DNA of 64,000 nucleotides from Elusimicrobiota bacterium (GTDB lineage Bacteria; Elusimicrobiota; Elusimicrobia; UBA1565; UBA9628), in NCBI GenBank assembly GCA_016218575.1, contig JACRDN010000020.1, forward strand, positions 124,001-188,000. The letters are read 5' to 3'. Under the pieces are notes generated by a model. The model worked only from the letters and a program-made list of their open reading frames with translations, was not told the origin of the DNA and did not search any database. Positions within the stretch are counted from its first letter, which is position 1. Each line of letters starts with the position of its first letter. Made by a program: the position numbers and the translations under genes. Positions 1 through 64,000 of this stretch are shown one piece after another.

Positions 1-348
1 GGGGCGCTCAAGGCCATGTTCTCAAAACAGGTCGAGGCGGCCCTTGAGACCTACCGCTCCATGGTGGCGGCCGGAGTGGCGCGGGAAATGGCCCGGATGG
101 TCCTGCCGGTAAACCTCTACACGGAGTTCTACTGGACCGTCAACGCCAGGAGCCTCATGAATTTTCTCTCCCTGCGCGCCGACGCCCATGCCCAGTGGGA
201 GATACAGCAGTACGCCGAGGCCATGGCCAGCGTCTTCAAGGACAAGATGCCTTGGACCTGGGCCGCCTTCCTGTCCCATGTCTGGAAAGGGATCAACCCG
301 GAGATCAACGCCCAGCGCGGGGCGTTGATCTCGACCCCGGCCAAATAA
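1..348 (+). CDS. thyX: Flavin-dependent thymidylate synthase ThyX, C-terminal part
   Basis: This is the 3' end of a gene that begins before the window. The frame is open from base 1 and stops at 348. The visible 115 residues carry the C-terminal signature of ThyX: the stretch around [13 protein letters not shown], followed by [10 protein letters not shown] and [11 protein letters not shown]. In the family this region forms part of the dUMP and FAD binding surface. ThyX converts dUMP to dTMP using methylene-tetrahydrofolate and NADPH in the cytosol. The N-terminal RHRxxSxNExSxRY motif lies outside the window, so completeness cannot be judged. The next gene starts 4 bases downstream, which suggests cotranscription. 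Confidence 0.93.
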
Positions 349-351
349 GCC

Positions 352-1293
352 ATGCACGTCCTGGCGGCCCTGATCGCGGTCCTGGGCTTGGGCCGCGCGG
401 GCCTGGCCCAGCAGGCGGCACGGGCCCAGCGCGCCGACCTTAAGATCGTGGTGCCGGCCGAGGGCGCGGTCGAGGCCCGGGAAGTATTGAGGCTGCGCGC
501 CAGCATGGAGGGGCGGGCCGAGGAGGTCACGGCCTCGCCCGGCTCCTGGGTCCTCTCCGGCAAAAGCCTCGGGAGCCTGGCCAACAAGGAGATGGCCGAC
601 CTCTTCGACTCCCGGACCAACGCCAAGGGAGAGCTCGAGAAGCGCTGGAAATCCGTCTATAAGCCCACTCCCATCCATTGCCCCGGGGACTGCTTTGTTC
701 TTAGAGTCTTCATCAGCCCCAAGGAGTGGCTCAAGCCCAAGGCCCTCCTCTTCGAGGTGGCCCAAAAGCTCACCTTGACGGGGAAGGCCGCCGCTCAGGA
801 CGCGGCCTGGGTCAAGGACGGCCAAATTTTGGAATTTTGGCCCGCCGCCGAGCCCAATCGCAGGTTCAAGCTGCCCCTGCGCGGCTGCTCCGGAGGAACA
901 TTCGCCATGGATTTATCCCCCTCAAATTACCTGGAGCCGGGGACCGCTTGGAAGGGCGAGATCGTCCCGGCGCGCCGCAAAAATGTCTTGGCCGTGCCGA
1001 CCCAAGCTTTGATCCGCCACGGCTCGGAGGTCTACCTGCCGGTGAAGGTCTCCGCGGGCCTCTCCACGGAGTCTTTGACCGAGATCACCTCAGGGCTCGA
1101 GGACAAGAGACAAATACTGGTTCTAGGCGACGTTCAGCTCGGCAAGGCCTCGCGGCACAAGCCCGGGCCGGAACGGGAGGAGCCCGTCCAAGTCATCGAA
1201 TCCAGGCAAGACAAGGCCGCGGGCCCCCGGGGCGGTTTTTTGAGCCCGGTGCCCGAGGCGGACTCCTCCGAAGAGGATACTAATGCCCAATGA
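352..1293 (+). CDS. Putative periplasmic adaptor-like (HlyD/RND membrane-fusion) protein
   Basis: A 313-residue protein with a hydrophobic N-terminus (about residues 1-19, ending LAQ) that looks like a signal peptide. Residues around 62-80 (SPGSWVLSGKSLGSLANKE) resemble the lipoyl-like hairpin of membrane-fusion proteins, and about residues 205-260 (VLAVPTQALIRHG, then ITSGLEDKRQILVLGD) resemble the beta-barrel and membrane-proximal parts of RND adaptors. The long coiled-coil hairpin of classic adaptors is not evident and no pump gene is adjacent, so it may be a solitary or divergent member. Its last 11 bases overlap glgC. The family call is tentative. Confidence 0.5.
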   Translation: MHVLAALIAVLGLGRAGLAQQAARAQRADLKIVVPAEGAVEAREVLRLRASMEGRAEEVTASPGSWVLSGKSLGSLANKEMADLFDSRTNAKGELEKRWKSVYKPTPIHCPGDCFVLRVFISPKEWLKPKALLFEVAQKLTLTGKAAAQDAAWVKDGQILEFWPAAEPNRRFKLPLRGCSGGTFAMDLSPSNYLEPGTAWKGEIVPARRKNVLAVPTQALIRHGSEVYLPVKVSAGLSTESLTEITSGLEDKRQILVLGDVQLGKASRHKPGPEREEPVQVIESRQDKAAGPRGGFLSPVPEADSSEEDTNAQ

Positions 1294-2515
1294 CATCGCC
1301 CGCACGCGCCGAGTCCTCGCCATCATCCTGGCCGGAGGCAAGGGCGAGCGCCTGCATCCCCTGACCCACGAGCGCTCCAAGCCCGCCGTCCCTTTCGGCG
1401 GGAAATACCGGGTCATAGATTTCGTCCTCTCGAACTTCGTCAATTCGGGGATGCACTCGATTTACGTCCTGGTCCAATACCTCTCCCAAAGCCTCATCGA
1501 GTACCTGCGCACGAGTTGGCGCACCACGGGGCTCACCCGCGACCAATTCATCACCGTGGTCCCCCCGCAAATGCGCATCGGGACCGTCTGGTACCGGGGG
1601 ACCGCCGACGCCGTGCGCCAGAACATGAACCTCATCCGGGACTTCGACCCGGACATCATCGCCGTATTCGGGGCTGACCACGTCTACCGCATGGACGTGG
1701 GCCAGATGATGCATTTTCACCTCGAGAAAGGCGCGGACATGACCGTGGCCACCCTCCCCGTCCCCATCCGGAGCGCACCCGCCTTCGGGATCGTGGAGAC
1801 CGACGCCAAGGGGCGCATCACCGCCTTCGAGGAGAAGCCCGCCGCGGCCAAGCCCATGCCCAAGGATCCGGGCCGCGCCCTCTCCTCCATGGGCAACTAC
1901 TTTTTCAACGCGGACGTGCTCATGAGCATCCTCGAGGACGAGGCCTTCCAGGCCCCGGACCTGGACTTCGGCAAATCCATCCTCCCCATCATTCCCAAGA
2001 AGCTCAAGGTCTACGCTTATGACTTCTCGACCAACGTCCTTCCCGGGCTCAAGCCCTACGAGGAAAAGGCCTACTGGCGCGACGTGGGCACCCTCCCGGC
2101 TTACTACCAGTCCAACATGGACATCCTGGGGGCCAAGCCCCGACTTAACTTGAACAACCGAAAATGGTTCCTCCACGCCGGACGCTACGACGGCCCTCCG
2201 GCCAAGATCCTGGACGGAAAGCTCGTCAACACCATCATCGGAGACGGGTGTTTCGTGCGCAACGCGACGATCAAGAACTCCATCCTGGGCCGCGGCGTGC
2301 ACGTCCACGACGGCGCCGTCATCGAGGACTCCATCATCATGGATTTCTGCAAGGTCCGGGCCGAGGCGAGGCTGCGTCGAGTGATCGTGGACCGCTTCAA
2401 CGACATCCCCTCCCGGGAAACCATAGGGCACAATCCCTCCAAAGACGCCCAGCGCTATTTCGTGGACCCTTCGGGGCTCGTGGTGGTGCCCCGTGGGAAA
2501 ACCTTACCCGCATAA
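1283..2515 (+). CDS. glgC: Glucose-1-phosphate adenylyltransferase
   Basis: A 410-residue enzyme of usual length that makes ADP-glucose from glucose-1-phosphate and ATP, the committing step of bacterial glycogen synthesis. The N-terminal nucleotide-binding motif LAGGKGERLHPLT appears near residue 14, followed by the KPAVPFGGKYRVIDF region, the FGADHVYRMD site, and YWRDVGTLPAYYQSN in the sugar-phosphate region. The C-terminus has the left-handed beta-helix style repeats expected for the family. The ATG lies inside the end of the preceding gene. No other glycogen gene is in the window; phoH follows after 17 bases. Confidence 0.97.
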   Translation: MPNDIARTRRVLAIILAGGKGERLHPLTHERSKPAVPFGGKYRVIDFVLSNFVNSGMHSIYVLVQYLSQSLIEYLRTSWRTTGLTRDQFITVVPPQMRIGTVWYRGTADAVRQNMNLIRDFDPDIIAVFGADHVYRMDVGQMMHFHLEKGADMTVATLPVPIRSAPAFGIVETDAKGRITAFEEKPAAAKPMPKDPGRALSSMGNYFFNADVLMSILEDEAFQAPDLDFGKSILPIIPKKLKVYAYDFSTNVLPGLKPYEEKAYWRDVGTLPAYYQSNMDILGAKPRLNLNNRKWFLHAGRYDGPPAKILDGKLVNTIIGDGCFVRNATIKNSILGRGVHVHDGAVIEDSIIMDFCKVRAEARLRRVIVDRFNDIPSRETIGHNPSKDAQRYFVDPSGLVVVPRGKTLPA

Positions 2516-2532
2516 CCCGCACCGGGAGGAAT

Positions 2533-3492
2533 ATGGTCACTAAAAGAATCCGCTTGGAAAGCCCCGAGGAGGCCCTTCAGCTCCTGGGCGAAAGGGACGC
2601 CGCCCTGCGCCAGATGGAGCGCGACTTCGGCGTCGAGATTTTCCTGCGCCAGGACGCGCAGACGGGGGAGCTGCGCCTCACCATCAAGGGCAGCGCCGGC
2701 CGAGCGGACAAGGTTATGCGCCGCATCCGCGAAAAGCTCGCTGTCATCCGGCAAGGCCTGGGCCAAGGCCAAGCCCAGGCCTCCATCCCAGAACCCATGG
2801 ACCTGGATTCCCCTTCCGTTCCCGAGGACGGGATTTACCGCACGGCCTACGGGAAAATCGTCCGGGCCCGCACGCCCAACCAGCAGAAATACATAGACAC
2901 GATCCTGAGCCACGAGCTGGCCTTCGGGATCGGCCCCGCCGGCACGGGAAAGACCTTCATCGCCGTGGCCTGCGCCCTGCGGGCGCTCGAGCTGCGGCAG
3001 GTCAACCGCATCATTTTGACCCGCCCCGTGGTAGAAGCGGGAGAGCGCCTGGGATTTTTGCCGGGAGACCTGCTGGAGAAGGTCAACCCCTACCTCAAGC
3101 CCCTCTACGACGCCTTCTTCGCTTTGCTCGGCCCCGAGCGCTTCCGGATGTGGCGGGACACCGAGGTGATCGAGATCGTTCCCCTGGCCTACATGCGCGG
3201 GCGCACCTTCGAAGACTCCTTCATCCTCCTCGATGAGGCCCAAAACACCACCCCGGAGCAGATGAAGATGTTCCTGACCCGTATGGGCATTGGCTCGCGG
3301 GCCGTCGTCACCGGCGACATCACCCAAACCGATCTCACTGAAAGGACCGTCTCTGGCCTGGTGCGCGTGACCGAGATATTGAAGGGGGTGGAGGGAGTGG
3401 CCTTCCATCGCCTCACCGAGGAAGACGTGGTGCGCCATCCCCTCGTCAAGCGCGTGATCCGGGCCTATGATCTCTGGGAGCAGAAGCAGTGA
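2533..3492 (+). CDS. phoH: PhoH-family ATPase
   Basis: A 319-residue protein read from the ATG at 2533, chosen because a strong Shine-Dalgarno (GGGAGGA, 2524-2530) precedes it; a longer frame runs back into glgC but is not needed. Residues 1-90 form a KH-like N-terminal domain typical of bacterial PhoH/PhoL. Walker A is GPAGTGKT (near residue 137) and Walker B is ILLDEAQN. The stop overlaps the ybeY start by four bases (GTGA), and phoH-ybeY is a very common gene pair linked to ribosome and RNA quality control. The exact biochemical role of PhoH in bacteria is poorly defined. Confidence 0.95.
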   Translation: MVTKRIRLESPEEALQLLGERDAALRQMERDFGVEIFLRQDAQTGELRLTIKGSAGRADKVMRRIREKLAVIRQGLGQGQAQASIPEPMDLDSPSVPEDGIYRTAYGKIVRARTPNQQKYIDTILSHELAFGIGPAGTGKTFIAVACALRALELRQVNRIILTRPVVEAGERLGFLPGDLLEKVNPYLKPLYDAFFALLGPERFRMWRDTEVIEIVPLAYMRGRTFEDSFILLDEAQNTTPEQMKMFLTRMGIGSRAVVTGDITQTDLTERTVSGLVRVTEILKGVEGVAFHRLTEEDVVRHPLVKRVIRAYDLWEQKQ

Positions 3493-3947
3493 CGGTCAAC
3501 GTCTTCGGCGCCGGGCTCCTGCCCGCCTCGGCCCGGAAGCCCCGCCTTTTGAGGAAGGCTTGCCTTGCCGCACTTAAGAGCGAGAAGTTCCGCGGCTCGG
3601 GGGAGATCAGCATTATTTTAACGGATAGAAAAAAGATGCTCGCCCTAAACGAGACATTCTTGCGCCACGACCACGACACCGACGTCATCGCCTTCAACTA
3701 CGACCCCCCGAACAGCCCCCGAGAGCCCTTCGGGGACGTTTACATCTCCGTCCCGCAGGCCCGAGCGCAGGCCAGTGAGCTCGGACACCCTCTCCTCCAG
3801 GAAATACTGACCCTCATCATCCACGGGACCTTGCATCTCCTCGGCCACGAGGATTCCACTCCGCGGAAAAAGGCGAGAATGTTCGCCAGGCAAGACAGAA
3901 TACTCAGCTCCCTTTCACGCCCCAAGAGGCGAATAAGGCGTCCATAA
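3489..3947 (+). CDS. ybeY: Endoribonuclease YbeY (16S rRNA maturation)
   Basis: A 152-residue metal-dependent RNase acting in 16S rRNA 3'-end maturation and ribosome quality control. The zinc-binding signature HGTLHLLGHED (about residues 115-125) matches the family motif HGxLHLxGHD with Glu-Asp at the end, and the upstream TDVIAFNY segment is also characteristic. It starts with GTG overlapping the phoH stop, so translation is probably coupled. Its last 44 bases overlap, on the opposite strand, the end of the methyltransferase gene that converges on it. Confidence 0.96.
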   Translation: MTVNVFGAGLLPASARKPRLLRKACLAALKSEKFRGSGEISIILTDRKKMLALNETFLRHDHDTDVIAFNYDPPNSPREPFGDVYISVPQARAQASELGHPLLQEILTLIIHGTLHLLGHEDSTPRKKARMFARQDRILSSLSRPKRRIRRP

Positions 3948-4701
3948 CCAAAGAATCGGGCCGCCGGAGGCTCATTGCTCGAACCGCCTCCCGGGCCAGG
4001 CCGCACTCATTATCAATACAGAGCTTTATAGCTGCCTCCCCGAAATAAAAGCCCTTAAGGTTGCTGACTACGGCCTCGTAGTCATTCCCCTGGGCTCCCA
4101 GGGCCGCAACGGGATGGAATTTCGCCTGAACCCCCTCAAAACCGGCCCTGACCAAAGCCCCGGGGATCTTGGTCCCGATGCAAGGATCGAGTCCCTTGCC
4201 GATCGCGGCCTCGTCCCATAGCCGCATCCATTTTTGAGCGGCGGGTTTTTGGGGCTGCCACTGTATCAACTGGTTGCAAGGCTCCAGGGCGTAGAAGACC
4301 CCTCCGGGCTTAAGCAGGCGCCTGACCTGTCTGAGAGTCTCTTCCCAAAGCGGGCCGATGCACCACAGCGCCAACTTGGTAAACACCAGGTCGAAACTGG
4401 ACTCATTAAAAGCGATACCACCCCCATCCATGACGAGAAATTCAGCGCCGGGCTCCTGCCCGAACTTGGCCCGGGCCACGGCGACGGCCTGAGAGGCCTT
4501 GTCTATCCCGGTGTATTTGAGCCTTGGGTTGGCCCGCTTAAGCCAGGGCCAATTGGCCCCGGATCCGCAGCCGATCTCAAGGCAATGCCCGGCTTGGCTT
4601 GCCAGCGCCTCCAAGACGGGCTCGCGCAAGAGGAGGGCTTGAGACTCCAGCCGGACCACCTCCTCCAGGGAGTGTCCGAGCGGATATTCGATTTTATTCA
4701 T
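3904..4701 (-). CDS. Class I SAM-dependent methyltransferase paired with the MppP-like gene
   Basis: A 265-residue cytosolic methyltransferase. Motif I is LEIGCGSGANWPWL (near residue 42), followed by an acidic residue in TGIDKAS and the post-motif LLKPGGVFYALEP, all typical of the Rossmann-fold class I family. Its ATG lies inside the last codons of the upstream aminotransferase-like gene (8-base overlap), so the two are almost certainly one transcription and translation unit. Substrate is not predictable from sequence alone. Because the partner resembles an arginine oxidase, a keto- or dehydro-arginine product is one possible substrate, by analogy with the methyltransferase MrsA that methylates 2-ketoarginine in beta-methylarginine synthesis. 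That link is inference. Confidence 0.8.
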   Translation of the reverse strand: MNKIEYPLGHSLEEVVRLESQALLLREPVLEALASQAGHCLEIGCGSGANWPWLKRANPRLKYTGIDKASQAVAVARAKFGQEPGAEFLVMDGGGIAFNESSFDLVFTKLALWCIGPLWEETLRQVRRLLKPGGVFYALEPCNQLIQWQPQKPAAQKWMRLWDEAAIGKGLDPCIGTKIPGALVRAGFEGVQAKFHPVAALGAQGNDYEAVVSNLKGFYFGEAAIKLCIDNECGLAREAVRAMSLRRPDSLVMDALFASWGVKGS

Positions 4702-5827
4702 GACCGAGCCTCCAGAGCTCTTGACTCAAAAACGCGACCGCCTCAAGAAAATCGGCCTTGGGCTTGAGCAAGGCAAAGCGCGCGCAGTGGGTGACCGCCC
4801 CGGGCCGGCTCCAGTAGAAAGGCCTTCCGGGCAGAAGCACCAGATTTTTGGCCTTGAAATGCTGGGCCAAATGCCAGTCGCTTTTAAAAGGCGGCCCGAT
4901 CCGGACCCATTCCACGCTCAGCCTCGACTTCAAGGCCTCCGGGTGCACCGACAGCACCTCCCCGTCCAGGGCCTGCCTGAATTGGATCCGTCTCTCGGCG
5001 ACCTCCTTCCATACGGCCTCGGCCAGGCCCCGTTCCAGCGCGTCTTTCAAGAACTCGCCCAGAACCGCCAGGGCAAAGTTCGAGGGGCAGAGGAATATCT
5101 CATCGTAGATAACCTCCATCTCCCGGATGATGTCTGGCGAACAGAAGAGGAGGCTGGCCTTGATCTCCTGGGTGGGCCAGACCTTGCCCGTGTCCTCGAT
5201 GGAAATGAAGGAGACCCCCGAGTCCAAGAGGATCTGGTAATGGTCCGTGTCCTGAGGCATGAAGAACCGGAAGGTATTGTCCAGGACCAGGACTTTCTTA
5301 TTTCGCGCGCACCACTCGACCAGGCCTTGGAATTGCTCCCTGGAAAGAACCTTGCCCGTTGGATTATTGGGATTGACGATGAAGACGGCACCGGCCCGGC
5401 TCCGGTCCAGGGCCTTGTCCCAGGCTCCCCCGTGAAGCTCGGGCTCGGGCAAAGCCTCCAAAGCCACGCCCCTTCTCTTAAGGATCAGGCAGAGATTGTC
5501 GAAGGTCGGCTCAAGAAGCGCGGTTTTGAGCTTTTTCTCGGCCAGCCACACCGCCGCCAGGTCGATGGAGCAGGACGCGGTCGGGGCTATCTTGAAATGC
5601 CCGTAGCCCGCCAAAGACGGGCAACTCGACAGCCTTCGGAACGCCTCCTTGAACCGCCTTTCGGCCTCTCCCGACCTGATTTTGGCGCCGCTCTCCCAAA
5701 GCTCGGGCAATCGCTTGACGATCGCCTGCTGAAACTCGGGCAGCTCCTGCGAGGCATGCCCGTTGGCCAAATCATGCCGGCTCTCGAGCCCCAGAGCCTC
5801 TATCTCCGTCAAAGTCTGTCCTGTCAT
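4694..5827 (-). CDS. MppP-like PLP-dependent enzyme (L-arginine oxidase/hydroxylase family)
   Basis: A 377-residue fold-type I PLP enzyme. General aminotransferase features are NPNNPTGKVLS (about residue 153), Asp183 in VLDNTFR and the PLP lysine K215 in EDTGKVWP. Beyond these it shares with MppP of enduracididine synthesis an N-terminal LTxxE...GHAxQ pattern (T7, E10, H24), the EPTFDN segment, HYQILLDSG and EDTGK[VL]WPT. In Streptomyces MppP the residues I recall as lining the arginine pocket are T12, E15 and H29; the same three occur here with identical spacing. MppP uses PLP and oxygen to convert L-arginine to 2-oxo-4-hydroxy-5-guanidinovaleric acid and 2-ketoarginine. A strong Shine-Dalgarno (AGGAGG, complement of 5833-5838) precedes the ATG. 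An ordinary aminotransferase remains possible. Confidence 0.78.
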   Translation of the reverse strand: MTGQTLTEIEALGLESRHDLANGHASQELPEFQQAIVKRLPELWESGAKIRSGEAERRFKEAFRRLSSCPSLAGYGHFKIAPTASCSIDLAAVWLAEKKLKTALLEPTFDNLCLILKRRGVALEALPEPELHGGAWDKALDRSRAGAVFIVNPNNPTGKVLSREQFQGLVEWCARNKKVLVLDNTFRFFMPQDTDHYQILLDSGVSFISIEDTGKVWPTQEIKASLLFCSPDIIREMEVIYDEIFLCPSNFALAVLGEFLKDALERGLAEAVWKEVAERRIQFRQALDGEVLSVHPEALKSRLSVEWVRIGPPFKSDWHLAQHFKAKNLVLLPGRPFYWSRPGAVTHCARFALLKPKADFLEAVAFLSQELWRLGHE

Positions 5828-5890
5828 AAATTCCTCCTGTTCCCCGGCTGACGCCTGCCCAGTTTTAACAGAAGGGTGATATGATGTAAA

Positions 5891-5909
5891 ATAAATAGAT
5901 TCTATTTAT
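5891..5909. promoter_or_regulatory. Perfect inverted repeat (operator candidate) in the LysR/MppP-like divergent promoter region
   Basis: ATAAATAG-ATT-CTATTTAT, an 8-base perfect dyad with a 3-base spacer, lies in the 97-base gap between the LysR start (5925) and the oppositely transcribed PLP-enzyme start (5827). The position in an AT-rich divergent promoter suits autoregulation plus control of the neighbouring pair. It does not centre a canonical T-N11-A box, so the link to this LysR protein is inference. Confidence 0.55.
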
Positions 5910-5924
5910 CCATAACAATTTCTT

Positions 5925-6785
5925 ATGCCAATCCCAGCGCACGAGCTAGAGGCCTTCCACGCGACCGCGCAAACCCGGAGCTTCTCCGCGGCCGCCAAGC
6001 GCGTCAACATCACCCAGCCGGCCCTCTCCCAAAGGATTCGAAGCTTGGAGCGCGCCCTGGGGCTCACCCTCTTGGTGCGCGACAGAAAAGAGGCGCGCCT
6101 CACCGACGCCGGGACGAGGCTCTTGCGCTACTGCCAGGCCCAAGGACATCTCGAGGCCGAGCTTTTAAGCGATCTGGGCGGGACGCCCGAGGGCGATTTT
6201 GGAGGGCGCCTGCGCCTGGCCGGATACTCCACGATCCTGCATTCGGTCGTGGTTCCGGCCCTGGCCGGGTTTCTGAGGGAGAACCCCTTGGTTCAATACG
6301 AGTTCGCCGCGGCCGAGATGCGCGACTTGCCGGGGATGCTTGAGAGCGGCGAGGCCGATTTCGTCGTGCTCGACCGGATCTTGGAGCGTTCCGGCCTCGA
6401 ATCCGTCCTATTGGGCCGCGAGGCCTGCGTCTTGATCGAGAGCTCCCGCTTCCGCTCCCCGGATATCTACCTCGACCACGACCCCAATGACCGCACCACC
6501 GAGCTCTTCCTAAAGAAGCAGGGCCTAAGGGCGTCCAAATCCCCGGCTCGGCGCTACATGGACGACATACACGGGATCATCAATGGAGCGGCCCTGGGCC
6601 TCGGGAAAGCCGTGGTGCCCAGGCACCTGCTCTCCAAGGCCTCGTCGGTGCGGGTCATCCCGGGGCTCAAGCCCCTTGAAATACCCGTCGTTCTCCACTA
6701 TTTCAAGCAGCCCTATTACTCAAGGCTGCAGAAGGAAATCATCCAACGCCTCAAAAGCCACTGCGCAGAGCGGCTGGGGGGCTAG
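5925..6785 (+). CDS. LysR-family transcriptional regulator
   Basis: A 286-residue LysR-type regulator. The N-terminal winged helix-turn-helix covers roughly residues 5-65 (ELEAFHATAQTRSFSAAAKR, then ITQPALSQRIRSLE), followed by a linker helix and a periplasmic-binding-like effector domain from about residue 95. It is divergent from the MppP-like/methyltransferase pair, with a palindrome between them, the classic arrangement of a LysR activator controlling an adjacent operon. The effector may be the pathway substrate or product, but nothing in the sequence identifies it. The gene ends overlapping by four bases the end of the convergent next gene. Confidence 0.9.
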   Translation: MPIPAHELEAFHATAQTRSFSAAAKRVNITQPALSQRIRSLERALGLTLLVRDRKEARLTDAGTRLLRYCQAQGHLEAELLSDLGGTPEGDFGGRLRLAGYSTILHSVVVPALAGFLRENPLVQYEFAAAEMRDLPGMLESGEADFVVLDRILERSGLESVLLGREACVLIESSRFRSPDIYLDHDPNDRTTELFLKKQGLRASKSPARRYMDDIHGIINGAALGLGKAVVPRHLLSKASSVRVIPGLKPLEIPVVLHYFKQPYYSRLQKEIIQRLKSHCAERLGG

Positions 6786-7423
6786 GGATTGGGGAACGGA
6801 TTCTGCTCCGAGGCCCAACGGCGCAGAATGAGCGGGACCATGACGACCCCTCCGGCCGAGCGGTATTCCCCGGACAAGCCCTCCTTGACCGGCTCGAAGG
6901 CGGCGGCGCCATGGCGCGCCGCCGCGTTGCCGTAAAGGCCCGCGAGCACCAAGTAGACGATGGACGGCGGGTAATTCTTCCAATACCGGCGCGCTTCGAT
7001 GCTGGTCATCCAATCCTTGGCCGGGTCGAATTTGGCGCCGTAAACGCAGGGAGCCCGCTCCTTGATGGCTTGGGCCGTCACGAACCTCGTCTCGCCCTCG
7101 CGCCGAACCACCTGGGACAAGACAATGGCGTCCGAGGCCGCCGCCAAAGAGGCCTCCGCCAGGACGAGCTTCTTGCCGTTCGGAAAGAAGACCAGGACCT
7201 CGCGCGCGGCCGGGTCGCTGACTAGTCTTAAACCGTTTTCAAAGGAGATGGAGTACGGGATCTCCCCCGCGACGGAATAAGCCCCCGGAACCAGGGGCGG
7301 GAGGGCCTTTACCTCGGTTATGATCTGCCGGAAGCACTCGGGCGGCTTGGAAGCGCTCCAGCCGTCGGCCGCCAATAAAGCCAATACCAGACCCGAGAGA
7401 GCGCTTCCCGCCCATTTCCCCAT
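6782..7423 (-). CDS. Secreted protein of unknown function
   Basis: A 213-residue protein with an N-terminal signal-like segment (about residues 1-23, ending GWSA). No family recognised. The body contains two cysteines (in PECFRQ and APCVYG) and a mixed alpha/beta pattern. The start is supported by a -10-like TAAAAT (complement of 7430-7435) exactly 6 bases before ATG, implying a leaderless message, and by a GGGCC motif 23 bases further upstream. It converges on the LysR gene with a 4-base overlap. Confidence 0.7.
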   Translation of the reverse strand: MGKWAGSALSGLVLALLAADGWSASKPPECFRQIITEVKALPPLVPGAYSVAGEIPYSISFENGLRLVSDPAAREVLVFFPNGKKLVLAEASLAAASDAIVLSQVVRREGETRFVTAQAIKERAPCVYGAKFDPAKDWMTSIEARRYWKNYPPSIVYLVLAGLYGNAAARHGAAAFEPVKEGLSGEYRSAGGVVMVPLILRRWASEQNPFPNP

Positions 7424-7429
7424 ATAGTT

Positions 7430-7435
7430 ATTTTA
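7430..7435 (-). promoter_or_regulatory. -10 element for the secreted-protein gene starting at 7423
   Basis: TAAAAT on the minus strand, 6 bases from the ATG, so transcription would begin at or next to the start codon. No convincing -35 is visible; a GGGCC core (7459-7463) sits 23 bases upstream instead. Confidence 0.55.
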
Positions 7436-7457
7436 ACCGCCCACTCACCGGAGTTCA

Positions 7458-7497
7458 TGGGCCAAAAGGGCAGCAGTGAGGCACCCAAAGGGCCTAT
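7458..7497. promoter_or_regulatory. GGGCC motif cluster between divergent genes 7423(-) and 7515(+)
   Basis: TGGGCCAAAAGGG (7458-7470) and CCCAAAGGGCCTAT (7484-7497). This is one of eight intergenic clusters in the window that share a GGGCC/GGCCC core with T/A-rich flanks. The first copy is 23 bases upstream of the minus-strand -10. Role unknown; a shared activator site is inferred. Confidence 0.4.
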
Positions 7498-7514
7498 TTT
7501 ATTATCATGCCTTC

Positions 7515-8276
7515 ATGGCAAAAGCGCTTGAAAAGCCAAATTATGGACTGGACGCGCCCTTGATTGTCAAGCGCTGGGGATATTTCGGGGTCTTAGGCCT
7601 TGTCTTGACCACGATTCTCTTCAGGCATTTGCCTTCTCATTGGCTGTGCTCAATCCTGGCAAGCCTGGCTTACACGGCCTCTTTCTTCTTTCTTATGCCG
7701 GCTATAACCATTGCGTTCGGAAGTTTCTTCCTCAAATTTCGCGAACGCGACTGGCTTTTGGACCAGCTTCAATTGGAAGGGGACGAAACCGTGTTGGATG
7801 CGGGCTGCGGAAGAGGGCTGCTACTAATCGGCGCGGCCAAAAGGCTTTCCACAGGCAAAGCCCACGGCCTCGACATGTGGGCGCAGGAAGACCAGAGCTC
7901 GAATTGCCGCAAAGCAACCCGCGCCAACGCCGCGATCGAGGGTGTGGCCGGGAAAATAGAAGTCCATGATGGGGACATGAGGCGAATGCCTTTCGAGGAC
8001 GCCCGTTTCGACGCGGTCGTCTCCAGCTGGGCCATCCATAATATTTACGATGCCCGGGAAAGGGAGAGGGCCCTGCGAGAAATCCTTCGTGTTCTTAAAC
8101 CCGGCGGCAAGCTCGCCATCCTCGACATTGACCATGCCCAGGAATATCGCGATTTTTATGTCCAGGCCGGGCTCAAGGAGGTTCGACTTCTCGGCCCGCG
8201 CTACACGTTCGGCAAGAAAACCTATCTGCTCATGGCGAGAAACTTATCCACAAAAACTTCCCGCGAAGTTTTGTGA
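7515..8276 (+). CDS. Membrane-anchored SAM-dependent methyltransferase
   Basis: A 253-residue protein read from the ATG at 7515; a GTG at 7476 in the same frame gives 13 more residues but lies among regulatory motifs. Two hydrophobic segments (about residues 22-38 and 45-66) anchor the N-terminus. The methyltransferase domain follows: motif I VLDAGCGRGLLL, acidic HGLDMWAQ, the VSSWAIHNIY region and LKPGGKLAILDID, close to the UbiE/COQ5 style. A membrane anchor suggests a lipid-like substrate. A TATTAT hexamer (7500-7505) ends 9 bases before the ATG. Confidence 0.75.
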   Translation: MAKALEKPNYGLDAPLIVKRWGYFGVLGLVLTTILFRHLPSHWLCSILASLAYTASFFFLMPAITIAFGSFFLKFRERDWLLDQLQLEGDETVLDAGCGRGLLLIGAAKRLSTGKAHGLDMWAQEDQSSNCRKATRANAAIEGVAGKIEVHDGDMRRMPFEDARFDAVVSSWAIHNIYDARERERALREILRVLKPGGKLAILDIDHAQEYRDFYVQAGLKEVRLLGPRYTFGKKTYLLMARNLSTKTSREVL

Positions 8277-8292
8277 ACAACTTCATCGAAAA

Positions 8293-9462
8293 TCATTTTC
8301 GGCCCGGAAGAAGCATCATCCTTGTCCGAGAAAACACCCAAGACATCTTGGCGGCGGCTCTCGTGAAAAGTCCGGAAAACTTGACGTCCTTGATCCGCTT
8401 GGCCTCCACCCACTCGTCGAGATAGCTGGGGTCGTCGTAGCGGATTCGGTGGACGCCGCGGAAGTGCTTGAGGATGACGGCCGGCAGCCATTTCCCCTCG
8501 TACTCCACCAAGACCTTCTGGCCGATCGGGCGCATGGGCGGAGGCAGGAATGCCCGGGCCCGGGCCGCGTCTACCCATTCCTCGCGGGGCTGTCGCTTTT
8601 GCGAATATCGCACCTTGAGCCGCCCTCTCCGGGCCTCGATGACGCGCGCCCTCCGCCAAGAGCTTGCGTCTGGCACTTCCACATGCTCGCTTTCCCTGGG
8701 GGCAAGCTTGCGGGAGGTTCGGGCGATCTCCGCTCCAGGGCCGAAAATTCCCGTCGCCGCCGAGGCGGAGATCTGATCGTCGTTAAAGGCGAGTTCCGAC
8801 TGGATGTACTCGGCCCATTCCTCGAATTTCACACGCCCATCCCTGTTCAAGTCCACGGCGGGCTCCCCGCGAAGGCCGGCTAGGAGGGCTTCCGTGAACG
8901 TCCATTCCCCAGTCGAGCCGCTGGTATTGTCCACGGAGGAAAGAACAAAATAAGACACTCTTCCAAACAACTTGCCGGCTTCCACGGCGAGGCCCCCGGA
9001 GTAGCAGCAGTCGGCGGCGAGAATGGCCCGGGCGCCCTTGAAATCCCTCTCGATGTCATGGAAAATGGACTGAACGGTCCAAGCGCCCCTGTCGCGGGCC
9101 ATGAAATAGGACCGGCCGCGGGCGTCTACGTCCCCCTCCCCGGCGTAATAAAGGAAAAGGAAGTCCCCGGGCTTGGTCCGCGCCAAGGTCCGGCGGAACT
9201 CATCACGGATGCTGGCGGTAGTCGAAGCCTGGCGGTCCGTTAGGAAAACGATGCGCTCCCGCGAGACTCCCTTGGCCGCGAGAAATTCCATGAGCTCCCG
9301 GTCGCGGCGGCCGGCCTTCTGCTCCGGGGAGGCGGGAAAGGCGGGCCAGTCGATGATGCCGACCGCGAACACCCACGCCCGGGAGTAATCGATCTCCGAG
9401 GCGCGGGCCGGAGCGCCGGAAAACAGCACGGCCGCGGCTAAAAGGCCGTAAAAGGTCTTCAT
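8293..9462 (-). CDS. Secreted caspase-like (C14) protein with EF-hand and two Tudor/agenet-like C-terminal segments
   Basis: A 389-residue protein with a signal peptide (about 1-22). Residues 28-245 resemble the caspase/metacaspase fold. The catalytic-cysteine strand is ADCCYSGG (C153 in the DxCxSG motif), but the position of the catalytic histidine, normally YSGHG, reads YYAGEGD with E109 (codon gag). Residues 204-215 form a complete EF-hand loop (DxNxDGRxxxEE). Residues 268-306 and 314-357 look like two small SH3/Tudor- or agenet-like barrels (WRRARVIEARRGRLKVRYS and KWLPAVILKHFRGVHRIRY). It diverges from leuS with only 26 bases between start codons. Proteolytic activity is uncertain because the histidine is missing. 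Confidence 0.72.
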   Translation of the reverse strand: MKTFYGLLAAAVLFSGAPARASEIDYSRAWVFAVGIIDWPAFPASPEQKAGRRDRELMEFLAAKGVSRERIVFLTDRQASTTASIRDEFRRTLARTKPGDFLFLYYAGEGDVDARGRSYFMARDRGAWTVQSIFHDIERDFKGARAILAADCCYSGGLAVEAGKLFGRVSYFVLSSVDNTSGSTGEWTFTEALLAGLRGEPAVDLNRDGRVKFEEWAEYIQSELAFNDDQISASAATGIFGPGAEIARTSRKLAPRESEHVEVPDASSWRRARVIEARRGRLKVRYSQKRQPREEWVDAARARAFLPPPMRPIGQKVLVEYEGKWLPAVILKHFRGVHRIRYDDPSYLDEWVEAKRIKDVKFSGLFTRAAAKMSWVFSRTRMMLLPGRK

Positions 9463-9469
9463 GCCCAGA

Positions 9470-9475
9470 AAATTA
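9470..9475 (-). promoter_or_regulatory. -10 candidate for the caspase-like gene
   Basis: TAATTT on the minus strand ends 7 bases before the ATG at 9462. It lies back-to-back with the leuS -10, so two divergent promoters would share 26 bases. Confidence 0.4.
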
Positions 9476-9476
9476 C

Positions 9477-9482
9477 TATAAT
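9477..9482 (+). promoter_or_regulatory. -10 element for leuS
   Basis: Perfect TATAAT ending 6 bases before the GTG at 9489. The expected transcription start falls on the start codon, so the leuS message is probably leaderless. No good -35 match is visible. Confidence 0.6.
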
Positions 9483-9488
9483 TTCCCA

Positions 9489-11999
9489 GTGAAAGTCGAG
9501 CACATCGCCTTTGGCGAGATCGAGGCCAAATGGCAGGCGCGCTGGGAAGCGGAGGGGGTTTTCAAGGCCCCGAGAATTCCCCGGGAGGGCCGGAAATTCT
9601 ATTGCCTCGACATGTTCCCCTATCCCTCGGCCGACGGCCTGCACGTGGGCCACCCCGAGGGCTACACCGCCACCGACATATTGTGCCGCTTCAAGCGCAT
9701 GCAGGGCTTCGACGTCCTGCATCCCATGGGCTGGGACGCCTTCGGCCTGCCGGCCGAGAATTTCGCCCTCCAAACCGGCACCCACCCGCGCGTCGTCACC
9801 GAGCGCAACATCTCCAATTTCAGGCGCCAGATCAAGTCCCTGGGCTTCTCCTACGACTGGGACCGGGAGGTCAACACCACCTCCCCGGACTACTACCGCT
9901 GGACCCAGTGGATATTCCTCCAACTCTTCAAGAAGGGCCTGGCCTACGAGAGCACGGCCCCCATCAACTGGTGCCCCTCGTGCAAGACGGGTCTAGCCAA
10001 CGAGGAGGTGTTCAACGGGGCCTGCGAGCGCTGCGGGGCCACGGTGGAGCGCAAGAGCCTGCGGCAATGGATTCTGAAGATCACGGCCTACGCGGACCGC
10101 CTGGAAAACGACCTCGCGGCCTTGGACTGGCCGGCCTCGACTATGGCCATGCAGAGGCATTGGATCGGCCGCTCCGAGGGCGCCGAGGTAAGCTTCAAGC
10201 TCGCGGACAGCACGGAGCTCAAGGTCTTCACCACCCGACCCGACACGCTCTACGGGGCCACCTACCTGGTGCTGGCCCCCGAGCACGAGCTCGCCAGCCG
10301 CCTCGCAGCGCCGGCCCGCAAGTCCGAGGTGGCAGCGTATGTCGAGGCCGCCAAATCCAAGTCGGATCTTGAGCGCTCGGACCTGCAGAAAGACAAGACC
10401 GGGGTTTTTACCGGGGCCTACGCAGAGAACCCCGTCAACGGCAGGAAAATCCCGATCTGGGTCGCCGACTACGTGCTCATGGGCTACGGCACCGGGGCCA
10501 TCATGGCCGTCCCGGCGCACGACGCCAGGGATTGGGAGTTCGCCCGCGAGCACGGACTCTCCGTGATCCAGGTGGTGAGGCCCGTAGAGGGCCCCCAAAA
10601 CCCCGCGGAGGCCTTCGTAGAGGACGGGATCGCGGTCAATTCCCCCCTCTTCGAGGGCCTGCCCACGGCCTCGGCCAAGGAAAAGATCACCCGGCACCTG
10701 GAGCTCTCCGGCCAGGGGCGCCGCAGCGTGCAGTACAAACTGCGGGACTGGATTTTTTCGCGCCAGCGCTATTGGGGCGAGCCCATTCCCATCATCCACT
10801 GCCCGACCTGCGGCAAGGTCCCGGTCCCGGAGAAGGATTTGCCCGTGCTCCTGCCCGAGGTGGCCGACTACAAGCCGACCGGAACCGGGGAGTCGCCCCT
10901 GGCCGCAATCGAGTCCTGGGTCAAAACGGCCTGCCCCCAATGCCTAGCGCCCGCGCGCCGCGAGACCAACACCATGCCCCAGTGGGCCGGCTCCTGCTGG
11001 TACTACCTGCGCTTCATAGACCCCCGCAATCAAGGCGAACTCTGCTCCAAGGAGCTGGAGAATGCCTGGATGCCCGTGGACTGCTACGTGGGAGGGGCCG
11101 AGCACGCGGTGCTGCATCTGCTCTACGCCCGCTTCTGGCATAAGGCCCTCTTCGACGCCGGTGCCATTTCCACCCCCGAGCCCTTCAAAAAACTGCGGCA
11201 CCAAGGCATGATTCTCTCTTTCTCGCACAGGGACTCCAAGGGTTGCTACCACCCTTACGACACGGTCGAGTACGACGAGCAGGGAAGCCCTCTCCTCGCC
11301 GCCACCGGCGAGAGGCTCGACTCCCAGGTCGAAAAAATGTCGAAGTCGAAGAAAAACGTGGTCAATCCCGACTCCATCCTCAAGAGCCACGGGGCCGACG
11401 CCTTCCGTCTCTACGAGATGTTCATGGGCCCCTTCGAGCAGTCCAAGCCCTGGGACATGCGAAACATCGAGGGCGTGGCGCGCTTCCTGCGCAAGGCCTG
11501 GTCTCTGATCCTGGCGGCCGAACCCGCCAATGGGGAAGGCTTAAAAAGCCTTCGACACAAGACCATCAAGAAAGTGACCGGGGACATCGAGCAGTTCGGC
11601 TTTAACACCGCGATCTCGGCTCTCATGATTTACTTGAACGAGCTCCAGTCCCAAAAGCCCCCGGCCCGGGCCGACCTGGAGGCCTTCCTGATTTTGCTCA
11701 ATCCCTTCGCGCCACACTTGACCGAGGAGCTATGGGAGAGGCTGGGTCATGAGAAATGCCTGGCGCGAGAACCCTGGCCCGCCTATGACGAAGACCTCAT
11801 CAAGGAAGACCAAGTCGAGTACGCGGTCCAGGTCAATGGCAAGGTGCGGGCCACCTTCCGGTTCGAGGCGGACGCGCCCGAGCGCTCGGTACGGGAGGCC
11901 GCCTTGGCCTTGGAGAAGATCCAGGCCGCGATGGCCGGCAAGGCCGTGCTCAAGGCCATCGTCGTGCCCAACCGCTTGGTCAATATCGTGGTAAAATAG
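9489..11999 (+). CDS. leuS: Leucyl-tRNA synthetase
   Basis: An 836-residue class I aminoacyl-tRNA synthetase that charges tRNA-Leu. The HIGH-type motif is HVGH in the YPSADGLHVGHPEGYT region (about residue 48), the editing (CP1) domain follows with TTRPDTLYGATY, and the class I KMSKS motif is present as KMSKSKKN. Length is near the usual bacterial value. It starts with GTG at 9489; no Shine-Dalgarno is visible and a TATAAT sits 6 bases upstream. lptE and holA follow, the arrangement leuS-lptE-holA known from many diderm bacteria. Confidence 0.98.
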   Translation: MKVEHIAFGEIEAKWQARWEAEGVFKAPRIPREGRKFYCLDMFPYPSADGLHVGHPEGYTATDILCRFKRMQGFDVLHPMGWDAFGLPAENFALQTGTHPRVVTERNISNFRRQIKSLGFSYDWDREVNTTSPDYYRWTQWIFLQLFKKGLAYESTAPINWCPSCKTGLANEEVFNGACERCGATVERKSLRQWILKITAYADRLENDLAALDWPASTMAMQRHWIGRSEGAEVSFKLADSTELKVFTTRPDTLYGATYLVLAPEHELASRLAAPARKSEVAAYVEAAKSKSDLERSDLQKDKTGVFTGAYAENPVNGRKIPIWVADYVLMGYGTGAIMAVPAHDARDWEFAREHGLSVIQVVRPVEGPQNPAEAFVEDGIAVNSPLFEGLPTASAKEKITRHLELSGQGRRSVQYKLRDWIFSRQRYWGEPIPIIHCPTCGKVPVPEKDLPVLLPEVADYKPTGTGESPLAAIESWVKTACPQCLAPARRETNTMPQWAGSCWYYLRFIDPRNQGELCSKELENAWMPVDCYVGGAEHAVLHLLYARFWHKALFDAGAISTPEPFKKLRHQGMILSFSHRDSKGCYHPYDTVEYDEQGSPLLAATGERLDSQVEKMSKSKKNVVNPDSILKSHGADAFRLYEMFMGPFEQSKPWDMRNIEGVARFLRKAWSLILAAEPANGEGLKSLRHKTIKKVTGDIEQFGFNTAISALMIYLNELQSQKPPARADLEAFLILLNPFAPHLTEELWERLGHEKCLAREPWPAYDEDLIKEDQVEYAVQVNGKVRATFRFEADAPERSVREAALALEKIQAAMAGKAVLKAIVVPNRLVNIVVK

Positions 12000-12009
12000 G
12001 CTTGAATCC

Positions 12010-12633
12010 ATGGCAAATCTACGGAAAGTCATCCTAGCCTCCCTGGCCCTTCTGGCATCCGGCTGCGGGCAGGACATCGCCTACCATCCCTCGCCCCAAC
12101 TCCTTCCCAGCCACATCAAGCGCCTGGCCCTGCGCCCCGTGGTCAACAAGACCCAGCAGTTCGGCCTCGAGGACAAGCTCACCTTGCGCATGCGCGACGA
12201 GTTCCTGCGCGACGGGCGCTATCCCGTCGTGCCCGAGTCGGAGGCCGACGGCATGGTTTGGGTCACCATCGCCCGCTACATCCTGACCCCGGTCCAGTAC
12301 GACGCCAACCTCATCCCCACGGCCTACAAGCTCCGCATCGTGGTGGACCTGCAGTTCGTGGACAAGGTCAACAACACCGCGCTCTGGGAAGAGAAAAACA
12401 TGGAGGGGATACAGACCTACGCCGCCTCCACCTTGCCCGGAGGCATGACCGAGGAGCAGGCCCGGGAGGCCATCTGGGACGTGCTCGCCCGCGACATCGT
12501 CAAGCGCGTGGTGGAGGGCTTCGGCTCGGTCACGGGCACCTCGGAGAGGCGCATCACGGGCGACGCGCCCTCGACCCCGCCCGCGGTCCAGCCCGGCGCG
12601 CCCATCACGCCGGTGCTCCCCAACACCTACTGA
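12010..12633 (+). CDS. lptE: LPS-assembly lipoprotein LptE-like
   Basis: A 207-residue lipoprotein: residues 1-18 are a signal sequence ending in a lipobox (LLASGC, C19). The body has the mixed alpha/beta pattern of LptE/LptE-like proteins, with IKRLALRPVVNKT near residue 38 and a long polar C-terminus rich in Pro and Thr. LptE is the outer-membrane plug partner of LptD in lipopolysaccharide export. Sequence identity in this family is low, so the call relies largely on the lipobox, size and the conserved leuS-lptE-holA context. Confidence 0.78.
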   Translation: MANLRKVILASLALLASGCGQDIAYHPSPQLLPSHIKRLALRPVVNKTQQFGLEDKLTLRMRDEFLRDGRYPVVPESEADGMVWVTIARYILTPVQYDANLIPTAYKLRIVVDLQFVDKVNNTALWEEKNMEGIQTYAASTLPGGMTEEQAREAIWDVLARDIVKRVVEGFGSVTGTSERRITGDAPSTPPAVQPGAPITPVLPNTY

Positions 12634-12643
12634 GGGCGCGGTC

Positions 12644-13645
12644 ATGGAGTTCAAGCCCGCCGAGCTCGCCAAGGAGTGGCGCTCCAAGAGCCTCAAGCCC
12701 GTCTACTATCTTGTCGGAGAGGAAAGCTCGGGCAAGGCCCAGGCCCTGGAGATACTAAAAACCGCCTTCAAGGAGGACAGCTTCAATTTCCGGGAATTCT
12801 CGGGAGATCCGAACGCCGAGGTCTCCGCCATTCTGTCAGAGGCCATGACCTTGCCGGTTTTCGCGGAGCGCCGGGTGGTCCTCGTGAGCAACCCAAAGAT
12901 CCCGGCCGAGGCGCGGGAAGCCCTGGCCGAATACTTGAAAGAGCCTTTACCCAGCACCACCGTGGTACTGCTCTGCGATGACAAGAAACCCGACCCCAAG
13001 GACCGCTTGACGGCCGCGGTCCTTGCAAAGGGAGCCGTCTGCCTCTTTAGCCCCTTAAGGGAGGAGGAGGCCGCGGAAAGGCTCAAGGCCGAGGCGCGCA
13101 AGCGGGGCAAGGTCTTGAGCGAGCAAGCCTGCGCCACCCTTCTCTCCGAAGTGGGCACGGATTGGGGGCTCTTGAGCCAGGAACTGGAAAAAATCCTGTT
13201 GTTTGCCGCCTCGTCCCAGATCGGGACTCACGAGGTCCTGGAGTGCCTGGGCTACCATAAACTGGCCGACCCATTCCTCTTGACGCGCCTGGTCCAGGAG
13301 CGCAAAACCAAGGAGTCCCTCGGGCACCTCCAGCGCCTGTTCGCCACGGGAAAGCCCGAGGAACAGGCCTTCAAGGCGCTTTACCAGATCTCGGCCGCGG
13401 TGCAGAAGCAGCTGCGCGGCAAGCGCATGCAGGCCGCCGGGAAGGCTCCCGAGGAGATATTCCACAAGCTCCGCCTGCACAGCTACTGGGACAAGGACTA
13501 TCTAAGCCGTCTTGCCAAGCTCGGCGAGAAGCGGCTCATCTCCAACCTCAATCGCTGCGTCCAGACCGAGGCGGATCTTAAATCCAAGCCCTGGCTAGAC
13601 CCCAAAATCGAGATCGAGCAGCTTGTGATAGATATAGGCGCCTAG
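12644..13645 (+). CDS. holA: DNA polymerase III delta subunit
   Basis: A 333-residue clamp-loader subunit. The N-terminus (KPVYYLVGEESSGKAQAL) has the degenerate P-loop of HolA, residues about 85-115 (PVFAERRVVLVSNP) match the family, and the C-terminal half carries the helical collar region (LSQELEKILLFA, then ISAAVQKQLRGKRM). It opens the beta clamp within the DnaX complex. It starts 10 bases after lptE and its last bases overlap the convergent 1012-residue gene by 4. Confidence 0.92.
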   Translation: MEFKPAELAKEWRSKSLKPVYYLVGEESSGKAQALEILKTAFKEDSFNFREFSGDPNAEVSAILSEAMTLPVFAERRVVLVSNPKIPAEAREALAEYLKEPLPSTTVVLLCDDKKPDPKDRLTAAVLAKGAVCLFSPLREEEAAERLKAEARKRGKVLSEQACATLLSEVGTDWGLLSQELEKILLFAASSQIGTHEVLECLGYHKLADPFLLTRLVQERKTKESLGHLQRLFATGKPEEQAFKALYQISAAVQKQLRGKRMQAAGKAPEEIFHKLRLHSYWDKDYLSRLAKLGEKRLISNLNRCVQTEADLKSKPWLDPKIEIEQLVIDIGA

Positions 13646-16600
13646 AGGAGCCCCCCGACCCCGGACCCTCCTCCACCCCCACCGCCGCCAGGGGGAAGAG
13701 GAGGAGCAAACCATGTCAGCAGCATGAAACCCCCCAGGATCACTGCCGCGATCAAAAATGAAACCACAGTAATGAAAGCAGTCGTCTCATAAAACAGCAC
13801 CGGCTTTTGATAATCAATGATCGCATCGGGACTGCGCCCCTGGGGATTGCCGCGACTGAGAGCTTCCTTCAAAGACTTTGCTCCATATTTGAACCCGATA
13901 TCAATGCCGAAATACTTCCTCATGATGTACGTGGCGGAAGTGGCGCAGGAGAGAGATTGGATGAATAATTTTTCCCCTTTTTTAACCAGAGGCCAGGCAA
14001 ATCCGTTTTTGTCTTTGAGAAATACCTCGCCGTTTTCATCCACAATTTCCGCGCTTGTATTGACAATCCGTCCATCCAAGCTCAAACGGTCGTCTGGAAG
14101 CCGAGAAATCTCCAATTCTCTGGAATCAATATCAAAGAACGGCCGCATGGCCTCGTGCAGTCCATCAATTCCGCTTAGGACCTCTTGAATTCTTTCCTTG
14201 CCCACTTGGAACATGAACCCTTTTTCCTTTTTTATACGTGGGTTAAATTCTTTGGGAATATAATTCGGGAAACTATAACTCTTTCTTCCTATCCTCAAAA
14301 AAACATGCTCATAGCCGGGGCTATAATAGACCTCCACGCTGGAATCAAGGAAATCCTGGTAAGCCTTTGACTTTAAATCCAGCTCCCCGCCGTCCTTGTA
14401 GTAGACATATTCCTTGCCGTTGGAAAACTCCCGCATTTCGTGGGGATGCGCCATGACTTGGGAAATTGAACGCACGAAGGGCGCCGCCGCCAAGGGCGGC
14501 CCGCGCGCGCCGCCGGCCGTCAGAATATTGTTTTTAAACGTCTGGAAGTATTCCGAGAGATTGGCCTCATAACCCCATCGGGCCACGGCTGTCTGCAGCG
14601 GCTCGATAAGACCTTCGCTGGAGGCGCCGCCGTCCCTTTCCCTCTCGACAAGGCTGTTGACCCGCCTGATAAAGCCTCTGGAAGCCCTCTCAATGCGGAG
14701 CAAGGCTTGCGGCTTCTCAGTTGGGGGGAGATTTTGAATAACCGGGTGGCGACTCCAGTCCCTCAAGGGATAGAAGAATCTCTCGGCCAGCGGAGCTGCT
14801 CCTATCCTGATGGAAGGGTTGAGGACGCTGCGCTTGATTTTTTCTTCCGCCGCTTCCCCGATTCTTTGAAAGAAATCTCTCCAAGCCGCCGCATCAATGA
14901 AGATATCAAGCTCTCGGGCCCGCTGCGCGGGCAAATCCGGAGACAGAAGTTTGATCTCTGCAAACGGCTCAAAAGGCGTCAAGTCTCCCGAAACGGCCAA
15001 TATCCTCGAGAACTCATCCATGGCGGATAGAAGCTCTTCATCTCTTTTATGGAATTGCCTGAACTCGTGGCCCTTATATCCTTCAGGATAAATGTCATCC
15101 CTAAATACCGGGGCATAGCTCAACCGGGCGCTGCCCGGCCGCCCCACTTTTTGCCCCCGCCCGGCTCTGCGCTCCAATTCCAAGAACAGCTCGCGATCCG
15201 CCTCCCCGAGCGGCCCCAAGGAATGATGGACGAGGTTCTTTCCCGGCAAAACCTCGGGACGCTTCAAAAATTGCCCATAATTTCTTTCCAGGCTTTTTAG
15301 CTGGGCGAGGTCCGACTCAAAAACGACATAGCCGGCGGTGCCTTGAACCTCATCGTAGTCCTTGTATGCGTCATGCCCCTGCAGGGAGATCGGGCCGTAG
15401 CGCCGGATGAGGAACCTTACGGAATCCCTCAACTTCCCCATGGAATCGAACACCAAGCCATTCATTTCAAAATTCCCGTCGCCCTCAAAGCGCAGCAAGG
15501 CGGGCAATTTCCGCGGCGCCGTCGAAAGCTTTCTAAGGGCAACCACCCCTTTTTTTTGCGTTTTTGGAAACGCCTGTTCCGCCGCGGCCAACCTCTCCCG
15601 GAAGGCCATTTTTCTCCACTTCTTCTCGGGAATGGAGGGAGGGCGGTAGTCCCATAAAACAGCCGGATTCTCACGGAGATTGAACTCCGCTTCAATGCCG
15701 AAGCTGATGGGGCGCCTTCTGTCGAAGCGAACATGCCTGCGCTCTGGAACAGGGACCTTGAAATCGAGGATGCTGTCCTCTCCCGATCTTTCATAGGCCT
15801 CGGCCAGGAAATGAGCGTCGGCTCGAGAGCGCACCGTGACGTAAACGATCCCGGAGGGATCCCTAAACGTGGCTCGCACGCCTTCTGGAACTTTCCGAAA
15901 CTCATGCTTCTTGGCCAGGCGCCTGGCCTCAAGCGCGGTCCGGAGCATTCCCCGGCCGGCCTCGATCATCCCGTGAATCCGCGATTTTCCTGGCTCAACC
16001 CCATGTTCTGCGGGCGGGCGAGGGGGCTCCAACGCGGCCGGCTCTTGCCCGGGTCCGGAATATTTCCCAAGCCCCGAAAGAGGGACCGCTTTCGTCTCAA
16101 GGGGCGCGACCACGGGAGTAGGAGCTGGCACGACCGCCGCAATCGAGGCGTCAAAGAAGCGTTTTAAATTGGCGTCCAGTCGCGCGACGCTTTGCCAAGG
16201 AGCGCCGGCACTAATGCCCAATTGCCTTCGCAATATGAGGACGGTCCTCTCCAAACTAGCATCTTTTTGAGAAAACCTCTGGATTTCACGAGCCGCCGCC
16301 GCGATCGCGGACAAATTCTCAGGACCCAACTTTTGGCTGAGCCCCTGGTGAACAATGAACGCCCCCGGCATGGCTGGGAAGGCCCGGTTTAACAAGAGGG
16401 CCAACACCGTCCGGGCCGACTGACGCTCCCCCATGGAGGCGAAATCCATGGACGGCGCCCCAGCCAAGGCCTTCAGATACTCAAGCCCTCTTTTAGGCGG
16501 CAAGGACAAAAAATGATTCAGCTGGTTGGAGACGATTGAGCGGAATTGGGCCTCAGCAGGGTTCACGGCACGTACAACCCGCGCCTCCATGGGCGAGGCA

Positions 16601-16680
16601 ATAGGCCTGGCCAAGCTTCTGGAAACAAAAAAGCCCAGGCTCAGAAACGACACCAGGGCCGATTTGGCAAGCGCAGCCAT
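13642..16680 (-). CDS. Large envelope protein with amidoligase-like and NlpC/P60-like regions
   Basis: A 1012-residue protein with an N-terminal signal-like segment (residues 1-25) and a C-terminal membrane helix (about 966-990) followed by a Pro/Gly-rich tail. Residues 327-334 (FGIEAEFN) match the GIExE motif of the glutamate-cysteine ligase/amidoligase superfamily, DGNFEMNG (401-408) and GHEFRQFH (537-544) could be its other metal/ATP motifs. Residues about 780-930 contain EHVFLRIG (H792), YSF and SCATSATYIMRKYFG (C912), an order seen in permuted NlpC/P60-like cysteine hydrolases. Both assignments are pattern-based inference. Base composition is less GC-rich than neighbours, hinting at different ancestry. 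A TAAAAA hexamer lies 5 bases before the ATG. Confidence 0.6.
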   Translation of the reverse strand: MAALAKSALVSFLSLGFFVSRSLARPIASPMEARVVRAVNPAEAQFRSIVSNQLNHFLSLPPKRGLEYLKALAGAPSMDFASMGERQSARTVLALLLNRAFPAMPGAFIVHQGLSQKLGPENLSAIAAAAREIQRFSQKDASLERTVLILRRQLGISAGAPWQSVARLDANLKRFFDASIAAVVPAPTPVVAPLETKAVPLSGLGKYSGPGQEPAALEPPRPPAEHGVEPGKSRIHGMIEAGRGMLRTALEARRLAKKHEFRKVPEGVRATFRDPSGIVYVTVRSRADAHFLAEAYERSGEDSILDFKVPVPERRHVRFDRRRPISFGIEAEFNLRENPAVLWDYRPPSIPEKKWRKMAFRERLAAAEQAFPKTQKKGVVALRKLSTAPRKLPALLRFEGDGNFEMNGLVFDSMGKLRDSVRFLIRRYGPISLQGHDAYKDYDEVQGTAGYVVFESDLAQLKSLERNYGQFLKRPEVLPGKNLVHHSLGPLGEADRELFLELERRAGRGQKVGRPGSARLSYAPVFRDDIYPEGYKGHEFRQFHKRDEELLSAMDEFSRILAVSGDLTPFEPFAEIKLLSPDLPAQRARELDIFIDAAAWRDFFQRIGEAAEEKIKRSVLNPSIRIGAAPLAERFFYPLRDWSRHPVIQNLPPTEKPQALLRIERASRGFIRRVNSLVERERDGGASSEGLIEPLQTAVARWGYEANLSEYFQTFKNNILTAGGARGPPLAAAPFVRSISQVMAHPHEMREFSNGKEYVYYKDGGELDLKSKAYQDFLDSSVEVYYSPGYEHVFLRIGRKSYSFPNYIPKEFNPRIKKEKGFMFQVGKERIQEVLSGIDGLHEAMRPFFDIDSRELEISRLPDDRLSLDGRIVNTSAEIVDENGEVFLKDKNGFAWPLVKKGEKLFIQSLSCATSATYIMRKYFGIDIGFKYGAKSLKEALSRGNPQGRSPDAIIDYQKPVLFYETTAFITVVSFLIAAVILGGFMLLTWFAPPLPPGGGGGGGGSGVGGLL

Positions 16681-16717
16681 GCTCGTTTTTAGCCCGAAAA
16701 ACCGTGGGAAACGAGGA

Positions 16718-16753
16718 GCAAAAGGCCCTCAGGAAGATGGGCCAAAGGACCTA
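16718..16753. promoter_or_regulatory. GGGCC motif cluster upstream of the 1012-residue gene
   Basis: AAAAGGCCCTCAGG (16720-16733) and TGGGCCAAAGGACC (16738-16751) lie in the gap between the large envelope gene and rpsT. The nearer core is 32 bases from the candidate -10 (complement of 16686-16691), about one helical turn further than at the other sites. Confidence 0.4.
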
Positions 16754-16797
16754 CACCCGCTGCATTCAGCGCACGGCTTTAACCCTGCGCTAAACCG

Positions 16798-17088
16798 TCA
16801 AACGGCCGAAGGCTGGACTTGGGCTTTCTGGACGAGGCGGGACTTCTTGCGGGCCGCCGCCTTCCAATGGATGGTGCCGCGCTGGGCGGCCTTGTCTATC
16901 GCCGCGGCGGCCTTGGACAGGAGGTCGGCAACCTTGCCGGCGTCCTTGGCCGAGACCGCGTCCATCACGGCTCGGACCGCGAGCTTGACTCCCTTCTTGA
17001 CGGAACGGTTGCGCGCCTGATGCTTGATCGCCTGCCTGTCGGCTTTGAGAGCCGATGGGTGGCGCTTTGTTTTCTTTGCTTGTGCCAT
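16798..17088 (-). CDS. rpsT: 30S ribosomal protein bS20
   Basis: A 96-residue, strongly basic protein with the bS20 features: a Lys/Arg-rich N-terminus (KKTKRHPSALKADRQ), helical body (RSVKKGVKLAVRAVMDA) and the KAAARKKSRL C-terminal helix. It binds 16S rRNA in the small subunit. Monocistronic here; TAATAT/TTTAAT hexamers lie 5-7 bases before the ATG, and no Shine-Dalgarno is seen. Confidence 0.95.
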   Translation of the reverse strand: MAQAKKTKRHPSALKADRQAIKHQARNRSVKKGVKLAVRAVMDAVSAKDAGKVADLLSKAAAAIDKAAQRGTIHWKAAARKKSRLVQKAQVQPSAV

Positions 17089-17158
17089 AAACTATATTAA
17101 ATCATTTTACATCCGCACCGTCAACAAAATGGTAGAATGGCTTTGTCGCTTCCAGAAC

Positions 17159-17235
17159 GGTGCGATACCCAAGTGGTCCAAGGGGACGGTCTGCAAAACC
17201 GTTACTCGCGGGTTCGAATCCCGCTCGCACCTCCA
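17159..17235 (+). tRNA. tRNA-Cys(GCA)
   Basis: A cloverleaf folds with acceptor GGTGCGA/TCGCACC, anticodon stem ACGGT/ACCGT around loop CTGCAAA (anticodon GCA), and T arm GCGGG-TTCGAAT-CCCGC. The discriminator is T and CCA is encoded (17233-17235). Confidence 0.95.
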
Positions 17236-17281
17236 CTTTCAGCCTTCCCCGGGCGATAATCGTCTGTTTAACAAATTTATC

Positions 17282-17309
17282 TTGACAATTCCAAATATCT
17301 ATGTAAAAT
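17282..17309 (+). promoter_or_regulatory. Full sigma-70 type promoter of the AAA/DUF4143 gene
   Basis: TTGACA (17282-17287), a 16-base spacer, and TAAAAT (17304-17309), then 6 bases to the ATG at 17316. This is the clearest promoter in the window and points to a leaderless message. Confidence 0.75.
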
Positions 17310-17315
17310 GGAATT

Positions 17316-18449
17316 ATGTATTCCAGACTTATAAAAGTCCCGAACCAAAGTTTCTTCCTTTTCGGCCCCAGAGGCACCGGCAAGACCACCTGGGTCAGGA
17401 ACTCGCTGCCACAGGCCGTTTATCTTGACTTGCTGGAATCTGAATTGTTCAACGACCTCACGGCCAATCCGCAAAGGCTCGAGAGTTTCCTGCCCCCTCA
17501 GCGCAACAGCTGGGTGGTGATCGACGAGGTGCAGCGCATACCGGATCTCCTCAACGAGGTCCACCGCCTCATTGAAGCACGCGCTTGCCGATTCGTCCTG
17601 ACCGGCTCAAGCGCCCGCAAGCTGCGTCGCAGCGGAGTCAATCTGCTGGCGGGTCGCGCTCTGACCTATGCCATGCATCCCTTAACCGCCATTGAGCTCG
17701 GGGAAGATTTCCAAGTGGAGCGCTCTCTGGCCCTTGGCCAGCTACCCAGCGTCTATGTGGAGAGCGACCCAAAGGCTTATCTAGAAAGCTACGTCAAGAC
17801 CTATTTGCGCGAAGAAATCCAGCAGGAAGGGCTCGTTCGCAGCCTGGGACCATTCGCCAGGTTCCTTGAGGCGGCGAGCTTTTCTCAGGCGTCCATACTA
17901 AATGTCTCGGCCGTGGCGCGCGATTGCGGCATCGAACGAAAGGTCGTCGAAAACTATTTCTCGATCCTTGAGGACCTCCTCATCGCGGCCCAAGTGCCGG
18001 TCTTCGCCAAAAGGGCGAAAAGACGCATCGTCGCGCATCCGAAGTTCTTCTTTTTCGATGCGGGCCTCTATCGAACCATCCGGCCCAAAGGACCCCTGGA
18101 CAGGCCCGAGCAAATCGAGGGCCATGCGCTGGAAACGCTAATCTTCCAGGAATTGCGCGCGGTGAACGATTGCCTGCGTCTCGGATACTCGATCCATTAC
18201 TGGCGAACCGCGGACGGCCGGGAAGTGGACTTTGTGCTTTATGGGGAAAAGGGGATCAGGGCCTTCGAGGTCAAACGCGCGGCCAAGCCCGCCACCTCTG
18301 ATTTCGCTGGGCTGCAGGCCTTCCTCAAGGACTATCCAATGGCTAAGACCTTCCTGCTTTACGGAGGAAACCGCCGCAGGAAGGAGGGCAGGGTGAACTT
18401 GGTTCCATTGCACGAGGCCCTGCCCCGGCTGACGGAACTACTGGATTAA
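17316..18449 (+). CDS. AAA (AAA_14) ATPase with DUF4143 C-terminal domain
   Basis: A 377-residue protein. Walker A is GPRGTGKT (residues 17-24) and Walker B VVIDEVQRIP (about 68-77), followed by a sensor-like LTGSSARKLRR. The C-terminal half is the DUF4143 domain, with a PD-(D/E)xK-like end (REVDFVLYGEKG, then AFEVKRA). These stand-alone proteins are widespread and often scattered as mobile or toxin-antitoxin-like genes; the biological role is unknown. It has its own leaderless-type promoter and no cotranscribed neighbour. The product recognition is firm, the function is not. Confidence 0.9.
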   Translation: MYSRLIKVPNQSFFLFGPRGTGKTTWVRNSLPQAVYLDLLESELFNDLTANPQRLESFLPPQRNSWVVIDEVQRIPDLLNEVHRLIEARACRFVLTGSSARKLRRSGVNLLAGRALTYAMHPLTAIELGEDFQVERSLALGQLPSVYVESDPKAYLESYVKTYLREEIQQEGLVRSLGPFARFLEAASFSQASILNVSAVARDCGIERKVVENYFSILEDLLIAAQVPVFAKRAKRRIVAHPKFFFFDAGLYRTIRPKGPLDRPEQIEGHALETLIFQELRAVNDCLRLGYSIHYWRTADGREVDFVLYGEKGIRAFEVKRAAKPATSDFAGLQAFLKDYPMAKTFLLYGGNRRRKEGRVNLVPLHEALPRLTELLD

Positions 18450-18451
18450 GC

Positions 18452-18487
18452 AGGCCTTTCGGGGCAAAACAACTAGGCCCTTTGGCC
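18452..18487. promoter_or_regulatory. GGGCC motif pair upstream of the ABC exporter gene
   Basis: AGGCCTTTCGGGG (18452-18464) and TAGGCCCTTTGGCC (18474-18487). They lie further from the -10 candidate (TATCTT, 18535-18540, 7 bases before the ATG) than elsewhere, so their role here is least certain. Confidence 0.3.
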
Positions 18488-18547
18488 GCTTCCAGGGGGT
18501 GCCGAGAGGAACCCGAACATTCGGCCAAAAGTGTTATCTTTGCCTGA

Positions 18548-20926
18548 ATGTTGCCGCGATCCCTTAGAAAGGCGGCGGCTTTGGCCGCCCTTTCCGGTTT
18601 GGTTTTTTGCCAAAGCCCGGTTCCGGCCCTGGCGGGATTGGGGCGCAAAGGCATTCCGGCAGGCATATCTCAGACTCCGCTCATCGTCCCGGCCCTTCCC
18701 TCGCCCCTGGCTCCCGCCTTATTTCAGGCCGGCCTTGATGATTTGCCGGGCCGGACCGACGCTCCGTTTTTCGCGTTGAGGCGCTCCGGACTCCCTCTAT
18801 CTCTTCTGCAGAACACCGCCCTGCGCCGCACCCTCCGACGCCTGGTCCTCGAAAATAAGGCTCGCCGTCTCCCACCGGGAACTCCGGAATACGCCCGGCA
18901 CGACCCGGACGGAACCTTCGACGGACGAGGCATCGAGATATTCCTCATTGACGAGCTCGATCCCGAGCTGGACGTGGCGGCCTACGGACACGCTCAGGAC
19001 GGGCGGCCCCAGCTTTTCCTTTTCACCGAGCGCTTGCCGCAATTCATGACCGCGAGGGAACGGCGGAGGCTCGCCGATCACATCCGATTCTCTTGGCTTG
19101 AGGCGCCACCGGCCGACGCCGCAATTCCAGCACCTCCCCCATGGGAAAGCCTGAGCCCGGGGCGCCTGGCCCAGCGCCTAGTGGATCAGGCGCGGACCAT
19201 GATCCGACTGTGGAGGGCCCACCGGGCCTTCGATCCTTTCATACGCCCCTTCAAAGGCGAGATCGCCGGGCTCATGGCCTTGTCCATCCTGGCGGCGTTC
19301 CTCGTGCCCGCCACGACGGGGGTGATGCAGAAAGTCATAGACACGGCGGTGGACGGGATCGCCAAGAATCCTGAGTCCCTGCTCTTGGCCTACGTGGGGG
19401 CCACGTTCGCGTTCAAGGCGCTCTACGTCGGGGTCGAGTGGTGGCGGCGCTGGCTCTCCTATCGCCTCGGAACCTTGTCGGTTTTCAAGCTGCGGGCCCA
19501 TTTCATCGAGCGCCTCTCGCATCTGGACATGGCCGAGGCCCTGCGGCACACGCCCGAGGAACGGGCAAAGCTCGCCGCCGCCCTCCACAACAACGCGACC
19601 TTCCTGCCCGTCGCGACGATCGACTTCAAGACGCATCTTCCCGCCTATACTCTCCAACTGGCGTTGAGCGCCGCGCTTTTTTTTAAGGAGGATTGGGTTT
19701 TGGCGGCGCTGAGCCTGCTGGTCCTTCCCGCGTTCGCAGCACTGGGCTCCGACTTCGGAGGGCTCCATGCCCGCTACAATCTCAGGTATACGGAGCTCCA
19801 CAACAGCCTCATCGCGGCGACCAACCGCCTGCTCTCGCTCCTGGACCTAGTCAAGGCATACGGCATAGAGAGCCACGCCTCCCAGGTACTCCTCGCCATA
19901 GCGCGGGCCCTGGCCGACGTCGCCCTCGAGCGCTCCAAGCTCTACGCCAATTACCGAACTTTCGTGGGCACGGTCGGGGAGGCCGCGGGCTTGAGCGTGG
20001 GCCTCTTGTGCGCCCTCAGCCTATTCTGGCACAAGACGCCCTCGGCCGGGGCCATAGTGGCCATGCAGGGCTACGCCTTCTCCATGCGGGCGGCCCTCGA
20101 GGGAATGATGAACGACCAGATGTCGGCCCAGGAGGCGGAGGGCGGCCTCAAGGCCGTGGCGGATATCCTGGCCATCCCATTGGAAAAGGACACGGCCCAA
20201 ACCTTGCTGCCGTCAATAGAGGGCCATATAGAGGTCCAGGAGCTTTCCTATTCCTACGATCCGAAGGAAGGCCCGGCCTTAAACGGAATCAGCTTCAAGG
20301 TCAAGCCGGGGGAAGTGATCGCCTTGGTCGGAGACAACGGCTCCGGGAAAACCACTCTCATGAGGCTCCTGGCTGGCATCCTCCAGCCGACCGGCGGCCG
20401 CGTCCTGGTGGATGGACACGACCTTGCCGCCGTGAGCCGCGAAAGCCACCGGGCCCAGCAGGCCCTCCTCCCGCAGCGGCAATTCCTGATAGGCAGCGTC
20501 CGGCAGAATCTCCTGGCGGTCAAGCCCCAAGCCACGGAGGCCGAGCTCAACCTGGCTTTGGACCAGGCCGGGGCCCGCTTCGTGCTGGAGAAGCCCGACG
20601 GCTTGGACGCCGAGGTGTCCGCGCTCTCGGGAGGCCAGCAGCAGCTCATCACCGCGGCCATGGCCATTTTGCGCGCGCCGCGGGTGCTTTTCATAGACGA
20701 GGGAACCGGCGAGGTCTCCCCTCCCGCCGACGCGGCGCTTCAGGAAGTCCTCTGGGACAGGCCGGGAAAGAGAAACGTGTTCGTGTCGTCCCACCGCCTG
20801 GAGACTTTGAAAAAAACGGATCGCATCCTCTTCCTCGAGCGCGGCAAGATAGTCGAAAGCGGCACCTATGCCGAGCTCATGGCCCTTAAAGGGCGATTCT
20901 TTGCGTCCGCCAACTCCTACAAATAG
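18548..20926 (+). CDS. ABC exporter half-transporter with a 210-residue N-terminal extension
   Basis: A 792-residue protein. Residues 1-29 look like a signal peptide (ending PALAG), followed by a roughly 180-residue soluble extension (EIFLIDELDPELDVAAYGH region) that I do not recognise. A six-helix type exporter domain spans about 235-530 and the nucleotide-binding domain about 555-790: Walker A GDNGSGKT, signature LSGGQQQ, Walker B VLFIDEG and H-loop SSHRLE. The D-loop after Walker B reads EGTGEVS instead of the usual EPTSALD. It presumably works as a homodimer exporting a peptide, lipid or drug. The extension has no C39 peptidase cysteine motif that I can see. Confidence 0.82.
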   Translation: MLPRSLRKAAALAALSGLVFCQSPVPALAGLGRKGIPAGISQTPLIVPALPSPLAPALFQAGLDDLPGRTDAPFFALRRSGLPLSLLQNTALRRTLRRLVLENKARRLPPGTPEYARHDPDGTFDGRGIEIFLIDELDPELDVAAYGHAQDGRPQLFLFTERLPQFMTARERRRLADHIRFSWLEAPPADAAIPAPPPWESLSPGRLAQRLVDQARTMIRLWRAHRAFDPFIRPFKGEIAGLMALSILAAFLVPATTGVMQKVIDTAVDGIAKNPESLLLAYVGATFAFKALYVGVEWWRRWLSYRLGTLSVFKLRAHFIERLSHLDMAEALRHTPEERAKLAAALHNNATFLPVATIDFKTHLPAYTLQLALSAALFFKEDWVLAALSLLVLPAFAALGSDFGGLHARYNLRYTELHNSLIAATNRLLSLLDLVKAYGIESHASQVLLAIARALADVALERSKLYANYRTFVGTVGEAAGLSVGLLCALSLFWHKTPSAGAIVAMQGYAFSMRAALEGMMNDQMSAQEAEGGLKAVADILAIPLEKDTAQTLLPSIEGHIEVQELSYSYDPKEGPALNGISFKVKPGEVIALVGDNGSGKTTLMRLLAGILQPTGGRVLVDGHDLAAVSRESHRAQQALLPQRQFLIGSVRQNLLAVKPQATEAELNLALDQAGARFVLEKPDGLDAEVSALSGGQQQLITAAMAILRAPRVLFIDEGTGEVSPPADAALQEVLWDRPGKRNVFVSSHRLETLKKTDRILFLERGKIVESGTYAELMALKGRFFASANSYK

Positions 20927-20973
20927 CGCCCCGCCTGGCGTCGAATAGTTGAAAAGTTGTAGTCTGACACCAG

Positions 20974-22440
20974 ATGAGACGCCCGCTCCTGTGGGGGTTG
21001 TTGGCTTTTGCCCTGGGGCCCTCCCTTGCTTGGGCGGTCCCGTCCTTCACGAAGGAAGCCGGGATACGGGTCTCCTCGGCCGCGGTGCAGGCCGCGACCG
21101 GGGCTTATCCCGCGCTTAGGCTCTATTACATCCGCGGAAGCTCTCAGGTTTACTCGGCCACCACCGACGCGGGCCTCGACTGGACCGAGGAGGCTGGCGT
21201 GCGCATCTCGAGCCTCACCGTCCCGTCTTTGGACATCGCGGTCAGCTCCATCACCGGCTGCTCCATCCTGCCCTTGACCGGCGGGGGATTTCGCATGCTC
21301 TACTCCGTGATCGGGAGCACGGGGGCCTACCGCATCTACAGCGCGACCTCGGCCGACGGCCTGGCCTGGGCCAACGACACCGGCACCCGGATCGCGGCGG
21401 CCGACGACACCACCTTCACGGGCTACCCGACCATGGTCAAGCTCGGCAGCGGGGACTGGCGGGTCTACTACATCCAGAACTCCGTGGCCGGCGACCAGAT
21501 ATCGAACCACCAGATCTTCAGCGCCCTTTCGACCAACCAGGGACGCAACTTCGCCAGCGGCTCGGTCGTGGTCTCGACCCAGGCCAGCCAAGCGGCGGCG
21601 ACGCTTCTGAGCGATAACCGCGTGCGCCTTTATTACACGGCCCCGGCCAGCGGGGAAAGCACTCACACCGTGGTGGCGAGTGCCGTCTCCTCTGACGCCC
21701 TTGGAAGCGCCTTCTCCCTGGAGGCGGGGGTGCGGGTCTCGACTCCGAGCGCCACGGGAAGCCTCTCTTTTCCCTTCGTGGTTCGCTCGACCAACACCTT
21801 CAGCTGGCGGCTTTACTACAATTTCGCCCTGCCGGGGGTGAGCACGGCCGCGGTTTACAGCGCCGTGGCCGAGGTTCCCAATCCCCAGTCCGTGAGCCCG
21901 GCCACGGTCTACAAGAACCTCGCGGCCCGGCAGTTCACGATAACTGGAGAAATTTTCTCCGCCGGGCCCACCGCGGCCTTGACCCAAACCGGGCAAACCG
22001 ACATAGCGGGGGCGGCTCTCACCAGAGTGGACGACCAGACGATCACGGTCACCTTCGACACCCAAGGCAAGAACCTCGGCTACTGGGACCTCGTCGTCAC
22101 CAACTCCAACGGCCGGGCCTCGACCTTGTCCTCGGCCGTCAACATAGACTTCCAGGGAGGCAGCGTCGCGGTCACCGACAATCTTCTCCGCCCGCGGGCC
22201 GGCACCACCGCGCGCATAGACGCGACCATATTCAACTCGGGGCACGTCACGATCAAGCTCTACACCTTGAACGGCGCGCTCGTACGAACCCTCTACGACG
22301 GCTTCATGGCCGAGGGAACCACCACGCTCAATTGGGACGCCAAGACGAGCCTCGGCAACACCGTGGCGAGCGGCCTCTACCTCCTCCAATCCACCGGCCC
22401 CAAGCTGAGCGTCGTGAGCAAGATCATCGTGATCAAGTGA
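20974..22440 (+). CDS. Secreted protein with beta-rich repeats and a C-terminal FlgD-Ig/T9SS-like domain
   Basis: A 488-residue exported protein (signal peptide about 1-22, ending AWA). Residues 25-300 contain repeated blocks such as EAGIRVSS / EAGVRISS / EAGVRVST, with RLYYI/RVYYI strands, reminiscent of a sialidase-like beta-propeller. A TIG/IPT-like segment (VSPATVYKNLAARQFTITG) follows. The last 90 residues form a FlgD-Ig-like domain ending SGLYLLQSTG...VSKIIVIK, a form close to type A sorting domains of type IX secretion cargo. It overlaps the downstream PorV-like gene by four bases (GTGA). Confidence 0.72.
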   Translation: MRRPLLWGLLAFALGPSLAWAVPSFTKEAGIRVSSAAVQAATGAYPALRLYYIRGSSQVYSATTDAGLDWTEEAGVRISSLTVPSLDIAVSSITGCSILPLTGGGFRMLYSVIGSTGAYRIYSATSADGLAWANDTGTRIAAADDTTFTGYPTMVKLGSGDWRVYYIQNSVAGDQISNHQIFSALSTNQGRNFASGSVVVSTQASQAAATLLSDNRVRLYYTAPASGESTHTVVASAVSSDALGSAFSLEAGVRVSTPSATGSLSFPFVVRSTNTFSWRLYYNFALPGVSTAAVYSAVAEVPNPQSVSPATVYKNLAARQFTITGEIFSAGPTAALTQTGQTDIAGAALTRVDDQTITVTFDTQGKNLGYWDLVVTNSNGRASTLSSAVNIDFQGGSVAVTDNLLRPRAGTTARIDATIFNSGHVTIKLYTLNGALVRTLYDGFMAEGTTTLNWDAKTSLGNTVASGLYLLQSTGPKLSVVSKIIVIK

Positions 22441-23384
22441 AATCCGCCAAAGCCCTTTTCGCGGCCGTTTTCTTTTTGGCCTTGGGCTGCGCCCCTCGGG
22501 CCTGGGCGGAGGCCGGACGCACGGGCGCGGGCACCTTGAGGAAAATCGGAGGCTCGCGGGCCTTGGCAATGGCGGAGGCCTTCTCGGCCGTGGACGGGGG
22601 TGTCGAATCCATGGGCTACAATCCGGCGGGAATCGTCGGCGCTCGGCCCGTCCTTGAGACCTTGTATACCCACGGCGCCATAGACGACCATTTTAGCTTC
22701 ACGGGCTACGCCCACCCCCTGCCTTTCGGGACGCTCTGCGCGGGGCTCGCCTACTACGACGCGGGGACGGTGCGCATCAGCCTCTCGGACGGCACCAACG
22801 AGAGCCGCAAGGCCCAGCAGGACTTGGTGGCCCTAGCGGGGGCGAGCGTCCCCCTGGGCCTGGGTTTCTCCGCCGGGGGGCTCGTCAAATCCTACCGATT
22901 AGAACTCGCCCAAGCCGCCCGGGCCACGGGCTACGCCGCCGACGGCGGGGTCATCTGGCATTCACCCGTGGCGGGGCTCAATTTCGGGGCCTCCCTCCAA
23001 AACCTGGGGCCGAACGTCAAATACGAGCAGGAAGGAGACCCTCTCCCGGCGACGGCCCGCTATGGGCTGGCCTACGAGCTCAAACTCGAGCGCTTCGGAC
23101 TCCTCAAGGATGTCCCCTATACGATCAACGAGTTCCTCTTCACGGCCGACCAGGTCAAGGTGAAGGACGAGCGATCAAGCGCGGCCCTGGGCCTGGAGAT
23201 GGGCATGCCCCTGGGACAGGGAGGGCATGGGGCCGTGCGCTTCGGCTACGTCTTCAACCGCGACCTCGACTCCTTCAGCTTCGGCCTGGGATTCCGGGAA
23301 GGGCGCTTCATCTTCGACTACGCCCTGGGCGTCAAGCGCGCCTTCAACAACCTCCACCATTTCAGCGTCGGCGTTTATTTCTAA
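22437..23384 (+). CDS. PorV/PorQ-family outer-membrane protein (UPF0164-like)
   Basis: A 315-residue protein read from the GTG at 22437, which overlaps the upstream stop. A signal peptide (about 1-25, ending AWAE) precedes AGRTGAGTLRKIGGSRALAMAEAFSAV, continuing into the GGVESMGYNPAG pattern characteristic of PorV/UPF0164 proteins. The rest alternates as in a beta-barrel and ends with an aromatic residue (VGVYF), typical of outer-membrane barrels. PorV shuttles cargo in type IX secretion; here the upstream secreted protein with a sorting-like C-terminus is the natural candidate cargo. No other type IX component is in the window. Confidence 0.82.
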   Translation: MKSAKALFAAVFFLALGCAPRAWAEAGRTGAGTLRKIGGSRALAMAEAFSAVDGGVESMGYNPAGIVGARPVLETLYTHGAIDDHFSFTGYAHPLPFGTLCAGLAYYDAGTVRISLSDGTNESRKAQQDLVALAGASVPLGLGFSAGGLVKSYRLELAQAARATGYAADGGVIWHSPVAGLNFGASLQNLGPNVKYEQEGDPLPATARYGLAYELKLERFGLLKDVPYTINEFLFTADQVKVKDERSSAALGLEMGMPLGQGGHGAVRFGYVFNRDLDSFSFGLGFREGRFIFDYALGVKRAFNNLHHFSVGVYF

Positions 23385-23387
23385 AAT
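23382..23387 (+). promoter_or_regulatory. -10 candidate for the PBP1 gene
   Basis: TAAAAT ending 8 bases before the ATG at 23396, overlapping the end of the PorV-like gene (its TAA). No Shine-Dalgarno is present between the two genes. Confidence 0.45.
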
Positions 23388-23395
23388 AATCTCTC

Positions 23396-25636
23396 ATGAG
23401 GCTTAAAAGGGGCCGGACCTGGGCTTTGGCCGCTTTGCTCGCCCTCTCCTGCGCGGGGGCCGGGGTGGTGGGCCTGGTCCTCTACGCGGAAACCCGGCTC
23501 TCGGATCTCGTGCTGGGGGGCTTGGGCTTCAGCTTCCCGACCAAGGTCTACAGCGCTCCCTACATTCTAAGGCCTGGCCTCGAGGTCCCCGCGGCCGAAC
23601 TCCTGGAGAGGCTGCGGCGCCTGAGATACGAGGAGTCGGACAATCCGGCCCCGGGGCAGTTTTCCTGGGCTCCCCCAGCCTTGACCGTGAACCTTCGGGG
23701 CTTTACGGCCCCCACCTTGAGACAGGAGGCCGGGATTTTTCGGCTGATCTGGAGTCCGGATCGAGGCTGGAAACTGGAAGCCCCGGCGGGCGAGCCCGCC
23801 TCTCTCGTCGCCCTGGAGCCGGAGCTCATGGCCGAGCTCTCGGGACCGCAAAAGGTCCGCCGGGAGCTGGCCCGGCCCGAGGAGTTTCCCCGAAAACTCA
23901 AGCTCGCGGTCCTGGCCGCGGAGGACAAGAGGTTCTACACCCACTCCGGGGTGGACCCTAGGGCCATCGCCAGGGCCCTTTGGAGCAACCTGGCACGCAA
24001 GGGCCCTTTCCAGGGGGCGAGCACCATCACCCAGCAGCTCTCCAAGAACATTTTCCTGAGCCCCCGCCGAACCTTAAGACGCAAGCTCGCCGAGGCCGGC
24101 CTTTCCCTATATCTCGAGCTGCGCTTTAGCAAGGAGAAGATACTGGCCCTCTACCTCAACCACATCTACCTGGGCCAAGACGGGCCCGTGAGCGTGGCCG
24201 GGATGAAGGCCGCGGCCAATTTCTACTTCGCAAGGCCCTTGAAGGAGCTGAGCCTGGCCCAAAACGCGGCCCTTGCGGGCCTCATCCGCTCTCCCCATCA
24301 ATACAACCCGCGCCAAAACCCAGCGGCGGCCAAGTCGCGCCGGGACTGGGTCCTGCGCCAGATGAGGCGGGAGGGCTTCATTGGCCAGCAGGAGCTCGAT
24401 GCGGCCCTGGCCGAGGCCTTGGCCCCGGCCAAGGAGGCCCCCGGCCGCAAGGACAAGAAAGACGAGGACTACTTCACGGCCGAGCTGGTGCGACAGATCT
24501 TGCCCCGCTACGGCGAGGACGCACTGTTCCGCCAGGGTCTCAGCCTCTACACCACTATGGACCCCCTCCTCCAGCGGGCCGCGCAGAAGGCGGTGTCCTC
24601 CTGTCTCCACCAGGCGGCCTTGGTGGCGCTGGATCCGGCCAGCGGCAAGGTGCTGGCTCTCTCGGGGGGAAAAGACTTCGCGCAAAGCCAGTTCAACCGC
24701 GCCACCCAGGCCCTCCGCCAGCCCGGCTCGGCCTTCAAGCCCTTCGTCTACGGCGCGGCCTTGGAGAAGGGCATGACCCCGGCCACCGTCCTAAACGACA
24801 TCCTGCGCTCCTACCCCGGGCCGCGCGGGAAATGGAGCCCCGAGAATTACGACGGGCATTATAGAGGAACCGTCACCGTCCGCCAGGCTTTGGCCCAGTC
24901 CCTGAACGCGGCCACCCTCGACCTGGCCGAGAAGACCGGCATGGGGGCCATCCGGGACTTCGCGCAGAAAATGGGCGTCTCGAGCCCCCTCGACCCAAGC
25001 CTGGCCATGGCCTTGGGAGCCTCCGAGCTCAGCCTTCTCGAGCTGACCGCCGCCTACGCGCCTTTCGCCAACGGGGGCTTCCGCGTCCAGCCGGGCCTTG
25101 TCGCGGCGGTAACCGACGCCGAGGGCGCGGTGCTGGAATGGGCTTCCTGGGACCGCTCTCCCGTCGTCGATCCCGCTTTGGCCTACCTCGCGCACTCGCT
25201 CCTCGAAAGCGTGGTCAAGGAAGGCACGGCCAAAAGCCTCGAAAGCGCCGGCCTCCTGCAGCCCGCGGCCGGCAAAACCGGCACCACCAACGATGGCCGC
25301 GACGCGTGGTTTATCGGCTACACTCCGCAAATCCTGGCCGGGGTTTGGGTGGGCGAGGACAACCACAAGCCCATCCACGCGACCGGGGCCAAGGACGCCC
25401 TTCCCATTTGGGCCCGCTTCATGGAGGAAAGCCTGCGCCAATACCCGCGTGCCGAGTTTCCCAGGCCCCAGGGCCTGGTCTGGATGGACATAGACCCGGT
25501 CTCGGGACTCAAAGCCCACGCGGGCTGCCCCCAACGCCGCTCCGAGGTCTTCCTCGAGGGCAGCCAGCCCAAGGAATTCTGCCCCCTGCACCCCCGCGGC
25601 GTGGTGGGGTGGTTCAAGCGCTTTTTCGGGAAATAA
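23396..25636 (+). CDS. Class A penicillin-binding protein (PBP1B-like bifunctional peptidoglycan synthase)
   Basis: A 746-residue inner-membrane protein. An N-terminal anchor (about 8-31) is followed by a UB2H-like region (FPTKVYSAPYILRPG, residues 47-61) as in PBP1B. The glycosyltransferase 51 domain has AAEDKRFYTHSGVD with catalytic E176 and the STITQQLSKN motif. The transpeptidase domain has SAFK (S445-K448), SLN and KTGTT motifs. It polymerises lipid II and cross-links peptides in the periplasm. A possible leaderless -10 lies 8 bases upstream of the start. Confidence 0.95.
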   Translation: MRLKRGRTWALAALLALSCAGAGVVGLVLYAETRLSDLVLGGLGFSFPTKVYSAPYILRPGLEVPAAELLERLRRLRYEESDNPAPGQFSWAPPALTVNLRGFTAPTLRQEAGIFRLIWSPDRGWKLEAPAGEPASLVALEPELMAELSGPQKVRRELARPEEFPRKLKLAVLAAEDKRFYTHSGVDPRAIARALWSNLARKGPFQGASTITQQLSKNIFLSPRRTLRRKLAEAGLSLYLELRFSKEKILALYLNHIYLGQDGPVSVAGMKAAANFYFARPLKELSLAQNAALAGLIRSPHQYNPRQNPAAAKSRRDWVLRQMRREGFIGQQELDAALAEALAPAKEAPGRKDKKDEDYFTAELVRQILPRYGEDALFRQGLSLYTTMDPLLQRAAQKAVSSCLHQAALVALDPASGKVLALSGGKDFAQSQFNRATQALRQPGSAFKPFVYGAALEKGMTPATVLNDILRSYPGPRGKWSPENYDGHYRGTVTVRQALAQSLNAATLDLAEKTGMGAIRDFAQKMGVSSPLDPSLAMALGASELSLLELTAAYAPFANGGFRVQPGLVAAVTDAEGAVLEWASWDRSPVVDPALAYLAHSLLESVVKEGTAKSLESAGLLQPAAGKTGTTNDGRDAWFIGYTPQILAGVWVGEDNHKPIHATGAKDALPIWARFMEESLRQYPRAEFPRPQGLVWMDIDPVSGLKAHAGCPQRRSEVFLEGSQPKEFCPLHPRGVVGWFKRFFGK

Positions 25637-25640
25637 AAAG

Positions 25641-25646
25641 TATACT
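25641..25646 (+). promoter_or_regulatory. -10 element for the response-regulator gene
   Basis: TATACT ending 8 bases before the ATG at 25655, five bases after the PBP1 stop. The message would be leaderless or nearly so. Confidence 0.5.
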
Positions 25647-25654
25647 CCTGGATT

Positions 25655-26053
25655 ATGGGCAAGATACTGGTGGTAGACGACGAGAAGGACTCGGTCAAGC
25701 TCCTCAAGTACATCTTGGAAAAGTCCGGCCACCAGGTCCTGGAGGCCTACAGCGGGCAGGAGGCCCTGGCCACGCTCGGCATCGACTCCGGCGAGACCCC
25801 GGCCGAGGGTCTGCCCGAGCTCATCATCCTGGACGTCATGATGCCCAAGATAGACGGCTACTCTTTGGCCTCGCGCATCCGTGAGGCGGGGCCGTCCCGG
25901 GACATCCCCATCATCGTGGTGAGCGCCAAGGGGGCGACCCTCCAGCTTTTCGAGAACGTCTCGGGCGTGACGGCTTATTTGGAGAAGCCCTTCGACCCGG
26001 AGCTCATCAGGCAGGAAGTCAAGAAAGCCCTAGAAGGTCGGAAGAACCCTTAG
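25655..26053 (+). CDS. Single-domain response regulator (CheY-like receiver)
   Basis: A 132-residue stand-alone receiver. The acidic pair is in ILVVDDEKDS, the phosphoacceptor Asp in LIILDVMMPKIDGYS, the conserved Thr/Ser in VVSAKG and the Lys in LEKPFDP. There is no output domain, so it must act through protein contacts. Its gene ends inside the 3' end of the convergent pilus/secretion ATPase gene, and a histidine kinase lies 3 kb away; a functional link with either is possible but unproven. Confidence 0.92.
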   Translation: MGKILVVDDEKDSVKLLKYILEKSGHQVLEAYSGQEALATLGIDSGETPAEGLPELIILDVMMPKIDGYSLASRIREAGPSRDIPIIVVSAKGATLQLFENVSGVTAYLEKPFDPELIRQEVKKALEGRKNP

Positions 26054-27733
26054 GATCTCCTCGAGGCTGGTCAACCCCTGGGCCACCAGCTCCATGCCGT
26101 GCTGCTGCATGGTCTTGAATCCCATCTTCTTCGCGCTGAAGAATATCTCCGAGGGCAGCCTCTTGGCCATGATGAGGGAATTGAGCTCGTTGTCCATGGT
26201 CAAAAGCTCGTATATCCCGGTGCGCCCCCAATAGCCCTGCTGGACGCAGGCGGTACAGCCGTTGGGCTTGAACAGCTGGGTGTCGGGGTCTATCGAGGTG
26301 AGGCCGAGCTTGGCGATGATCTCGGGGGAAGGGCGGTAAGCGATCTTGCATTGATGGCAAAGCAGGCGCACGAGCCTCTGGGAAAGCACGGCTCTCAAGG
26401 CGCTGGCCACGAGAAATGGCTCGACTCCCATGTCCATGAGCCTGGCCACGGTCTGGACCGCGCCGTTGGTGTGCAGGCTCGAGAGGACCAGGTGCCCGGT
26501 GAGCGCCGCGCTGATCGCGGTCTCGACCGTCTCCTTGTCGCGTATCTCTCCCACCAAAATGATGTCGGGGTCCTGCCTCAGGCAAGCCCTCAGGCCCGAG
26601 GCGAAGGTGAGGCCCACCTTGGCGTTGATCTGGATCTGGGTGATGCCGCCCTCCCTTTTCCTGCCGCCCAAAAGCTCGTACTCGATGGGGTCCTCCAAGG
26701 TGAGGATGTTGAGCTGGGGCGAGCGCAGCTGCTGGATCAAGGCGTAAAGGGTGGTAGTCTTGCCGGACCCCGTGGGGCCGGTTACTAGGATCAGGCCGTT
26801 GGGTCGGGAAATAGCATCCTTCATCTGGGAGAAGGCGTCCGCGGGCATCCCCAGGAGGTCCAGGCTCATCACGAAATTGGTGCGATCGAGCAGGCGCAGG
26901 GCCATCTTTTCCCCGTATTGGCTTGGCACCACCGCCACGCGCACGTCTATGAGGTGATCCATCACGTTGTTCTTGAATTGCCCATCCTGGGGCAGGCGCG
27001 TCTCGATGATGTTCATGCCCGCCATGACCTTGATGCGGCGCACCAGGCCGTCCAAGACCGTGTGGGGCAGGACCTGGTGGGTCTTGAGCACGCCGTCTAT
27101 GCGAAAGCGCAGGATCACGAGGTTTTCCTGGGGCTCGATGTGAATGTCGGAGGCGCGCTTGCGCACCGCCTGGAGCAGGATCGAGTCCAATAGCTTGCCC
27201 ATCGGCTGGGACTTCTCGGCCTCGGTCCCTCCCTCTGGCTTGAGCGCGCCCTCTCTCTGGCTGATCTCGATCTCCTTAAGGATCTGGGCAATGGCCGTGT
27301 CCTCGAAGTAGCGGGAGTAGAAACTCCTAAATCCCCCTTCGAGTATCCCCACGGGCTTGAGCTTGTGCCCGGTAAGCGCGCTGATCCTGTCCAAGGACTG
27401 CTGGTCGCCGGGGCAGACCATGGCCAAGGTGAGGACCCCCTCCTCGTATTGGATCGGCACGGCCTCATACGCCTCGATGAGGTGCTCGGGGACCATCTTC
27501 AAGATTTGTATGTCCACCTTTTCGATGTGCGCGATGAAGGGGACCTTGTACTTCTCGGCGAGCAAGGTCACCATGGTGTTGCTGTGGACCAGCTCCTTGC
27601 GCACGAGGATCGAGTCCAGGGTATCGTCGGGCTTGGCGTCGGGGGAATGCTGGATCTGGGTGATTTGCTCGCGAGTGAGTATTCCCGCGTCCACCAGGAG
27701 CTGCGACAGGACTTCGGAGACCACTTGGGGCAT
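26030..27733 (-). CDS. PilB/GspE-type assembly ATPase (type IV pilus or type II secretion)
   Basis: A 567-residue hexameric secretion ATPase. The N-terminal T2SSE_N-like domain occupies about residues 1-150. Walker A is GPTGSGKTTTLYAL, the Asp box and Walker B follow (DPDIILVGEIRDKET), the His box is TGHLVLSSLHTN, and the C-terminal zinc tetracysteine is CHQCKI...CTACVQQGYWGRTG. It powers pilin or pseudopilin polymerisation at the inner membrane. No other pilus gene is in the window, so PilB versus GspE cannot be decided. Its end overlaps the response-regulator gene by 24 bases. Confidence 0.93.
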   Translation of the reverse strand: MPQVVSEVLSQLLVDAGILTREQITQIQHSPDAKPDDTLDSILVRKELVHSNTMVTLLAEKYKVPFIAHIEKVDIQILKMVPEHLIEAYEAVPIQYEEGVLTLAMVCPGDQQSLDRISALTGHKLKPVGILEGGFRSFYSRYFEDTAIAQILKEIEISQREGALKPEGGTEAEKSQPMGKLLDSILLQAVRKRASDIHIEPQENLVILRFRIDGVLKTHQVLPHTVLDGLVRRIKVMAGMNIIETRLPQDGQFKNNVMDHLIDVRVAVVPSQYGEKMALRLLDRTNFVMSLDLLGMPADAFSQMKDAISRPNGLILVTGPTGSGKTTTLYALIQQLRSPQLNILTLEDPIEYELLGGRKREGGITQIQINAKVGLTFASGLRACLRQDPDIILVGEIRDKETVETAISAALTGHLVLSSLHTNGAVQTVARLMDMGVEPFLVASALRAVLSQRLVRLLCHQCKIAYRPSPEIIAKLGLTSIDPDTQLFKPNGCTACVQQGYWGRTGIYELLTMDNELNSLIMAKRLPSEIFFSAKKMGFKTMQQHGMELVAQGLTSLEEILRVLPTF

Positions 27734-27788
27734 TGATAATAGCTAACAGGAAAACCCATAAAATTCAAGGACATTTTTGTTGCGGAAA

Positions 27789-27800
27789 TTGGGCCTTTAC
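27789..27800. promoter_or_regulatory. GGGCC motif upstream of the 27833 gene
   Basis: TTGGGCCTTTAC, with its core (27791-27795) 23 bases before the -10 TATACT. It closely matches CTGGGCCTTTAG upstream of the gene at 45463. Confidence 0.4.
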
Positions 27801-27818
27801 TTCCCCCGGTTTCGGCCT

Positions 27819-27824
27819 TATACT
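27819..27824 (+). promoter_or_regulatory. -10 element for the 27833 gene
   Basis: TATACT ending 8 bases before the TTG start at 27833; supports a leaderless message and this unusual start codon. Confidence 0.5.
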
Positions 27825-27832
27825 AATTCCGC

Positions 27833-28582
27833 TTGAGGGGAAACGCCTACCGACGGCTTTTATTTTGGGCGATGGCCTGCGCCTTGGCATTATCCTCCCC
27901 CGTCATGCTCCTGACAGCCAAGCGCTCAACCCGGGCCGCGGGCCCGACGGCTCTGCGCTTCAGCCTTGGGCAGGCCTGGACCGTGCGGGACAATTTCATG
28001 GCCCAGATCCCCGACCCGCAGACGGGGAAGGTGCTGACCCCGACGGCGGGAGGGCTTTTCAACTATACGGTGGAAAAGCTTTACCCCAACGCCTTCGCTT
28101 TGATTTCCATGGAAACCAAAGAGCTGCGCTCCGGCATTTCCCCGGAACAGCTAAAGCTCGTCCCCATTCCCGCCGATAAAAAACCGATCGTGAGCTTCCT
28201 CGTAATGACGCCCTCGGGCTTCGTCTACGGGCCGTATCCGAAAGCCGATGGAGCCGAGCTTAAAGAGACCTCGGACATCGAGGCCTGGCTCAGGCTCGCG
28301 GGCCGGTCGGTCAAGTTCTTCTTCTACAAGCTTCCGAGCCGCGGCCTCAAAGAGGGCGAGCAATTGCGCCTCCAGGCGGGACGGGATATCTGGGCCGTGC
28401 GCCGTATGCCCGATGAAAAGGGCCTCCAGATTTACCGGGCTTACACGGCCCGGGACAAGGTCCGGGTGGACGAGACCCTCTGGCTCGACGCGCGCCGCGG
28501 CGCTGTGGTCAAGCGGCAAGTCAGCGAAAAGCGGGGCAAGGGCCTGAACGCCGTCCTGGTTCAGCAGGTGGTCATGCGATGA
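27833..28582 (+). CDS. Exported or membrane-anchored protein of unknown function
   Basis: A 249-residue protein starting with TTG at 27833, a choice supported by the TATACT 8 bases upstream. Residues 8-27 are a hydrophobic export or anchor segment with a basic N-terminus. The body, from about residue 38, is a mainly beta protein with no motif I recognise; the segment FSLGQAWTVRDNF and the late ARDKVRVDETLWLDAR suggest an outer-membrane or periplasmic structural fold. It overlaps the next gene by four bases (ATGA), so the two are likely one unit. Confidence 0.65.
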   Translation: MRGNAYRRLLFWAMACALALSSPVMLLTAKRSTRAAGPTALRFSLGQAWTVRDNFMAQIPDPQTGKVLTPTAGGLFNYTVEKLYPNAFALISMETKELRSGISPEQLKLVPIPADKKPIVSFLVMTPSGFVYGPYPKADGAELKETSDIEAWLRLAGRSVKFFFYKLPSRGLKEGEQLRLQAGRDIWAVRRMPDEKGLQIYRAYTARDKVRVDETLWLDARRGAVVKRQVSEKRGKGLNAVLVQQVVMR

Positions 28583-28938
28583 GGCTCCTGCTTCTAGCGC
28601 TCGCCTGGCTCCTGCCCTCCTCCGCGCTCGCCGAGTCCTCGGCGGCGTCGCTGGCCGACGTCTTCAGCTTCGCGGGCCAGAACGCCATATGGTCCGGGGA
28701 AAACGGGGAGCTGGTGGACCAGAATCTGGCCGCGCGCATGCCCGGCCTCGGCGATCTCGTGGAGGCCTACGCCCAGCCGGACTCGGTTCCCTCCGCGGAG
28801 GTGGCCCCCGGGGGCGAGCTCGGGGTCGCGGCGGAGTCCGGGCAAGGTGCTGCGGACAAGGACGACTCGAGCGCCGCCAACCCCGCTCAAGAGCTTGAGC
28901 TCGTCGTTCCGCCGGTGGTCAGCCCATTCTCTCCCTAG
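28579..28938 (+). CDS. Small secreted protein of unknown function
   Basis: A 119-residue protein with a signal peptide (about 1-18, ending ALAE). The mature part is acidic, low in complexity at the C-terminus (Ser/Ala/Pro-rich) and has no cysteine. It is translationally coupled to the preceding exported protein by an ATGA overlap and converges, with 4 bases of overlap, on the histidine kinase gene. Confidence 0.6.
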   Translation: MRLLLLALAWLLPSSALAESSAASLADVFSFAGQNAIWSGENGELVDQNLAARMPGLGDLVEAYAQPDSVPSAEVAPGGELGVAAESGQGAADKDDSSAANPAQELELVVPPVVSPFSP

Positions 28939-30434
28939 CCGGCGCCCGGGCCGCCCGTGACGGGCAAGGTGAAAAAGAAGACGCTTCCCTTCTTCCACTG
29001 GCTCTCCACGCCGATCCGCCCGCCGTGGGCCTCCACGAGCTGCTTGCAGATGACAAGGCCCAGGCCCGTCCCCCTCTCGCGGGCCAAGCCCTTGGTTTCC
29101 TCCACTTGGGAAAAAATCGAGAAGAGCCGGGAGAGCTTGTCCGGCGGGATCCCCGGACCCTGATCCTGGACCCTCACCTCCACGAAGCCGTCCCCTCGCG
29201 CCATGGCCTCCACCGCCACCACGCCCCCATCCGGAGAGAACTTAAGGGCCTTGGAGACGAGGTTCTCCAGCACCCGCTGAATCTGCGCCGCGTCGGCCTT
29301 GACCAGGGGCAAGCCCTCGGGGACGGAGAGGGCGAGCGCCACTCCGTAATCGGCCGCGATGACCGAGAACTGGGGGCGAAGCTCATCGATCAAATCCTTG
29401 ACGCGCAGGTCCCGGCGCCGCAGCGAGATGTGCCCCGCCTCCATGCGAGCCACGTCGAGGATGCTCTTGATCATCTGGTTGAGGCGGCGGGCGCTTTCCT
29501 GCACGATTTTGAGTCTGGCTTTCTCGCTCTCGGCCAACTGGTCCGACTCGAGGAGGAGAGTCACGTAGCCGCTGATGACGTGGAGAGGGCTCTTCAAGTC
29601 ATGGGTGATGGTGTGGAAGAAAGTTTTCTTCATTTGGTCGAGCTCGGCCAAGCGCCCGCCCATCCGGTTGAATTCCCAAGAGACCTGCCCCAACTCGTCA
29701 CGGCGCTCGGTCTGTATCTTATATGAGAGCTCTCCCTCCCCGATGCGCCGCGCGCCCTCCACGAGCTTGCCGAGGGTGCGCGTGAAGTGGAAAGCCAGGA
29801 GAGCCGAGCCCAGGAGCCCGGCCGCCAGGCACAACGCCCCCACCATGAGGAATCGCCGCAGCAAGGCCTTAAGAGCCCGGCGCATAGACTCGGCGCTGGC
29901 CGCCGCGTCGTAGTCCACCTCGAGAACCGCGGCGCGCCGTCCCTTTCTGTTGACGGGAACCAAGTATTGGAGGACCGCGCGGCCTTCAAGCTGACTGAGG
30001 CGCTTCGTGGGCGAGGATATCTCCAGAACCGCCTTGGGAACCGCTCCCCTCAATTCCTTCTCGATCAGATGCAAGCTGTCGCCGCTGGTCATATCGCTAT
30101 GGAAGAGAATATCCCCATCGAGCCCTAGGAGCTCGACGCCGCGCAAAGGTTCAAGGTCGAGCAGGCTCTTGGCGTAGTTGACGAGGAGGGGAGAGTAGGC
30201 CAGTCGCCCAGTCCCAGGGAGCGCGCCGGCGTAGGCGCCGGACACGGAGTCGTCCCCTTCCGACAGGGCGTCCTCGCAGACCCGAACCAAATGATGGACC
30301 GTGCTCCAGCGATGGTTTTCCTGCTGGCTCCCGAGCTCCCTTTTCTCGGCCATATAGAGGAGAAACCCGGTCAGGAAAAGCACGGCCATGACCATGGCCG
30401 AGGCGTAAAGCGCGAGCTTCTCCCGGATTTTCAT
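28935..30434 (-). CDS. Sensor histidine kinase with an altered N-box
   Basis: A 499-residue membrane sensor. TM1 is about residues 10-28 and TM2 about 195-216, enclosing a 165-residue periplasmic sensor. A HAMP domain (about 217-270) leads to the HisKA helix with phosphoacceptor H278 (FFHTITHDLKSP) and an HATPase domain. The G1 (DQGPGIPP) and G2 (GTGLGL) boxes are intact, but the N-box reads ENLVSKALKFS: the usual Mg-binding Asn is Lys (K395, codon aag). Kinase activity may therefore be reduced or lost. No response regulator is adjacent; a single-domain receiver lies at 25655. A GGGGA precedes the ATG. Confidence 0.88.
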   Translation of the reverse strand: MKIREKLALYASAMVMAVLFLTGFLLYMAEKRELGSQQENHRWSTVHHLVRVCEDALSEGDDSVSGAYAGALPGTGRLAYSPLLVNYAKSLLDLEPLRGVELLGLDGDILFHSDMTSGDSLHLIEKELRGAVPKAVLEISSPTKRLSQLEGRAVLQYLVPVNRKGRRAAVLEVDYDAAASAESMRRALKALLRRFLMVGALCLAAGLLGSALLAFHFTRTLGKLVEGARRIGEGELSYKIQTERRDELGQVSWEFNRMGGRLAELDQMKKTFFHTITHDLKSPLHVISGYVTLLLESDQLAESEKARLKIVQESARRLNQMIKSILDVARMEAGHISLRRRDLRVKDLIDELRPQFSVIAADYGVALALSVPEGLPLVKADAAQIQRVLENLVSKALKFSPDGGVVAVEAMARGDGFVEVRVQDQGPGIPPDKLSRLFSIFSQVEETKGLARERGTGLGLVICKQLVEAHGGRIGVESQWKKGSVFFFTLPVTGGPGAG

Positions 30435-30517
30435 TCCCCAGGCCCAAGCTTAGCCCCTCCCGCGGTGCAAATCAAGCCCGGGAACAGCCGTTGACGTTCA
30501 CCCCCAAATAAGGGAGA

Positions 30518-30679
30518 ATGGCTTCTCCGCGTATGAATTCCTTTTTCGCCTTTGGGCTCTTCGCCTTGGCCCGGGACTCGGGGTTCTTCCCGAGGAAATT
30601 CGTGGAGCTTTGCCTGCGCGAGAACGAGAAGCGCCTGAGCGGCTACGACCCGCGCCTCCTGACGGCTTTGCCGCGTTGA
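30518..30679 (+). CDS. 53-residue protein coupled to the lipid A acyltransferase gene
   Basis: A short reading frame from ATG 30518 (or ATG 30533, five codons later) to TGA 30677-30679, encoding a 53-residue basic protein (MASPRMNSFFAFG... ending LLTALPR). Its stop overlaps the probable TTG start of the acyltransferase in a TTGA, indicating translational coupling. Upstream, TTGACG (30491-30496) with a 17-base spacer to GAGAAT (30514-30519) could be a promoter. I do not recognise the protein. Confidence 0.5.
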   Translation: MASPRMNSFFAFGLFALARDSGFFPRKFVELCLRENEKRLSGYDPRLLTALPR

Positions 30680-31569
30680 ACCCGCTTCTCTCCGCCGGAC
30701 TCCGGATCCTCTTGACCGCGGCGGGACTGGCCGTCGCGTTCCTGCCGCGCTCCTGGGAGGTGCGCCTGGGAAGGTTCCTTGGAAGAACGCTCCTTGCCCT
30801 CGATTACAGGCGCCGGCCCATCGCGGAGGAGAACATCCGGCGCTGCCTTACGGAGCTCGGCCGAGCCGAGCGCGAAAGGCTTCTTGCGAAAAACTACGAG
30901 CACTACGGCATACTCGGCTTGGAGCTCCTCCATATGTTTTGCCCCCTCCCCGGGCATTACCGGCGCTACACGGAGAAAAACACGGTTTTAGAGGGCTTCG
31001 AGAATTTCGAGCGCGCCCAAGCCAAAAAGCGCGGGTGCCTTCTAATCACCGCTCACCTGGCCAACTGGGAAATCATGGGCATAGCCGCGGTCCGAGGCAT
31101 TCCGGCGACCATGGTGACGCGGCGCTTGAAGCCCGAATGGCTCAATCGGAAAATCGAGGCGGCCCGCCTCTCGATCGAGGTCAAAACCCTCAGCCAGCGG
31201 GGCTTTCTCCCCACCTTGATCAAGCGCTTGAGGCAGGGCCTGACCGTGGGCTTCGTCATGGACCAGTACGCGGCCCCTCCCATGGGGGTCCCCGTCAAAT
31301 TCTTCAAGGCCGTCACCGACACCTTGGCGGCACCCGCCATCCTCGCACAGCGCACCGGCGCCTGCCTCATTTCCGTCGTCCAATGGCGCGACGAGGCCGG
31401 GCTCGTTCATGTGGAGGTAGGGCCCGAGATAGAGCTCGGCGAAGCGCTCAAGGACCCGGTCCAAGCCACGCAGGCCCTGGTCGCCCGCGTGGAGGGCTGG
31501 ATCCGCAGGCATCCCGATCAATGGCTTTGGGCCCACCGGAGGTTCAAGAACGCGACCTGGCATGCCTAA
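30676..31569 (+). CDS. Lipid A biosynthesis acyltransferase (LpxL/HtrB family)
   Basis: A 297-residue member of the lysophospholipid acyltransferase-like LpxL family, which adds a secondary acyl chain to Kdo-lipid A at the inner membrane. The catalytic HxxxxD/E motif is HLANWE in LITAHLANWEIMG, and there is an N-terminal hydrophobic helix (ILLTAAGLAVAFLP). The start is placed at TTG 30676 because it overlaps the stop of the preceding small gene and gives the family's usual N-terminus; a frame starting at 30610 would add 22 residues unlike the family. It overlaps the following hydrolase gene by 8 bases. Confidence 0.88.
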   Translation: MNPLLSAGLRILLTAAGLAVAFLPRSWEVRLGRFLGRTLLALDYRRRPIAEENIRRCLTELGRAERERLLAKNYEHYGILGLELLHMFCPLPGHYRRYTEKNTVLEGFENFERAQAKKRGCLLITAHLANWEIMGIAAVRGIPATMVTRRLKPEWLNRKIEAARLSIEVKTLSQRGFLPTLIKRLRQGLTVGFVMDQYAAPPMGVPVKFFKAVTDTLAAPAILAQRTGACLISVVQWRDEAGLVHVEVGPEIELGEALKDPVQATQALVARVEGWIRRHPDQWLWAHRRFKNATWHA

Positions 31570-32389
31570 CACGAACACGATTTCCATCTGGACCAACGAT
31601 AGCCCGCGCCTGCATCTCTTGTGCCACGAGGCAGACGGCCTTCCCATCCTTTTGGCCCACGGCATGGCAGGGAACGCCCACTGGTGGGACCCCGTCGCCC
31701 CCTTCCTGGCCGAGGGCTTGAAGCCCGTGGCCTTGGACTTCCATGGCCATGGCGACAGCCAATGGCACCCGGAAGGGCGCTACGACACGGAGCTATTCGT
31801 CGAGAACATCGAGGAGGCGCGGCACGCCCTAGGCTGGACGCGCATGATCCTGGCCGGCCATTCCCTGGGCGCCCGAGTGGCCCTGGAGTACGCCCGCCGG
31901 CGCCCCGAGCGCCTGCTGGGGCTCATCGCGGTGGATTTTCTTCCCGAGCTCCACCCCGCCGGGGCCCGACGCTTCGAGAGGGCCCGCAGCCGCCCCCAGC
32001 CCCTCTACTCGGACGCCGAGGCCATGCTCGACAATTTCCGCCTCCAGCCGCGGGGGACGCTTCTGGGCAAAGAGGGCCTGCGCCGCCTGGCCGCGCACAG
32101 CCTGCGCAAGACCAACGAGGGATTTACCTGGAAATTCGACTGGAAGGCCTTCCTCTACCGCTACGAGCCGATTTGGCCGGCTCTGCCTCAAATCCGAGTC
32201 CCGTCCCTCGTCGTGCGCGGGGAAAACAGCGCGGTGCTCAGCCGCGAGGAATTCGCGCGAGTCGCTCGGGATATGCCCCGGGCTCGGGCCGCCGAGATCC
32301 CGCGAGCCCACCACCACGTGACCTTGGACGCGCCGGAGGGCCTGGCGCGGGAAATGCTGCGCTTTGCCCGAGAGTTGGGGGTCTCCTAG
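31562..32389 (+). CDS. Alpha/beta hydrolase
   Basis: A 275-residue alpha/beta hydrolase. The oxyanion region is LLAHGMAGNAHWW, the DFHGHGDS motif follows, and the nucleophile elbow is GHSLGA (Ser near residue 100). A C-terminal His in RAHHHVTLDAP completes the triad, with an acidic residue likely in VVRGENSAVLS. Substrate is unknown. It sits between the lipid A acyltransferase and a NUDIX gene, overlapping both, so it belongs to that operon. Confidence 0.88.
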   Translation: MPNTNTISIWTNDSPRLHLLCHEADGLPILLAHGMAGNAHWWDPVAPFLAEGLKPVALDFHGHGDSQWHPEGRYDTELFVENIEEARHALGWTRMILAGHSLGARVALEYARRRPERLLGLIAVDFLPELHPAGARRFERARSRPQPLYSDAEAMLDNFRLQPRGTLLGKEGLRRLAAHSLRKTNEGFTWKFDWKAFLYRYEPIWPALPQIRVPSLVVRGENSAVLSREEFARVARDMPRARAAEIPRAHHHVTLDAPEGLAREMLRFARELGVS

Positions 32390-32850
32390 TGAAAGCAGCG
32401 CGCCATTTCACTGTGACGGGCTACGTGGTACGAGGCGGAAAAACCCTCCTCCTCCACCACAAGAAGCTCCGCATGTGGCTGGCTCCGGGAGGCCACCTAG
32501 AGGAGGGAGAGCTTCCCGAGGAAGCCCTGGTTCGGGAAATCCGCGAAGAAACGGGTTTGGAGGTGGAGATCCTGTCGCCCAAGGCGAGCCCGGGACCGGT
32601 CGAGACCGGCGTGAGATACCTCCATGTGCCGAGCCATGTCCAGCTCGAGGACATCCCCAACCATCCCCAGCACATTGATTTGGTCTACTACTGCCTGGCC
32701 AAGGACGGCGAGGCCGCTTTTTCGGCTCTCGAGCACGAGGGAATGCGCTGGCACTCGCCCGAGGACCTGGCGCGGTCCCACGTCCGCGACGAGGTGCGCC
32801 AGAGGGCGCTCGAGGCTATCGCCCTGGCCGAGTCTCGAGCTCCCCAATGA
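32389..32850 (+). CDS. NUDIX hydrolase
   Basis: A 153-residue protein read from the GTG at 32389, which overlaps the stop of the preceding gene. The Nudix box is complete: a Gly followed by the REIREETGLEVEIL segment inside GGHLEEGELPEEALVREIREE. These enzymes cleave nucleoside diphosphates linked to another moiety. The specific substrate is not evident. Its end overlaps by 35 bases the end of the convergent next gene. Confidence 0.9.
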   Translation: MKAARHFTVTGYVVRGGKTLLLHHKKLRMWLAPGGHLEEGELPEEALVREIREETGLEVEILSPKASPGPVETGVRYLHVPSHVQLEDIPNHPQHIDLVYYCLAKDGEAAFSALEHEGMRWHSPEDLARSHVRDEVRQRALEAIALAESRAPQ

Positions 32851-33385
32851 CCGCCAAGGCGGCGCCCAGGACGGCCAGGGGTTTCTTGCCGAACAGAGCC
32901 AGGTCCACTGAACCCGTAAGGGTGCGCTGGCCGTTGAAGGAATAAGTCGCCAGGTGGACCCCACCTTGCCCCCAGACCATGAACTCCTTCTCCCGCTCCC
33001 GGACCAAGGACAGGGAAAGGCTCGCGGAATCGATGAAGCCGAAGAGGGAATAGCCGTCCCCCTGCGGCTGGATGGAAATATTGACGCCAGAACCTAGGAG
33101 AGAGTAGCCTTCTTCCGGCTTTTCGGGCGTCGCCGGATATGCGTCGAAATTCAAGAAATCCCTCTCCGCCCGCCCCGCGAACCTCCAGGCCCCGGAGCCG
33201 TCCTTCTGCCCGCCCAGGCTGATCCACAGAAAAGGCTCGGAAATTTCCCAATAGCCGCCCGTCCTGGACCTGACGTCCATGTTGACGTTGACCATATGCG
33301 GCAAAGCCAGCCCGAAGGGAATCTCCGGGGGCCAGCCGACGTTCGCCGGGAGAAGCGCGCAGGAAAGCGCCAAGAGGGTTTTCAT
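32816..33385 (-). CDS. Secreted beta-rich protein of unknown function
   Basis: A 189-residue protein with a short signal-like N-terminus (about 1-15). The body alternates in a beta pattern (FLWISLGG, GVNISIQPQG, SLSLSLVRERE), suggesting a periplasmic or outer-membrane structural fold; no family recognised. The start is supported by TATACT (complement of 33394-33399) 8 bases before the ATG. It converges on the NUDIX gene. Confidence 0.62.
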   Translation of the reverse strand: MKTLLALSCALLPANVGWPPEIPFGLALPHMVNVNMDVRSRTGGYWEISEPFLWISLGGQKDGSGAWRFAGRAERDFLNFDAYPATPEKPEEGYSLLGSGVNISIQPQGDGYSLFGFIDSASLSLSLVREREKEFMVWGQGGVHLATYSFNGQRTLTGSVDLALFGKKPLAVLGAALAVIGELETRPGR

Positions 33386-33393
33386 GAAAATGG

Positions 33394-33399
33394 AGTATA
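33394..33399 (-). promoter_or_regulatory. -10 element for the gene starting at 33385
   Basis: TATACT on the minus strand, ending 8 bases before the ATG; leaderless-type spacing. Confidence 0.5.
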
Positions 33400-33492
33400 C
33401 TCAATTCTCCGCGTAAGAGCATAATGAGCGACTTGACCCCAGGAATGCAAAACAGCCACAATAAGGGCAATTCTAGGTCGAAAGGAGACACT

Positions 33493-33750
33493 ATGGCAAG
33501 AAAACCGAATCCAGCGTTCATGAAGGAACTCAAGATCAGCGATGATCTGGCCAAGATCGTGGGACCGAAGCCCCTGCCTCGGACCCAGGTGGTCAAGAAG
33601 ATCTGGGCCTACATCAAGAAAAACGGCCTGCAGGACGCCAAGAACAAGAGGAACATCAACGCCGATGACAATCTCAAAGTCGTGTTCGGCGGCAAAAAAA
33701 CCGTCAACATGTTCGAGATGACCAAGCTCATCAGCAAGCACCTAAGCTGA
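33493..33750 (+). CDS. SWIB/MDM2-domain protein
   Basis: An 85-residue protein that is essentially one SWIB domain: LPRTQVVKKIWAYIKKNGLQD and the following NINADDNLKVVFGGKKTVNMFEM are the family core. The ATG at 33493 is chosen because a strong Shine-Dalgarno (AAGGAGA, 33482-33488) precedes it; a longer in-frame start at 33424 lacks one. Bacterial SWIB proteins occur in a few lineages such as Chlamydiae, where one is fused to topoisomerase; a chromatin or nucleoid role is inferred. A strong terminator follows directly, so the gene is monocistronic and probably well expressed. Confidence 0.9.
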   Translation: MARKPNPAFMKELKISDDLAKIVGPKPLPRTQVVKKIWAYIKKNGLQDAKNKRNINADDNLKVVFGGKKTVNMFEMTKLISKHLS

Positions 33751-33763
33751 GAAGCCCCGCCGG

Positions 33764-33801
33764 AAAACCCCCGCGCCCCGTCCCGGCGCGGGGGTTTTTT
33801 T
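33764..33801 (+). terminator. Rho-independent terminator of the SWIB gene
   Basis: A 14-base-pair stem (33764-33777 with 33785-33798) around a 7-base loop, with a T-run to 33801. It begins 14 bases after the SWIB stop. Confidence 0.9.
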
Positions 33802-33824
33802 GAGGGAAGGCGGGGGCTTGGCAC

Positions 33825-35159
33825 TCAGGTCCCGATCAGCCTGCGAAAGCCGCCGAACCAAGGATCATTGGTGTCAGGACTCGTCCCGGGAGAAGATTCG
33901 GAATGCTTGTCCGGCCAATGTCCAGGATTGGCTTTTTTGTCCTCCTGGATCATTTCCTCAAGGATATTGGCGTAGATTTGCCCCGTCACTGGCCCCGGCA
34001 TCTCCGTTTCCCTGGTTTTCCCGGATCGTTTCAAGGCTTCTTTAAGCTCGCGAGAAAGGGCTTGAATCTCCTCTTCCCATGCCTTGAATTGCGGCTCCTC
34101 CTCCGCAGAAGCCATCTGCCTCTTGAACCATTTATTTTCCTCAGCCCATCTTATCTGGCGCTTGAGTTTTTTTTCAGCTTCATCGGCCAGGCGCGGAATA
34201 TCCTCACACATTTCCAATACGGAATTTATCTCTTCGCGCAACGCTTTAAACCGGTCCGCGGAGAGAGCATGGACCTTGATGAAATGCTCAGCGGCCCCGG
34301 ATAATTCAAGAGCTCGCGCTTGGTAAGCCAGCAGTGTTTTCTGCTGGATCCGAAGATTGGACAACCGGGCCTTATAGGCCGCGACAGGATCACGCATTCC
34401 CTCGATGGACAGCTTGGTAAGATAAGAGCCCGAGCCGGCTAATTCCTCACTATAGGATTTCGGATTATCCATGTAGTCCCACAAGTCGGCATCCGCGAGC
34501 CTCTCGTTTAGTTCCACCGCTACGAGCCATGCAATCAATCGCGCGTGGATTTCATTTCCTTGGTATTGCAGGAAGGCTTGCTGCAGGAAATAATGGCTTC
34601 TAACATAGCTCCCCTGCAGGCTGTGTCCGAATATTTCATGGGCCAGGATCGGGGCCATCCTCGAATGCAGCTCTTCCCCATCGAGGCCGAGCGCTAGAAA
34701 AGCCGTATTAAGCTTGATCAAATCCTCATCGCCCGCCCAGCACGTCTGCGCTTCCCGACTTCCCATGATTACGGAGAGCCCATTGGCTTTGTAGATGAAG
34801 GTTCCCGGAAATCGGGAAAACTTAATTCGGACCCGGGTTTGCGCGTTGATCATGCGGGAGGCGTACCTCAGCGCCGTGGGGCTGTCGAGCATTCGACGCA
34901 GGGCCCCCTGTAAGGCCTCTTGCTCTTGCGGAATGGCCCCCTCGGCTATTTTCACCAATTGAAGGAATTCCTCGGCTACTCGCGAAGGATTCTTCTCATC
35001 AAGCGCGACGGTTTTGGGCCCGGGGACCGGAGGCGCGGTTATCCCGCGGCCCAGGCTGGAGAGCTCTTTAAAGGAAATTGATTCACCAATGCCCCCTTGA
35101 GACCAAGCCGGAAGCACACCATGACTGATAAGACAAACGGCAAGAAAAGTTCTCATCAT
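33825..35159 (-). CDS. Secreted putative zinc metallopeptidase (HExxH)
   Basis: A 444-residue exported protein (signal peptide about 1-21, ending AWSQ). A zinc motif HEIFGH lies near residue 173 (APILAHEIFGHSLQG), with a downstream Glu in NEIHARL as a possible third ligand. The second half (about residues 260-400) is rich in charged helices and likely coiled-coil. I do not recognise the family. A GGAGG precedes the ATG. Base composition is more AT-rich than the housekeeping genes. Upstream lie a TACACT hexamer (complement of 35182-35187) and GGGCC motifs. Confidence 0.65.
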   Translation of the reverse strand: MMRTFLAVCLISHGVLPAWSQGGIGESISFKELSSLGRGITAPPVPGPKTVALDEKNPSRVAEEFLQLVKIAEGAIPQEQEALQGALRRMLDSPTALRYASRMINAQTRVRIKFSRFPGTFIYKANGLSVIMGSREAQTCWAGDEDLIKLNTAFLALGLDGEELHSRMAPILAHEIFGHSLQGSYVRSHYFLQQAFLQYQGNEIHARLIAWLVAVELNERLADADLWDYMDNPKSYSEELAGSGSYLTKLSIEGMRDPVAAYKARLSNLRIQQKTLLAYQARALELSGAAEHFIKVHALSADRFKALREEINSVLEMCEDIPRLADEAEKKLKRQIRWAEENKWFKRQMASAEEEPQFKAWEEEIQALSRELKEALKRSGKTRETEMPGPVTGQIYANILEEMIQEDKKANPGHWPDKHSESSPGTSPDTNDPWFGGFRRLIGT

Positions 35160-35192
35160 TCCTCCAATCCGGAATGAAGCTAGTGTAAGCTG

Positions 35193-35275
35193 TTTGGCCT
35201 ATAAATGCCTGGGGCCAAGGGCCCAGACCGAGAGCCGGGCCCAAAGGCCTAAGGTCTTGGACCTTTAGGCCCTGG
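35193..35275. promoter_or_regulatory. GGGCC motif cluster between divergent secreted-protein genes
   Basis: At least four related elements in the 148-base gap: TTTGGCCTATAA (35193-35204), GGGGCCAAGGGCCCAGACC (35211-35229), GGGCCCAAAGGCCTAAGGTC (35237-35256) and GACCTTTAGGCCCTGG (35260-35275). The last two form an imperfect hairpin. Cores are 24 and 23 bases from the minus and plus -10 hexamers, respectively. Confidence 0.45.
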
Positions 35276-35295
35276 AAGGCCTCGAGCCGGGGCGG

Positions 35296-35301
35296 TACAA
35301 T
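35296..35301 (+). promoter_or_regulatory. -10 element for the 35308 gene
   Basis: TACAAT ending 6 bases before the ATG at 35308; leaderless-type spacing with no Shine-Dalgarno. Confidence 0.5.
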
Positions 35302-35307
35302 AAGTCC

Positions 35308-36189
35308 ATGCGTGAGAGGTCTCTCATGAGCATTGTTGCAGCCTTGAGTCTTTGGGCCGCCATCCCCCTTCCCTTAGCCGCGCAAAACACGCATAAAACC
35401 ACCGCCTCCCAGCCCAGCCTCGAAACCATGGACACCCGCCGGCTTCTGTCCCAAATCCGCGAAGTCCTGGCCCAAGACCAAGGCGGAGTTCCCGGAACCC
35501 CCATTGCGGAACAAGGCGATCAAGTCGTCGAGCTCACTGGGCAGGTCAGCGCGGAAGGATTCGTCTGGACGGAAACTTTTTCCGATGCCGTGGAGGTTCA
35601 TCTTGTCGAGGGGGAGCTTGGCGTTCCCAAACGCCATCCCTTGGATCCCCCAAGCGAAAAAACTGAAATAGTCCATTTGGAAGGACCCGATGGAATGACG
35701 GGAAAGGCGGTTATAAGCGGCTACGCTTTAGTGAGCGGCATCGCAAAATCCGCAGGGGGCCACATCGCAGGCACTGGGAATATCGTCGGCTCGGCGACTA
35801 TTCTCACCAAAGACGGAACGACCTTGGGGCCTTTCCCCATTGACCAAGAATTGCGATTTGCAGGCAGTTACTTCTACGCGGAGTTATTGGAGAATCCAAA
35901 TCCAGTGCAGCTGCAAATGTCGGGCTATTCCGTGAAAGAATACCGCGGCTTCGGAGCGAAAGCCTCCGCTCCCCTCAAGATCAAGATAGGCCTGCGGACC
36001 GCGCCCAAGACCCCGGCGGGCTCCACCAAGCCCCCGCGCTGCCCGTTCGGGGTGTGGACCCAGAAATACATCGACCTCCCCAAAAGGCGCTGCGTCTACG
36101 CCTGCGGCGAGCGGGAGTATTACTCGCCCCTGGTTTGGAACGGGGTCCAGCAGTCCTGCCAGGCCGACGCATTCTGGATTCTCTGGTAA
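35308..36189 (+). CDS. Secreted protein of unknown function with a Cys-containing C-terminus
   Basis: A 293-residue exported protein (signal peptide about 1-25, ending PLAA). The middle (about 70-215) alternates as beta strands. The C-terminal 50 residues carry four cysteines (PRCPFG, RRCVYACGE, SCQADAF) that could form disulfides. No family recognised. It is divergent from the HEIFGH peptidase gene across a region dense in GGGCC motifs, so shared control is plausible. Confidence 0.65.
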   Translation: MRERSLMSIVAALSLWAAIPLPLAAQNTHKTTASQPSLETMDTRRLLSQIREVLAQDQGGVPGTPIAEQGDQVVELTGQVSAEGFVWTETFSDAVEVHLVEGELGVPKRHPLDPPSEKTEIVHLEGPDGMTGKAVISGYALVSGIAKSAGGHIAGTGNIVGSATILTKDGTTLGPFPIDQELRFAGSYFYAELLENPNPVQLQMSGYSVKEYRGFGAKASAPLKIKIGLRTAPKTPAGSTKPPRCPFGVWTQKYIDLPKRRCVYACGEREYYSPLVWNGVQQSCQADAFWILW

Positions 36190-36245
36190 GGCCCAGGGAG
36201 TTTTTGAAACTTTCCTCCCGGCCCCCGCGTATTCTTTAATACGCC

Positions 36246-36470
36246 ATGCCCGGGATTTTGGCCGGGGTCGGGATAGGCTACCTTCTCTTGACGGGACTCT
36301 TCATGGTCGGCAAGCTCCTGAAGCTTATGGGGGGCGCGGGAGGCTTTTTGGGCGGGATCTTCGTCCTAGCCAACCTCATGCTCCTGTCCTGCGGGATGCT
36401 GGTCGGCCTCGGGGCCTCTTGGAACACGCGCCTCGGCAAAAGGGGAAGTGGTGGCGCGTACGGGATTTGA
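36246..36470 (+). CDS. Small Gly-rich membrane protein (doubtful)
   Basis: A 74-residue frame predicting two hydrophobic helices (about 4-27 and 33-56) joined by a GGAGG loop. The last codons overlap the 3' end of the tRNA-Glu gene on the other strand, and there is no Shine-Dalgarno; TTTAAT (36235-36240) lies 5 bases before the ATG. The clean membrane pattern argues for a real gene, the tRNA overlap against it. Confidence 0.4.
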   Translation: MPGILAGVGIGYLLLTGLFMVGKLLKLMGGAGGFLGGIFVLANLMLLSCGMLVGLGASWNTRLGKRGSGGAYGI

Positions 36471-36525
36471 ACCCGTGATCTCCGCCTTGAGAGGGCGATG
36501 TCCTAGGCCGCTAGACGAACGCGCC
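36449..36525 (-). tRNA. tRNA-Glu(CTC)
   Basis: On the minus strand, acceptor GGCGCGT/ACGCGCC, anticodon stem TCGCC/GGCGG around loop CTCTCAA (anticodon CTC), T arm CGGG-TTCAAAT-CCCG, discriminator A and an encoded CCA (complement of 36449-36451). Confidence 0.93.
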
Positions 36526-36568
36526 GAAAAACTTGGTACATTTTACCAGTTATGGCCCCCTAGAGGCA

Positions 36569-38506
36569 ATGTCCCGCATTCCCCTCGAGAAGCTCACCGC
36601 GGCCCTTCTCCTGGCCGCCATCGCCCTTCTAAGCGTCAATTTGAAGCTCCGCCTGTCTTTGGCCCAGCCGCGCTACGACGCCCAGGACGAGCTCGGCTAC
36701 TTCCGCTCCGAGAGCGCCATGCAATTGCGCTACGCCCGGATGGTGGCGCAAGGCCGGAACATTCCAGAGCTCGACCGGGACGCCCAATACCCCGAGGGGG
36801 CCCATCCCAGGCGGGAGCAGGCCCTCCTCATGGAATACGCGACGGGTCTCTGCCTGCGTCTCTTGGAGGCGCTCGGGCTCCCTGCCCCGAGCCTGCGCTG
36901 GTTCGTCCTGGTCTGGGCGGCCGCGGCCTCGAGCCTGTCCATCCTCGCCCTTTATTTCCTGTCTTATAGCCTTTCCCGGTCGCGGGCGGTCTCCCTTGCC
37001 GCGGCCGCGGCCTACGCTCTGTCCTGGGCGGGGCTTTCCAATCTCATCGGAAGCTACCGCTTGGAAAGCCTGGCTTTGCCCCTCATCCACCTGAGCCTGG
37101 CGGCCCTGTGCGGGGCTTTGGACCCGGCCGAAACACGCTTCAAGCGCCATGCCGCGGTTTCCGGCCTCTGCATGGCCATGGCCTTGGGCTCCTGGCACTT
37201 CGCGCCGTTCTACTGGGCGAGTTTTCTGGCAGCTTATGCCTGCGTTTATTGGCGCCGACGGCGCGAGCCGGAGGCCCGCCGGCGCTTGCGTTTTAGCCTG
37301 ACCTGCCAGCTGGGGTCGGCCGCCGCGGCGGGCTTGATGTTTCCTTCCCTGCGCCATGCCTTGGCCGGCCGGCACGGCTCCTTCGGCCACGTTTACGCTC
37401 TGCTGTTCGAGAAGCTGCGCCACGGCCTCGTCAAGCCCTTGGACCCGGCCGCGCTTTCGCCCGAGGCACGGCTTTTGTGGACGGGCCCCTTCAATTCCCC
37501 GGAGCCGGGCTTTCTGGTGTTCTGCCTTTTGCCTTTCGCTTTCATGCTTCTTCCCCGGCTGCTCGCGCTCTTAAAAAGGGAAAAGAGCGAGCCACCGTCC
37601 CCGGCCGAGATGCTGATTGACGCGCTCCTCATCCTCTACGGCCTCGGCACGGTTCTGGTCTCAAGACTGCTCCCCTTCGCCGTTTTCTTGCTGCCGGCGG
37701 CGGCCCTGCGCCTGCCCGGGCGAAGGCGGCAAAGCGCGGGACTCGCGGCCTTTTTCGCCTTCGTCGCCTTGGCCGAGGGCTTCAAGGCCGCGGCCCCGGC
37801 CTCGCCCCTCAACCCGTTCATGAGGCTCTCGGCGTCGCTGTCCCGGGAGGAAAGCCAGCCCGGCCTCTCCTGGAACAACGAGAAGGATCTCCTCGACTGG
37901 CTCAAGGCCAGGAAAGGCGCGGAGCCCGTCCTAGCCTCCTATGGCCTGTCGGCCTCGATACTGGCTTACGCCGAGAAGCCCGTGCTCCTCCAGCCCAAGT
38001 TCGAGGCGCCGGAGATAAGGGCCAAGACCATGGAATTCCTAAAAGCCCTGTATTCGGGAGAGGAGGAATTCGCCGCCTATTGCAAAAAATACCAGGCGGC
38101 GCTGTTCGTCTATGGAGCGGACATGATCCTCGACGAGACCCCGGACGGCCCGCGCTACGCCTCCGGCAGCATGGGGCTCAAGCCCGACACGGCCGCGGTT
38201 CTTTTCCATTTCCATCCGGAGAGGCTCAAGCATTTCAGGCTTCTGTCGCAAAACGAGGACTTCAGGGTCTACGAGGCGGGACGGGGTTCCGCCGAGACGC
38301 CGGCCCCGGCTCCCATCTACGACATCTCTTACTATAATCCGCGAGTGGCACCCGACGGCGCGCTCAAGCTCGACGTGGCGGGGGTGCTGAGGCGCCGCAG
38401 GGCTCGAGAGCTCAAGCTTTTCCTGGCCCGGGTCCTGGTCCGGCTGGGCCGGCGGCGGGAGGCTCTCCGGCTTTACGAAGAAGCCTCCGCCGCCTGGCCC
38501 CGTTAA
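36569..38506 (+). CDS. Multi-pass GT-C/STT3-like membrane protein
   Basis: A 645-residue protein read from ATG 36569, directly before the first hydrophobic helix. About ten membrane segments fill residues 8-410. An early periplasmic-type loop contains DAQDELGYFRSE, reminiscent of the DxD-containing first loop of STT3-like oligosaccharyltransferases, and the soluble part has LASYGLSASILAYAEKPVLLQP, similar in style to STT3 C-terminal regions. A short repeat-like helix pair ends the protein. Membrane glycosyl transfer is the best guess; catalytic residues cannot be confirmed. Confidence 0.6.
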   Translation: MSRIPLEKLTAALLLAAIALLSVNLKLRLSLAQPRYDAQDELGYFRSESAMQLRYARMVAQGRNIPELDRDAQYPEGAHPRREQALLMEYATGLCLRLLEALGLPAPSLRWFVLVWAAAASSLSILALYFLSYSLSRSRAVSLAAAAAYALSWAGLSNLIGSYRLESLALPLIHLSLAALCGALDPAETRFKRHAAVSGLCMAMALGSWHFAPFYWASFLAAYACVYWRRRREPEARRRLRFSLTCQLGSAAAAGLMFPSLRHALAGRHGSFGHVYALLFEKLRHGLVKPLDPAALSPEARLLWTGPFNSPEPGFLVFCLLPFAFMLLPRLLALLKREKSEPPSPAEMLIDALLILYGLGTVLVSRLLPFAVFLLPAAALRLPGRRRQSAGLAAFFAFVALAEGFKAAAPASPLNPFMRLSASLSREESQPGLSWNNEKDLLDWLKARKGAEPVLASYGLSASILAYAEKPVLLQPKFEAPEIRAKTMEFLKALYSGEEEFAAYCKKYQAALFVYGADMILDETPDGPRYASGSMGLKPDTAAVLFHFHPERLKHFRLLSQNEDFRVYEAGRGSAETPAPAPIYDISYYNPRVAPDGALKLDVAGVLRRRRARELKLFLARVLVRLGRRREALRLYEEASAAWPR

Positions 38507-38513
38507 AACCAGG

Positions 38514-39593
38514 TCACGGGCACTTCGAGGTCCCCACAGTCGCCTTGAACACCGGGGCGAGGTAGGGGTAATCATCGGTCAGGACGTCCTTGGCCTTCAG
38601 CTCGTTTTGGCCGCAGTTGAAGTCGAAGTACTTTTGGATGTCCGACAGGCTCTTGGCATGCTCCACTTTGGTCTCCGCGGTCGTCTTCAGGTAGGCCCAG
38701 GCGAGCGAAGGCACCATATGCGTGGCCTCATAGTAGGTCTTGTGGAAATCGCTGATTTCCACCCCGGTTTCCTTGGCCGCCAGCTCGAGCCTCTCGGGAA
38801 GGTTCTTGATCCTCTGGGTCAGCAGGTCGGAATGCCTCCTTAGAAGCTGGGCCGCGGCGAGGTAGACGCGGGGGTCCTGGAGCTTGCGCACCTCGAAATC
38901 CCTTCTCAGGGCGCGGAACTCGTATTCGGCCTTTTGGCGCGTGTCCCCGATTCTCTCCGCGTCGCAGAGGCCTTCCGGACATTGCTCGGGCTTGGACAAG
39001 GCGTTGACGGGCTTCTCGACGTACTCCTTGGCGTGCTCTATCTCGTGCACCGCCACGCGATGGAAAAGATCGTCTATGGCCTGGACCGCCAGGACCTGCT
39101 CGTCCTGCCTCCAGCGCAGCTCGATGATTTTCCCCTGGAAATCATAGAAGGTCCCGGGGGCCTTTGCGGCCTGGCGCAGTTCCTCGGCGGCGCGCAGGGC
39201 TTCGATCATCCTCAAGCTGATGTTGACCTTGATGCTCCCGTGGGGATAAAAGGTCCGGCTCGGGTAGACGTAGTCCTGGTCATCCTCCGGCCCCCAGCCC
39301 AGAACCGTGTCGGCCAGATTCTTCGGGGAGCGCCCCACCACGAATTGCAGTCCTCGGGCCAGCATCAGCCGCTGGTCCTTGGGCAATAGAGTGACGACCC
39401 GGGCCAGGGCCGCATCCAGGACGGCCTCGTCGCTGATCTTGTCAACGCGGAACTCCCCCCGGAACTCGTTCTGCCGGTGGGGCGTGTGCTTGGGATACCA
39501 AGGACTCGGGTCCTCCCCGGTCTGGGCCATGGCCAGGCCGCAAAGGCCCAGCAAGGCCGCGGCTGTCGTCATGCATCGCGTCGCGCGTTTCAT
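38514..39593 (-). CDS. Secreted putative zinc metallopeptidase (HEIEH)
   Basis: A 359-residue exported protein (signal peptide about 1-23, ending AMAQ). The zinc motif HEIEH occurs in VAVHEIEHAKEYVEK near residue 182, and a possible third ligand Glu lies in AEYEFRALRRDFE. Two cysteines in CPEGLCD and two near the C-terminus may form disulfides. Family not recognised. GGGAGGAGG precedes the ATG as a strong Shine-Dalgarno. With the HEIFGH protein at 33825 it is the second secreted HExxH protein within 5 kb. Confidence 0.68.
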   Translation of the reverse strand: MKRATRCMTTAAALLGLCGLAMAQTGEDPSPWYPKHTPHRQNEFRGEFRVDKISDEAVLDAALARVVTLLPKDQRLMLARGLQFVVGRSPKNLADTVLGWGPEDDQDYVYPSRTFYPHGSIKVNISLRMIEALRAAEELRQAAKAPGTFYDFQGKIIELRWRQDEQVLAVQAIDDLFHRVAVHEIEHAKEYVEKPVNALSKPEQCPEGLCDAERIGDTRQKAEYEFRALRRDFEVRKLQDPRVYLAAAQLLRRHSDLLTQRIKNLPERLELAAKETGVEISDFHKTYYEATHMVPSLAWAYLKTTAETKVEHAKSLSDIQKYFDFNCGQNELKAKDVLTDDYPYLAPVFKATVGTSKCP

Positions 39594-39617
39594 ATTTTTC
39601 CTCCTCCCAAAGAGATG

Positions 39618-40373
39618 TTACCGGCCGCGGTCTATGCCTTGCGGCCCACGCCTGGGGTTGCTGAAAATTGGTTTCAGTTGGTCTATCAAATTCAAGGTCT
39701 GCTCATTCAAGGCCACGGCGGCCAGGGCCACGGCATCGTTGAGCTCCGAGGAAGGATTTGAATACAAAAGTTTGTCGCCCTTTTTCATCACAAGGACAGC
39801 TTTGGGACCGTCAAAATAGGTCATTTCCCCCGTCTTTATGTTGACGATGGATAGTGTCGGTTCGTCAAGCTGCGAACGGCCGGTTCCCTCGCTGCGAAGC
39901 TGGAATCCGTGATCCTTAACAAAACCAGCGGCCACGGCCTTGATCGGGTTCCTCAAGACGAAAGTCCGCGTCTTGTCGGCGTTGGAAAGCTCGGGCGTCA
40001 TAATTTCAGAGATGGAACCGAGTATGTCGCCATGGCAATCACGGACCAAGGTAGTCCTTTCGGAGGATGCGACATCCGTATCTTCGGCTTGGGCGATAAG
40101 AACACCCTTATCATCCGTAATGCTGATCGCCCCGGAATCCCAGAACATCAAACCGACCTTTCTGCCGCTCTCCGACAGGCTGTAACGAACTGTAACTCTC
40201 TCATCGGTCGACTGCGTTATCGTCATCGTCCCGGGAAGCATGGGGCAGGGGATTTCTCGGCTCTGCTTTCTGTCGATGACCACGGCAACTTCGCGCGTGC
40301 CCACGACGGGGGCCTGCGCGAAGAGCTGAATCGGAACGAAAACGTTCAAGACGCCGAAACATAATCCTTTCAT
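39618..40373 (-). CDS. Secreted protein of unknown function
   Basis: A 251-residue exported protein (signal about 1-19, ending LFAQ). The central part alternates hydrophilic and hydrophobic residues in strand-like blocks (VTVRYSLSESGRKVGLMFW, TRTFVLRNPIKAV), and the C-terminus (residues about 205-235) is helical. No family recognised. A CAGGAG Shine-Dalgarno precedes the ATG. It lies 24 bases downstream of the HEIEH gene's start and may be the first gene of a two-gene unit with it. Confidence 0.62.
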   Translation of the reverse strand: MKGLCFGVLNVFVPIQLFAQAPVVGTREVAVVIDRKQSREIPCPMLPGTMTITQSTDERVTVRYSLSESGRKVGLMFWDSGAISITDDKGVLIAQAEDTDVASSERTTLVRDCHGDILGSISEIMTPELSNADKTRTFVLRNPIKAVAAGFVKDHGFQLRSEGTGRSQLDEPTLSIVNIKTGEMTYFDGPKAVLVMKKGDKLLYSNPSSELNDAVALAAVALNEQTLNLIDQLKPIFSNPRRGPQGIDRGR

Positions 40374-40451
40374 GCCTTTTCTCCTGGGAACCCCTCGGGG
40401 GTCCTATTAAGTTTCAATAGGGTAGCGTCAGGCATGACGCCGGACAGGTGT

Positions 40452-40509
40452 CTTTGGGCCCAAGCCTGGGCAAATCTTAAGGCCCATGGAGGCTGGGCCG
40501 AAAGGCCCA
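40452..40509. promoter_or_regulatory. GGGCC motif cluster upstream of the M42 peptidase gene
   Basis: CTTTGGGCCCAAG (40452-40464), CTTAAGGCCC (40476-40485) and a perfect inverted repeat TGGGCC-GAAA-GGCCCA (40494-40509). The repeat ends 18 bases before the -10 TACACT, so it would be centred near -38. Confidence 0.5.
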
Positions 40510-40527
40510 CGGCTGGCCGAGTAATGT

Positions 40528-40533
40528 TACACT
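40528..40533 (+). promoter_or_regulatory. -10 element for the M42 peptidase gene
   Basis: TACACT ending 6 bases before the ATG at 40540; leaderless-type spacing. Confidence 0.5.
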
Positions 40534-40539
40534 CTCTCC

Positions 40540-41622
40540 ATGATCAGCCCCTGCGTGGAAATCTTCAAGAATTTAACCTCGGTGCCCACAGCCCCCTATT
40601 TCGAGCAGTCGGTCATAAAGAAGGCCCTGGCCTGGATCAAAGAGAATCTCGGCTCCCGCGTCAAAGTGAAGCGCCACCGCGGCGGGATTATCGCGCGCTA
40701 CCAAAACGGGGGCCCGGGGCCGGCCTTGGCCTTGGCCGGGCATCTCGACCATCCGGCCTTCCACTTGTCCCGGGTGACGGCCCAGGGGGCCTTGGCCCAT
40801 TTGAAAGGAGGGCTCCCGCCGCATCTTCTCCCCGGCTGCGCGGTGCAGGCGTTCACCAAGAACTCCGCGGACAATGTCCCCCTGGCCCGAGGGATTCTCG
40901 AGCGAAGCTCCGGCGAGGGGCTGTACCCCATCCGCTGGACCACGCCGCCCCCAGGACGGGAGAAGATCGCCTTCGCCATACTCGATCTCACTCCCTTCTC
41001 CATCCAAGGCCCTTGGCTGGCCTCGCGATCCATAGACGACCTGCTGGGCTGCGCCATGTCCTTAGAGGCCCTGCGCTGCGTGGTCGAGGCCGGCGTCAAA
41101 ACCAATCTGACCGTCATACTCCACCGGGCCGAGGAGGTGGGCTTCATGGGGGCGCTCGCGCTCATCCATGAGAAGGCCGTGGACCCGGGCGACTGCGTGC
41201 TCTCGATAGAGACCTCCAGGGAGATGCCGGGGGCCGAGCCGGGCAAGGGACCGGTCATCCGCGTGGGAGACAAGGCCTGCCTTTTCGATCTCAATCTGAC
41301 GGCCCTGTTGGAGGAGTCCGCCAAAATCCTCCTTAAGAAAGGCGTCGCCTCCCAGAAGCTCCGCCTGACCGGAGGCTCCTGCGAGGCCACGGCGTATCTC
41401 GCCTTCGGCTACGAGGCCTCGGGTTTGGCCATCCCCTTGGTCAACTACCACAACGGCTGGGGCGCCGAGACCATCGCCCCGGAGAAGGTGCGCCTGGAGG
41501 ACGCGGCCGGGGCCGTCAAGCTACTGGTCGAGGCGGCCAAGCTCTTCCCCAACCACAAGCCTAGGGCCTCTTTGCGCCAATGGCTTGAGAAAAGCCTCAA
41601 GCAGAACCGCAAATTCCTTTAG
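40540..41622 (+). CDS. M42-family aminopeptidase
   Basis: A 360-residue cytosolic metallo-aminopeptidase related to glutamyl aminopeptidase and endoglucanase M. The dinuclear metal site is visible: AGHLDHP (His/Asp), IDDLLG (bridging Asp), HRAEEVGFMG (Glu pair) and SIETS. The late NYHNGWGAE segment supplies the last His. Such enzymes form tetrahedral dodecamers that degrade peptides. The gene is preceded by three GGGCC elements, the nearest a perfect inverted repeat. Confidence 0.9.
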   Translation: MISPCVEIFKNLTSVPTAPYFEQSVIKKALAWIKENLGSRVKVKRHRGGIIARYQNGGPGPALALAGHLDHPAFHLSRVTAQGALAHLKGGLPPHLLPGCAVQAFTKNSADNVPLARGILERSSGEGLYPIRWTTPPPGREKIAFAILDLTPFSIQGPWLASRSIDDLLGCAMSLEALRCVVEAGVKTNLTVILHRAEEVGFMGALALIHEKAVDPGDCVLSIETSREMPGAEPGKGPVIRVGDKACLFDLNLTALLEESAKILLKKGVASQKLRLTGGSCEATAYLAFGYEASGLAIPLVNYHNGWGAETIAPEKVRLEDAAGAVKLLVEAAKLFPNHKPRASLRQWLEKSLKQNRKFL

Positions 41623-41629
41623 GGCGAGC

Positions 41630-41692
41630 CCTTAAGGCCTATCAGGATATAGGCCCTTAGCCTGGCCGTCCACGTCCCGTTGGGCCTATGCC
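41630..41692. promoter_or_regulatory. GGGCC motif cluster upstream of the 41754 gene
   Basis: CCTTAAGGCCTAT (41630-41642), TATAGGCCCTTAG (41648-41660, forming an imperfect inverted pair with the first) and TTGGGCCTATGCC (41680-41692). The last core is 25 bases upstream of a TAAAAT -10 candidate (41712-41717). Confidence 0.45.
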
Positions 41693-41753
41693 AGCCGGAA
41701 GCTTCCTTATCTAAAATAGCTCCGTTGATAGTTTTATTATCGAGGAGAAGAGT

Positions 41754-43010
41754 ATGAATATAAAACATTTGAGTCTCTCGGCATGGCTCGCCGTCGCAGC
41801 CTTATTGATTCAGCCCCCATCGTCCCATGCCGCGCGCCAGGCGTCTCCAAAAGGAAGGCCTCTGCCGATCATGCTGGTGATCCAGCCCGGTACGAGCCTG
41901 AAGGGTCTCCGCAAAATCGAGCCGCAGAACGCTTTCGCGTCCCATCCCCAGTTTAAAACAACGGCCAAGGGTCTCCTGGCGGCGGGCCCTGTGGGAGCCA
42001 TCCTTCATGAGAACCGCGTTGTTCTCCTTCCTCTGGTCCATATGCCTCGGCAGGCAGCTATGCTGACGCGCCGCGCAAACACGGGCATCACCCCTCTACC
42101 AGAGGAAATATCCTCGGCTTTGCAAGACGCCATGGTGGTCCACGACATCGCCGCGGCGCACCGCATCTTGGGGGCTTTCTTTGACAAGGCCGCTCTTGGA
42201 GTGAACACCGGCATTTCTAAAAATGTCGATTTCCCCGCCGTAAAACCGACCGTCCTCGCCCGCTCGCGTCCCGGCGAGGCGGCGGTGGTCTTCGAGGCCC
42301 TGTTGTCCGAGCGATTGGATCGGGCCCTGGAGCAGCATCCTGAAATCAAGACAGTCACCCTGGGCAATATCCGCGTCTTGACGACGTTGGGGCCGTCCTC
42401 TTTCGACCTATCCCTGGGAGAGGCTTTGGAGAAAATGCTGACCCGGCTGGGCCAGAAGCAGGCTCGGCCTCGAACCTTCAAGAGAATAGCCCGGGAATAT
42501 GCCTTAAGCATTCTCTCCCAGGCCGTTGATCGCGAGGGCTACGTCAGAGAGGATCGGATCATAAGCAGCCATCTGCTGCTGGGAGAGGCCTTGTCCAAAT
42601 CCAACGAGGAGAACGCCATGAAGGCCGCCCTCGACCCCTCGGGAATCAGCCTTAAGCAGATTCTAGCGCTCTGGAAGGACGTCCAAGAGGAAAGCGGCCG
42701 CGAGGATTCTCAGTTCCTGTATCCCGTGAGGCTAGGCCGAGACTCAAGCGCCAAAGCCGCGGCCCGCGCCCTTGGAATCGGGAAAAGAGCCGGCTTATCC
42801 TCCAAAGGGGAGCAGGCCGTCGCCGACTTCATGGCCGCCGGTGACGGCCCGGGGGATTTGTTCCAACCCGTCGCCAAGCAACTCAAGGCTCCTGGAATCA
42901 AGAACCTATTCTTCTTCCAGGGCAGCGGCGATGATTGGGCCACAAATATCCTCGTCGTTGTGGACGACAAGGGCCAGGCCTGGGGTTTTGAAATGGGTTA
43001 TACGCAATAA
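41754..43010 (+). CDS. Secreted protein of unknown function
   Basis: A 418-residue exported protein (signal peptide about 1-26, ending SHAA). It is helical in the middle (EALEKMLTRLGQKQARP, FKRIAREYALSILSQAV) and ends in a beta-like ILVVVDDKGQAWGFEM segment. No family recognised. A GAGGAG Shine-Dalgarno precedes the ATG, with a TAAAAT -10 candidate 36 bases upstream of the ATG, so this member of the GGGCC group has a normal leader. A strong terminator follows. Confidence 0.65.
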   Translation: MNIKHLSLSAWLAVAALLIQPPSSHAARQASPKGRPLPIMLVIQPGTSLKGLRKIEPQNAFASHPQFKTTAKGLLAAGPVGAILHENRVVLLPLVHMPRQAAMLTRRANTGITPLPEEISSALQDAMVVHDIAAAHRILGAFFDKAALGVNTGISKNVDFPAVKPTVLARSRPGEAAVVFEALLSERLDRALEQHPEIKTVTLGNIRVLTTLGPSSFDLSLGEALEKMLTRLGQKQARPRTFKRIAREYALSILSQAVDREGYVREDRIISSHLLLGEALSKSNEENAMKAALDPSGISLKQILALWKDVQEESGREDSQFLYPVRLGRDSSAKAAARALGIGKRAGLSSKGEQAVADFMAAGDGPGDLFQPVAKQLKAPGIKNLFFFQGSGDDWATNILVVVDDKGQAWGFEMGYTQ

Positions 43011-43037
43011 GATCAGGGAAATAAACCATAGCCGCAA

Positions 43038-43068
43038 CAGGCTCGCCCTTCGGGCGAGCCTGTTTTTT
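43038..43068 (+). terminator. Rho-independent terminator after the 41754 gene
   Basis: An 11-base-pair stem (43038-43048 with 43052-43062) with a TTC loop, followed by six T residues (43063-43068). Confidence 0.9.
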
Positions 43069-43097
43069 GCCTCTTGAATTTGGCAAAATTGAATTTG

Positions 43098-43667
43098 GTG
43101 AAAATCTATACAAAAACAGGCGACAAGGGCGAGACCGGGCTGTGGGGCGGGGGCCGCGTGCCCAAGCACAACTCCCGGGTCGCGGCCTACGGCGAAGTTG
43201 ATGAGCTAAACTCCTGTCTCGGCATGGCCCTCGCCCATTTAGGCGCGGACCAAGGCGCGGCGGAGCTCCGCCGCAGCCTATCCCGCATTCAAGAGGAGCT
43301 TTTCGTGGTGGGAGCGCTCCTGGCCACGCCCCCGGACCGCCTGGGCAAGCTCTCCGCTCCGTTCGACCGGGGAATCCCGCCCGACGCGAGCCAGCGCCTG
43401 GAAAGCGAGATAGACGCCATGACGGCGGAACTCGCTCCTCTGGACAAGTTCATACTCCCCGGAGGCTCGCCTGCGGGCGCGTCTTTGCATTTGGCGAGGG
43501 CCGTCTGCCGCCGGGCGGAGCGAAGCGCCACCTTGCTCGCCTCGTCGGAAAGCCTTCCCGAGGGCATTCTCGTGTACCTCAACCGGCTTTCCGATTATCT
43601 CTTCACGGCCGCGCGCTGGGCCAACAAAAAAGCCGGACAGTCGGAGACTGTCTGGCAGGGACTGTGA
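43098..43667 (+). CDS. Cob(I)alamin adenosyltransferase (PduO/ATR type)
   Basis: A 189-residue PduO-type ATP:cob(I)alamin adenosyltransferase that makes coenzyme B12. The N-terminal KIYTKTGDKGETGLWGGGRV is the ATP-binding signature, with later RAVCRRAERS and YLNRLSDYLFTAARW motifs. The GTG at 43098 is preferred over an in-frame TTG at 43074 because it gives the standard N-terminus; CAAAAT lies 8 bases before it. It overlaps the ABC ATPase gene by four bases, an odd partner functionally. Confidence 0.95.
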   Translation: MKIYTKTGDKGETGLWGGGRVPKHNSRVAAYGEVDELNSCLGMALAHLGADQGAAELRRSLSRIQEELFVVGALLATPPDRLGKLSAPFDRGIPPDASQRLESEIDAMTAELAPLDKFILPGGSPAGASLHLARAVCRRAERSATLLASSESLPEGILVYLNRLSDYLFTAARWANKKAGQSETVWQGL

Positions 43668-44623
43668 CCACTTCCACCGTCGTTTCCATTTCTGGTCTGT
43701 GCCACGTCTACCCAGCCAAGGGGAAAATCCCGGCCCGGCAGGCCCTTTCGGATGTTTCCTTCGAGGTCCGGACCGGGGAAACCTTCGGGCTGTTGGGGCC
43801 CAACGGCGGAGGAAAAAGCACTCTCTTTAAAATCCTCTCGACATATCTCACCCCCAGTTCGGGGAGCGTCTCCCTGTTCGGATTCAACCTGACCTCCCAG
43901 CCTAGGGAGATCAGGCCGCTCCTAGGCGTGGTCTTTCAAAGCCCGAGCCTCGATCCCAAGCTTACCGTAAGGGAGAACATGCGCCATCAAGGGCGCCTCT
44001 ACGGCCTTTGCGGCGCAGAGCTCTCCGGCCGCATCGAGGAAATGCTTGAGCGCTACCGCTTGAAGGACCGGGCCGAGGACTTGGCCGAGTCCCTCTCCGG
44101 AGGGCTCAAGAGGCGGGTCGAGCTTGCCAAGGGCCTCCTGCACCGCCCCCAGCTCCTGCTCTTGGACGAGCCCTCGACCGGCCTCGACCCGGGGGCGCGC
44201 AAGGACCTATGGGAGCACCTAGGTGATTTAAAAACTTCGAGCAAAGTCACCATACTAGTCACCACCCACCTCATGGAGGAGGCCGAGCGCTGCGACAGGC
44301 TCGTCCTCCTCGACCAGGGAAAAATAGCGGCCCAGGGCGCTCCCTTGGAGCTCAAGTCCGAGATCGGCGGGGACGTGATCTCTATCGAGGCGGAAAACCC
44401 CCCGGCCCTACAAGGCCAGATACGGGAGCGCTTCTCTTTGGAGGCAAGCCTCGTGGACGGGCTCCTGCGCCTGGAAAAAAAGGAAGGCCACGCCTTCATC
44501 CCCCAGCTCGTGGAGTCTTTTCCAGGGGCGATCAAGACCGTGAGCCTGTCAAAGCCCAGCCTCGAGGACGTGTTCATCCACCACACCGGCCGGCGCTTCT
44601 GGGCGCCGGGGGAGAGGGCGTGA
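43664..44623 (+). CDS. ABC-2 exporter ATP-binding protein
   Basis: A 319-residue ATPase of the DrrA/NodI/CcmA-like group. Walker A is GPNGGGKST, the Q-loop is in VVFQSPSLDP, the signature is SLSGGLKRR and Walker B is LLLLDEPSTGLDP, with the H-loop in TTHLMEEAE. The C-terminal extension (about 225-310) ends with SLEDVFIHHTGR, usual in this group. It pairs with the downstream permease (GTGA overlap) to export an unknown substrate. Confidence 0.95.
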   Translation: MTTSTVVSISGLCHVYPAKGKIPARQALSDVSFEVRTGETFGLLGPNGGGKSTLFKILSTYLTPSSGSVSLFGFNLTSQPREIRPLLGVVFQSPSLDPKLTVRENMRHQGRLYGLCGAELSGRIEEMLERYRLKDRAEDLAESLSGGLKRRVELAKGLLHRPQLLLLDEPSTGLDPGARKDLWEHLGDLKTSSKVTILVTTHLMEEAERCDRLVLLDQGKIAAQGAPLELKSEIGGDVISIEAENPPALQGQIRERFSLEASLVDGLLRLEKKEGHAFIPQLVESFPGAIKTVSLSKPSLEDVFIHHTGRRFWAPGERA

Positions 44624-45399
44624 GCCGGCTTCTTCCGGTTTGGACCTTGTGCGAGCGGGAGCTCGTGCGCTTCTACCGCGACAAGAGCCGCGTCATCGGG
44701 GCGCTTACCCCGCCCATCGTTTTCTGGTTCCTCATCGGCTCGGGGCTCGGCGCCTCTTTTCGCATGCCGGGCTCCGCCCAGGGCATGACCTTCCTCCAAT
44801 ACTTCTTCTCGGGGACCTTGGTGCTGATCGTGCTCTTCACCTCGGTGTTCTCCACCATCTCCATCATAGAGGACAGGCATGGGGGCTTCCTCCAGACCGT
44901 TCTGGTGGCTCCCATCCCGCGCCTGAGCCTGGTGCTGGGCAAGGTCCTGGGGGCCTCGGTGGTGGGCTTCCTGCAAGGGCTGTCCTTCCTGATTTTCGCC
45001 CAGCCCGCCGGCATCCCGGTCACGGCCTCGGGCTACGCCTTGGCCGCGCTCACTTTGGGGCTTTGCTCTCTCAGCCTCACCGGGATCGGCTTCTGCATCG
45101 CCTGGCTGCTCGACTCAACCCAGGGCTTCCACGCGATCATGAACCTCTTCCTCATCCCCATGTGGATGCTCTCCGGAGCTCTATTCCCCATCGCCACGGC
45201 CCCCCATTGGCTGCAGGCCGTGATGAAAATCAACCCCGTGACCTACGGGGTCTCCGCCCTCCAGCAGTCCTTGGCCCTGGGCGGGCTCTCGGCCGCGCCC
45301 CTGGCTCCCCTGGGCTTTTGCCTCGTTGTCCTCACCGCCACGGGGGCCTTGGTCCTGGCGGGCTCGGCGTGGCTAGTCTGCCGGCGGCCTGGGCCTTAA
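44620..45399 (+). CDS. ABC-2 type permease
   Basis: A 259-residue membrane protein with six predicted helices and the ABC-2 pattern (FFSGTLVLIVLFTSVFSTIS, then EDRHGGFLQTVLVAPIPR and LNLFLIPMWMLSGALFP-like). It overlaps the ATPase gene by four bases and together they form a DrrAB/NodIJ-like exporter. Substrate unknown; lipid-like or drug export is typical of the group. A GGGCC motif begins within its last codons. Confidence 0.9.
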   Translation: MSRLLPVWTLCERELVRFYRDKSRVIGALTPPIVFWFLIGSGLGASFRMPGSAQGMTFLQYFFSGTLVLIVLFTSVFSTISIIEDRHGGFLQTVLVAPIPRLSLVLGKVLGASVVGFLQGLSFLIFAQPAGIPVTASGYALAALTLGLCSLSLTGIGFCIAWLLDSTQGFHAIMNLFLIPMWMLSGALFPIATAPHWLQAVMKINPVTYGVSALQQSLALGGLSAAPLAPLGFCLVVLTATGALVLAGSAWLVCRRPGP

Positions 45400-45423
45400 G
45401 GGCAACTCAAACTGGGCCTTTAG
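45389..45423. promoter_or_regulatory. GGGCC motif pair upstream of the 45463 gene
   Basis: CTGGGCCTTAAGGGC (45389-45403) and CTGGGCCTTTAG (45412-45423). The second core is 33 bases from a TATGAT hexamer (45452-45457) that itself ends 5 bases before the GTG start. Confidence 0.4.
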
Positions 45424-45462
45424 TCTCATACTAGGAGGGAGGCAAGTTGATTATGATGAGTT

Positions 45463-46221
45463 GTGGTAAAGTCTTCAATCTTGATTCTTTCAGCCGCTCT
45501 CGGCCTGGCTTTCAGAGCGGAGGCCCTACTCCCCAATAAAATCAATTCAGACCCGCCGCATACCAGCGAGCGCGCGGTGGAGAAAGCGGTCGAGGCCAAT
45601 CAGGATCTGAAGAATTTCGTCAAGACCCTCGACCTGTCTTGCGCCTCGGAAGCATTGATAAAAGCGCTCTACGACATCCTAGACGAGTTCGCCCAAACGA
45701 CGCACCAAGCCCAAGAAGCATTCTTGGCCGTCCAGGAGACGCGCGAGGACGTGATCCATGGCGCTGACCCTGATTCGGTGCTGGAGACGGTCTGGGGCGG
45801 GCTGGGGCTGGTCAAGCCCAAGGGCGGGCATTATATATGGATCGAGCCCCATGTGCCTGAAATCAGGAACTTGCGGGAACGGCTTCTCTTCTCCAACCTA
45901 GCCCTGGCGCATTTGGCGACCAAGGTGGCGTTCAACAACATGGAGCGGGCTCAAATCGAGACTCTGAAGGAAATCAGGACCTTGGCCCTCGAGTTCAAGG
46001 CCAAAGGCTGGCAGGAAAGCCGGCGCCTGCCCGACTTTGCTCCCTACGAGGAGAATCTGGAGGCGGGTCTCAGGAATTGGGCGGAATTGGACCGGGAAAT
46101 GGAGGCGCTAAAACCGGGCGCTCCCGCCGCCTTCCTTGAAGGGCTGGAAAGATTGTCCGGAGCCGCCATTTATCGCTTATTGCCGGTCCCCCAAGACGAG
46201 GGGGCCGGCGGAAGTTACTGA
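45463..46221 (+). CDS. Secreted helical protein of unknown function
   Basis: A 252-residue exported protein starting with GTG (signal about 1-21, ending RAEA). The mature part is mainly helical (AVEKAVEANQDLKNFVKTL; LRERLLFSNLALAHLATKV; LEEFKAK-like region) without recognised domain. A TATGAT hexamer 5 bases before the GTG gives leaderless-type spacing. It belongs by context to the group of secreted genes with upstream GGGCC motifs. Confidence 0.6.
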   Translation: MVKSSILILSAALGLAFRAEALLPNKINSDPPHTSERAVEKAVEANQDLKNFVKTLDLSCASEALIKALYDILDEFAQTTHQAQEAFLAVQETREDVIHGADPDSVLETVWGGLGLVKPKGGHYIWIEPHVPEIRNLRERLLFSNLALAHLATKVAFNNMERAQIETLKEIRTLALEFKAKGWQESRRLPDFAPYEENLEAGLRNWAELDREMEALKPGAPAAFLEGLERLSGAAIYRLLPVPQDEGAGGSY

Positions 46222-46256
46222 CCTCCGCCGGCCTCGAAGCTCTCCCTTGCAACCGA

Positions 46257-46568
46257 TTATTGATGGTCGCCGTGCTTCTCCCCAGCGGGGATGCCTTCGG
46301 CGTGCTGATGCATTTTCTCGGCCTTATGGTGCATGTGCGCGGCGCGGCGCTCCAGCTTCTCGGCGCGCTTTTCCAGCCTCTTGGCGCGGCGCTCCGCGCG
46401 ATGGTGCTTGCGCGCTTTGGGATTGCCGGGAATGGCCGGCCTTTCACCCGGAACCGCGGGCTGGGTACCCGAGGGGGTCTGCTCCGGGGGAGCGGATTGG
46501 GTGTTCTCCTGGGCAAAGGCGGCCAAGGACAAGGAAAGGATGCCTGCCAACAACGCCATTTTTCTCAT
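46257..46568 (-). CDS. Small secreted His-rich, basic protein
   Basis: A 103-residue exported protein (signal about 1-19, ending AFAQ). A Pro-rich linker (residues about 25-52) leads to a Lys/Arg/His helix with repeats of the type RAKRLEKRAEKLERRA and a histidine-rich end (AAHMHHKAEKMHQHAEG ... HGDHQ). Metal binding or envelope/nucleic-acid contact is possible but not shown. AAGGAG precedes the ATG. Confidence 0.62.
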   Translation of the reverse strand: MRKMALLAGILSLSLAAFAQENTQSAPPEQTPSGTQPAVPGERPAIPGNPKARKHHRAERRAKRLEKRAEKLERRAAHMHHKAEKMHQHAEGIPAGEKHGDHQ

Positions 46569-46622
46569 GTGAATCTCCTTGCGAAAGCGTATTTTGGACG
46601 CCAGACGCTTGCCCGAATATAT

Positions 46623-46628
46623 TAGAAT
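46623..46628 (+). promoter_or_regulatory. -10 element for the DUF1189 gene
   Basis: TAGAAT ending 6 bases before the ATG at 46635; leaderless-type spacing. Confidence 0.5.
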
Positions 46629-46634
46629 AAAAAA

Positions 46635-47429
46635 ATGGTCTTGGAACCCTTGAGCAGCGTGGCAAGCCTCGCCTTTTACCGCGAGGTGGCCAAGAAATCC
46701 CTCGGGCGGGTGTTCCTCTATCTATGCTATCTATCGCTGCTTTTCTCCCTCGCGGCCACTGTGGCCTTCAAGGTCAAGGTCGGCCCGGCCATAGACGACA
46801 CCTTCCAGTGGCTGGCAAGCTCAACACCCCCCTTGACTTTCGAGGGCGGAAAGCTTTCCTCTACCGCGCCCCAGCCGCTCACCATCCGGCACCCGAAGAT
46901 CCCCGAGATCGCGGTCACCATAGACACGGCGCGCGCCGAGCCGGTGACGCCCGAGACTCTCGCGGCCGGAAAGGTTTCGGCATATCTTACCGCCAACGCC
47001 CTCTACATCATGAAAAACCGCGGCCAACTGGCCGTCCATGACTTCAGCACGGCCGTTTCCCCCAAGCCGGTGGTCATAGGCCCGGCCTTTTTCCGGGAGG
47101 CCCAGCAAGCCTTGAGCCGCTTCCTCTATCCCATCGTCTTCGCCGGGATTTTCCTGCTCTTCCTAGCCTGGAAGGCCTGGGCAACCTTGCTTTATTCCCT
47201 GCTGGCCCTGCTGTTCAACGCCGCGGCGGGAACAAATCTCTCCTATCGCTCTTTGCTTGGGATTTGCGTCTACGCCCAGACCTTGGCGGCGGGGCTACAA
47301 GCCGCGTGGTTCTTCCTGCCCGTGGCTCCGCCCTACTTTTTTCTGGCGGGGCTCGCCCTCAACAGCACGTACATACTTCTCGCCGTCCTCAAGAACCGGG
47401 AGCCGGCGGTTCCCATGCAGAACGTCTAG
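46635..47429 (+). CDS. DUF1189 family membrane protein
   Basis: A 264-residue protein of the DUF1189 type: one N-terminal membrane helix (about 26-48), a 110-residue extracytoplasmic domain (GKLSSTAPQPLTIRHPKIPEI...ALYIMKNRGQ) and a C-terminal cluster of about four helices (from residue 155). Function of the family is unknown. The start is supported by TAGAAT 6 bases upstream. A CcmI-like lipoprotein gene follows after 5 bases. Confidence 0.8.
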   Translation: MVLEPLSSVASLAFYREVAKKSLGRVFLYLCYLSLLFSLAATVAFKVKVGPAIDDTFQWLASSTPPLTFEGGKLSSTAPQPLTIRHPKIPEIAVTIDTARAEPVTPETLAAGKVSAYLTANALYIMKNRGQLAVHDFSTAVSPKPVVIGPAFFREAQQALSRFLYPIVFAGIFLLFLAWKAWATLLYSLLALLFNAAAGTNLSYRSLLGICVYAQTLAAGLQAAWFFLPVAPPYFFLAGLALNSTYILLAVLKNREPAVPMQNV

Positions 47430-47434
47430 GCGCG

Positions 47435-47836
47435 ATGGCGCGCTTCCTCCATCTGGCTTGGGCCCTGCTCTTGGGCGGCTGCTCCCTTATCGCGGGTCCC
47501 TTTTCCCTCTCCGGAACCATCACCATCGCGGCCCCGCTCCAGAACAAGCTGCCCCGAAACAACTCCGTGCTGTTCGTCGTGGCCAAGAATCAGGGAGGAG
47601 TGCCCGTCGCGGTGCGGCGCATCGTCAATCCGCAGTTTCCGGTCTCCTTCAGCCTGGGGCAGGAGGACTTGCTGGTGCCGGGCTCGCGCCCGCAAGGACC
47701 ATTGAGCCTTCACGTCCAGATGAACACCCACGGCAATGTCGGCAAGCCGATCAAGGGAGATCTGGAGGGAAAGCTTCCCGATCCGGTCCGCGCCGGCGAG
47801 CGCGGCATCCATGTCGTGATCGACCGGGAAGTTTAA
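47435..47836 (+). CDS. Lipoprotein with a CcmI/CcmH C-terminal-like domain
   Basis: A 133-residue lipoprotein: signal residues 1-14 and lipobox LLGGC. The mature part resembles the immunoglobulin-like C-terminal domain of cytochrome c biogenesis protein CcmI (NrfG-CcmH fusion): SGTITIAAPLQNKLP, SVLFVVAKNQGGVPVAVRR, FPVSFSLGQEDLLVPG, and the terminal KPIKGDLEG. In CcmI that domain binds apocytochrome. Here it stands alone and outside the usual gene cluster; no other ccm gene is visible. The start at ATG 47435 follows the DUF1189 stop. Confidence 0.6.
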   Translation: MARFLHLAWALLLGGCSLIAGPFSLSGTITIAAPLQNKLPRNNSVLFVVAKNQGGVPVAVRRIVNPQFPVSFSLGQEDLLVPGSRPQGPLSLHVQMNTHGNVGKPIKGDLEGKLPDPVRAGERGIHVVIDREV

Positions 47837-47839
47837 GGG

Positions 47840-49189
47840 CTAAGCCACGCTCATGCCCGCCACCCGGAAGGTGGGCGATCCCAGGCTCCCATAGAAGGCA
47901 AGGTCGTTTCCCACCGCGTCTATGCCGCCCAGAATTTCCAAGAGATTGCCGGAAATCATAGCTGATTTTACCGGGGAACCCAAGCGTCCCCTCTCGATCG
48001 AGATGCCGGAAACGCCCACGGAGAACTCCCCGGAGATGGGATCGGCCATATGCATTCCCATGACGTCGAGGACCAGTATCCCATCCTTGGTGTCCGAGAT
48101 AATCTGCTCCCGGCTAACAGACCCGGGAGCCAAGTAGAAATTGGTGGAGCTCGGCCCGGGCAGGCCCTTATAGGACCCGCGGCCGGCGCTGGCGTTACCT
48201 CGGCGCCCCTCCTTATGCGCGGTGTAGGAGTCGTAAAAGTAGTCCTGGAGCATCCCCCGGTCGATCATGATCTTGCGCGCTGTCGGGCAGCCCTCATCGT
48301 CGTAAAGGGAGCTGGAGCTCCCTCCCAAGCGCCGGGGATCGTCCACGAAGGTGACAAGGCCGCAGGCCACTCGCTTGCCTATTTTGCCGGCCAAAAGGGA
48401 TTTGCCGCGCTGGACTTGATCCGCGCAAAGAAGCCCCGCCACGAGATCCAGTATCTCGCCGGCCACCCAGGGGTCGAAGACCACGGAACGCCGGCCGGTG
48501 GGAAGCTTGCGCGCGCCCAACAGAGCGGCGCTCCGCCAAGCGCCCTCCTTGGCCGTTTTCCTAAAATCGAGATCCTTGCTATGGCGGGCCGACTGGTAGG
48601 CCGACCCCACCTGGGAGTCCTCCCCCTCCTTGGCTAAGGCCGAGAAGCCCACGCTCGCCGATCCCCCTCTTTCCAGAGCGGCGACGCCGCAGCTGTTAAG
48701 AATGGAGACCTCGCCCCGCGATTCGCCGTAGCCCAGGCGCAGGACCGAATTGATCCTCTTGTCGAAGGCCAGTATCTCGGACTGCATGGCCTCAAGCTGC
48801 GGCAAGACCTTCTCCCAATGAGCCGTAAAGAGGGATTCGTCCCATAAGGAAGCCTCGAGAGCCGTATCCGCAAGCGACGGGGCCGCCTCCGGGAACACCT
48901 TGTCGGGATCAGTTTCGAGGTGGGGCATTTGCTCCATGACGCGGGAAAGAAGCCCCCTGGCGGTCTCCACGCTGGCGCCTCCCGCGCAGGCGAATCCCAT
49001 TTTGCCCCCCGCCAGGACGCGCAGGCCCAGGCCCTCGCTCGAGGACTGATGAGCCCCCTCCAGGCGCCCCTGACGAAGCTCAATGCCTCGCTCCTCGGCG
49101 CGGGAAAGATACAATTCCGCCTCCGCGCCGGGCTCAAGGTGAGACTCGACCCAGGAGAATATCTCCCGGCCCAGCTCGAGGAAGCTCAT
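47840..49189 (-). CDS. pmbA: PmbA/TldE-family protein (metallopeptidase partner)
   Basis: A 449-residue protein read from ATG 49189, which overlaps the end of the preceding membrane-protein gene and gives the family's normal N-terminus (MSFLELGREIF). It has the TldD/PmbA fold but no HExxxH zinc motif, as expected for the PmbA/TldE side of the heterodimer; conserved segments are GLGLRVLAGGKMGFA and the terminal FSVGVSGISIERG and GNLLEILGGIDAVGNDL. In E. coli TldD/TldE degrade unfolded peptides and mature microcin B17. No tldD is in the window. Confidence 0.9.
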   Translation of the reverse strand: MSFLELGREIFSWVESHLEPGAEAELYLSRAEERGIELRQGRLEGAHQSSSEGLGLRVLAGGKMGFACAGGASVETARGLLSRVMEQMPHLETDPDKVFPEAAPSLADTALEASLWDESLFTAHWEKVLPQLEAMQSEILAFDKRINSVLRLGYGESRGEVSILNSCGVAALERGGSASVGFSALAKEGEDSQVGSAYQSARHSKDLDFRKTAKEGAWRSAALLGARKLPTGRRSVVFDPWVAGEILDLVAGLLCADQVQRGKSLLAGKIGKRVACGLVTFVDDPRRLGGSSSSLYDDEGCPTARKIMIDRGMLQDYFYDSYTAHKEGRRGNASAGRGSYKGLPGPSSTNFYLAPGSVSREQIISDTKDGILVLDVMGMHMADPISGEFSVGVSGISIERGRLGSPVKSAMISGNLLEILGGIDAVGNDLAFYGSLGSPTFRVAGMSVA

Positions 49190-49404
49190 CTCCCGAGAGC
49201 GCTCAATCCCATGTAGAGCAGAAGGAATCCGATCAAGAGAAAAAAGGCCCCCCATTTCCTGCGCTCGAGCGCTATGTAGGCGTCATTGAGAAGGTACTCG
49301 CGCAGGAAGGTGTTCATTCTCTCGATAAGGTCGGGTCTGTACAAGTAGCCAAGGCCCAGGAGGAAAGAGGCCGTCCCGAGGCTGATTTTAAGCAGAGGAT
49401 CCAT
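49186..49404 (-). CDS. Small two-helix membrane protein
   Basis: A 72-residue protein with two hydrophobic helices (about 5-23 and 52-70) flanking a charged loop (RPDLIERMNTFLREY). It overlaps pth by 17 bases upstream and pmbA by 4 bases downstream, so it is embedded in the operon. Function unknown. Confidence 0.68.
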   Translation of the reverse strand: MDPLLKISLGTASFLLGLGYLYRPDLIERMNTFLREYLLNDAYIALERRKWGAFFLLIGFLLLYMGLSALGR

Positions 49405-49954
49405 GGTGTTCTCGATTGAACTCGCTCATCGCCGCCGGAAGGCCATCCCGGGCCGCCCGTTGCGCGGCGCTCGCGGCTGATTCTAGCACACTCGAGAGCT
49501 CCCTTTCCTGAAGGGGCGTGAACGGCGCCAAAACATAATCCGCGGAATCCACACCTGCCGGCTGGGGGCCGACGCCGATGCGCAGGCGCGCGATTTCCTG
49601 GGTCCCCAAGGCTTCGATGATGGACTGCATGCCCTTCTGGCCCCCGGCCGAGCCCTGGGGCCTCAGACGCAGCCTCCCCAGCGGCAGGGCCACGTCGTCG
49701 AAGCAGACCAGGATGCGGTTCGTCTCGATTTTGTGGTAATGGGCGAAAGCGGCCACGAAGCGCCCGGATTCGTTCATGTAGGTAAGGGGCTTGGCCAAAA
49801 TCAGCGGGGAGAGGTGGGAGAACTCCCCCAGGCCCTTGAAATCCTTCCAAGAGGCCTCCGGCCCGGCCAGGAAATCGACCAGTCTGAAGCCCGCGTTGTG
49901 GCGGGTTCGAGCGTAGCGCGGACCCGGATTGCCGAGCCCTACGATGAGGCGCAG
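49388..49954 (-). CDS. pth: Peptidyl-tRNA hydrolase with a non-canonical start
   Basis: A 188-residue enzyme that recycles peptidyl-tRNA. The N-terminus LRLIVGLGNPGPRYARTRHNAGF holds the GNPG Asn and catalytic His, and YMN and CFDD match the other active-site strands; the loop read GHNG in E. coli is GQKG here. There is no ATG, GTG or TTG upstream of these motifs before an in-frame stop at 49970-49972. The best start is CTG at 49954 (giving L/MRLIVGLGNPG), or ATA at 49969 overlapping the rplY stop, with GAGGGAG just upstream. The first canonical ATG (49798) would delete the catalytic half. Confidence 0.88.
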   Translation of the reverse strand: MRLIVGLGNPGPRYARTRHNAGFRLVDFLAGPEASWKDFKGLGEFSHLSPLILAKPLTYMNESGRFVAAFAHYHKIETNRILVCFDDVALPLGRLRLRPQGSAGGQKGMQSIIEALGTQEIARLRIGVGPQPAGVDSADYVLAPFTPLQERELSSVLESAASAAQRAARDGLPAAMSEFNREHHGSSA

Positions 49955-49965
49955 ACCAGCCGCCG

Positions 49966-50703
49966 TTATTTAGCTCCCTCTTTCTTGGCCGGCTCCTTGC
50001 CCTTCTCGGGAGCCGCGGACGCGGCGGCCTTGGGCAAGGGTTTGCCTTCCTCGTCCTTTTTGCCCTTGGTGGCGCTGAGCTCGGGCTCGGCGGCGGTCGC
50101 GGCGGCTTCCTCGCCGGCCGCGGGAGCGGCCACGGCGGCGACCTCTTCCTTAACCTGGGTGACGTGCACCACGATGTGCTCGGCATCGTCGAGGATCTTG
50201 AGGTCGGATCCGACCTTCAAGTCTTTGACGTGCACGGCCTGGTTGAGCTCGAGGCCGGTGACGTCCACCTCGATGAACTGAGGGATGTGGGTCGGCAGGG
50301 CCTTCACGCTCAGGACGCGCAGCTCATGCTGGAGGATCCCGCCCGAGTTCTTGACCCCGGGGGCCTCGCCCATGATCTGAAGGGGCACCTTGGCCTCGAT
50401 CTCCTGCGTAAGCAAAATCCTTTGAAAGTCGGCATGGACCAGCCGCTCGGTCACGGGATGGCGCTGGAGCTCCTTGACGATCACGGTCTCCTGCGCCTTG
50501 CCCAGCTGAAGATGGAGGATGGCGTTGACTCCGCCTTTCTTGCGCGCGGCCAGCAGCTCCTTCTCCGAGAGAGCCACCTGGACCGGGGGCTTGTCGCCTC
50601 CATAGATCACGGCCGGTATCTTGGCCGCGGCCCGCAAGGTGGACAGCTCTCCTTTGGTGTTTTTTCCGTCCCGTTTCTCGACGACTAGCTTAAGCTCTTC
50701 CAT
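49966..50703 (-). CDS. rplY: 50S ribosomal protein bL25 (CTC/TL5 type)
   Basis: A 245-residue long form of bL25, which binds 5S rRNA. The N-terminal L25 domain (about 1-95) is followed by the TL5-specific beta domain (GGILQHELRVLSVKALPTHIP, then VKDLKVGSDLKILDD). The C-terminal 50 residues are Ala/Lys/Glu-rich and probably disordered. It lies upstream of pth, a standard pairing, and the GGGAG in its last codons may serve pth as a ribosome-binding site. Confidence 0.95.
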   Translation of the reverse strand: MEELKLVVEKRDGKNTKGELSTLRAAAKIPAVIYGGDKPPVQVALSEKELLAARKKGGVNAILHLQLGKAQETVIVKELQRHPVTERLVHADFQRILLTQEIEAKVPLQIMGEAPGVKNSGGILQHELRVLSVKALPTHIPQFIEVDVTGLELNQAVHVKDLKVGSDLKILDDAEHIVVHVTQVKEEVAAVAAPAAGEEAAATAAEPELSATKGKKDEEGKPLPKAAASAAPEKGKEPAKKEGAK

Positions 50704-50724
50704 GGTGTCTTCTCCCAGATGCGG

Positions 50725-51738
50725 CTACACGAACAGCGCGCTGATCGACTTGCCCTGATGATTGCGCAAAATAGCCTCTCCCATGAGGGAGGCGATGGAC
50801 AACACCTTGATCTTGCCGCCCTCGAGGTGGTGGACGGGAATGGAGTCGGTGAGGATCATCTCCTCCAAGGCCGACTGCTCCACCAAGTCCCGGGCCGCGC
50901 CGGAGAGAACTCCGTGCACGCAAGCCGCGTAGACCTTGAGGGCCCCGGCCTCCCGTATCTTGCCAGCGACCTTGGTGAGGGTGCCGCCCGTGTCCACCAT
51001 GTCGTCCAAGATGACGCAATTCTTGCCCTTCACGTTCCCGATGATGTTGTAAACCGAGGCCTCGTTGGGCCGGGGCCGGCGCTTGTCGATGATGACGAGG
51101 TGGGCGTTCAAGCGCTTGGCGAATGCCCGTGCCCTCTCCACCCCTCCCACGTCCGGAGAGACGATGACGAGGCTGGCGAGCTTCTTCTTGCGGATGTAGT
51201 CGAGGAAAACGGGGGCCGCGAACAAATGATCCACGGGGATGTCGAAGAAGCCCTGGATCTGCGAGGCGTGCAGATCCATGGTGATGACGCGGTTGGCCCC
51301 GGAGGTCGTGATGAGATTGGCCACGAGCTTGGAGGAGATGGGCACGCGGGGCGCGGTCTTTCTGTCGGCCCGGGCGTAACCGAAGTAGGGAATCACCGCA
51401 GTGATGCGCCCGGCCGAGGCCCGGCGCAGGGCATCTATCATGATGAGGAGCTCCATCAGGTTCTCGTTGACCGGCCGGCAGGTCGGCTGCAGCACGTAGC
51501 AGTCGAAACCCCTCACGTTCTCGTCTATCTGGACGTTGATCTCCCCATCGGCGAAACGACCCACGTGGGCTTTGCCGCACTCAGCACCCAAGTAGCGGCC
51601 GATATCCTCGGCCAAGGGGCGGTTGGCGTTGCCGGAGAAAATCTTAAGCTGCCGGGAGGTCTTGCTAGGCGCGGCGAGGCTTGCCGCGGAGTTGTGCTTC
51701 ATTCCCATGGATTTCTCCAGAAATTGGGTCTTGGCCAT
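50725..51738 (-). CDS. prs: Ribose-phosphate pyrophosphokinase
   Basis: A 337-residue PRPP synthase. The PRPP-binding signature VILDDMVDTGGTL, the ATP-loop VGRFADGEINVQI and the catalytic-region YARADRKTAPRVPISSKL are all present. The family core starts at LKIFSGNANRPLAED, about 30 residues in; an internal ATG at 51708 preceded by GGAGA could be the true start. It follows glmU by 2 bases. In E. coli prs lies beside ispE and lolB, and that neighbourhood is retained here in expanded form. Confidence 0.96.
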   Translation of the reverse strand: MAKTQFLEKSMGMKHNSAASLAAPSKTSRQLKIFSGNANRPLAEDIGRYLGAECGKAHVGRFADGEINVQIDENVRGFDCYVLQPTCRPVNENLMELLIMIDALRRASAGRITAVIPYFGYARADRKTAPRVPISSKLVANLITTSGANRVITMDLHASQIQGFFDIPVDHLFAAPVFLDYIRKKKLASLVIVSPDVGGVERARAFAKRLNAHLVIIDKRRPRPNEASVYNIIGNVKGKNCVILDDMVDTGGTLTKVAGKIREAGALKVYAACVHGVLSGAARDLVEQSALEEMILTDSIPVHHLEGGKIKVLSIASLMGEAILRNHQGKSISALFV

Positions 51739-51740
51739 TT

Positions 51741-53129
51741 CTAAGTCTTGTTGACCTGGCGGGCCCGGGCGATAGCCAGGGCCGCGTCCGGGACGTCCTC
51801 CGTTATGGTGGAGCCGGCCCCGATCCGGGCGCCGCGCCCCACCTTGACCGGGGCCACCAGGTTCACGTTGGAGCCCACGAAAGCCTTGGCCGCTATGGTG
51901 GTCTTGTGCTTGAGCTTGCCGTCATAATTGCAGGTGATGGTTCCGGCGCCGATGTTGACGTCCTCGTGTATCTCGGCGTCGCCGATGTAGCTCAGATGGT
52001 TGACCTTGGAGCCGAAGCCCACCCGAGAGGCCTTGATCTCGGTGAAGTTCCCGATCCGGGCGCGAGGGCCCACCACGGAGTCCGGCCGGATGTTGCTGTA
52101 GGGGCCGACCGTGGTCTTCTCGAGAATGCGGCAATTGACCAGCTGGGAAAGGCGAATCTCGCTTTCGTTGCCGATCTGCGCGTGCTCGATGTAGCAGAAA
52201 GGACCCACGCGGCAGTGCTTGCCGATCCTGGTCTTGCCCTGGAGGATGGTGAAGGGATGAATGATGGTATCCTGGCCCACCTCCACGTCGGCATCGACGT
52301 GGGTGGAGGCAGGGTCGAGCACGGTCACTCCGGAAAGCATCAAGCGCTCCAGGAGCCTGCGGTTCATGACCCTCTCTGCCTGGGCCAGCTGGACGCGGCT
52401 GTTGACCCCCAGGACCTCCTCGGAGGTCTGGCTCAAGTAGGCGTTGATCTTGCCGCCCTTGCCGCGGATGAGCTCCATGATGTCGGTCAGGAAATGCTCC
52501 TTCTTGGGGCCCTTGGGCCCGATGAGCTTGATCCCCGCCAAGAGGGAATCGAGCTCGAAGCAGTAGGCACCGGAGTTGACCTCGCTGATGCCGAGCTCCT
52601 TGTGGCTGGCCACGGATTCCTCGACGATGCGCTGGACGTCTCCCAAGGGCCCTCGCACCACGCGGCCGTAGCCCTTGGGGCTGGCGAGCTTGGCCGTGAG
52701 CAAGGTGACCTGGCCTTTCTGCTCCTCATGGCTGCGCACCAGGCCATAGAGGCTCTCGTAGGTCAAAAGGGGAGTGTCGCCGCACAGGACCACTATGGTC
52801 TTGAATTTCCTGAGAAAGCCGACCGCCTCGAGCACGGCGTTGCCGCTGCCCAGGGCTTTCTTTTGATGGATGAAGGAGATGGGGCGGTGTATTCCGGTGT
52901 CCTTGGATATCTCGGCGACGGCGACCTTGACCCGCTCGGCCTCATGCCCGACCACGACGCCGATCGCCGTGGGCTTCAAGGCGTTGGCCACGCGCAGGAC
53001 GTAGAAAAGCATGGGGCGGCCGCCGACCTGGTGCAGGACCTTGGGTATGGTGGACTCCATGCGGGTCCCCTCCCCGGCGGCGAGAACCAAGACGGCGAGA
53101 GATTTGGCGTTTTTCAGTGGCTGGCTCAT
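51741..53129 (-). CDS. glmU: Bifunctional GlmU (GlcN-1-P acetyltransferase / GlcNAc-1-P uridyltransferase)
   Basis: A 462-residue enzyme for the last two steps of UDP-GlcNAc synthesis. The N-terminal pyrophosphorylase has LVLAAGEGTRMES (near residue 14) and LCGDTPLL; the C-terminal left-handed beta-helix has NFTEIKASRVGFGSKVNHLSYIGDA and the acetyl-CoA site GSNVNLVAPVKVG. A MITE-like repeat lies 12 bases upstream of the ATG, so its end may have displaced or supplied part of the promoter. Confidence 0.97.
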   Translation of the reverse strand: MSQPLKNAKSLAVLVLAAGEGTRMESTIPKVLHQVGGRPMLFYVLRVANALKPTAIGVVVGHEAERVKVAVAEISKDTGIHRPISFIHQKKALGSGNAVLEAVGFLRKFKTIVVLCGDTPLLTYESLYGLVRSHEEQKGQVTLLTAKLASPKGYGRVVRGPLGDVQRIVEESVASHKELGISEVNSGAYCFELDSLLAGIKLIGPKGPKKEHFLTDIMELIRGKGGKINAYLSQTSEEVLGVNSRVQLAQAERVMNRRLLERLMLSGVTVLDPASTHVDADVEVGQDTIIHPFTILQGKTRIGKHCRVGPFCYIEHAQIGNESEIRLSQLVNCRILEKTTVGPYSNIRPDSVVGPRARIGNFTEIKASRVGFGSKVNHLSYIGDAEIHEDVNIGAGTITCNYDGKLKHKTTIAAKAFVGSNVNLVAPVKVGRGARIGAGSTITEDVPDAALAIARARQVNKT

Positions 53130-53140
53130 AGGTGTCGTAA

Positions 53141-53465
53141 GGCCCTGTCAAGTAATAATATGATCAATTTGGAGGCCCGAGCTTGAGACGAGTTCGAGGC
53201 GCGACGAGGGAGCATAGCGGTAGCTATGTGACCGAGGAGCAACGAAGAAATCGGCCAAGCTCGGGCCTCCCCGTCCCTTTCCAAAATATTGGAAGGGACG
53301 GCCCCTTCCAGTATTCTTGGAGAGGGGCCGAAGGGGCCAAGCGTTTTTGGGCTGCGACCGCGTCGCTCGTCGCTCACATACCGCTGTGGGTATGCTCGCT
53401 CCTTGCTTCTTGTCTCGCTCCAAAATCGCTTGGCCAAATTGATCATATTATTACTTGACAGGGCC
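53141..53465. mobile_element. MITE-like element with 32-base terminal inverted repeats
   Basis: A 325-base non-coding element bounded by perfect 32-base inverted repeats (53141-53172 and 53434-53465; outer end GGCCCTGTCAAGTAATAATA). The flanks share TAA (53138-53140 and 53466-53468), a likely 3-base target duplication. Inside, the two halves are also related in inverted orientation (GAGCATAGCGGTAGCTATGTGA against the complement of its partner), with two imperfect hairpins in the middle (around 53271-53301 and 53303-53332). Open frames on both strands merely mirror this symmetry; no transposase is present. The TNA-type target resembles part of the IS5 group, a weak inference. It separates glmU from tRNA-Gln. 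Confidence 0.8.
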
Positions 53466-53473
53466 TAAATAAG

Positions 53474-53544
53474 TTCCCAGGCCTGGACTCGAACCAGGAA
53501 TAGCGGATTCAAAGTCCGCTGTGTTACCATTACACCACCTGGGA
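53474..53544 (-). tRNA. tRNA-Gln(TTG)
   Basis: On the minus strand, acceptor TCCCAGG/CCTGGGA, anticodon stem GCGGA/TCCGC around loop CTTTGAA (anticodon TTG), T arm CTGG-TTCGAGT-CCAG, discriminator A. CCA is not encoded. Confidence 0.93.
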
Positions 53545-53545
53545 G

Positions 53546-53848
53546 TCAGAAAGGTTCGCATGATTTGGCCGAGGGAGCTTCTTTTTTGATCTCGGCCTCG
53601 TAACAGGCCATGACTTTGTCCTCCAGCAGCTTGCGGAACTCCATGTTGATGGGGTGGGCTATGTCCTTGTAGCTGCCGTCGGAAAGCTTGCGGGAAGGCA
53701 TGCATAGAATAAGGCCCTTGTTGCCCTCGATGATCTTCATATTCCTGACGACGAAGCAGTTGTCGAAGGTCACCGTGGCGAAAGCCTTCAACTTGTCCTC
53801 GTTGCGCAGATGAACTCGGATTTCCGTGATCTCCAAAGTGTCAACCAT
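53546..53848 (-). CDS. spoVG: SpoVG family RNA/DNA-binding regulator
   Basis: A 100-residue protein read from the ATG at 53848 (MVDTLEITEIRVHLRN), which overlaps the ispE stop. The family core is intact: KLKAFATVTFDNCFVVRNMKI, then GLILCMPSRK and DIAHPINMEFRKLLEDKV. SpoVG proteins are small site-specific nucleic-acid-binding regulators in Firmicutes and other phyla. It is directly followed by tRNA-Gln on the same strand. Confidence 0.95.
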   Translation of the reverse strand: MVDTLEITEIRVHLRNEDKLKAFATVTFDNCFVVRNMKIIEGNKGLILCMPSRKLSDGSYKDIAHPINMEFRKLLEDKVMACYEAEIKKEAPSAKSCEPF

Positions 53849-54737
53849 TACAGCAGGTAAGAAAAACCTTCCAGGGATAACCCTGCAGGCGCTTGAGCAG
53901 CCTGGCCCCCTCCTCATGGGAAGAGACGAATCCAAAGACCGAGGACCCGGAGCCGGACATCCTCACCCCCCTGGCCCCGAGCCGGCTCAATATGCGCCGC
54001 GCCCTCTCCACATGAGACAAGGCCGGCACCGCCGCCTGTTCCAAACGGTTGAACAGGAGGGATTCCCAGTCTTGCAAAGGCCTTTCCCGCTTGAGACTGC
54101 CGATGAGTTTATCAAGATGGGAAAGCCTTGTCAACACGTCGCAACGGGAGGGCTTGGGCAAAGCTTTATAGGACTCGGCCGTGGAAATCCCCACTTCGGG
54201 GTAGACCAGGACCATGTAGGGAAGGGGTCCCGCCACCCGGATGGGCTTCAAACGGTCCCCGATTCCCGTGCCCAGGCAAAACGGGGCGGGATGGAGGAAA
54301 AAAGGAACGTCGGCCCCGAGGCGCGCGCCCAGGGCCCTGAGCCTGGCCTTCTTGCGCGCGTCGAGTTTGATCTCGAAGAGCTTGGCCAGGCCCAGAAGAG
54401 TCCCGGCCGCGTCCGAGGAACCGCCCCCGAGTCCGGCCCCGACCGGGATGCGCTTGACGAGATGGATTTTAACCCCCCGGCCGACCCGGAAGGCGCGCAG
54501 GAAAGCCTGGGCCGCCCGCCAGACCAGGTTCTCGGGACCCGCCGAAACCGCGCCGCCCGTCACGTTACGGTCCCCCTCCACGGTGAGCTCGATGCCGGGC
54601 CTGGGCCCGATCGAGAGGTCGAGCACGTCGTAGAGGTTGATCTTGGCGAAAAGCGTGGCCAAGCGGTGGTAGCCGTCTGAACGCTTTCCCGTCACTTCGA
54701 GGAATAAATTGATCTTAGCGGGGCATTGGACTTTCAT
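53841..54737 (-). CDS. ispE: 4-diphosphocytidyl-2-C-methyl-D-erythritol kinase
   Basis: A 298-residue GHMP kinase of the MEP isoprenoid pathway. The start ATG 54737 gives KVQCPAKINLFLEVTGKR, the family N-terminus; the ATP-binding loop is PVGAGLGGGSSDAAGTL and the C-terminal GARGVRMSGSGSSVFGF closes the site. A GTG 15 bases upstream is an alternative. It overlaps the end of the TPR-LolB gene, preserving the lolB-ispE-prs neighbourhood known from gammaproteobacteria. Confidence 0.95.
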   Translation of the reverse strand: MKVQCPAKINLFLEVTGKRSDGYHRLATLFAKINLYDVLDLSIGPRPGIELTVEGDRNVTGGAVSAGPENLVWRAAQAFLRAFRVGRGVKIHLVKRIPVGAGLGGGSSDAAGTLLGLAKLFEIKLDARKKARLRALGARLGADVPFFLHPAPFCLGTGIGDRLKPIRVAGPLPYMVLVYPEVGISTAESYKALPKPSRCDVLTRLSHLDKLIGSLKRERPLQDWESLLFNRLEQAAVPALSHVERARRILSRLGARGVRMSGSGSSVFGFVSSHEEGARLLKRLQGYPWKVFLTCCNG

Positions 54738-56868
54738 GTTCGATATTGGCACTTTCCCAAGAGAGGCTCATGGAAAGACCCTGGCCGCGCACGGTCAGGC
54801 GGCGCGGCACCAGGCGGCCCCTCACGAAATCGAACTCGTCCAGGGACAGCTCGTAGCGCCCCTCTTTGGGCTTGACCGAGACCGCGCGCGCCCCCGCTGA
54901 ATCCAAGACCAGGACATGGCCCGCGGTCTCGACCTCGCGCCTTCTCCAGCCCTTATGGTAGCGCGCCGGCCGCTCCTGGAATAAGGCCCCGGAAAGATAA
55001 TCGCGCATCAGGTCGAAGGTCTGGGAAGCCGCGTCCAGGACTTCCTCGGACCTCACCCCCTCGAGGTTCAGGGGATCCATGGAGAAGCTGTCGCGACCCG
55101 CCCGAATGCGGAAAAGCGGGATGTAGAGGGGGCCGAGGAGGTCCAAGGACAAGTCCTGGCCGCCGCTGAAGGTGATTATGCCCTTGTAAGAAAAAGCCTT
55201 GCGCCCGGCCCGGACCTCGAAAGCGCAGAGGGCGCTCAGCCTCGACAGCCCGCCCTGGGCGCGGGAAAGATAATCCAAATAGAAACCGCCCAGCTCTTCA
55301 GGGCTGAAGCCTTTCCCAATGGCTTCAGCCCTATCGCCGGCCCGGGCCGCCCCATGAAGCTGGGCCTTCTTGAACGTGAACCAGGCAGAGGGCTTCTGCC
55401 CCAGGGCTGAATAGACGGCCCCGAGATGCTCCCAGATATTCTCGTCCTGGGGAAGCTTCTCCAAAGCCTGAAGAAGCTCCCCCAAGGACTGCTGCAGGCG
55501 GCCCTGCTTGAAGTGAACCCATCCCAGGGAGTCGAGATACGCGCCGCTCTGGGGCTCCAAGCGCGCGGCTTGCGCCACCAAGGCCTCGGCCTCCTCGAGG
55601 CGCAGGCCCCGGTCGGCCAAGGAATACCCCAGGTAGTTGAGCGCGAAAGCGTCATCCGGCTTGCTCTCGAGCAATATCCTAAACTGCTGCTCGGCCCGGG
55701 CCACATCCCCGCTTCTCTCCAAAAGCATGCCCAACTGGTAGCGGGCCTCGCGGAAATCGGGTTTGAGCTCCAAGACCTTGCCGAGCATGCGCGCGGCCTT
55801 GGACTCCTCCTTGACGTCAATGAGGCCCAGGGCCAGGAAATACGCGACCTGGTCGTTGTTGGGCCAACGGGCCAGGGCCTGCTCGAGCTCGGCCACGGCC
55901 TCCTTGAGCCGCCCAGCCTGGGTCAAGTAATAGCCGAGCCTCAGGACCAAGGAGGAGTCATCCTTGAGGGCCTTGCTCGCCTTGACGCAGGAAATCGCCT
56001 GGGCATAATCCCCGCGCCTCTCCGCCTCCAGGGCCAGCCAGTGGTTGGCCAGGGGATCTCCCGGCTCCAAGGCCTTGGCCGCCTCGAAGCGGACCTTGGC
56101 CTGCGCCCAATCGCCCTTGAGGAAATAGAGCTGGCCCACGTGGTCGATCAAGCCGACGTTCTGGGGCTCGAACTTGAGAATTGCCTGGTACTGCGCCAAG
56201 GCCGAGTCCGTGGACTTGCTCGCCTCATAGGCGTGAGCCAAGGCATAGCGCATCGGGATCGAGTCTATGTCGGGATCGAGGGAGATGGCCGTCCTCAAAT
56301 GCTCCTCGGCTTGAGGTATGCGCCCCACCCCAAGCTCGATCTTGGCGATCTCGAAATGGGCCTCAGGGGCCTGGGCGGGATTCTGCTTGAGGAAGGTCTC
56401 TAGCAGGCCCTTGGCCTTCTTGGGATCCTTGGCCGCGATGAGGCTGCCCAAGGAGAAAATGGAGTCGCTGGATTTCGGATCGAGCTTCAGGGCCTTCTCG
56501 AAGTAGGCCTGGGCCGATGAAAGGTCACCCTCCGCCCAAGCCACCTTGCCCATCAGTAGGTGGGACTGGGCCTGGCGCGGCTCGAGCTCTAGGGCCCTGC
56601 GGGCCCAGGGTTTGGCCTTGCCGAGATCCCCCAGTTCCAGGGCCAACTCCACGGCCTGGCGCGCGACATAGGCCGAGCCCGGATCAAGAGACAGAGCCTG
56701 GTCATAGGCCTCGAGGGCTTGGGCTCCCTCGCCACGCCTCTCCAAAAGGATCGCGCGCAGATACTGCCGCTGCGCGGCCTGGGCCTTCTCGGAGGAAGGC
56801 TGGTCCGCCCCGGCCGGAAGGCGGCACAAGACCATGACGGCAGCCAGAAGCACGAATTTGGGTTTCAA
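54715..56868 (-). CDS. Exported TPR protein with a C-terminal LolB/LolA-like domain
   Basis: A 717-residue protein with a signal sequence (about 1-21, ending PAGAD). Residues 28-510 hold about 13-14 tetratricopeptide repeats (for example AYFEKALKLDPKS, AALKLEPGD-like and AEQQFRILLESKPDD). The last 170 residues (from LSRLSALCAFEVRAGRKAF) look like a LolA/LolB/DUF4292 lipoprotein-carrier fold: GIITFSGGQDLSLDLLGPLY and DSAGARAVSVKPKEGRYEL. Its position directly before ispE matches lolB, so the C-terminus is probably the lipoprotein-insertion module, here fused to a TPR scaffold. No lipobox cysteine is seen. Confidence 0.75.
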   Translation of the reverse strand: MKPKFVLLAAVMVLCRLPAGADQPSSEKAQAAQRQYLRAILLERRGEGAQALEAYDQALSLDPGSAYVARQAVELALELGDLGKAKPWARRALELEPRQAQSHLLMGKVAWAEGDLSSAQAYFEKALKLDPKSSDSIFSLGSLIAAKDPKKAKGLLETFLKQNPAQAPEAHFEIAKIELGVGRIPQAEEHLRTAISLDPDIDSIPMRYALAHAYEASKSTDSALAQYQAILKFEPQNVGLIDHVGQLYFLKGDWAQAKVRFEAAKALEPGDPLANHWLALEAERRGDYAQAISCVKASKALKDDSSLVLRLGYYLTQAGRLKEAVAELEQALARWPNNDQVAYFLALGLIDVKEESKAARMLGKVLELKPDFREARYQLGMLLERSGDVARAEQQFRILLESKPDDAFALNYLGYSLADRGLRLEEAEALVAQAARLEPQSGAYLDSLGWVHFKQGRLQQSLGELLQALEKLPQDENIWEHLGAVYSALGQKPSAWFTFKKAQLHGAARAGDRAEAIGKGFSPEELGGFYLDYLSRAQGGLSRLSALCAFEVRAGRKAFSYKGIITFSGGQDLSLDLLGPLYIPLFRIRAGRDSFSMDPLNLEGVRSEEVLDAASQTFDLMRDYLSGALFQERPARYHKGWRRREVETAGHVLVLDSAGARAVSVKPKEGRYELSLDEFDFVRGRLVPRRLTVRGQGLSMSLSWESANIEHESPMPR

Positions 56869-57308
56869 GGAAGGGCCAAGTCCATTAGGATAGCGTCGGA
56901 ACCGTCATTATAGAACTTTGCCCGGCGGCCCACAACCCTGAAGCCGAACCCGCGGTACAACCTCAAGGCCCGCTCGTTCTTCGCACTGGCCTCGAGACTT
57001 ATCTTCTTCAAGCCACGGCCGCGGCACAACTCGATCAAATGGCCCAGGAGCAGACGCCCGAGCCCTTGCCCGGCCGCCTCCGGCGCCACGGCCAAGGTCG
57101 TGACCTGGGCCTCTGGCGGCAGGATCCAGAGCCCGGCGTAGCCCCGAACCAGCCCGCCAAGCTCCAAGACCACGAAATAGGAACGCTCGAAATCAAGCTC
57201 CCTCTGAAATTGCTCCCGGCTCCAGCCCGGCGTGGTGGGCCAGCGCTTCTCTATTTCGAAAAGGGCTTCGATGTCCTGGGGCCTGGCCGGCCTAACGCTT
57301 GGCTTCAT
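56865..57308 (-). CDS. rimI: RimI-like N-acetyltransferase
   Basis: A 147-residue GNAT protein read from ATG 57308. The acetyl-CoA loop is VAPEAAGQGLGRLLLGHLI, followed by KISLEASAKNERALRLYRGFGF, the typical RimI C-terminal pattern. RimI acetylates ribosomal protein bS18 in E. coli; tsaB-rimI is a frequent pair. It overlaps tsaB by 17 bases and the downstream TPR gene by 4. Confidence 0.9.
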   Translation of the reverse strand: MKPSVRPARPQDIEALFEIEKRWPTTPGWSREQFQRELDFERSYFVVLELGGLVRGYAGLWILPPEAQVTTLAVAPEAAGQGLGRLLLGHLIELCRGRGLKKISLEASAKNERALRLYRGFGFRVVGRRAKFYNDGSDAILMDLALP

Positions 57309-57897
57309 AGCCGGCCGGCTTGAGGTAGAGAGGCTCGAATTTGGGGAGCTTCTTGGCGGAAAGATGAAATAGGGCGGGCTCCAGAAGGTCGCGGGCGCGG
57401 ATCGGGAACTCGACCAGGACCCATCCCCCCTTCTGGAGGTCCCGGAAGGACTTCTCCCACTCTGGCCGGCGCAGCCACGCGGGCTCCCCGGCGGGGAGCG
57501 GGACGCCGCCTGAGCGCTGGAAAAGCTGGTGGAATTTTTCCTCCCGAAAGCCCGGCGCGACCGCGCAGAGGCGCTCCGCGCAGGATTTGAAGGCGATGGC
57601 CTCCAGGCGCGAAACCGCCACGGCCGGGATTCCCATTTGGGCCGCGGCCACTGCGGCATAGGCCATCCCGACGCGGATGCCCGTGAATCGCCCGGGGCCG
57701 CTCGCGACGGCGATGGCGTCCAAATTCTTCAACACAAGCCCGGCTTTCTTGAGGATCTTTTCGACGCTCGGGATCAGTATCTCGTCCTGGCCCAGACGGC
57801 AGGAGCGCTCCAAAGTCAAGATATCTTCCCCCGACTTGAGCGCGAGACTCAAGGCGTCCGCCGTCGTATTTATGGCGAGAAGATTCCGAACGTTCAT
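57292..57897 (-). CDS. tsaB: tRNA t6A37 synthesis protein TsaB
   Basis: A 201-residue ASKHA-fold protein that partners TsaD and TsaE in forming N6-threonylcarbamoyladenosine on tRNA. The start ATG 57897 gives NLLAINTTADALSLAL, and IAVASGPGRFTGIRVGMAYA is the diagnostic motif. Just upstream, an AT-rich perfect dyad TGCATAA-A-TTATGCA (57917-57931) spans the end of tsaE and the gap and may be a regulatory site. rimI follows with overlap. Confidence 0.92.
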   Translation of the reverse strand: MNVRNLLAINTTADALSLALKSGEDILTLERSCRLGQDEILIPSVEKILKKAGLVLKNLDAIAVASGPGRFTGIRVGMAYAAVAAAQMGIPAVAVSRLEAIAFKSCAERLCAVAPGFREEKFHQLFQRSGGVPLPAGEPAWLRRPEWEKSFRDLQKGGWVLVEFPIRARDLLEPALFHLSAKKLPKFEPLYLKPAGYEAKR

Positions 57898-57924
57898 TGC
57901 TCTCTTGCAATCCACTTGCATAAA

Positions 57925-58440
57925 TTATGCAGTATGACTGCAAATAAGTCGACGGGCAGCACGACCTACCCTAAGGCCTTTTTTAAACTCCTTCAGGAGA
58001 AAGCTCGAGCGCGGCCCCAGCGAGCGCAGGGAAAGCCTGCGGCCCCTACCTCCCCGCTCGTGCGAGAACCGGATCTCGAGCCTGTCGGCCGGATAGTAGG
58101 CCAGCCCAGCCTCGGGCCACTCGATGACGCAGACCCCCTGAGGATCGCTCAAGCAATCCTCGATGCCGATGTCTCCAGTTTCCTTGGAACCCACCCGGTA
58201 CAGATCCAGATGGTGGAGGTTCCATTTTTTCCCCTGATAAAGACGCATGAGGCCGAAGGTCGGGCTCATCACTCTGGCTCTGCAGCCCATACCCCGAGCC
58301 AGCCCCGAGGTAAAGGTGGTCTTTCCGCTTCCGAGGTCGCCGTAGAGACAGACCAAGTCGAGTCCGGCAAGAATACGGCCGAGGCGCAAGCCGAGGGCCT
58401 GAGTTTCCTCCGGAGTTGTGGACTTGAAAAAAACTCGCAC
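57925..58440 (-). CDS. tsaE: tRNA t6A37 synthesis ATPase TsaE
   Basis: A 171-residue P-loop protein: CLYGDLGSGKTTFTSGLARGMG is Walker A, then SPTFGLMRLYQG and HHLDLYRV, and the GVCVIEWPEAG strand, all typical of TsaE (YjeE). It starts at GTG 58440 with TATATT (complement of 58447-58452) 6 bases upstream, so it may also be transcribed separately as a leaderless message. It acts with TsaB and TsaD. Confidence 0.94.
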   Translation of the reverse strand: MRVFFKSTTPEETQALGLRLGRILAGLDLVCLYGDLGSGKTTFTSGLARGMGCRARVMSPTFGLMRLYQGKKWNLHHLDLYRVGSKETGDIGIEDCLSDPQGVCVIEWPEAGLAYYPADRLEIRFSHERGGRGRRLSLRSLGPRSSFLLKEFKKGLRVGRAARRLICSHTA

Positions 58441-58446
58441 CGCAAA

Positions 58447-58452
58447 AATATA
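58447..58452 (-). promoter_or_regulatory. -10 candidate for tsaE
   Basis: TATATT on the minus strand ending 6 bases before the GTG of tsaE; it spans the last base of the upstream nnrD stop gap. Leaderless-type spacing. Confidence 0.45.
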
Positions 58453-59367
58453 TCATTTACTCTGCTCTTTTTTGGCCAAATCCCGGAAGGCCTGGGGGAG
58501 GTAGGAAATCACGTCCTCGGCCGTCATGGCCCAGGCGGAAAGATCCTTCTCGGCCAAGTCCCCGGCCCGTCCATGCAGCCAGCAGCCCAGAGCCGCCGGC
58601 CAAAACGGCCCTTTTTCAGCGAAGCGCCCCGAGGCCAGGCTCTGGGCCCAAAGCCCCGCGATGAGCCCGGCCAAAACATCCCCCGAGCCGCCCTTGGCCA
58701 GGCCCGGCCCGCCGGTAGGGTTGCGATGGACCTTCACGCCGTCCGTAATCAGCGTCCCGCGCCCCTTGAGCACCACGACCCCGCCCCACCGGCGAACCAG
58801 CGCGCGCGCGGATTTTCCCCTGTCCCGGGACACGTCTTCGGTCCCGCGTCCGAGGCAGCGCGCCATTTCCCCTGGATGTGGCGTGAAGACATAGGGGCTG
58901 CCGCGCCGGCGCAGGAGCTCGCGCACGCCAGGGGCCTCCTGGACCGCCAAAAGTCCCAGGGCGTCGGCGTCCAAGACCGCAGGAAGGCGGATTTTCTCGA
59001 GAGCGAGGAGCAGGAACCGCGCCGTGTCGGGATGAAGCGAGATTCCCGGGCCGATCAGCATGACCGCCAAGCGCTTGCGCGCGCAAAATTCAGCCATAAC
59101 CCCGGCGGCCTCGGGCTTCAGCGTCCCCTCGGCGTTTTCGGGAAGCCCCAAAGTCATCGCGCCGAGAACGCGCGGCGCAAGCCCCGCCTGAAGGCCTTCC
59201 GGCACCGCCAAGGTGACAAGACCCGCCCCGGATCGCAGCGCGGACTGGGCCGCCAGCCCTGCCGCGCCCGCCATGCCCCGAGACCCCGCCACGATGAGGA
59301 CATGCCCGAAGACCCCCTTATGGTCGCCCGGCCTGCGCCTTATCAGCGCTTCTTTGGTGCCAGTCAT
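58453..59367 (-). CDS. nnrD: ADP-dependent NAD(P)H-hydrate dehydratase (NnrD)
   Basis: A 304-residue ribokinase-like enzyme that repairs hydrated NADH and NADPH. Motifs: GHVLIVAGSRGMAGAAGLAA near the N-terminus, LDADALGLLA, FTPHPGEMARCLG and NPTGGPGLAKGGSGDVLAG. Many bacteria fuse this to an NnrE epimerase; here only the dehydratase is encoded. ATG 59367 follows directly on the TAA of the upstream acetyltransferase gene (TAAATG). Confidence 0.94.
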   Translation of the reverse strand: MTGTKEALIRRRPGDHKGVFGHVLIVAGSRGMAGAAGLAAQSALRSGAGLVTLAVPEGLQAGLAPRVLGAMTLGLPENAEGTLKPEAAGVMAEFCARKRLAVMLIGPGISLHPDTARFLLLALEKIRLPAVLDADALGLLAVQEAPGVRELLRRRGSPYVFTPHPGEMARCLGRGTEDVSRDRGKSARALVRRWGGVVVLKGRGTLITDGVKVHRNPTGGPGLAKGGSGDVLAGLIAGLWAQSLASGRFAEKGPFWPAALGCWLHGRAGDLAEKDLSAWAMTAEDVISYLPQAFRDLAKKEQSK

Positions 59368-59910
59368 TTACATTGTTAACTTACTTAACATCCTGGGAGG
59401 CCGCGGCGCCGCCCGCCGGTCCTGGAGGGACAGCTGCCACCAGCCGACGTCGTGCCATCGGCCCAATTTATAGCCGACCGAGTCATAGATTCCGACGGGC
59501 CGCATCCCCATGGATTCATGGAGAGCCACGTTGGCGGGGTTAGGAAGAGCGAGGCCGGCATACGCCGCGTACAACCCCTGCGCTCTCAGAATTTTGAACA
59601 ACTCAACGTAAAGCCGGCGGCCTATGCCGATACCGCGACAGCCCTCCCGCACATAAACGGCCAAGTCCACGGCCCATTGATAGGCCGCGCGGTCGCGATG
59701 GCGACTGGCATAGGCATAGCCACGAATTTTCCCGGCTTCCTCTTCGACAAGCCATGGATACTGAGGAAGGATAGTGGAAATTCGCCGCTTCATTTCCGCC
59801 GCCGATGGCGGAGACACTTCGAAGGATATCGCCGTCTTGATGACTATCGGCGCGTAAATGGCGCGAATTTGCTGAGCGTCCAACTTGGTTGCAAGCCGTA
59901 TGCGGCCCAT
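59368..59910 (-). CDS. GNAT acetyltransferase (phosphinothricin/methionine-sulfone acetyltransferase-like)
   Basis: A 180-residue acetyltransferase of the Pat/MnaT type: IRLATKLDAQQIRAIYAPIV at the start, the FEVSPPSAAEMKRRI segment, acetyl-CoA loop REGCRGIGIGRRLYVELF and the late VGYKLGRWHDVGWWQL. Such enzymes acetylate the amino group of methionine sulfone, methionine sulfoximine or phosphinothricin. It seems an insertion into the housekeeping run, with its own TAAAAT 6 bases before the ATG. Confidence 0.88.
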   Translation of the reverse strand: MGRIRLATKLDAQQIRAIYAPIVIKTAISFEVSPPSAAEMKRRISTILPQYPWLVEEEAGKIRGYAYASRHRDRAAYQWAVDLAVYVREGCRGIGIGRRLYVELFKILRAQGLYAAYAGLALPNPANVALHESMGMRPVGIYDSVGYKLGRWHDVGWWQLSLQDRRAAPRPPRMLSKLTM

Positions 59911-59916
59911 TTGCGT

Positions 59917-59922
59917 ATTTTA
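59917..59922 (-). promoter_or_regulatory. -10 element for the GNAT acetyltransferase gene
   Basis: TAAAAT on the minus strand, ending 6 bases before the ATG at 59910; leaderless-type spacing. Confidence 0.5.
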
Positions 59923-59979
59923 ACTTATTCACAAAACCTCGCCGCGAAGTTCGGTGGACAAGTCTCACCCTGAAACAGC

Positions 59980-60324
59980 CTATCTTGTCTTTATGGCGGC
60001 GGCGAGGGCGTAATGTTCGCTATGGGAAAGAGAGAGCTTAAAGCCCCGGGCGGGCTTGCCCTTGATGAGAACCCCCGGCTTGCCGCGGGCGTCGCGGTCC
60101 ACGGAAATGTCCTTGAGGCTCACCCCGTCCGTTCCCAAGGCCTTCCAGACCGCCTCCTTGGCCGCGAAGCGCACGGCGAAGTGCTGCCAGGGATTTTTCT
60201 TGGCCCGGCAATAGGAGATTTCCTCGCGCGTAAAAACGCGGGTCAGGAATCTCGGCGTGCGGCGGGCAAGCTTGCGTATGCGCTCGATCTCTACGATATC
60301 CACGCCCAGCTCAAATTTATTCAA
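59980..60324 (-). CDS. acpS: Holo-[acyl-carrier-protein] synthase
   Basis: A 114-residue phosphopantetheinyl transferase that activates acyl carrier protein. Motifs: GVDIVEIERIRKL at the N-terminus (Asp ligand), FAVRFAAKEAVWKALG (Glu-Lys) and the terminal LSLSHSEHYALAAAI. Its start overlaps the end of glmS by 8 bases. Confidence 0.96.
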   Translation of the reverse strand: MNKFELGVDIVEIERIRKLARRTPRFLTRVFTREEISYCRAKKNPWQHFAVRFAAKEAVWKALGTDGVSLKDISVDRDARGKPGVLIKGKPARGFKLSLSHSEHYALAAAIKTR

Positions 60325-62188
60325 CGGTGACGCTCTTGGCCAGATTCCGGGGCTGGTCCACGTCGCAGCCGCGCAGGTCGGCGATGTGGTAGGCCAGAAG
60401 CTGCAGGGGAATGATGTTGACGATGGGCGACAATATTTCGGGAACCGCGGGCACGGTCAGGACATGGTCGGCGCCCTTGAGCTTGGGATCCCCCTCAGTC
60501 ATGAGGGCGATGAGCTGGGCGCCGCGAGCCTTGACCTCCTCGAAGCTGCCGATCATCTTTTCGAAAAGCCGGGAGCGAGTGACGATGGCCACCACGGGCA
60601 TCTCGCTATCTATGAGCGCGATGGGGCCGTGCTTGAGCTCGCCCGCGGCGTAGCCCTCGGCGTGGATGTAGGATATCTCCTTGAGCTTGAGGGCCCCCTC
60701 GAGGGCGATGGCGTAATTGACGTATCTCCCAATGAAGAGGAAATGGTCCTTCTGGCTGAACTTCTTGGCGATCTCCGCGATGGCGGGGTCGAGTTCCAGG
60801 GCCTTGCGGATGTAGCCGGGCACCTTGATGAGCTCATCGACGAAGGCCTTGCCCTCTGCATCGGAGAGCGCGCCGCGGACCATGGAGAAATGCAGGGCGA
60901 AAAGGATGAGGGCCGTGAGCTGCCCCGTGAAGGCCTTGGTCGAGGCCACGCCGAACTCCGGGCCGCAGTGGGTGTAGAGTTGAAAGTCCGCCGCCCGGGC
61001 GATGGAGGAGCCCACTGTGTTGCAGACCGCCAGGACCTTAGCGCCTTTTTCCTTGGAAAGCCGCACCGCAGCCAAGGTGTCGGCGGTCTCTCCGGACTGG
61101 CTCACCGCAATGACTAGGTCCTCGGGGCCCAAGGTGGTCTCGCGATAGCGAAACTCCGAGGCCGTCTCCACGTGCACGCCCACGCCGGCCAACTTCTCGA
61201 TCCAGTATTTGCCGATCAAGCAGGAGTGATAGGCCGTGCCGCAGGCCACCATGAATATCTGGCGGACCTTCTTCAACGCCTCCAGGTCCATACCGAGCTC
61301 GCGCTCGAGCAGGCCCTCCCTCAGCGGGAAAAGGCGGCCGCGCATGGTGTCCTCGCAGGCCTTGGACTGCTCATAGATTTCCTTGAGCATGTAGTGCCGG
61401 TACCCGGCCTTCTCGGCCATGGCCCGGTCCCATTGGATATGGGTGGGGGTTTTCTCAATTTTCTTGCCCGAGAGGCTAAAGAAGGTGCAGCGGTCGGCCC
61501 GAAGCACCGCCATCTCCCCATCCTCGAGAAACACCGCCCGGCGCGTGTGGTCCATGAAGGCCGGCACGTCCGAGGCAAGGAAATTCTCCCCTTGGCCGAG
61601 CCCGATGATGAGCGGGGAGGCGGTCTTGGCCGCAATGATGACCTGGGGCGTCTGGGACCAAAGCACGGCCAAAGCATAGGCCCCGCGCACCTCGCCCAGG
61701 GCCAGGCGCACGGCCTCAAATAGCAGCGGTTCCCGCAAGTCGGGAACCGCTGCCAGGGTGGGTCCTTTTAAACTCCTGATCTTTTCCTCGATCAAATGGG
61801 CCACGACCTCGGTGTCGGTCTCGGACTCAAAAACGTGCCCGGCGGCGATGAGAAACTGCTTTAAGTCCAGGTAATTCTCGATGATCCCGTTGTGGATGAC
61901 CACCAGGTCCTTGGAGCAGTCGGCGTGGGGATGGGCGTTCTCCTCGGAGGGCTTGCCGTGAGTGGCCCAGCGTGTGTGGCCCAGGGCCACAAAGCCCTTG
62001 AGCGGGGATTCCTTGACCACGGCCTCAAGGCTGGCGATTTTGCCGGGAGCCCGGCAGCGCAGGATCTCTCCGACGCCAGCCACCGCGACCCCGGCCGAGT
62101 CGTAGCCGCGGTACTCGAGCCTCTTCAAGCCCTCCATGAGGAAGGGCAAGGCCTGCTTATTGCCCGCGTACCCGACGATCCCGCACAT
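60317..62188 (-). CDS. glmS: Glutamine-fructose-6-phosphate aminotransferase
   Basis: A 623-residue enzyme making glucosamine-6-phosphate. The N-terminal nucleophile is Cys2 (MCGIVGYAG), the glutaminase domain has HTRWATHGKPSEENAHPH, and the two SIS domains carry VACGTAYHSCLIG and SQSGETADTLAA; the terminus is LAKSVTVE. Length is near the usual value. A TATACT (complement of 62196-62201) lies 7 bases before the ATG; there is no visible glmS ribozyme sequence. With glmM and glmU it completes the pathway to UDP-GlcNAc. Confidence 0.97.
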   Translation of the reverse strand: MCGIVGYAGNKQALPFLMEGLKRLEYRGYDSAGVAVAGVGEILRCRAPGKIASLEAVVKESPLKGFVALGHTRWATHGKPSEENAHPHADCSKDLVVIHNGIIENYLDLKQFLIAAGHVFESETDTEVVAHLIEEKIRSLKGPTLAAVPDLREPLLFEAVRLALGEVRGAYALAVLWSQTPQVIIAAKTASPLIIGLGQGENFLASDVPAFMDHTRRAVFLEDGEMAVLRADRCTFFSLSGKKIEKTPTHIQWDRAMAEKAGYRHYMLKEIYEQSKACEDTMRGRLFPLREGLLERELGMDLEALKKVRQIFMVACGTAYHSCLIGKYWIEKLAGVGVHVETASEFRYRETTLGPEDLVIAVSQSGETADTLAAVRLSKEKGAKVLAVCNTVGSSIARAADFQLYTHCGPEFGVASTKAFTGQLTALILFALHFSMVRGALSDAEGKAFVDELIKVPGYIRKALELDPAIAEIAKKFSQKDHFLFIGRYVNYAIALEGALKLKEISYIHAEGYAAGELKHGPIALIDSEMPVVAIVTRSRLFEKMIGSFEEVKARGAQLIALMTEGDPKLKGADHVLTVPAVPEILSPIVNIIPLQLLAYHIADLRGCDVDQPRNLAKSVTVE

Positions 62189-62195
62189 CGGGGAC

Positions 62196-62201
62196 AGTAT
62201 A
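62196..62201 (-). promoter_or_regulatory. -10 element for glmS
   Basis: TATACT on the minus strand ending 7 bases before the glmS ATG, immediately beside the left inverted repeat of the transposase scar. Confidence 0.5.
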
Positions 62202-62203
62202 CC

Positions 62204-62416
62204 TAATTCGGTGACAGTTACTTAATTCCCCGAGTGTCTAAGAACGGAGGAACTTGAGCAATTCCGAGACCATACCACCAGCGGCCGACCGCTGGGCGAT
62301 GATGGGTTCGTATCGAAACTGGAAAACGCGCTCGGCAGACCTTTCAAAAAGGGCAAACCCGGGCCAAAGTCAATCCAAGGACCCGTTTCGGTAATTCGGT
62401 AACTGTCACCGAATTA
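62204..62416. mobile_element. Scar of an insertion flanked by 18-base inverted repeats
   Basis: TAATTCGGTGACAGTTAC (62204-62221) and its exact complement (62399-62416) bracket 177 bases that hold the end of a transposase gene. The right repeat supplies the TAA stop of pdxJ (62414-62416). This separates pdxJ from glmS in what is otherwise a continuous gene run. Confidence 0.7.
62226..62402 (+). pseudogene. C-terminal remnant of a REP-associated tyrosine (Y1) transposase
   Basis: The plus strand encodes 58 residues after an in-frame stop: ...ELEQFRDHTTSGRPLGDDG, FVSKLENALGRPF, KKGKPGPKS, ending at TAA 62400-62402. The GRPLG...F...LE...LGR pattern is what I associate with the C-terminus of REP-associated (RAYT, IS200-like) transposases. 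The catalytic HUH domain and Tyr are gone, so this is a fragment. It lies entirely between the two 18-base inverted repeats, the second overlapping its stop. Confidence 0.7.
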
Positions 62417-63139
62417 CGAAATCAGGTTTTTCATCTCGGAGACGGCGGACTTGAGCCCGACGAAGACGGCGCGGGCGATGATGGAGAAGCCAATATTCAA
62501 GGCCGAGAGGTGGGGAATGCGGGCCACGGCTTCCACGTTGTGGTAGTCGAGGCCGTGCCCGGCGTGGAGGCTCAAGCCCAGCTCCTGGGCCAGATACCCG
62601 GCCAGTTCCAACCGCTCGAGCTCGTCCTGGACCTTGCCCCGGCCGCGGGCCTGGCAATAGGACGTGGTGCAGAGCTCCACGGTGTCTGCGCCCAACTTTT
62701 TGGCCGCGCGCACGCTGCCGGCCTCGGGGTCGATGAAAAGGCTCACCTCGATGCCGGCCTTCTTGAGGGCGGCGATGGCCTTGCCCAACCGCCTTTGCTC
62801 CGCCTCCAGGTTCAGGCCGCCCTCCGTGGTAATCTCGCGCGGGCGCTCCGGCACCAGGCAGACGGAATCGGGCTTGGCCTTGAGCGCGATGGCCGTCATC
62901 TCCGGAACGCTGGACAGCTCGAGGTGGATGTCGCCCTTCAGGCGGCAAAGTTTCATCAAGTCCTCATCCTGGACATGGCGTCGGTCCTGGCGCAGGTGCG
63001 CCACGATCATGTCCGCGCCGGATCGCAGGCAGACCAAAGCGGCGGCGACAGGATCGGGATCGATGTCGCGGCGCGCCTGCCTCAAGGTGGCGATGTGGTC
63101 TATGTTGACGCCCAATTTCACGCGATTGCCCATTTTCAT
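62414..63139 (-). CDS. pdxJ: Pyridoxine 5'-phosphate synthase
   Basis: A 241-residue TIM-barrel enzyme of vitamin B6 synthesis. The start ATG 63139 gives KLGVNIDHIATLRQARR, the conserved N-terminus; EITTEGGLNL, VSLFIDPE and LHAGHGLDYHNV are active-site segments. GGGGA lies upstream and the start overlaps the end of glmM by 4 bases. The stop codon is formed by the right inverted repeat of the transposase scar, so the last residues may not be original. PLP made here would serve the MppP-like enzyme among others. Confidence 0.95.
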   Translation of the reverse strand: MKMGNRVKLGVNIDHIATLRQARRDIDPDPVAAALVCLRSGADMIVAHLRQDRRHVQDEDLMKLCRLKGDIHLELSSVPEMTAIALKAKPDSVCLVPERPREITTEGGLNLEAEQRRLGKAIAALKKAGIEVSLFIDPEAGSVRAAKKLGADTVELCTTSYCQARGRGKVQDELERLELAGYLAQELGLSLHAGHGLDYHNVEAVARIPHLSALNIGFSIIARAVFVGLKSAVSEMKNLIS

Positions 63140-64000
63140 CTTGGATTCCCCTTGCTTCCTGTTTCCTGCGCGTACGTCTGCGCCAAATCTTTGGCCATGG
63201 ACTTGATCCGGGGCTGGCTCGGCCCCTCGATCATGATGCGCAAGAGAGGCTCGGTGCCGGAATAGCGGATCACGACGCGCCCCTCGCCCTTGAGCTCCCG
63301 CTCGCACTGCGCGACTTTTCTCCGAAGGCGCGGCAAGTCCTGGAGCGGGATTTTTGCCGCCACCGCGAGGTTCTTCAAAACCTGCGGCACGGCCTTGAAG
63401 CTCTTGCGGTGCTCGCTTAAAGGCCGCCCGGATTCCCGCAAGGCCGCCAAGGTTTGTAGGGCCGTCAAGAGCCCGTCGCCCGTGGCCGCGAAACGCCGGA
63501 AAATAATGTGCCCGGAAGATTCCCCCCCCAGGCTCAAGCCCTCCTTCTCGATCGCCTCGGTTACATGGCGGTCGCCCACCGGCACCGAGACCACGGATAT
63601 CCCCTCTCTCTTGAGGAATTTGAGCAGGCCGAAATTGGACATGACGGTCAAGACCACTTTATTGGAACGCAGAAGGCCCAGGCGCTTGAGCCTCAAGGCA
63701 GAGAAGCAGATGAGCGCGTCCCCATCCAGCAAAACCCCCTTCTCATCAGAGAACAAGGCCCGGTCCGCGTCGCCGTCGAAGGACACCCCGCAATCGGCCC
63801 GGGACTCGATGACTTTCTTCTGCATGGCTTGGGGAAACAGGGCGCCGCAGGCTTTGTTGATGTTGCGCCCGTTGGGAGCGCAGCCCATGGCCATCACCTC
63901 GGCCCCCAAACCCTCGAAAAGGCGCGCCGCCAGGACCGCCGCGGCTCCGTGCGCGCAGTCCACCACGAGGCGCATCCCGCTCAAGTCCAAGGTTGGAGGG
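63136..64000 (-). CDS. glmM: Phosphoglucosamine mutase GlmM, C-terminal part
   Basis: The gene runs off the window end; 287 residues of the C-terminal part are visible. The metal-binding loop is DGDADR in SFDGDADRALF, the sugar-phosphate loop lies in GGESSGHIIF, and the phosphate-binding loop is RYSGTEPLLRIM. GlmM converts glucosamine-6-phosphate to glucosamine-1-phosphate. The phosphoserine active site lies outside the window. pdxJ follows with a 4-base overlap. Confidence 0.96.
   Translation of the reverse strand, partial: PPTLDLSGMRLVVDCAHGAAAVLAARLFEGLGAEVMAMGCAPNGRNINKACGALFPQAMQKKVIESRADCGVSFDGDADRALFSDEKGVLLDGDALICFSALRLKRLGLLRSNKVVLTVMSNFGLLKFLKREGISVVSVPVGDRHVTEAIEKEGLSLGGESSGHIIFRRFAATGDGLLTALQTLAALRESGRPLSEHRKSFKAVPQVLKNLAVAAKIPLQDLPRLRRKVAQCERELKGEGRVVIRYSGTEPLLRIMIEGPSQPRIKSMAKDLAQTYAQETGSKGNPR

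Follow-up and report, generated by a model that had tools for sequence, protein, structure and literature searches.

Organization of the locus

The window, i.e. the whole stretch of 64,000 nucleotides that was analysed, harbours on its reverse strand (positions 8293–9462) a gene coding for a protein of 389 amino acids. According to the list of open reading frames, the translation and a structural model, the product is a pseudo-caspase that is probably exported and carries two chromo-like (Tudor/Agenet) barrels. The frame starts with an ATG at position 9462, runs over its 389 codons without stop or frameshift, and displays a GC3 of 0.78, which lies inside the range of the eight neighbouring genes. 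Residues 1–21 (9400–9462, reverse strand) were judged by eye to be signal-peptide-like, with K2, a hydrophobic stretch at residues 4–14 and A19-R20-A21 before the likely cleavage site; most of the relatives start in a similar way. The export proposed in an earlier note on this DNA is thus considered probable from the N-terminus.

The gene is flanked by a methyltransferase gene and by a divergently oriented leuS. The start codons of the latter and of the caspase gene are separated by a gap of only 26 bp (9463–9488) containing ATTACTATAATT, which is -10-like on both strands. The element is near-symmetric, with TATAAT pointing toward leuS, 6 bases before its GTG, and TATAGT pointing toward the caspase gene, 12 bases before the ATG. 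It was not reported by a consensus promoter scan. From its position, a bidirectional promoter common to both genes is possible, and the transcript of leuS may possibly be leaderless. Elsewhere in the window, an open reading frame of 1012 amino acids on the reverse strand (13645–16680) gave no Pfam match at an E-value of 0.001.

No shared neighbour was seen at the four Elusimicrobiota relatives' loci that were compared. The neighbouring genes there, named by eye from their translations, were XdhC-like and ATPase genes, ispG, a lytic transglycosylase and a carbonic anhydrase, at one locus each. An operon or a partner gene was rejected, as the neighbours differ in every Elusimicrobiota relative, and no defence island was apparent. 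The likely export of the protein and the lack of partners argue together against the role of an intracellular effector. With regard to a defence system, PADLOC gave only a match to its generic profile for caspases (E 3e-7), and assignment to the EACC1-associated caspases of NCBIfam was rejected with a score of 38.5 bits against a cut-off of 140.

Relatives of the window protein

A search of 97 related genomes revealed four clear relatives (L002 to L005) displaying 37–46% identity. The profile built from these sequences detected 53 loci in 84,980 species genomes; 18 of these loci (L031–L048) scored as family members and originated from Acidobacteriota, Cyanobacteriota, Bacteroidota, Planctomycetota, Myxococcota (deposited as Deltaproteobacteria) and Elusimicrobiota. 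Three further members were found within Elusimicrobiota, and more were added by searching the classes of one acidobacterium and one planctomycete. Genomes from the same family group as the window's matched deposited Elusimicrobia MAGs, the proteins being identical within the pairs L002/L041, L003/L038 and L004/L039. After removal of duplicates, the family set consisted of 44 rows including the window protein, i.e. 43 relatives from at least six phyla, most of them with the layout of the window protein. Single-sequence scans of genome contigs and viral contigs retrieved no close relatives, and the family profile had no match in viral contigs. In the tree, the row of the window protein sits in an open fork, by which vertical descent within the phylum is neither supported nor refuted; its branch measures 0.79 compared to a median end branch of 0.24.

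One member of the family shows an additional feature: downstream of its barrels, L089 (964–2607) apparently carries a phosphatase domain of the dual-specificity/tyrosine type. One of 22 rows gave a PTP-NADK match (2.7e-19), and L089 alone has a long C-terminal extension, with a HCRRGADRTG motif.

Predicted fold

The structure was predicted with AlphaFold2 from a 22-row alignment, giving a model with a pLDDT of 87.6 and a pTM of 0.84, in which both barrels are mostly above 90. The caspase-fold domain comprises about residues 28–250 (8713–9381, reverse strand), a single chain containing both the p20 and the p10-like half, as defined by VIA-align and profile matches. VIA-align superposed 206 residues (model residues 28–246) on metacaspase 4 with a Z-score of 19.9 and an rmsd of 2.7, and Foldseek placed the caspase part on metacaspases (E 6.6e-9 to a yeast metacaspase), both in line with the caspase/haemoglobinase fold of the orthocaspase type in MEROPS family C14. 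For the C-terminal tail, Foldseek matched structures of tandem Agenet and Tudor domains (ADCP1, AGDP1, FXR2, SGF29). The protein thus displays the layout of the secreted caspase and chromo-like family, in which chromo-like barrels of the SH3 fold come after the caspase domain.

In Pfam, the window sequence alone scored above the cut-off only for Agenet (E 3.5e-10), while Tudor-knot (0.0044), Peptidase_C14 (0.0063) and EF-hand remained below their own cut-offs. The profile of the relatives matched structures of metacaspases, of the FXR1/FXR2 tandem Tudor domains and of the MRG15 chromobarrel. These matches agree with the predicted fold, and the doubt left by the low Pfam scores of the single sequence is removed. 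Both the caspase fold and the two C-terminal small barrels, recognized in the earlier note from the letters only, were therefore recovered by structure prediction, and the objection that the fold might be unlike caspases was not borne out. The nearest solved caspase folds are those of metacaspases (e.g. Arabidopsis metacaspase 4 and yeast Yca1; Z about 18.5–20); these have an intact His-Cys dyad and no Tudor barrels, whereas the window protein displays Glu-Cys and two barrels.

The catalytic site

Residue 109, located at the site of the catalytic His, is a Glu encoded by GAG (9136–9138, reverse strand) within the motif YYAGEGD. Cys at the catalytic position is kept as C153 (TGC, 9004–9006, reverse strand) within ADCCYSGG, where D151, C153, S155 and G156 make up the DxCxSG signature. 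In the family alignment, His was found at site 109 in 43 of 43 relatives and Glu in the window protein alone; the search of 84,980 genomes was biased in that one of its two motifs admitted only His or Glu at this site, and the searches of the 97 genomes and of the classes scored whole sequences without restriction at site 109. Cys is present at site 153 in 42 relatives. The caspase-type domains from other families that were collected in related genomes and in the window's own genome contained His in 89 of 89 cases, and their catalytic Cys was conserved in 86, replaced by Ser in one (L167), and fell outside two sequences that were cut short.

The other members share 33 columns at a conservation of at least 90%; the window protein keeps 27 of these and departs at six, H109 being the sole catalytic one. 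Core positions that were kept include D54, Y105, G108, G110, D124, D151, C153, S155, S176 and W187. Search for a substitute catalytic His within residues 28–250 only gave H135, which is located in a helix according to model and sequence and is no obvious candidate. The protein consequently lacks the catalytic His of orthocaspase-type C14 peptidases and corresponds to a pseudo-orthocaspase, a p20 homologue in which one dyad residue is substituted (E109, C153). As noticed earlier, the GAG codon is not one base away from a His codon: two changes from CAC are needed, via CAG (Gln) or GAC (Asp). Passage through Gln is possible and would fit with the Gln-Cys class reported by Klemencic et al. (2019; PMC6426788).

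Because all relatives have His, Glu109 represents a private change and not a conserved alternative active site. Conservation of Glu among orthologues, for which the earlier note had named His as the sign of a local mutation, did not hold, and the finding shifts from a new type of active site to a pseudo-variant. From the sequences compared, Glu109 is a private, non-conservative loss in this genome. The suggestion that the protein is inactive as a protease is well in line with the absence of the catalytic His, and is probably correct.

Two other substitutions deserve mention. L128 (1456–2553, genome G360) is the one relative without Cys at site 153 and a second pseudo-variant of the family, in which His is kept and the catalytic Cys is replaced by Pro (DSPRSS); its aromatic cage is lost in barrel 1 and kept in barrel 2. 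In L167, from a related genome and from another family, the catalytic Cys is replaced by Ser (DSSFSG).

The EF-hand loop

A complete EF-hand loop had been described at residues 204–215 (DLNRDGRVKFEE; 8818–8853, reverse strand), and this was confirmed by the model and the alignment: the 12-residue loop offers oxygen ligands at positions 1, 3, 5 and 12 (D204, N206, D208 and E215) and joins helices 188–198 and 213–228. By chain order in the model, these would be the two helices of the p10-like half. The loop is kept in most relatives, with Asp at position 1, Asp or Asn at position 5 and Glu or Asp at position 12, each in 41 of 43, and a similar loop occurs at the same place in several bacterial caspases outside the family (e.g. 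L054, L061, L065, L066, L076). These three observations indicate that the EF-hand is built into the caspase fold as a family trait. The earlier reading of the loop as a special feature of the window protein is corrected accordingly: it is a part of the caspase fold in the family of secreted caspases with chromo-like barrels. Calcium control via the loop is plausible. The calcium sites of metacaspases are not known to be EF-hands.

Aromatic cages and charge of the barrels

Barrel 1 (Agenet) comprises residues 260–305 (8548–8685, reverse strand) and barrel 2 (Tudor-knot/chromobarrel-like) residues 314–360 (8383–8523, reverse strand), as defined by Pfam, model and alignment. The cage positions were assigned by ourselves from homology with MRG chromobarrels as the Tyr following Trp in the second strand, the Tyr of the V-x-Y strand, and the aromatics at +3 and about +7. 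At these positions the window protein displays R270, Y286, K289 and R293 in barrel 1, and L326, Y342, P345 and L348 in barrel 2, i.e. one aromatic out of four in each. Relatives mostly have three or four cage aromatics per barrel. Those with both barrels aligned each retain at least three of four in at least one barrel, none being degraded in both; five relatives from the planctomycete class have two aromatics in barrel 2 and four in barrel 1. Judged by these four positions per barrel, the aromatic cage typical of the secreted caspase and chromo-like family is largely absent.

Barrel 1 is strongly basic. Its net charge is +7 compared to a mean of -0.9 and a maximum of +4 in 39 relatives, and that of the mature chain is +11 compared to a maximum of +3. 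Loss of the cation-pi cages together with the gain of basic charge argues against methylated amines as ligands and in favour of an anionic one. Binding of methylated ligands, as proposed in the earlier note, is therefore unlikely for this protein with most cage aromatics gone in both barrels, and the basic barrels may rather accommodate an anionic ligand.

Comparison with known systems

Chromo-like domains of bacteria are consistently found in secreted proteins, caspase being among their commonest partners (Kaur et al., 2018; PMC5906684), so that Tudor-type domains in a secreted bacterial protein are not unusual, in contrast to the earlier note. The same authors described secreted caspase and chromo-like proteins with tandem copies in planctomycetes, cyanobacteria, bacteroidetes and chloroflexi, observed that the domains conserve the aromatic cage at least partially, and suggested a role in binding peptides in peptidoglycan or matrix. 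These proteins have a signal peptide, which is putative in the window protein, and share with it the caspase-like peptidase domain and the tandem chromo-like barrels; the window protein differs by the loss of most of the cage in the two barrels and by Glu at the site of the catalytic His. Pseudo-orthocaspases with a substituted dyad amount to 858 of 9,994 orthocaspases, and are mostly of the Tyr-Ser type in Alphaproteobacteria and Cyanobacteria (Klemencic et al., 2019; PMC6426788). They are, like the window protein, prokaryotic caspase homologues with a substituted His-Cys dyad, but the latter has Glu-Cys and belongs to Elusimicrobiota. Reported single replacements of His include Gln-Cys (PMC6426788) and, in cyanobacteria, Asn-Cys and Tyr-Cys (PMC8283722); Glu-Cys is not among the variants listed in these two studies.

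Both halves of the finding thus have a precedent (PMC5906684, PMC6426788): proteins of this general type and caspases without an active site have both been described before, and the window protein is a mildly unusual member. In the open-access literature, as weak evidence of absence, no report was found of a pseudo-variant in the secreted chromo-like caspase family, nor of this family in Elusimicrobiota. What appears to be new here, on comparison with the relatives, is the loss of the aromatic cages in both barrels and the strongly basic character acquired by barrel 1. Cyanobacteria and Rhizobiales are the best-known sources of pseudo-caspases. The occurrence of such a variant among secreted caspases with reader barrels, alongside many active-looking relatives of the same layout, offers a natural pair for probing the non-catalytic parts.

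Proposed function and alternatives

The reading we favour, with some reservation, is that of an exported, protease-dead pseudo-orthocaspase, possibly reused as a binder, whose cages no longer read methylated amines. It would derive from a widespread family of secreted caspases with tandem chromo-like barrels, peptidase activity having been lost in the window lineage. With no His to activate C153, peptides would not be cleaved at a useful rate; the retained D151 and fold could still accommodate a basic peptide or another protein as partner, the fold would be steadied by calcium, and the basic barrels would bind an anionic ligand of the envelope or matrix, such as lipopolysaccharide or extracellular DNA, instead of methylated amines. 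From this presumed loss of cleavage and altered binding, the protein would be a binder or scaffold located beyond the inner membrane rather than a protease. Against the favoured reading, no report was found of Glu at the His site in other pseudo-orthocaspases, which makes total inactivity an inference. Arginine drift in a GC-rich genome can also raise the net charge; the GC-rich relatives from Elusimicrobiota stay lower, however. Re-purposing of the caspase is possible. A bolder version is regarded as rather unlikely: the protein would have switched as a whole from a protease and methyl-amine reader to a non-catalytic polyanion binder, losing its dyad together with the two cages and acquiring a basic surface, or would even have become a Glu-Cys caspase with new chemistry.

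The same losses could also be explained by decay, the job of the protein having become dispensable so that His and cage residues drifted in what is on the way to a pseudogene. The joint degradation of three functional sites (the dyad and both cages) in this genome only, the fairly long branch in the tree, the non-conserved neighbours and the patchy presence would fit with it. The fully open frame, its coding-type GC3 and a model that is confident throughout do not, nor does the conservation of 27 of the 33 columns including C153 and the EF loop, and replacing His by Glu takes two base changes. Decay is unlikely on balance, if still to be taken seriously. Those two changes also speak against an error of assembly or consensus at codon 109, as this codon would have to contain two wrong bases while the rest of the frame is clean. 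Such an error would leave the cage losses and the charge shift of the same protein unexplained, and it is most improbable despite the multi-contig assembly, its completeness of 97%, and a genus represented by one genome. An active enzyme of altered chemistry, with Glu109 serving as the base for Cys153, was considered too, as general base catalysis by Glu is possible and the remainder of the site, including Cys153 and D151, is conserved. A Glu-Cys dyad is not known to us from any enzyme of clan CD, this pair is absent from the reported variants cited above, and the additional loss of the cages points to an ancestral role that was lost; this option is very unlikely.

Other caspase-type genes

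Caspase-type genes are numerous in the related genomes G011, G009 and G028, with up to 17 matches per genome and some tandem pairs. The window's own genome contains three caspase-type genes (L093–L095) besides the window gene, two of which are adjacent.

Follow-up and report, generated by a model that had tools for sequence, protein, structure and literature searches.

What is the 325-bp element that separates tRNA-Gln from glmU in this Elusimicrobiota genome, and why do its two halves resemble each other? The element lies at 53141–53465 of the window, by which we mean the whole 64,000-nucleotide stretch of contig JACRDN010000020.1 (GCA_016218575.1) analysed here. Perfect 32-bp inverted ends bound it (left, 53141–53172 on the plus strand; right, 53434–53465 on the minus strand; end comparison), flanked by TAA target duplications at 53138–53140 and 53466–53468, recognised from flank reading and comparison of copies. 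An earlier note had described a non-autonomous, MITE-like element with 32-bp terminal inverted repeats (TIRs) and a TAA duplication, and this is borne out. No transposase is found inside, as that note had also claimed: the three internal ORFs (91–106 aa) have no Pfam or PHROG family match. By anatomy, this is an ordinary MITE, one that would be moved in trans by a DDE transposase making a 3-bp TNA duplication. The usual view of MITE interiors is that they are IS remnants in decay. Here the interior looks like a conserved domain that folds as a single strand, and the element is probably best explained as a trans-mobilised MITE carrying a hairpin domain common to MITEs of several phyla. This covarying, cross-phylum GA-ladder core is the part for which the literature searched gave no description, and it merits further study.

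Aligned with its own reverse complement, the element is 70% identical over its positions 1–325, which relates the inner halves to each other, and as single-stranded DNA it folds at −106.7 kcal/mol, a value that none of 100 shuffles reaches (mean −50.3, sd 4.2). The related inner halves, the near snap-back fold and the two central hairpins of the earlier note are therefore confirmed. The central hairpins (53273–53299 and 53300–53329) are real by folding but form an optional insert: complete copies are mostly 268 bp and lack them, and the 325- and 328-bp forms carry added hairpins at differing places. Each half is a hairpin of about 100 nt whose outer stem varies and whose purine-rich apex is conserved and forms no open loop. 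Module A spans 53172–53269 on the plus strand, as defined by its fold, and module B spans 53335–53435 on the minus strand, as defined by its fold and by alignment A2. Their cores, at 53185–53256 (plus strand) and 53349–53422 (minus strand), score 87.2 and 67.9 bits with covariance model R1, of which both are training sequences. We read the interior as two copies of one conserved hairpin domain that would face inward from both ends, the purine-rich strand of each being predicted to fold into a ladder of Watson–Crick pairs alternating with tandem G.A mismatches. These mismatches take the form 5'-GA-3'/3'-AG-5', and the order in each half is GC, GA, N, GA, NN, GA, G.U-closed hairpin, GA, NN, GA, N, GA, GC. 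The earlier note overlooked both this core and its presence in other phyla.

That note had also proposed a search for further copies, and these exist. The genome (2.82 Mb in 23 contigs) contains 23 ends of the 32-bp type (≤3 mismatches over 24 bases) against none for a reversed control pattern; eight elements are two-ended, and six of the seven single ends sit at contig ends. Two more subfamilies in this genome have other outer ends with a common inner AATAATATGA block and a common interior, and a further subfamily (L019:1330–1593) joins other ends (AGTGTAGTGTCCCATTATTATCTTGCCATTTGG) to the same core. A DNA match to the element occurs in 15 of 28 genomes, its own included. Among seven GG-ended types from Elusimicrobiota and Thermodesulfobacteriota, the two 3-bp flanks agree in 44 of 52 elements, each TAA, TTA or TCA (TNA). 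This count excludes the 'Myxo' group, whose overly permissive pattern gave 62 rows of which L134 alone was used, the 'Anaero2' group, whose pattern also matched the Elu1 elements, L049 and L076, and the 'Acido' group, in which one row (L082) is a chance match. Flanks read by eye in the other groups are CTNAG for most Anaeromyxobacter elements, CTAG on both sides of L135 and L108, and TAG for L134, with no clear duplication at L144; CTAG flanks some Acidobacteriota elements.

Individual copies record rearrangements of the same parts. L002 (C23:158594–158918 of the same genome) carries the central insert of the window copy but has module A the other way round, probably through recombination across the module stem. 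L006 (C19:277440–277767) has two additional hairpins within the module A core. Of another copy, L042 (C22:40090–40135), nothing but the ends is left: two 26-base end pieces share 6 bases to form a perfect palindrome of 46 bp, which has TTA on both sides and no core. Same-end elements without a core are also found in G028 (L195 and L246), L195 being a short palindrome resembling L042. An insertion can therefore persist without the core.

At the locus itself, glmU starts at 53129 on the minus strand, 11 bases from the element edge, and tRNA-Gln occupies 53473–53544; the MITE would have landed between these two members of a co-directional string, all on the minus strand. A SpoVG-like ORF (named by eye), tRNA-Gln and glmU run co-directionally on that strand across 51741–53935. 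Empty sites are plentiful among the relatives: tRNA-Gln lies beside glmU without the element in 15 genomes, drawn from 17 besides the element's own after one without a tRNA match and one with a partial glmU match were left out. In all 15 of these, tRNA-Gln is 20–115 bases from the first aligned glmU codon, compared with 343 here, and R1 detects no module at any of their tRNA-Gln/glmU loci. The letters TTGACA do read outward at both element ends. The suggestion in the earlier note that they influence glmU expression is unsupported: a promoter scan of 53000–53700 gave no promoter-like site (shuffle mean 0.3), and reading by eye found no −10-like hexamer 17 bases past TTGACA towards glmU. A weak terminator-like hairpin pointing towards glmU (53310–53290, minus strand) is within chance expectation (2 found; shuffle mean 0.8, sd 0.8). 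The effect of the MITE at glmU is probably little beyond a longer spacer.

Whether the ladder is maintained as a structure was assessed in two alignments. A2 comprises 23 B modules picked by their flanks, so that the ladder was not pattern-selected (24 candidates, with L053 left out), and A3 comprises 50 modules from several phyla (52 prepared, with the plus strand of L053 and L111 left out). Wider collections of cores are less neutral: the 113 distinct core rows were taken at a threshold of 10/12 GA letters, which favours GA, a looser pattern having been dropped (1780 rows, mostly noise), and the exact pattern fixed most GA letters together with the closing G and T, so that part of the GA conservation seen there comes from the pattern itself. 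In A2, 95.6% of ladder cells are paired and 10 of 23 pairs show two-sided changes; covariation reaches 0.184, against 0.075 (sd 0.009) for shuffles and at most 0.042 for slid versions. The corresponding value in A3 is 0.522, against 0.136 (sd 0.011) for shuffles and at most 0.093 for slid controls. Related sequences, in either alignment, are non-independent samples. Between the outer and middle GA steps stands a single pair, which is G-C in 16, C-G in 3 and A-U in 1 of the 23 A2 modules, and G-C in 21, C-G in 20 and A-U in 4 of the 50 in A3; another ladder pair in A2 is G-C in 15/23, U-A in 3 and A-U in 1. The hairpin-closing pair is G.U in 17/23 and G-C in 5/23 in A2, and G.U in 47/50 in A3, where it was imposed by the pattern in many rows. 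Complementarity of the flanks exceeds the 95th percentile of control positions in 52 of 70 non-redundant cores and falls below that mark in the other 18.

The GA sites behave differently from the pairs around them. They are paired in only 3 of 138 A2 cells, and all four positions are purines in 60 of 69. This observation bears most directly on the possibility that the interior is neutral, its symmetry kept by template switching and gene conversion and its core conserved only through the recency of the copies. Some copies are indeed nearly identical, palindromes are known to be self-corrected, and the core-less elements described above, L042 with its TTA duplication and L195 and L246 in G028, would fit such a history. 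Self-correction turns mismatches into pairs, yet here the GA/GA sites stay unpaired while the neighbouring pairs swap, the opposite of what it predicts, and the core is common across phyla to elements with different ends and outer stems. Neutrality of the interior is thus already disfavoured and we consider it unlikely. The behaviour of the GA sites is our main reason for concluding that the purine strand is very probably under selection for its single-stranded fold.

The core extends well beyond the Elusimicrobiota. R1, built from 50 modules, finds the core in 46 of 198 genomes from that phylum, including 43 of the 142 of good quality, and the exact pattern occurs in 100 stretches of the genome_contigs collection. 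By record label, 41 of these belong to Elusimicrobia, 28 to one Thermodesulfobacteriota MAG, 7 to Deltaproteobacteria, 9 to Anaeromyxobacter isolates, 2 to Myxococcales and 6 to Acidobacteria with Luteitalea and Vicinamibacteria; the remainder are from Omnitrophota (2), Nitrospirae, Saprospiraceae, Bacteroidales and ANME-2 (1 each), with 1 unlabelled. The phyla represented beyond Elusimicrobiota are therefore Thermodesulfobacteriota, Myxococcota (cultured Anaeromyxobacter), Acidobacteriota, Omnitrophota, Nitrospirota and Bacteroidota. For ANME-2 and Bacteroidales, whose copies belong to the Thermodesulfobacteriota type, mis-binning or a recent transfer is likely. At the 27 loci read outside named Elusimicrobia, the core is generally enclosed by inverted ends, which vary with the group; several are truncated by contig ends. 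The occurrence of the core in differently ended elements of several phyla suggests a shared function.

Searches of other collections returned little. No Rfam family scores above its gathering threshold, the lowest E value in the element being 0.37, far below gathering. The 72-base core has no match in plasmids or phages, and the exact pattern is absent from viral contigs (0). Neither the 32-bp end (weak partial matches at E 9 among the matches listed) nor the Anaeromyxobacter element (E 0.04 for two short matches) has a convincing counterpart in plasmids. A search of the published literature, with most subscription papers outside its scope, found no description of a GA-ladder core.

A further alternative makes the core a DNA-level site, for landing or for subterminal binding, of one widespread transposase family, IS5/PIF-Harbinger-like, inherited along with its mobiliser. 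TNA-type duplications are typical of the IS5 superfamily and PIF-Harbinger, and the flanks described above (TNA in Elusimicrobiota and Thermodesulfobacteriota, CTNAG in Anaeromyxobacter, CTAG in some Acidobacteriota) agree with such a source. The conserved letters depend on arm–arm pairing, though, which double-stranded binding does not need, and such a transposase was not found in several element-rich genomes. PF01609 has no match in the element's own genome, NF033580 none in the element-rich genomes G000, G001, G013, G015 and G024, and PF13359 gives 0 of 22; of these families and PF01797, none accounts for the distribution of the elements. We therefore regard this origin of the core, too, as improbable.

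A full IS with the same 32-bp ends, whose existence the earlier note had raised, was not found in the own genome or its relatives by TIR patterns with inspection of unpaired ends, in assemblies that break at repeats. Contigs of the own genome that end inside these elements are C1, C5, C6, C8 (at both ends), C10, C12, C14 and C17. With so many contigs ending this way, the assembly breaks at the elements, which may conceal a full-length partner IS. One candidate autonomous IS, an end pair 1 kb apart at L079, proved to be two outward-facing remnants round a lytic transglycosylase-like gene (by eye) and was rejected. A search with the Thermodesulfobacteriota ends yielded core-less elements and no transposase between ends of this kind.

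It is very improbable that the element is REP/REPIN-like and moved by a RAYT (Y1 tyrosine transposase) recognising the hairpin: three RAYT genes do adjoin elements (two in G001, one in G029), but the element has a target duplication and long TIRs, only one of 30 fetched RAYT loci contains it (L231, the match at L237 being chance), the element on C37 of G001 sits inside the RAYT's own inverted repeat as a nested insertion, and RAYT was rejected as mobiliser on its uncorrelated presence across genomes (G004 has 23 element matches and 0 RAYT, G018 12 RAYT matches and 0 elements). At L073:3063–4256 (G001), an element is inserted within a 38-base inverted repeat, with a RAYT gene enclosed by the same repeat.

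Returning to a domain selected for its single-stranded fold, G.A steps are possible on the purine strand only, since the opposite strand would give C.T. By RNA energies the purine strand has the more stable fold in 77 of 81 modules, an advantage over its complement that comes in part from the energy model, where G.A costs less than C.T. Wobble counts for one strand disagree with each other, at 47 versus 21 in the flanking stems and 16 versus 22 in A3 outside the closing pair. Orientation relative to neighbouring genes was counted for elements whose locus extends at least 100 bases to each side. For 18 single-module elements, the upstream gene has the same orientation in 5, the opposite in 7 and is absent within 400 bp in 6, and the downstream gene is same in 6, opposite in 7 and absent in 5. 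Sixteen elements of other groups include 5 inside a called ORF, which were not counted; the other 11 give 6 same, 4 opposite and 1 none upstream, and 7 same and 4 opposite downstream. With no orientation bias to neighbouring genes, a cis-acting RNA is not favoured. We put the chance that the fold works as RNA for the element itself just below even; that it does so as single-stranded DNA, in replication or transposition, is a less favoured though plausible option. In either form, the partner bound by the fold would be a factor found in many bacteria, not any single transposase.

A covarying structure that is kept across phyla while the ends change implies that something is selected, by the element or by its hosts. 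We tentatively propose, with somewhat more doubt than conviction, that the G.A-mismatch hairpin ladder is a functional cargo shared by otherwise unrelated MITEs of at least seven phyla, acting as folded RNA or single-stranded DNA, to which ERIC may be a remote relative. The core also provides a testable handle on MITE success and a new motif for RNA and repeat databases.

Among known systems, the closest in build are bacterial MITEs such as QMITE1/2 of Coxiella and Chunjie of Geobacter uraniireducens (PMC10969869, PMC5896051). Like these, as far as the consulted parts of the two papers describe them, the present elements are short and intergenic, with TIRs, direct repeats and stable hairpins and without a transposase (PMC10969869, PMC5896051), and Chunjie, compared by description only, likewise varies in length between copies (same sources). 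The portion of PMC10969869 consulted names no structured domain common to bacterial MITE families of different phyla, unlike the situation here. The GTAG and CGTC REP superfamilies, according to the sections seen of PMC3733652, are small palindromic repeats of 20–40 bp over 8 phyla, tagged by unpaired GTAG or CGTC and linked to RAYTs. Our element differs from them in its TIRs, its target duplication and its lack of correlation with RAYT. CORE-SINEs, in which a conserved central domain is common to elements with different ends, offer a parallel in that respect and differ in being eukaryotic retroelements. ERIC, an enterobacterial MITE, shows a likeness to the core and is not a member of it, since R1 gives no match to two E. 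coli copies (L266 and L267) at E up to 10 and their ends are other. In both copies the fold is a long stem whose internal loops are purine-rich on one strand, the innermost GA/GA step standing beside a G.T-closed hairpin in a looser form of the core.
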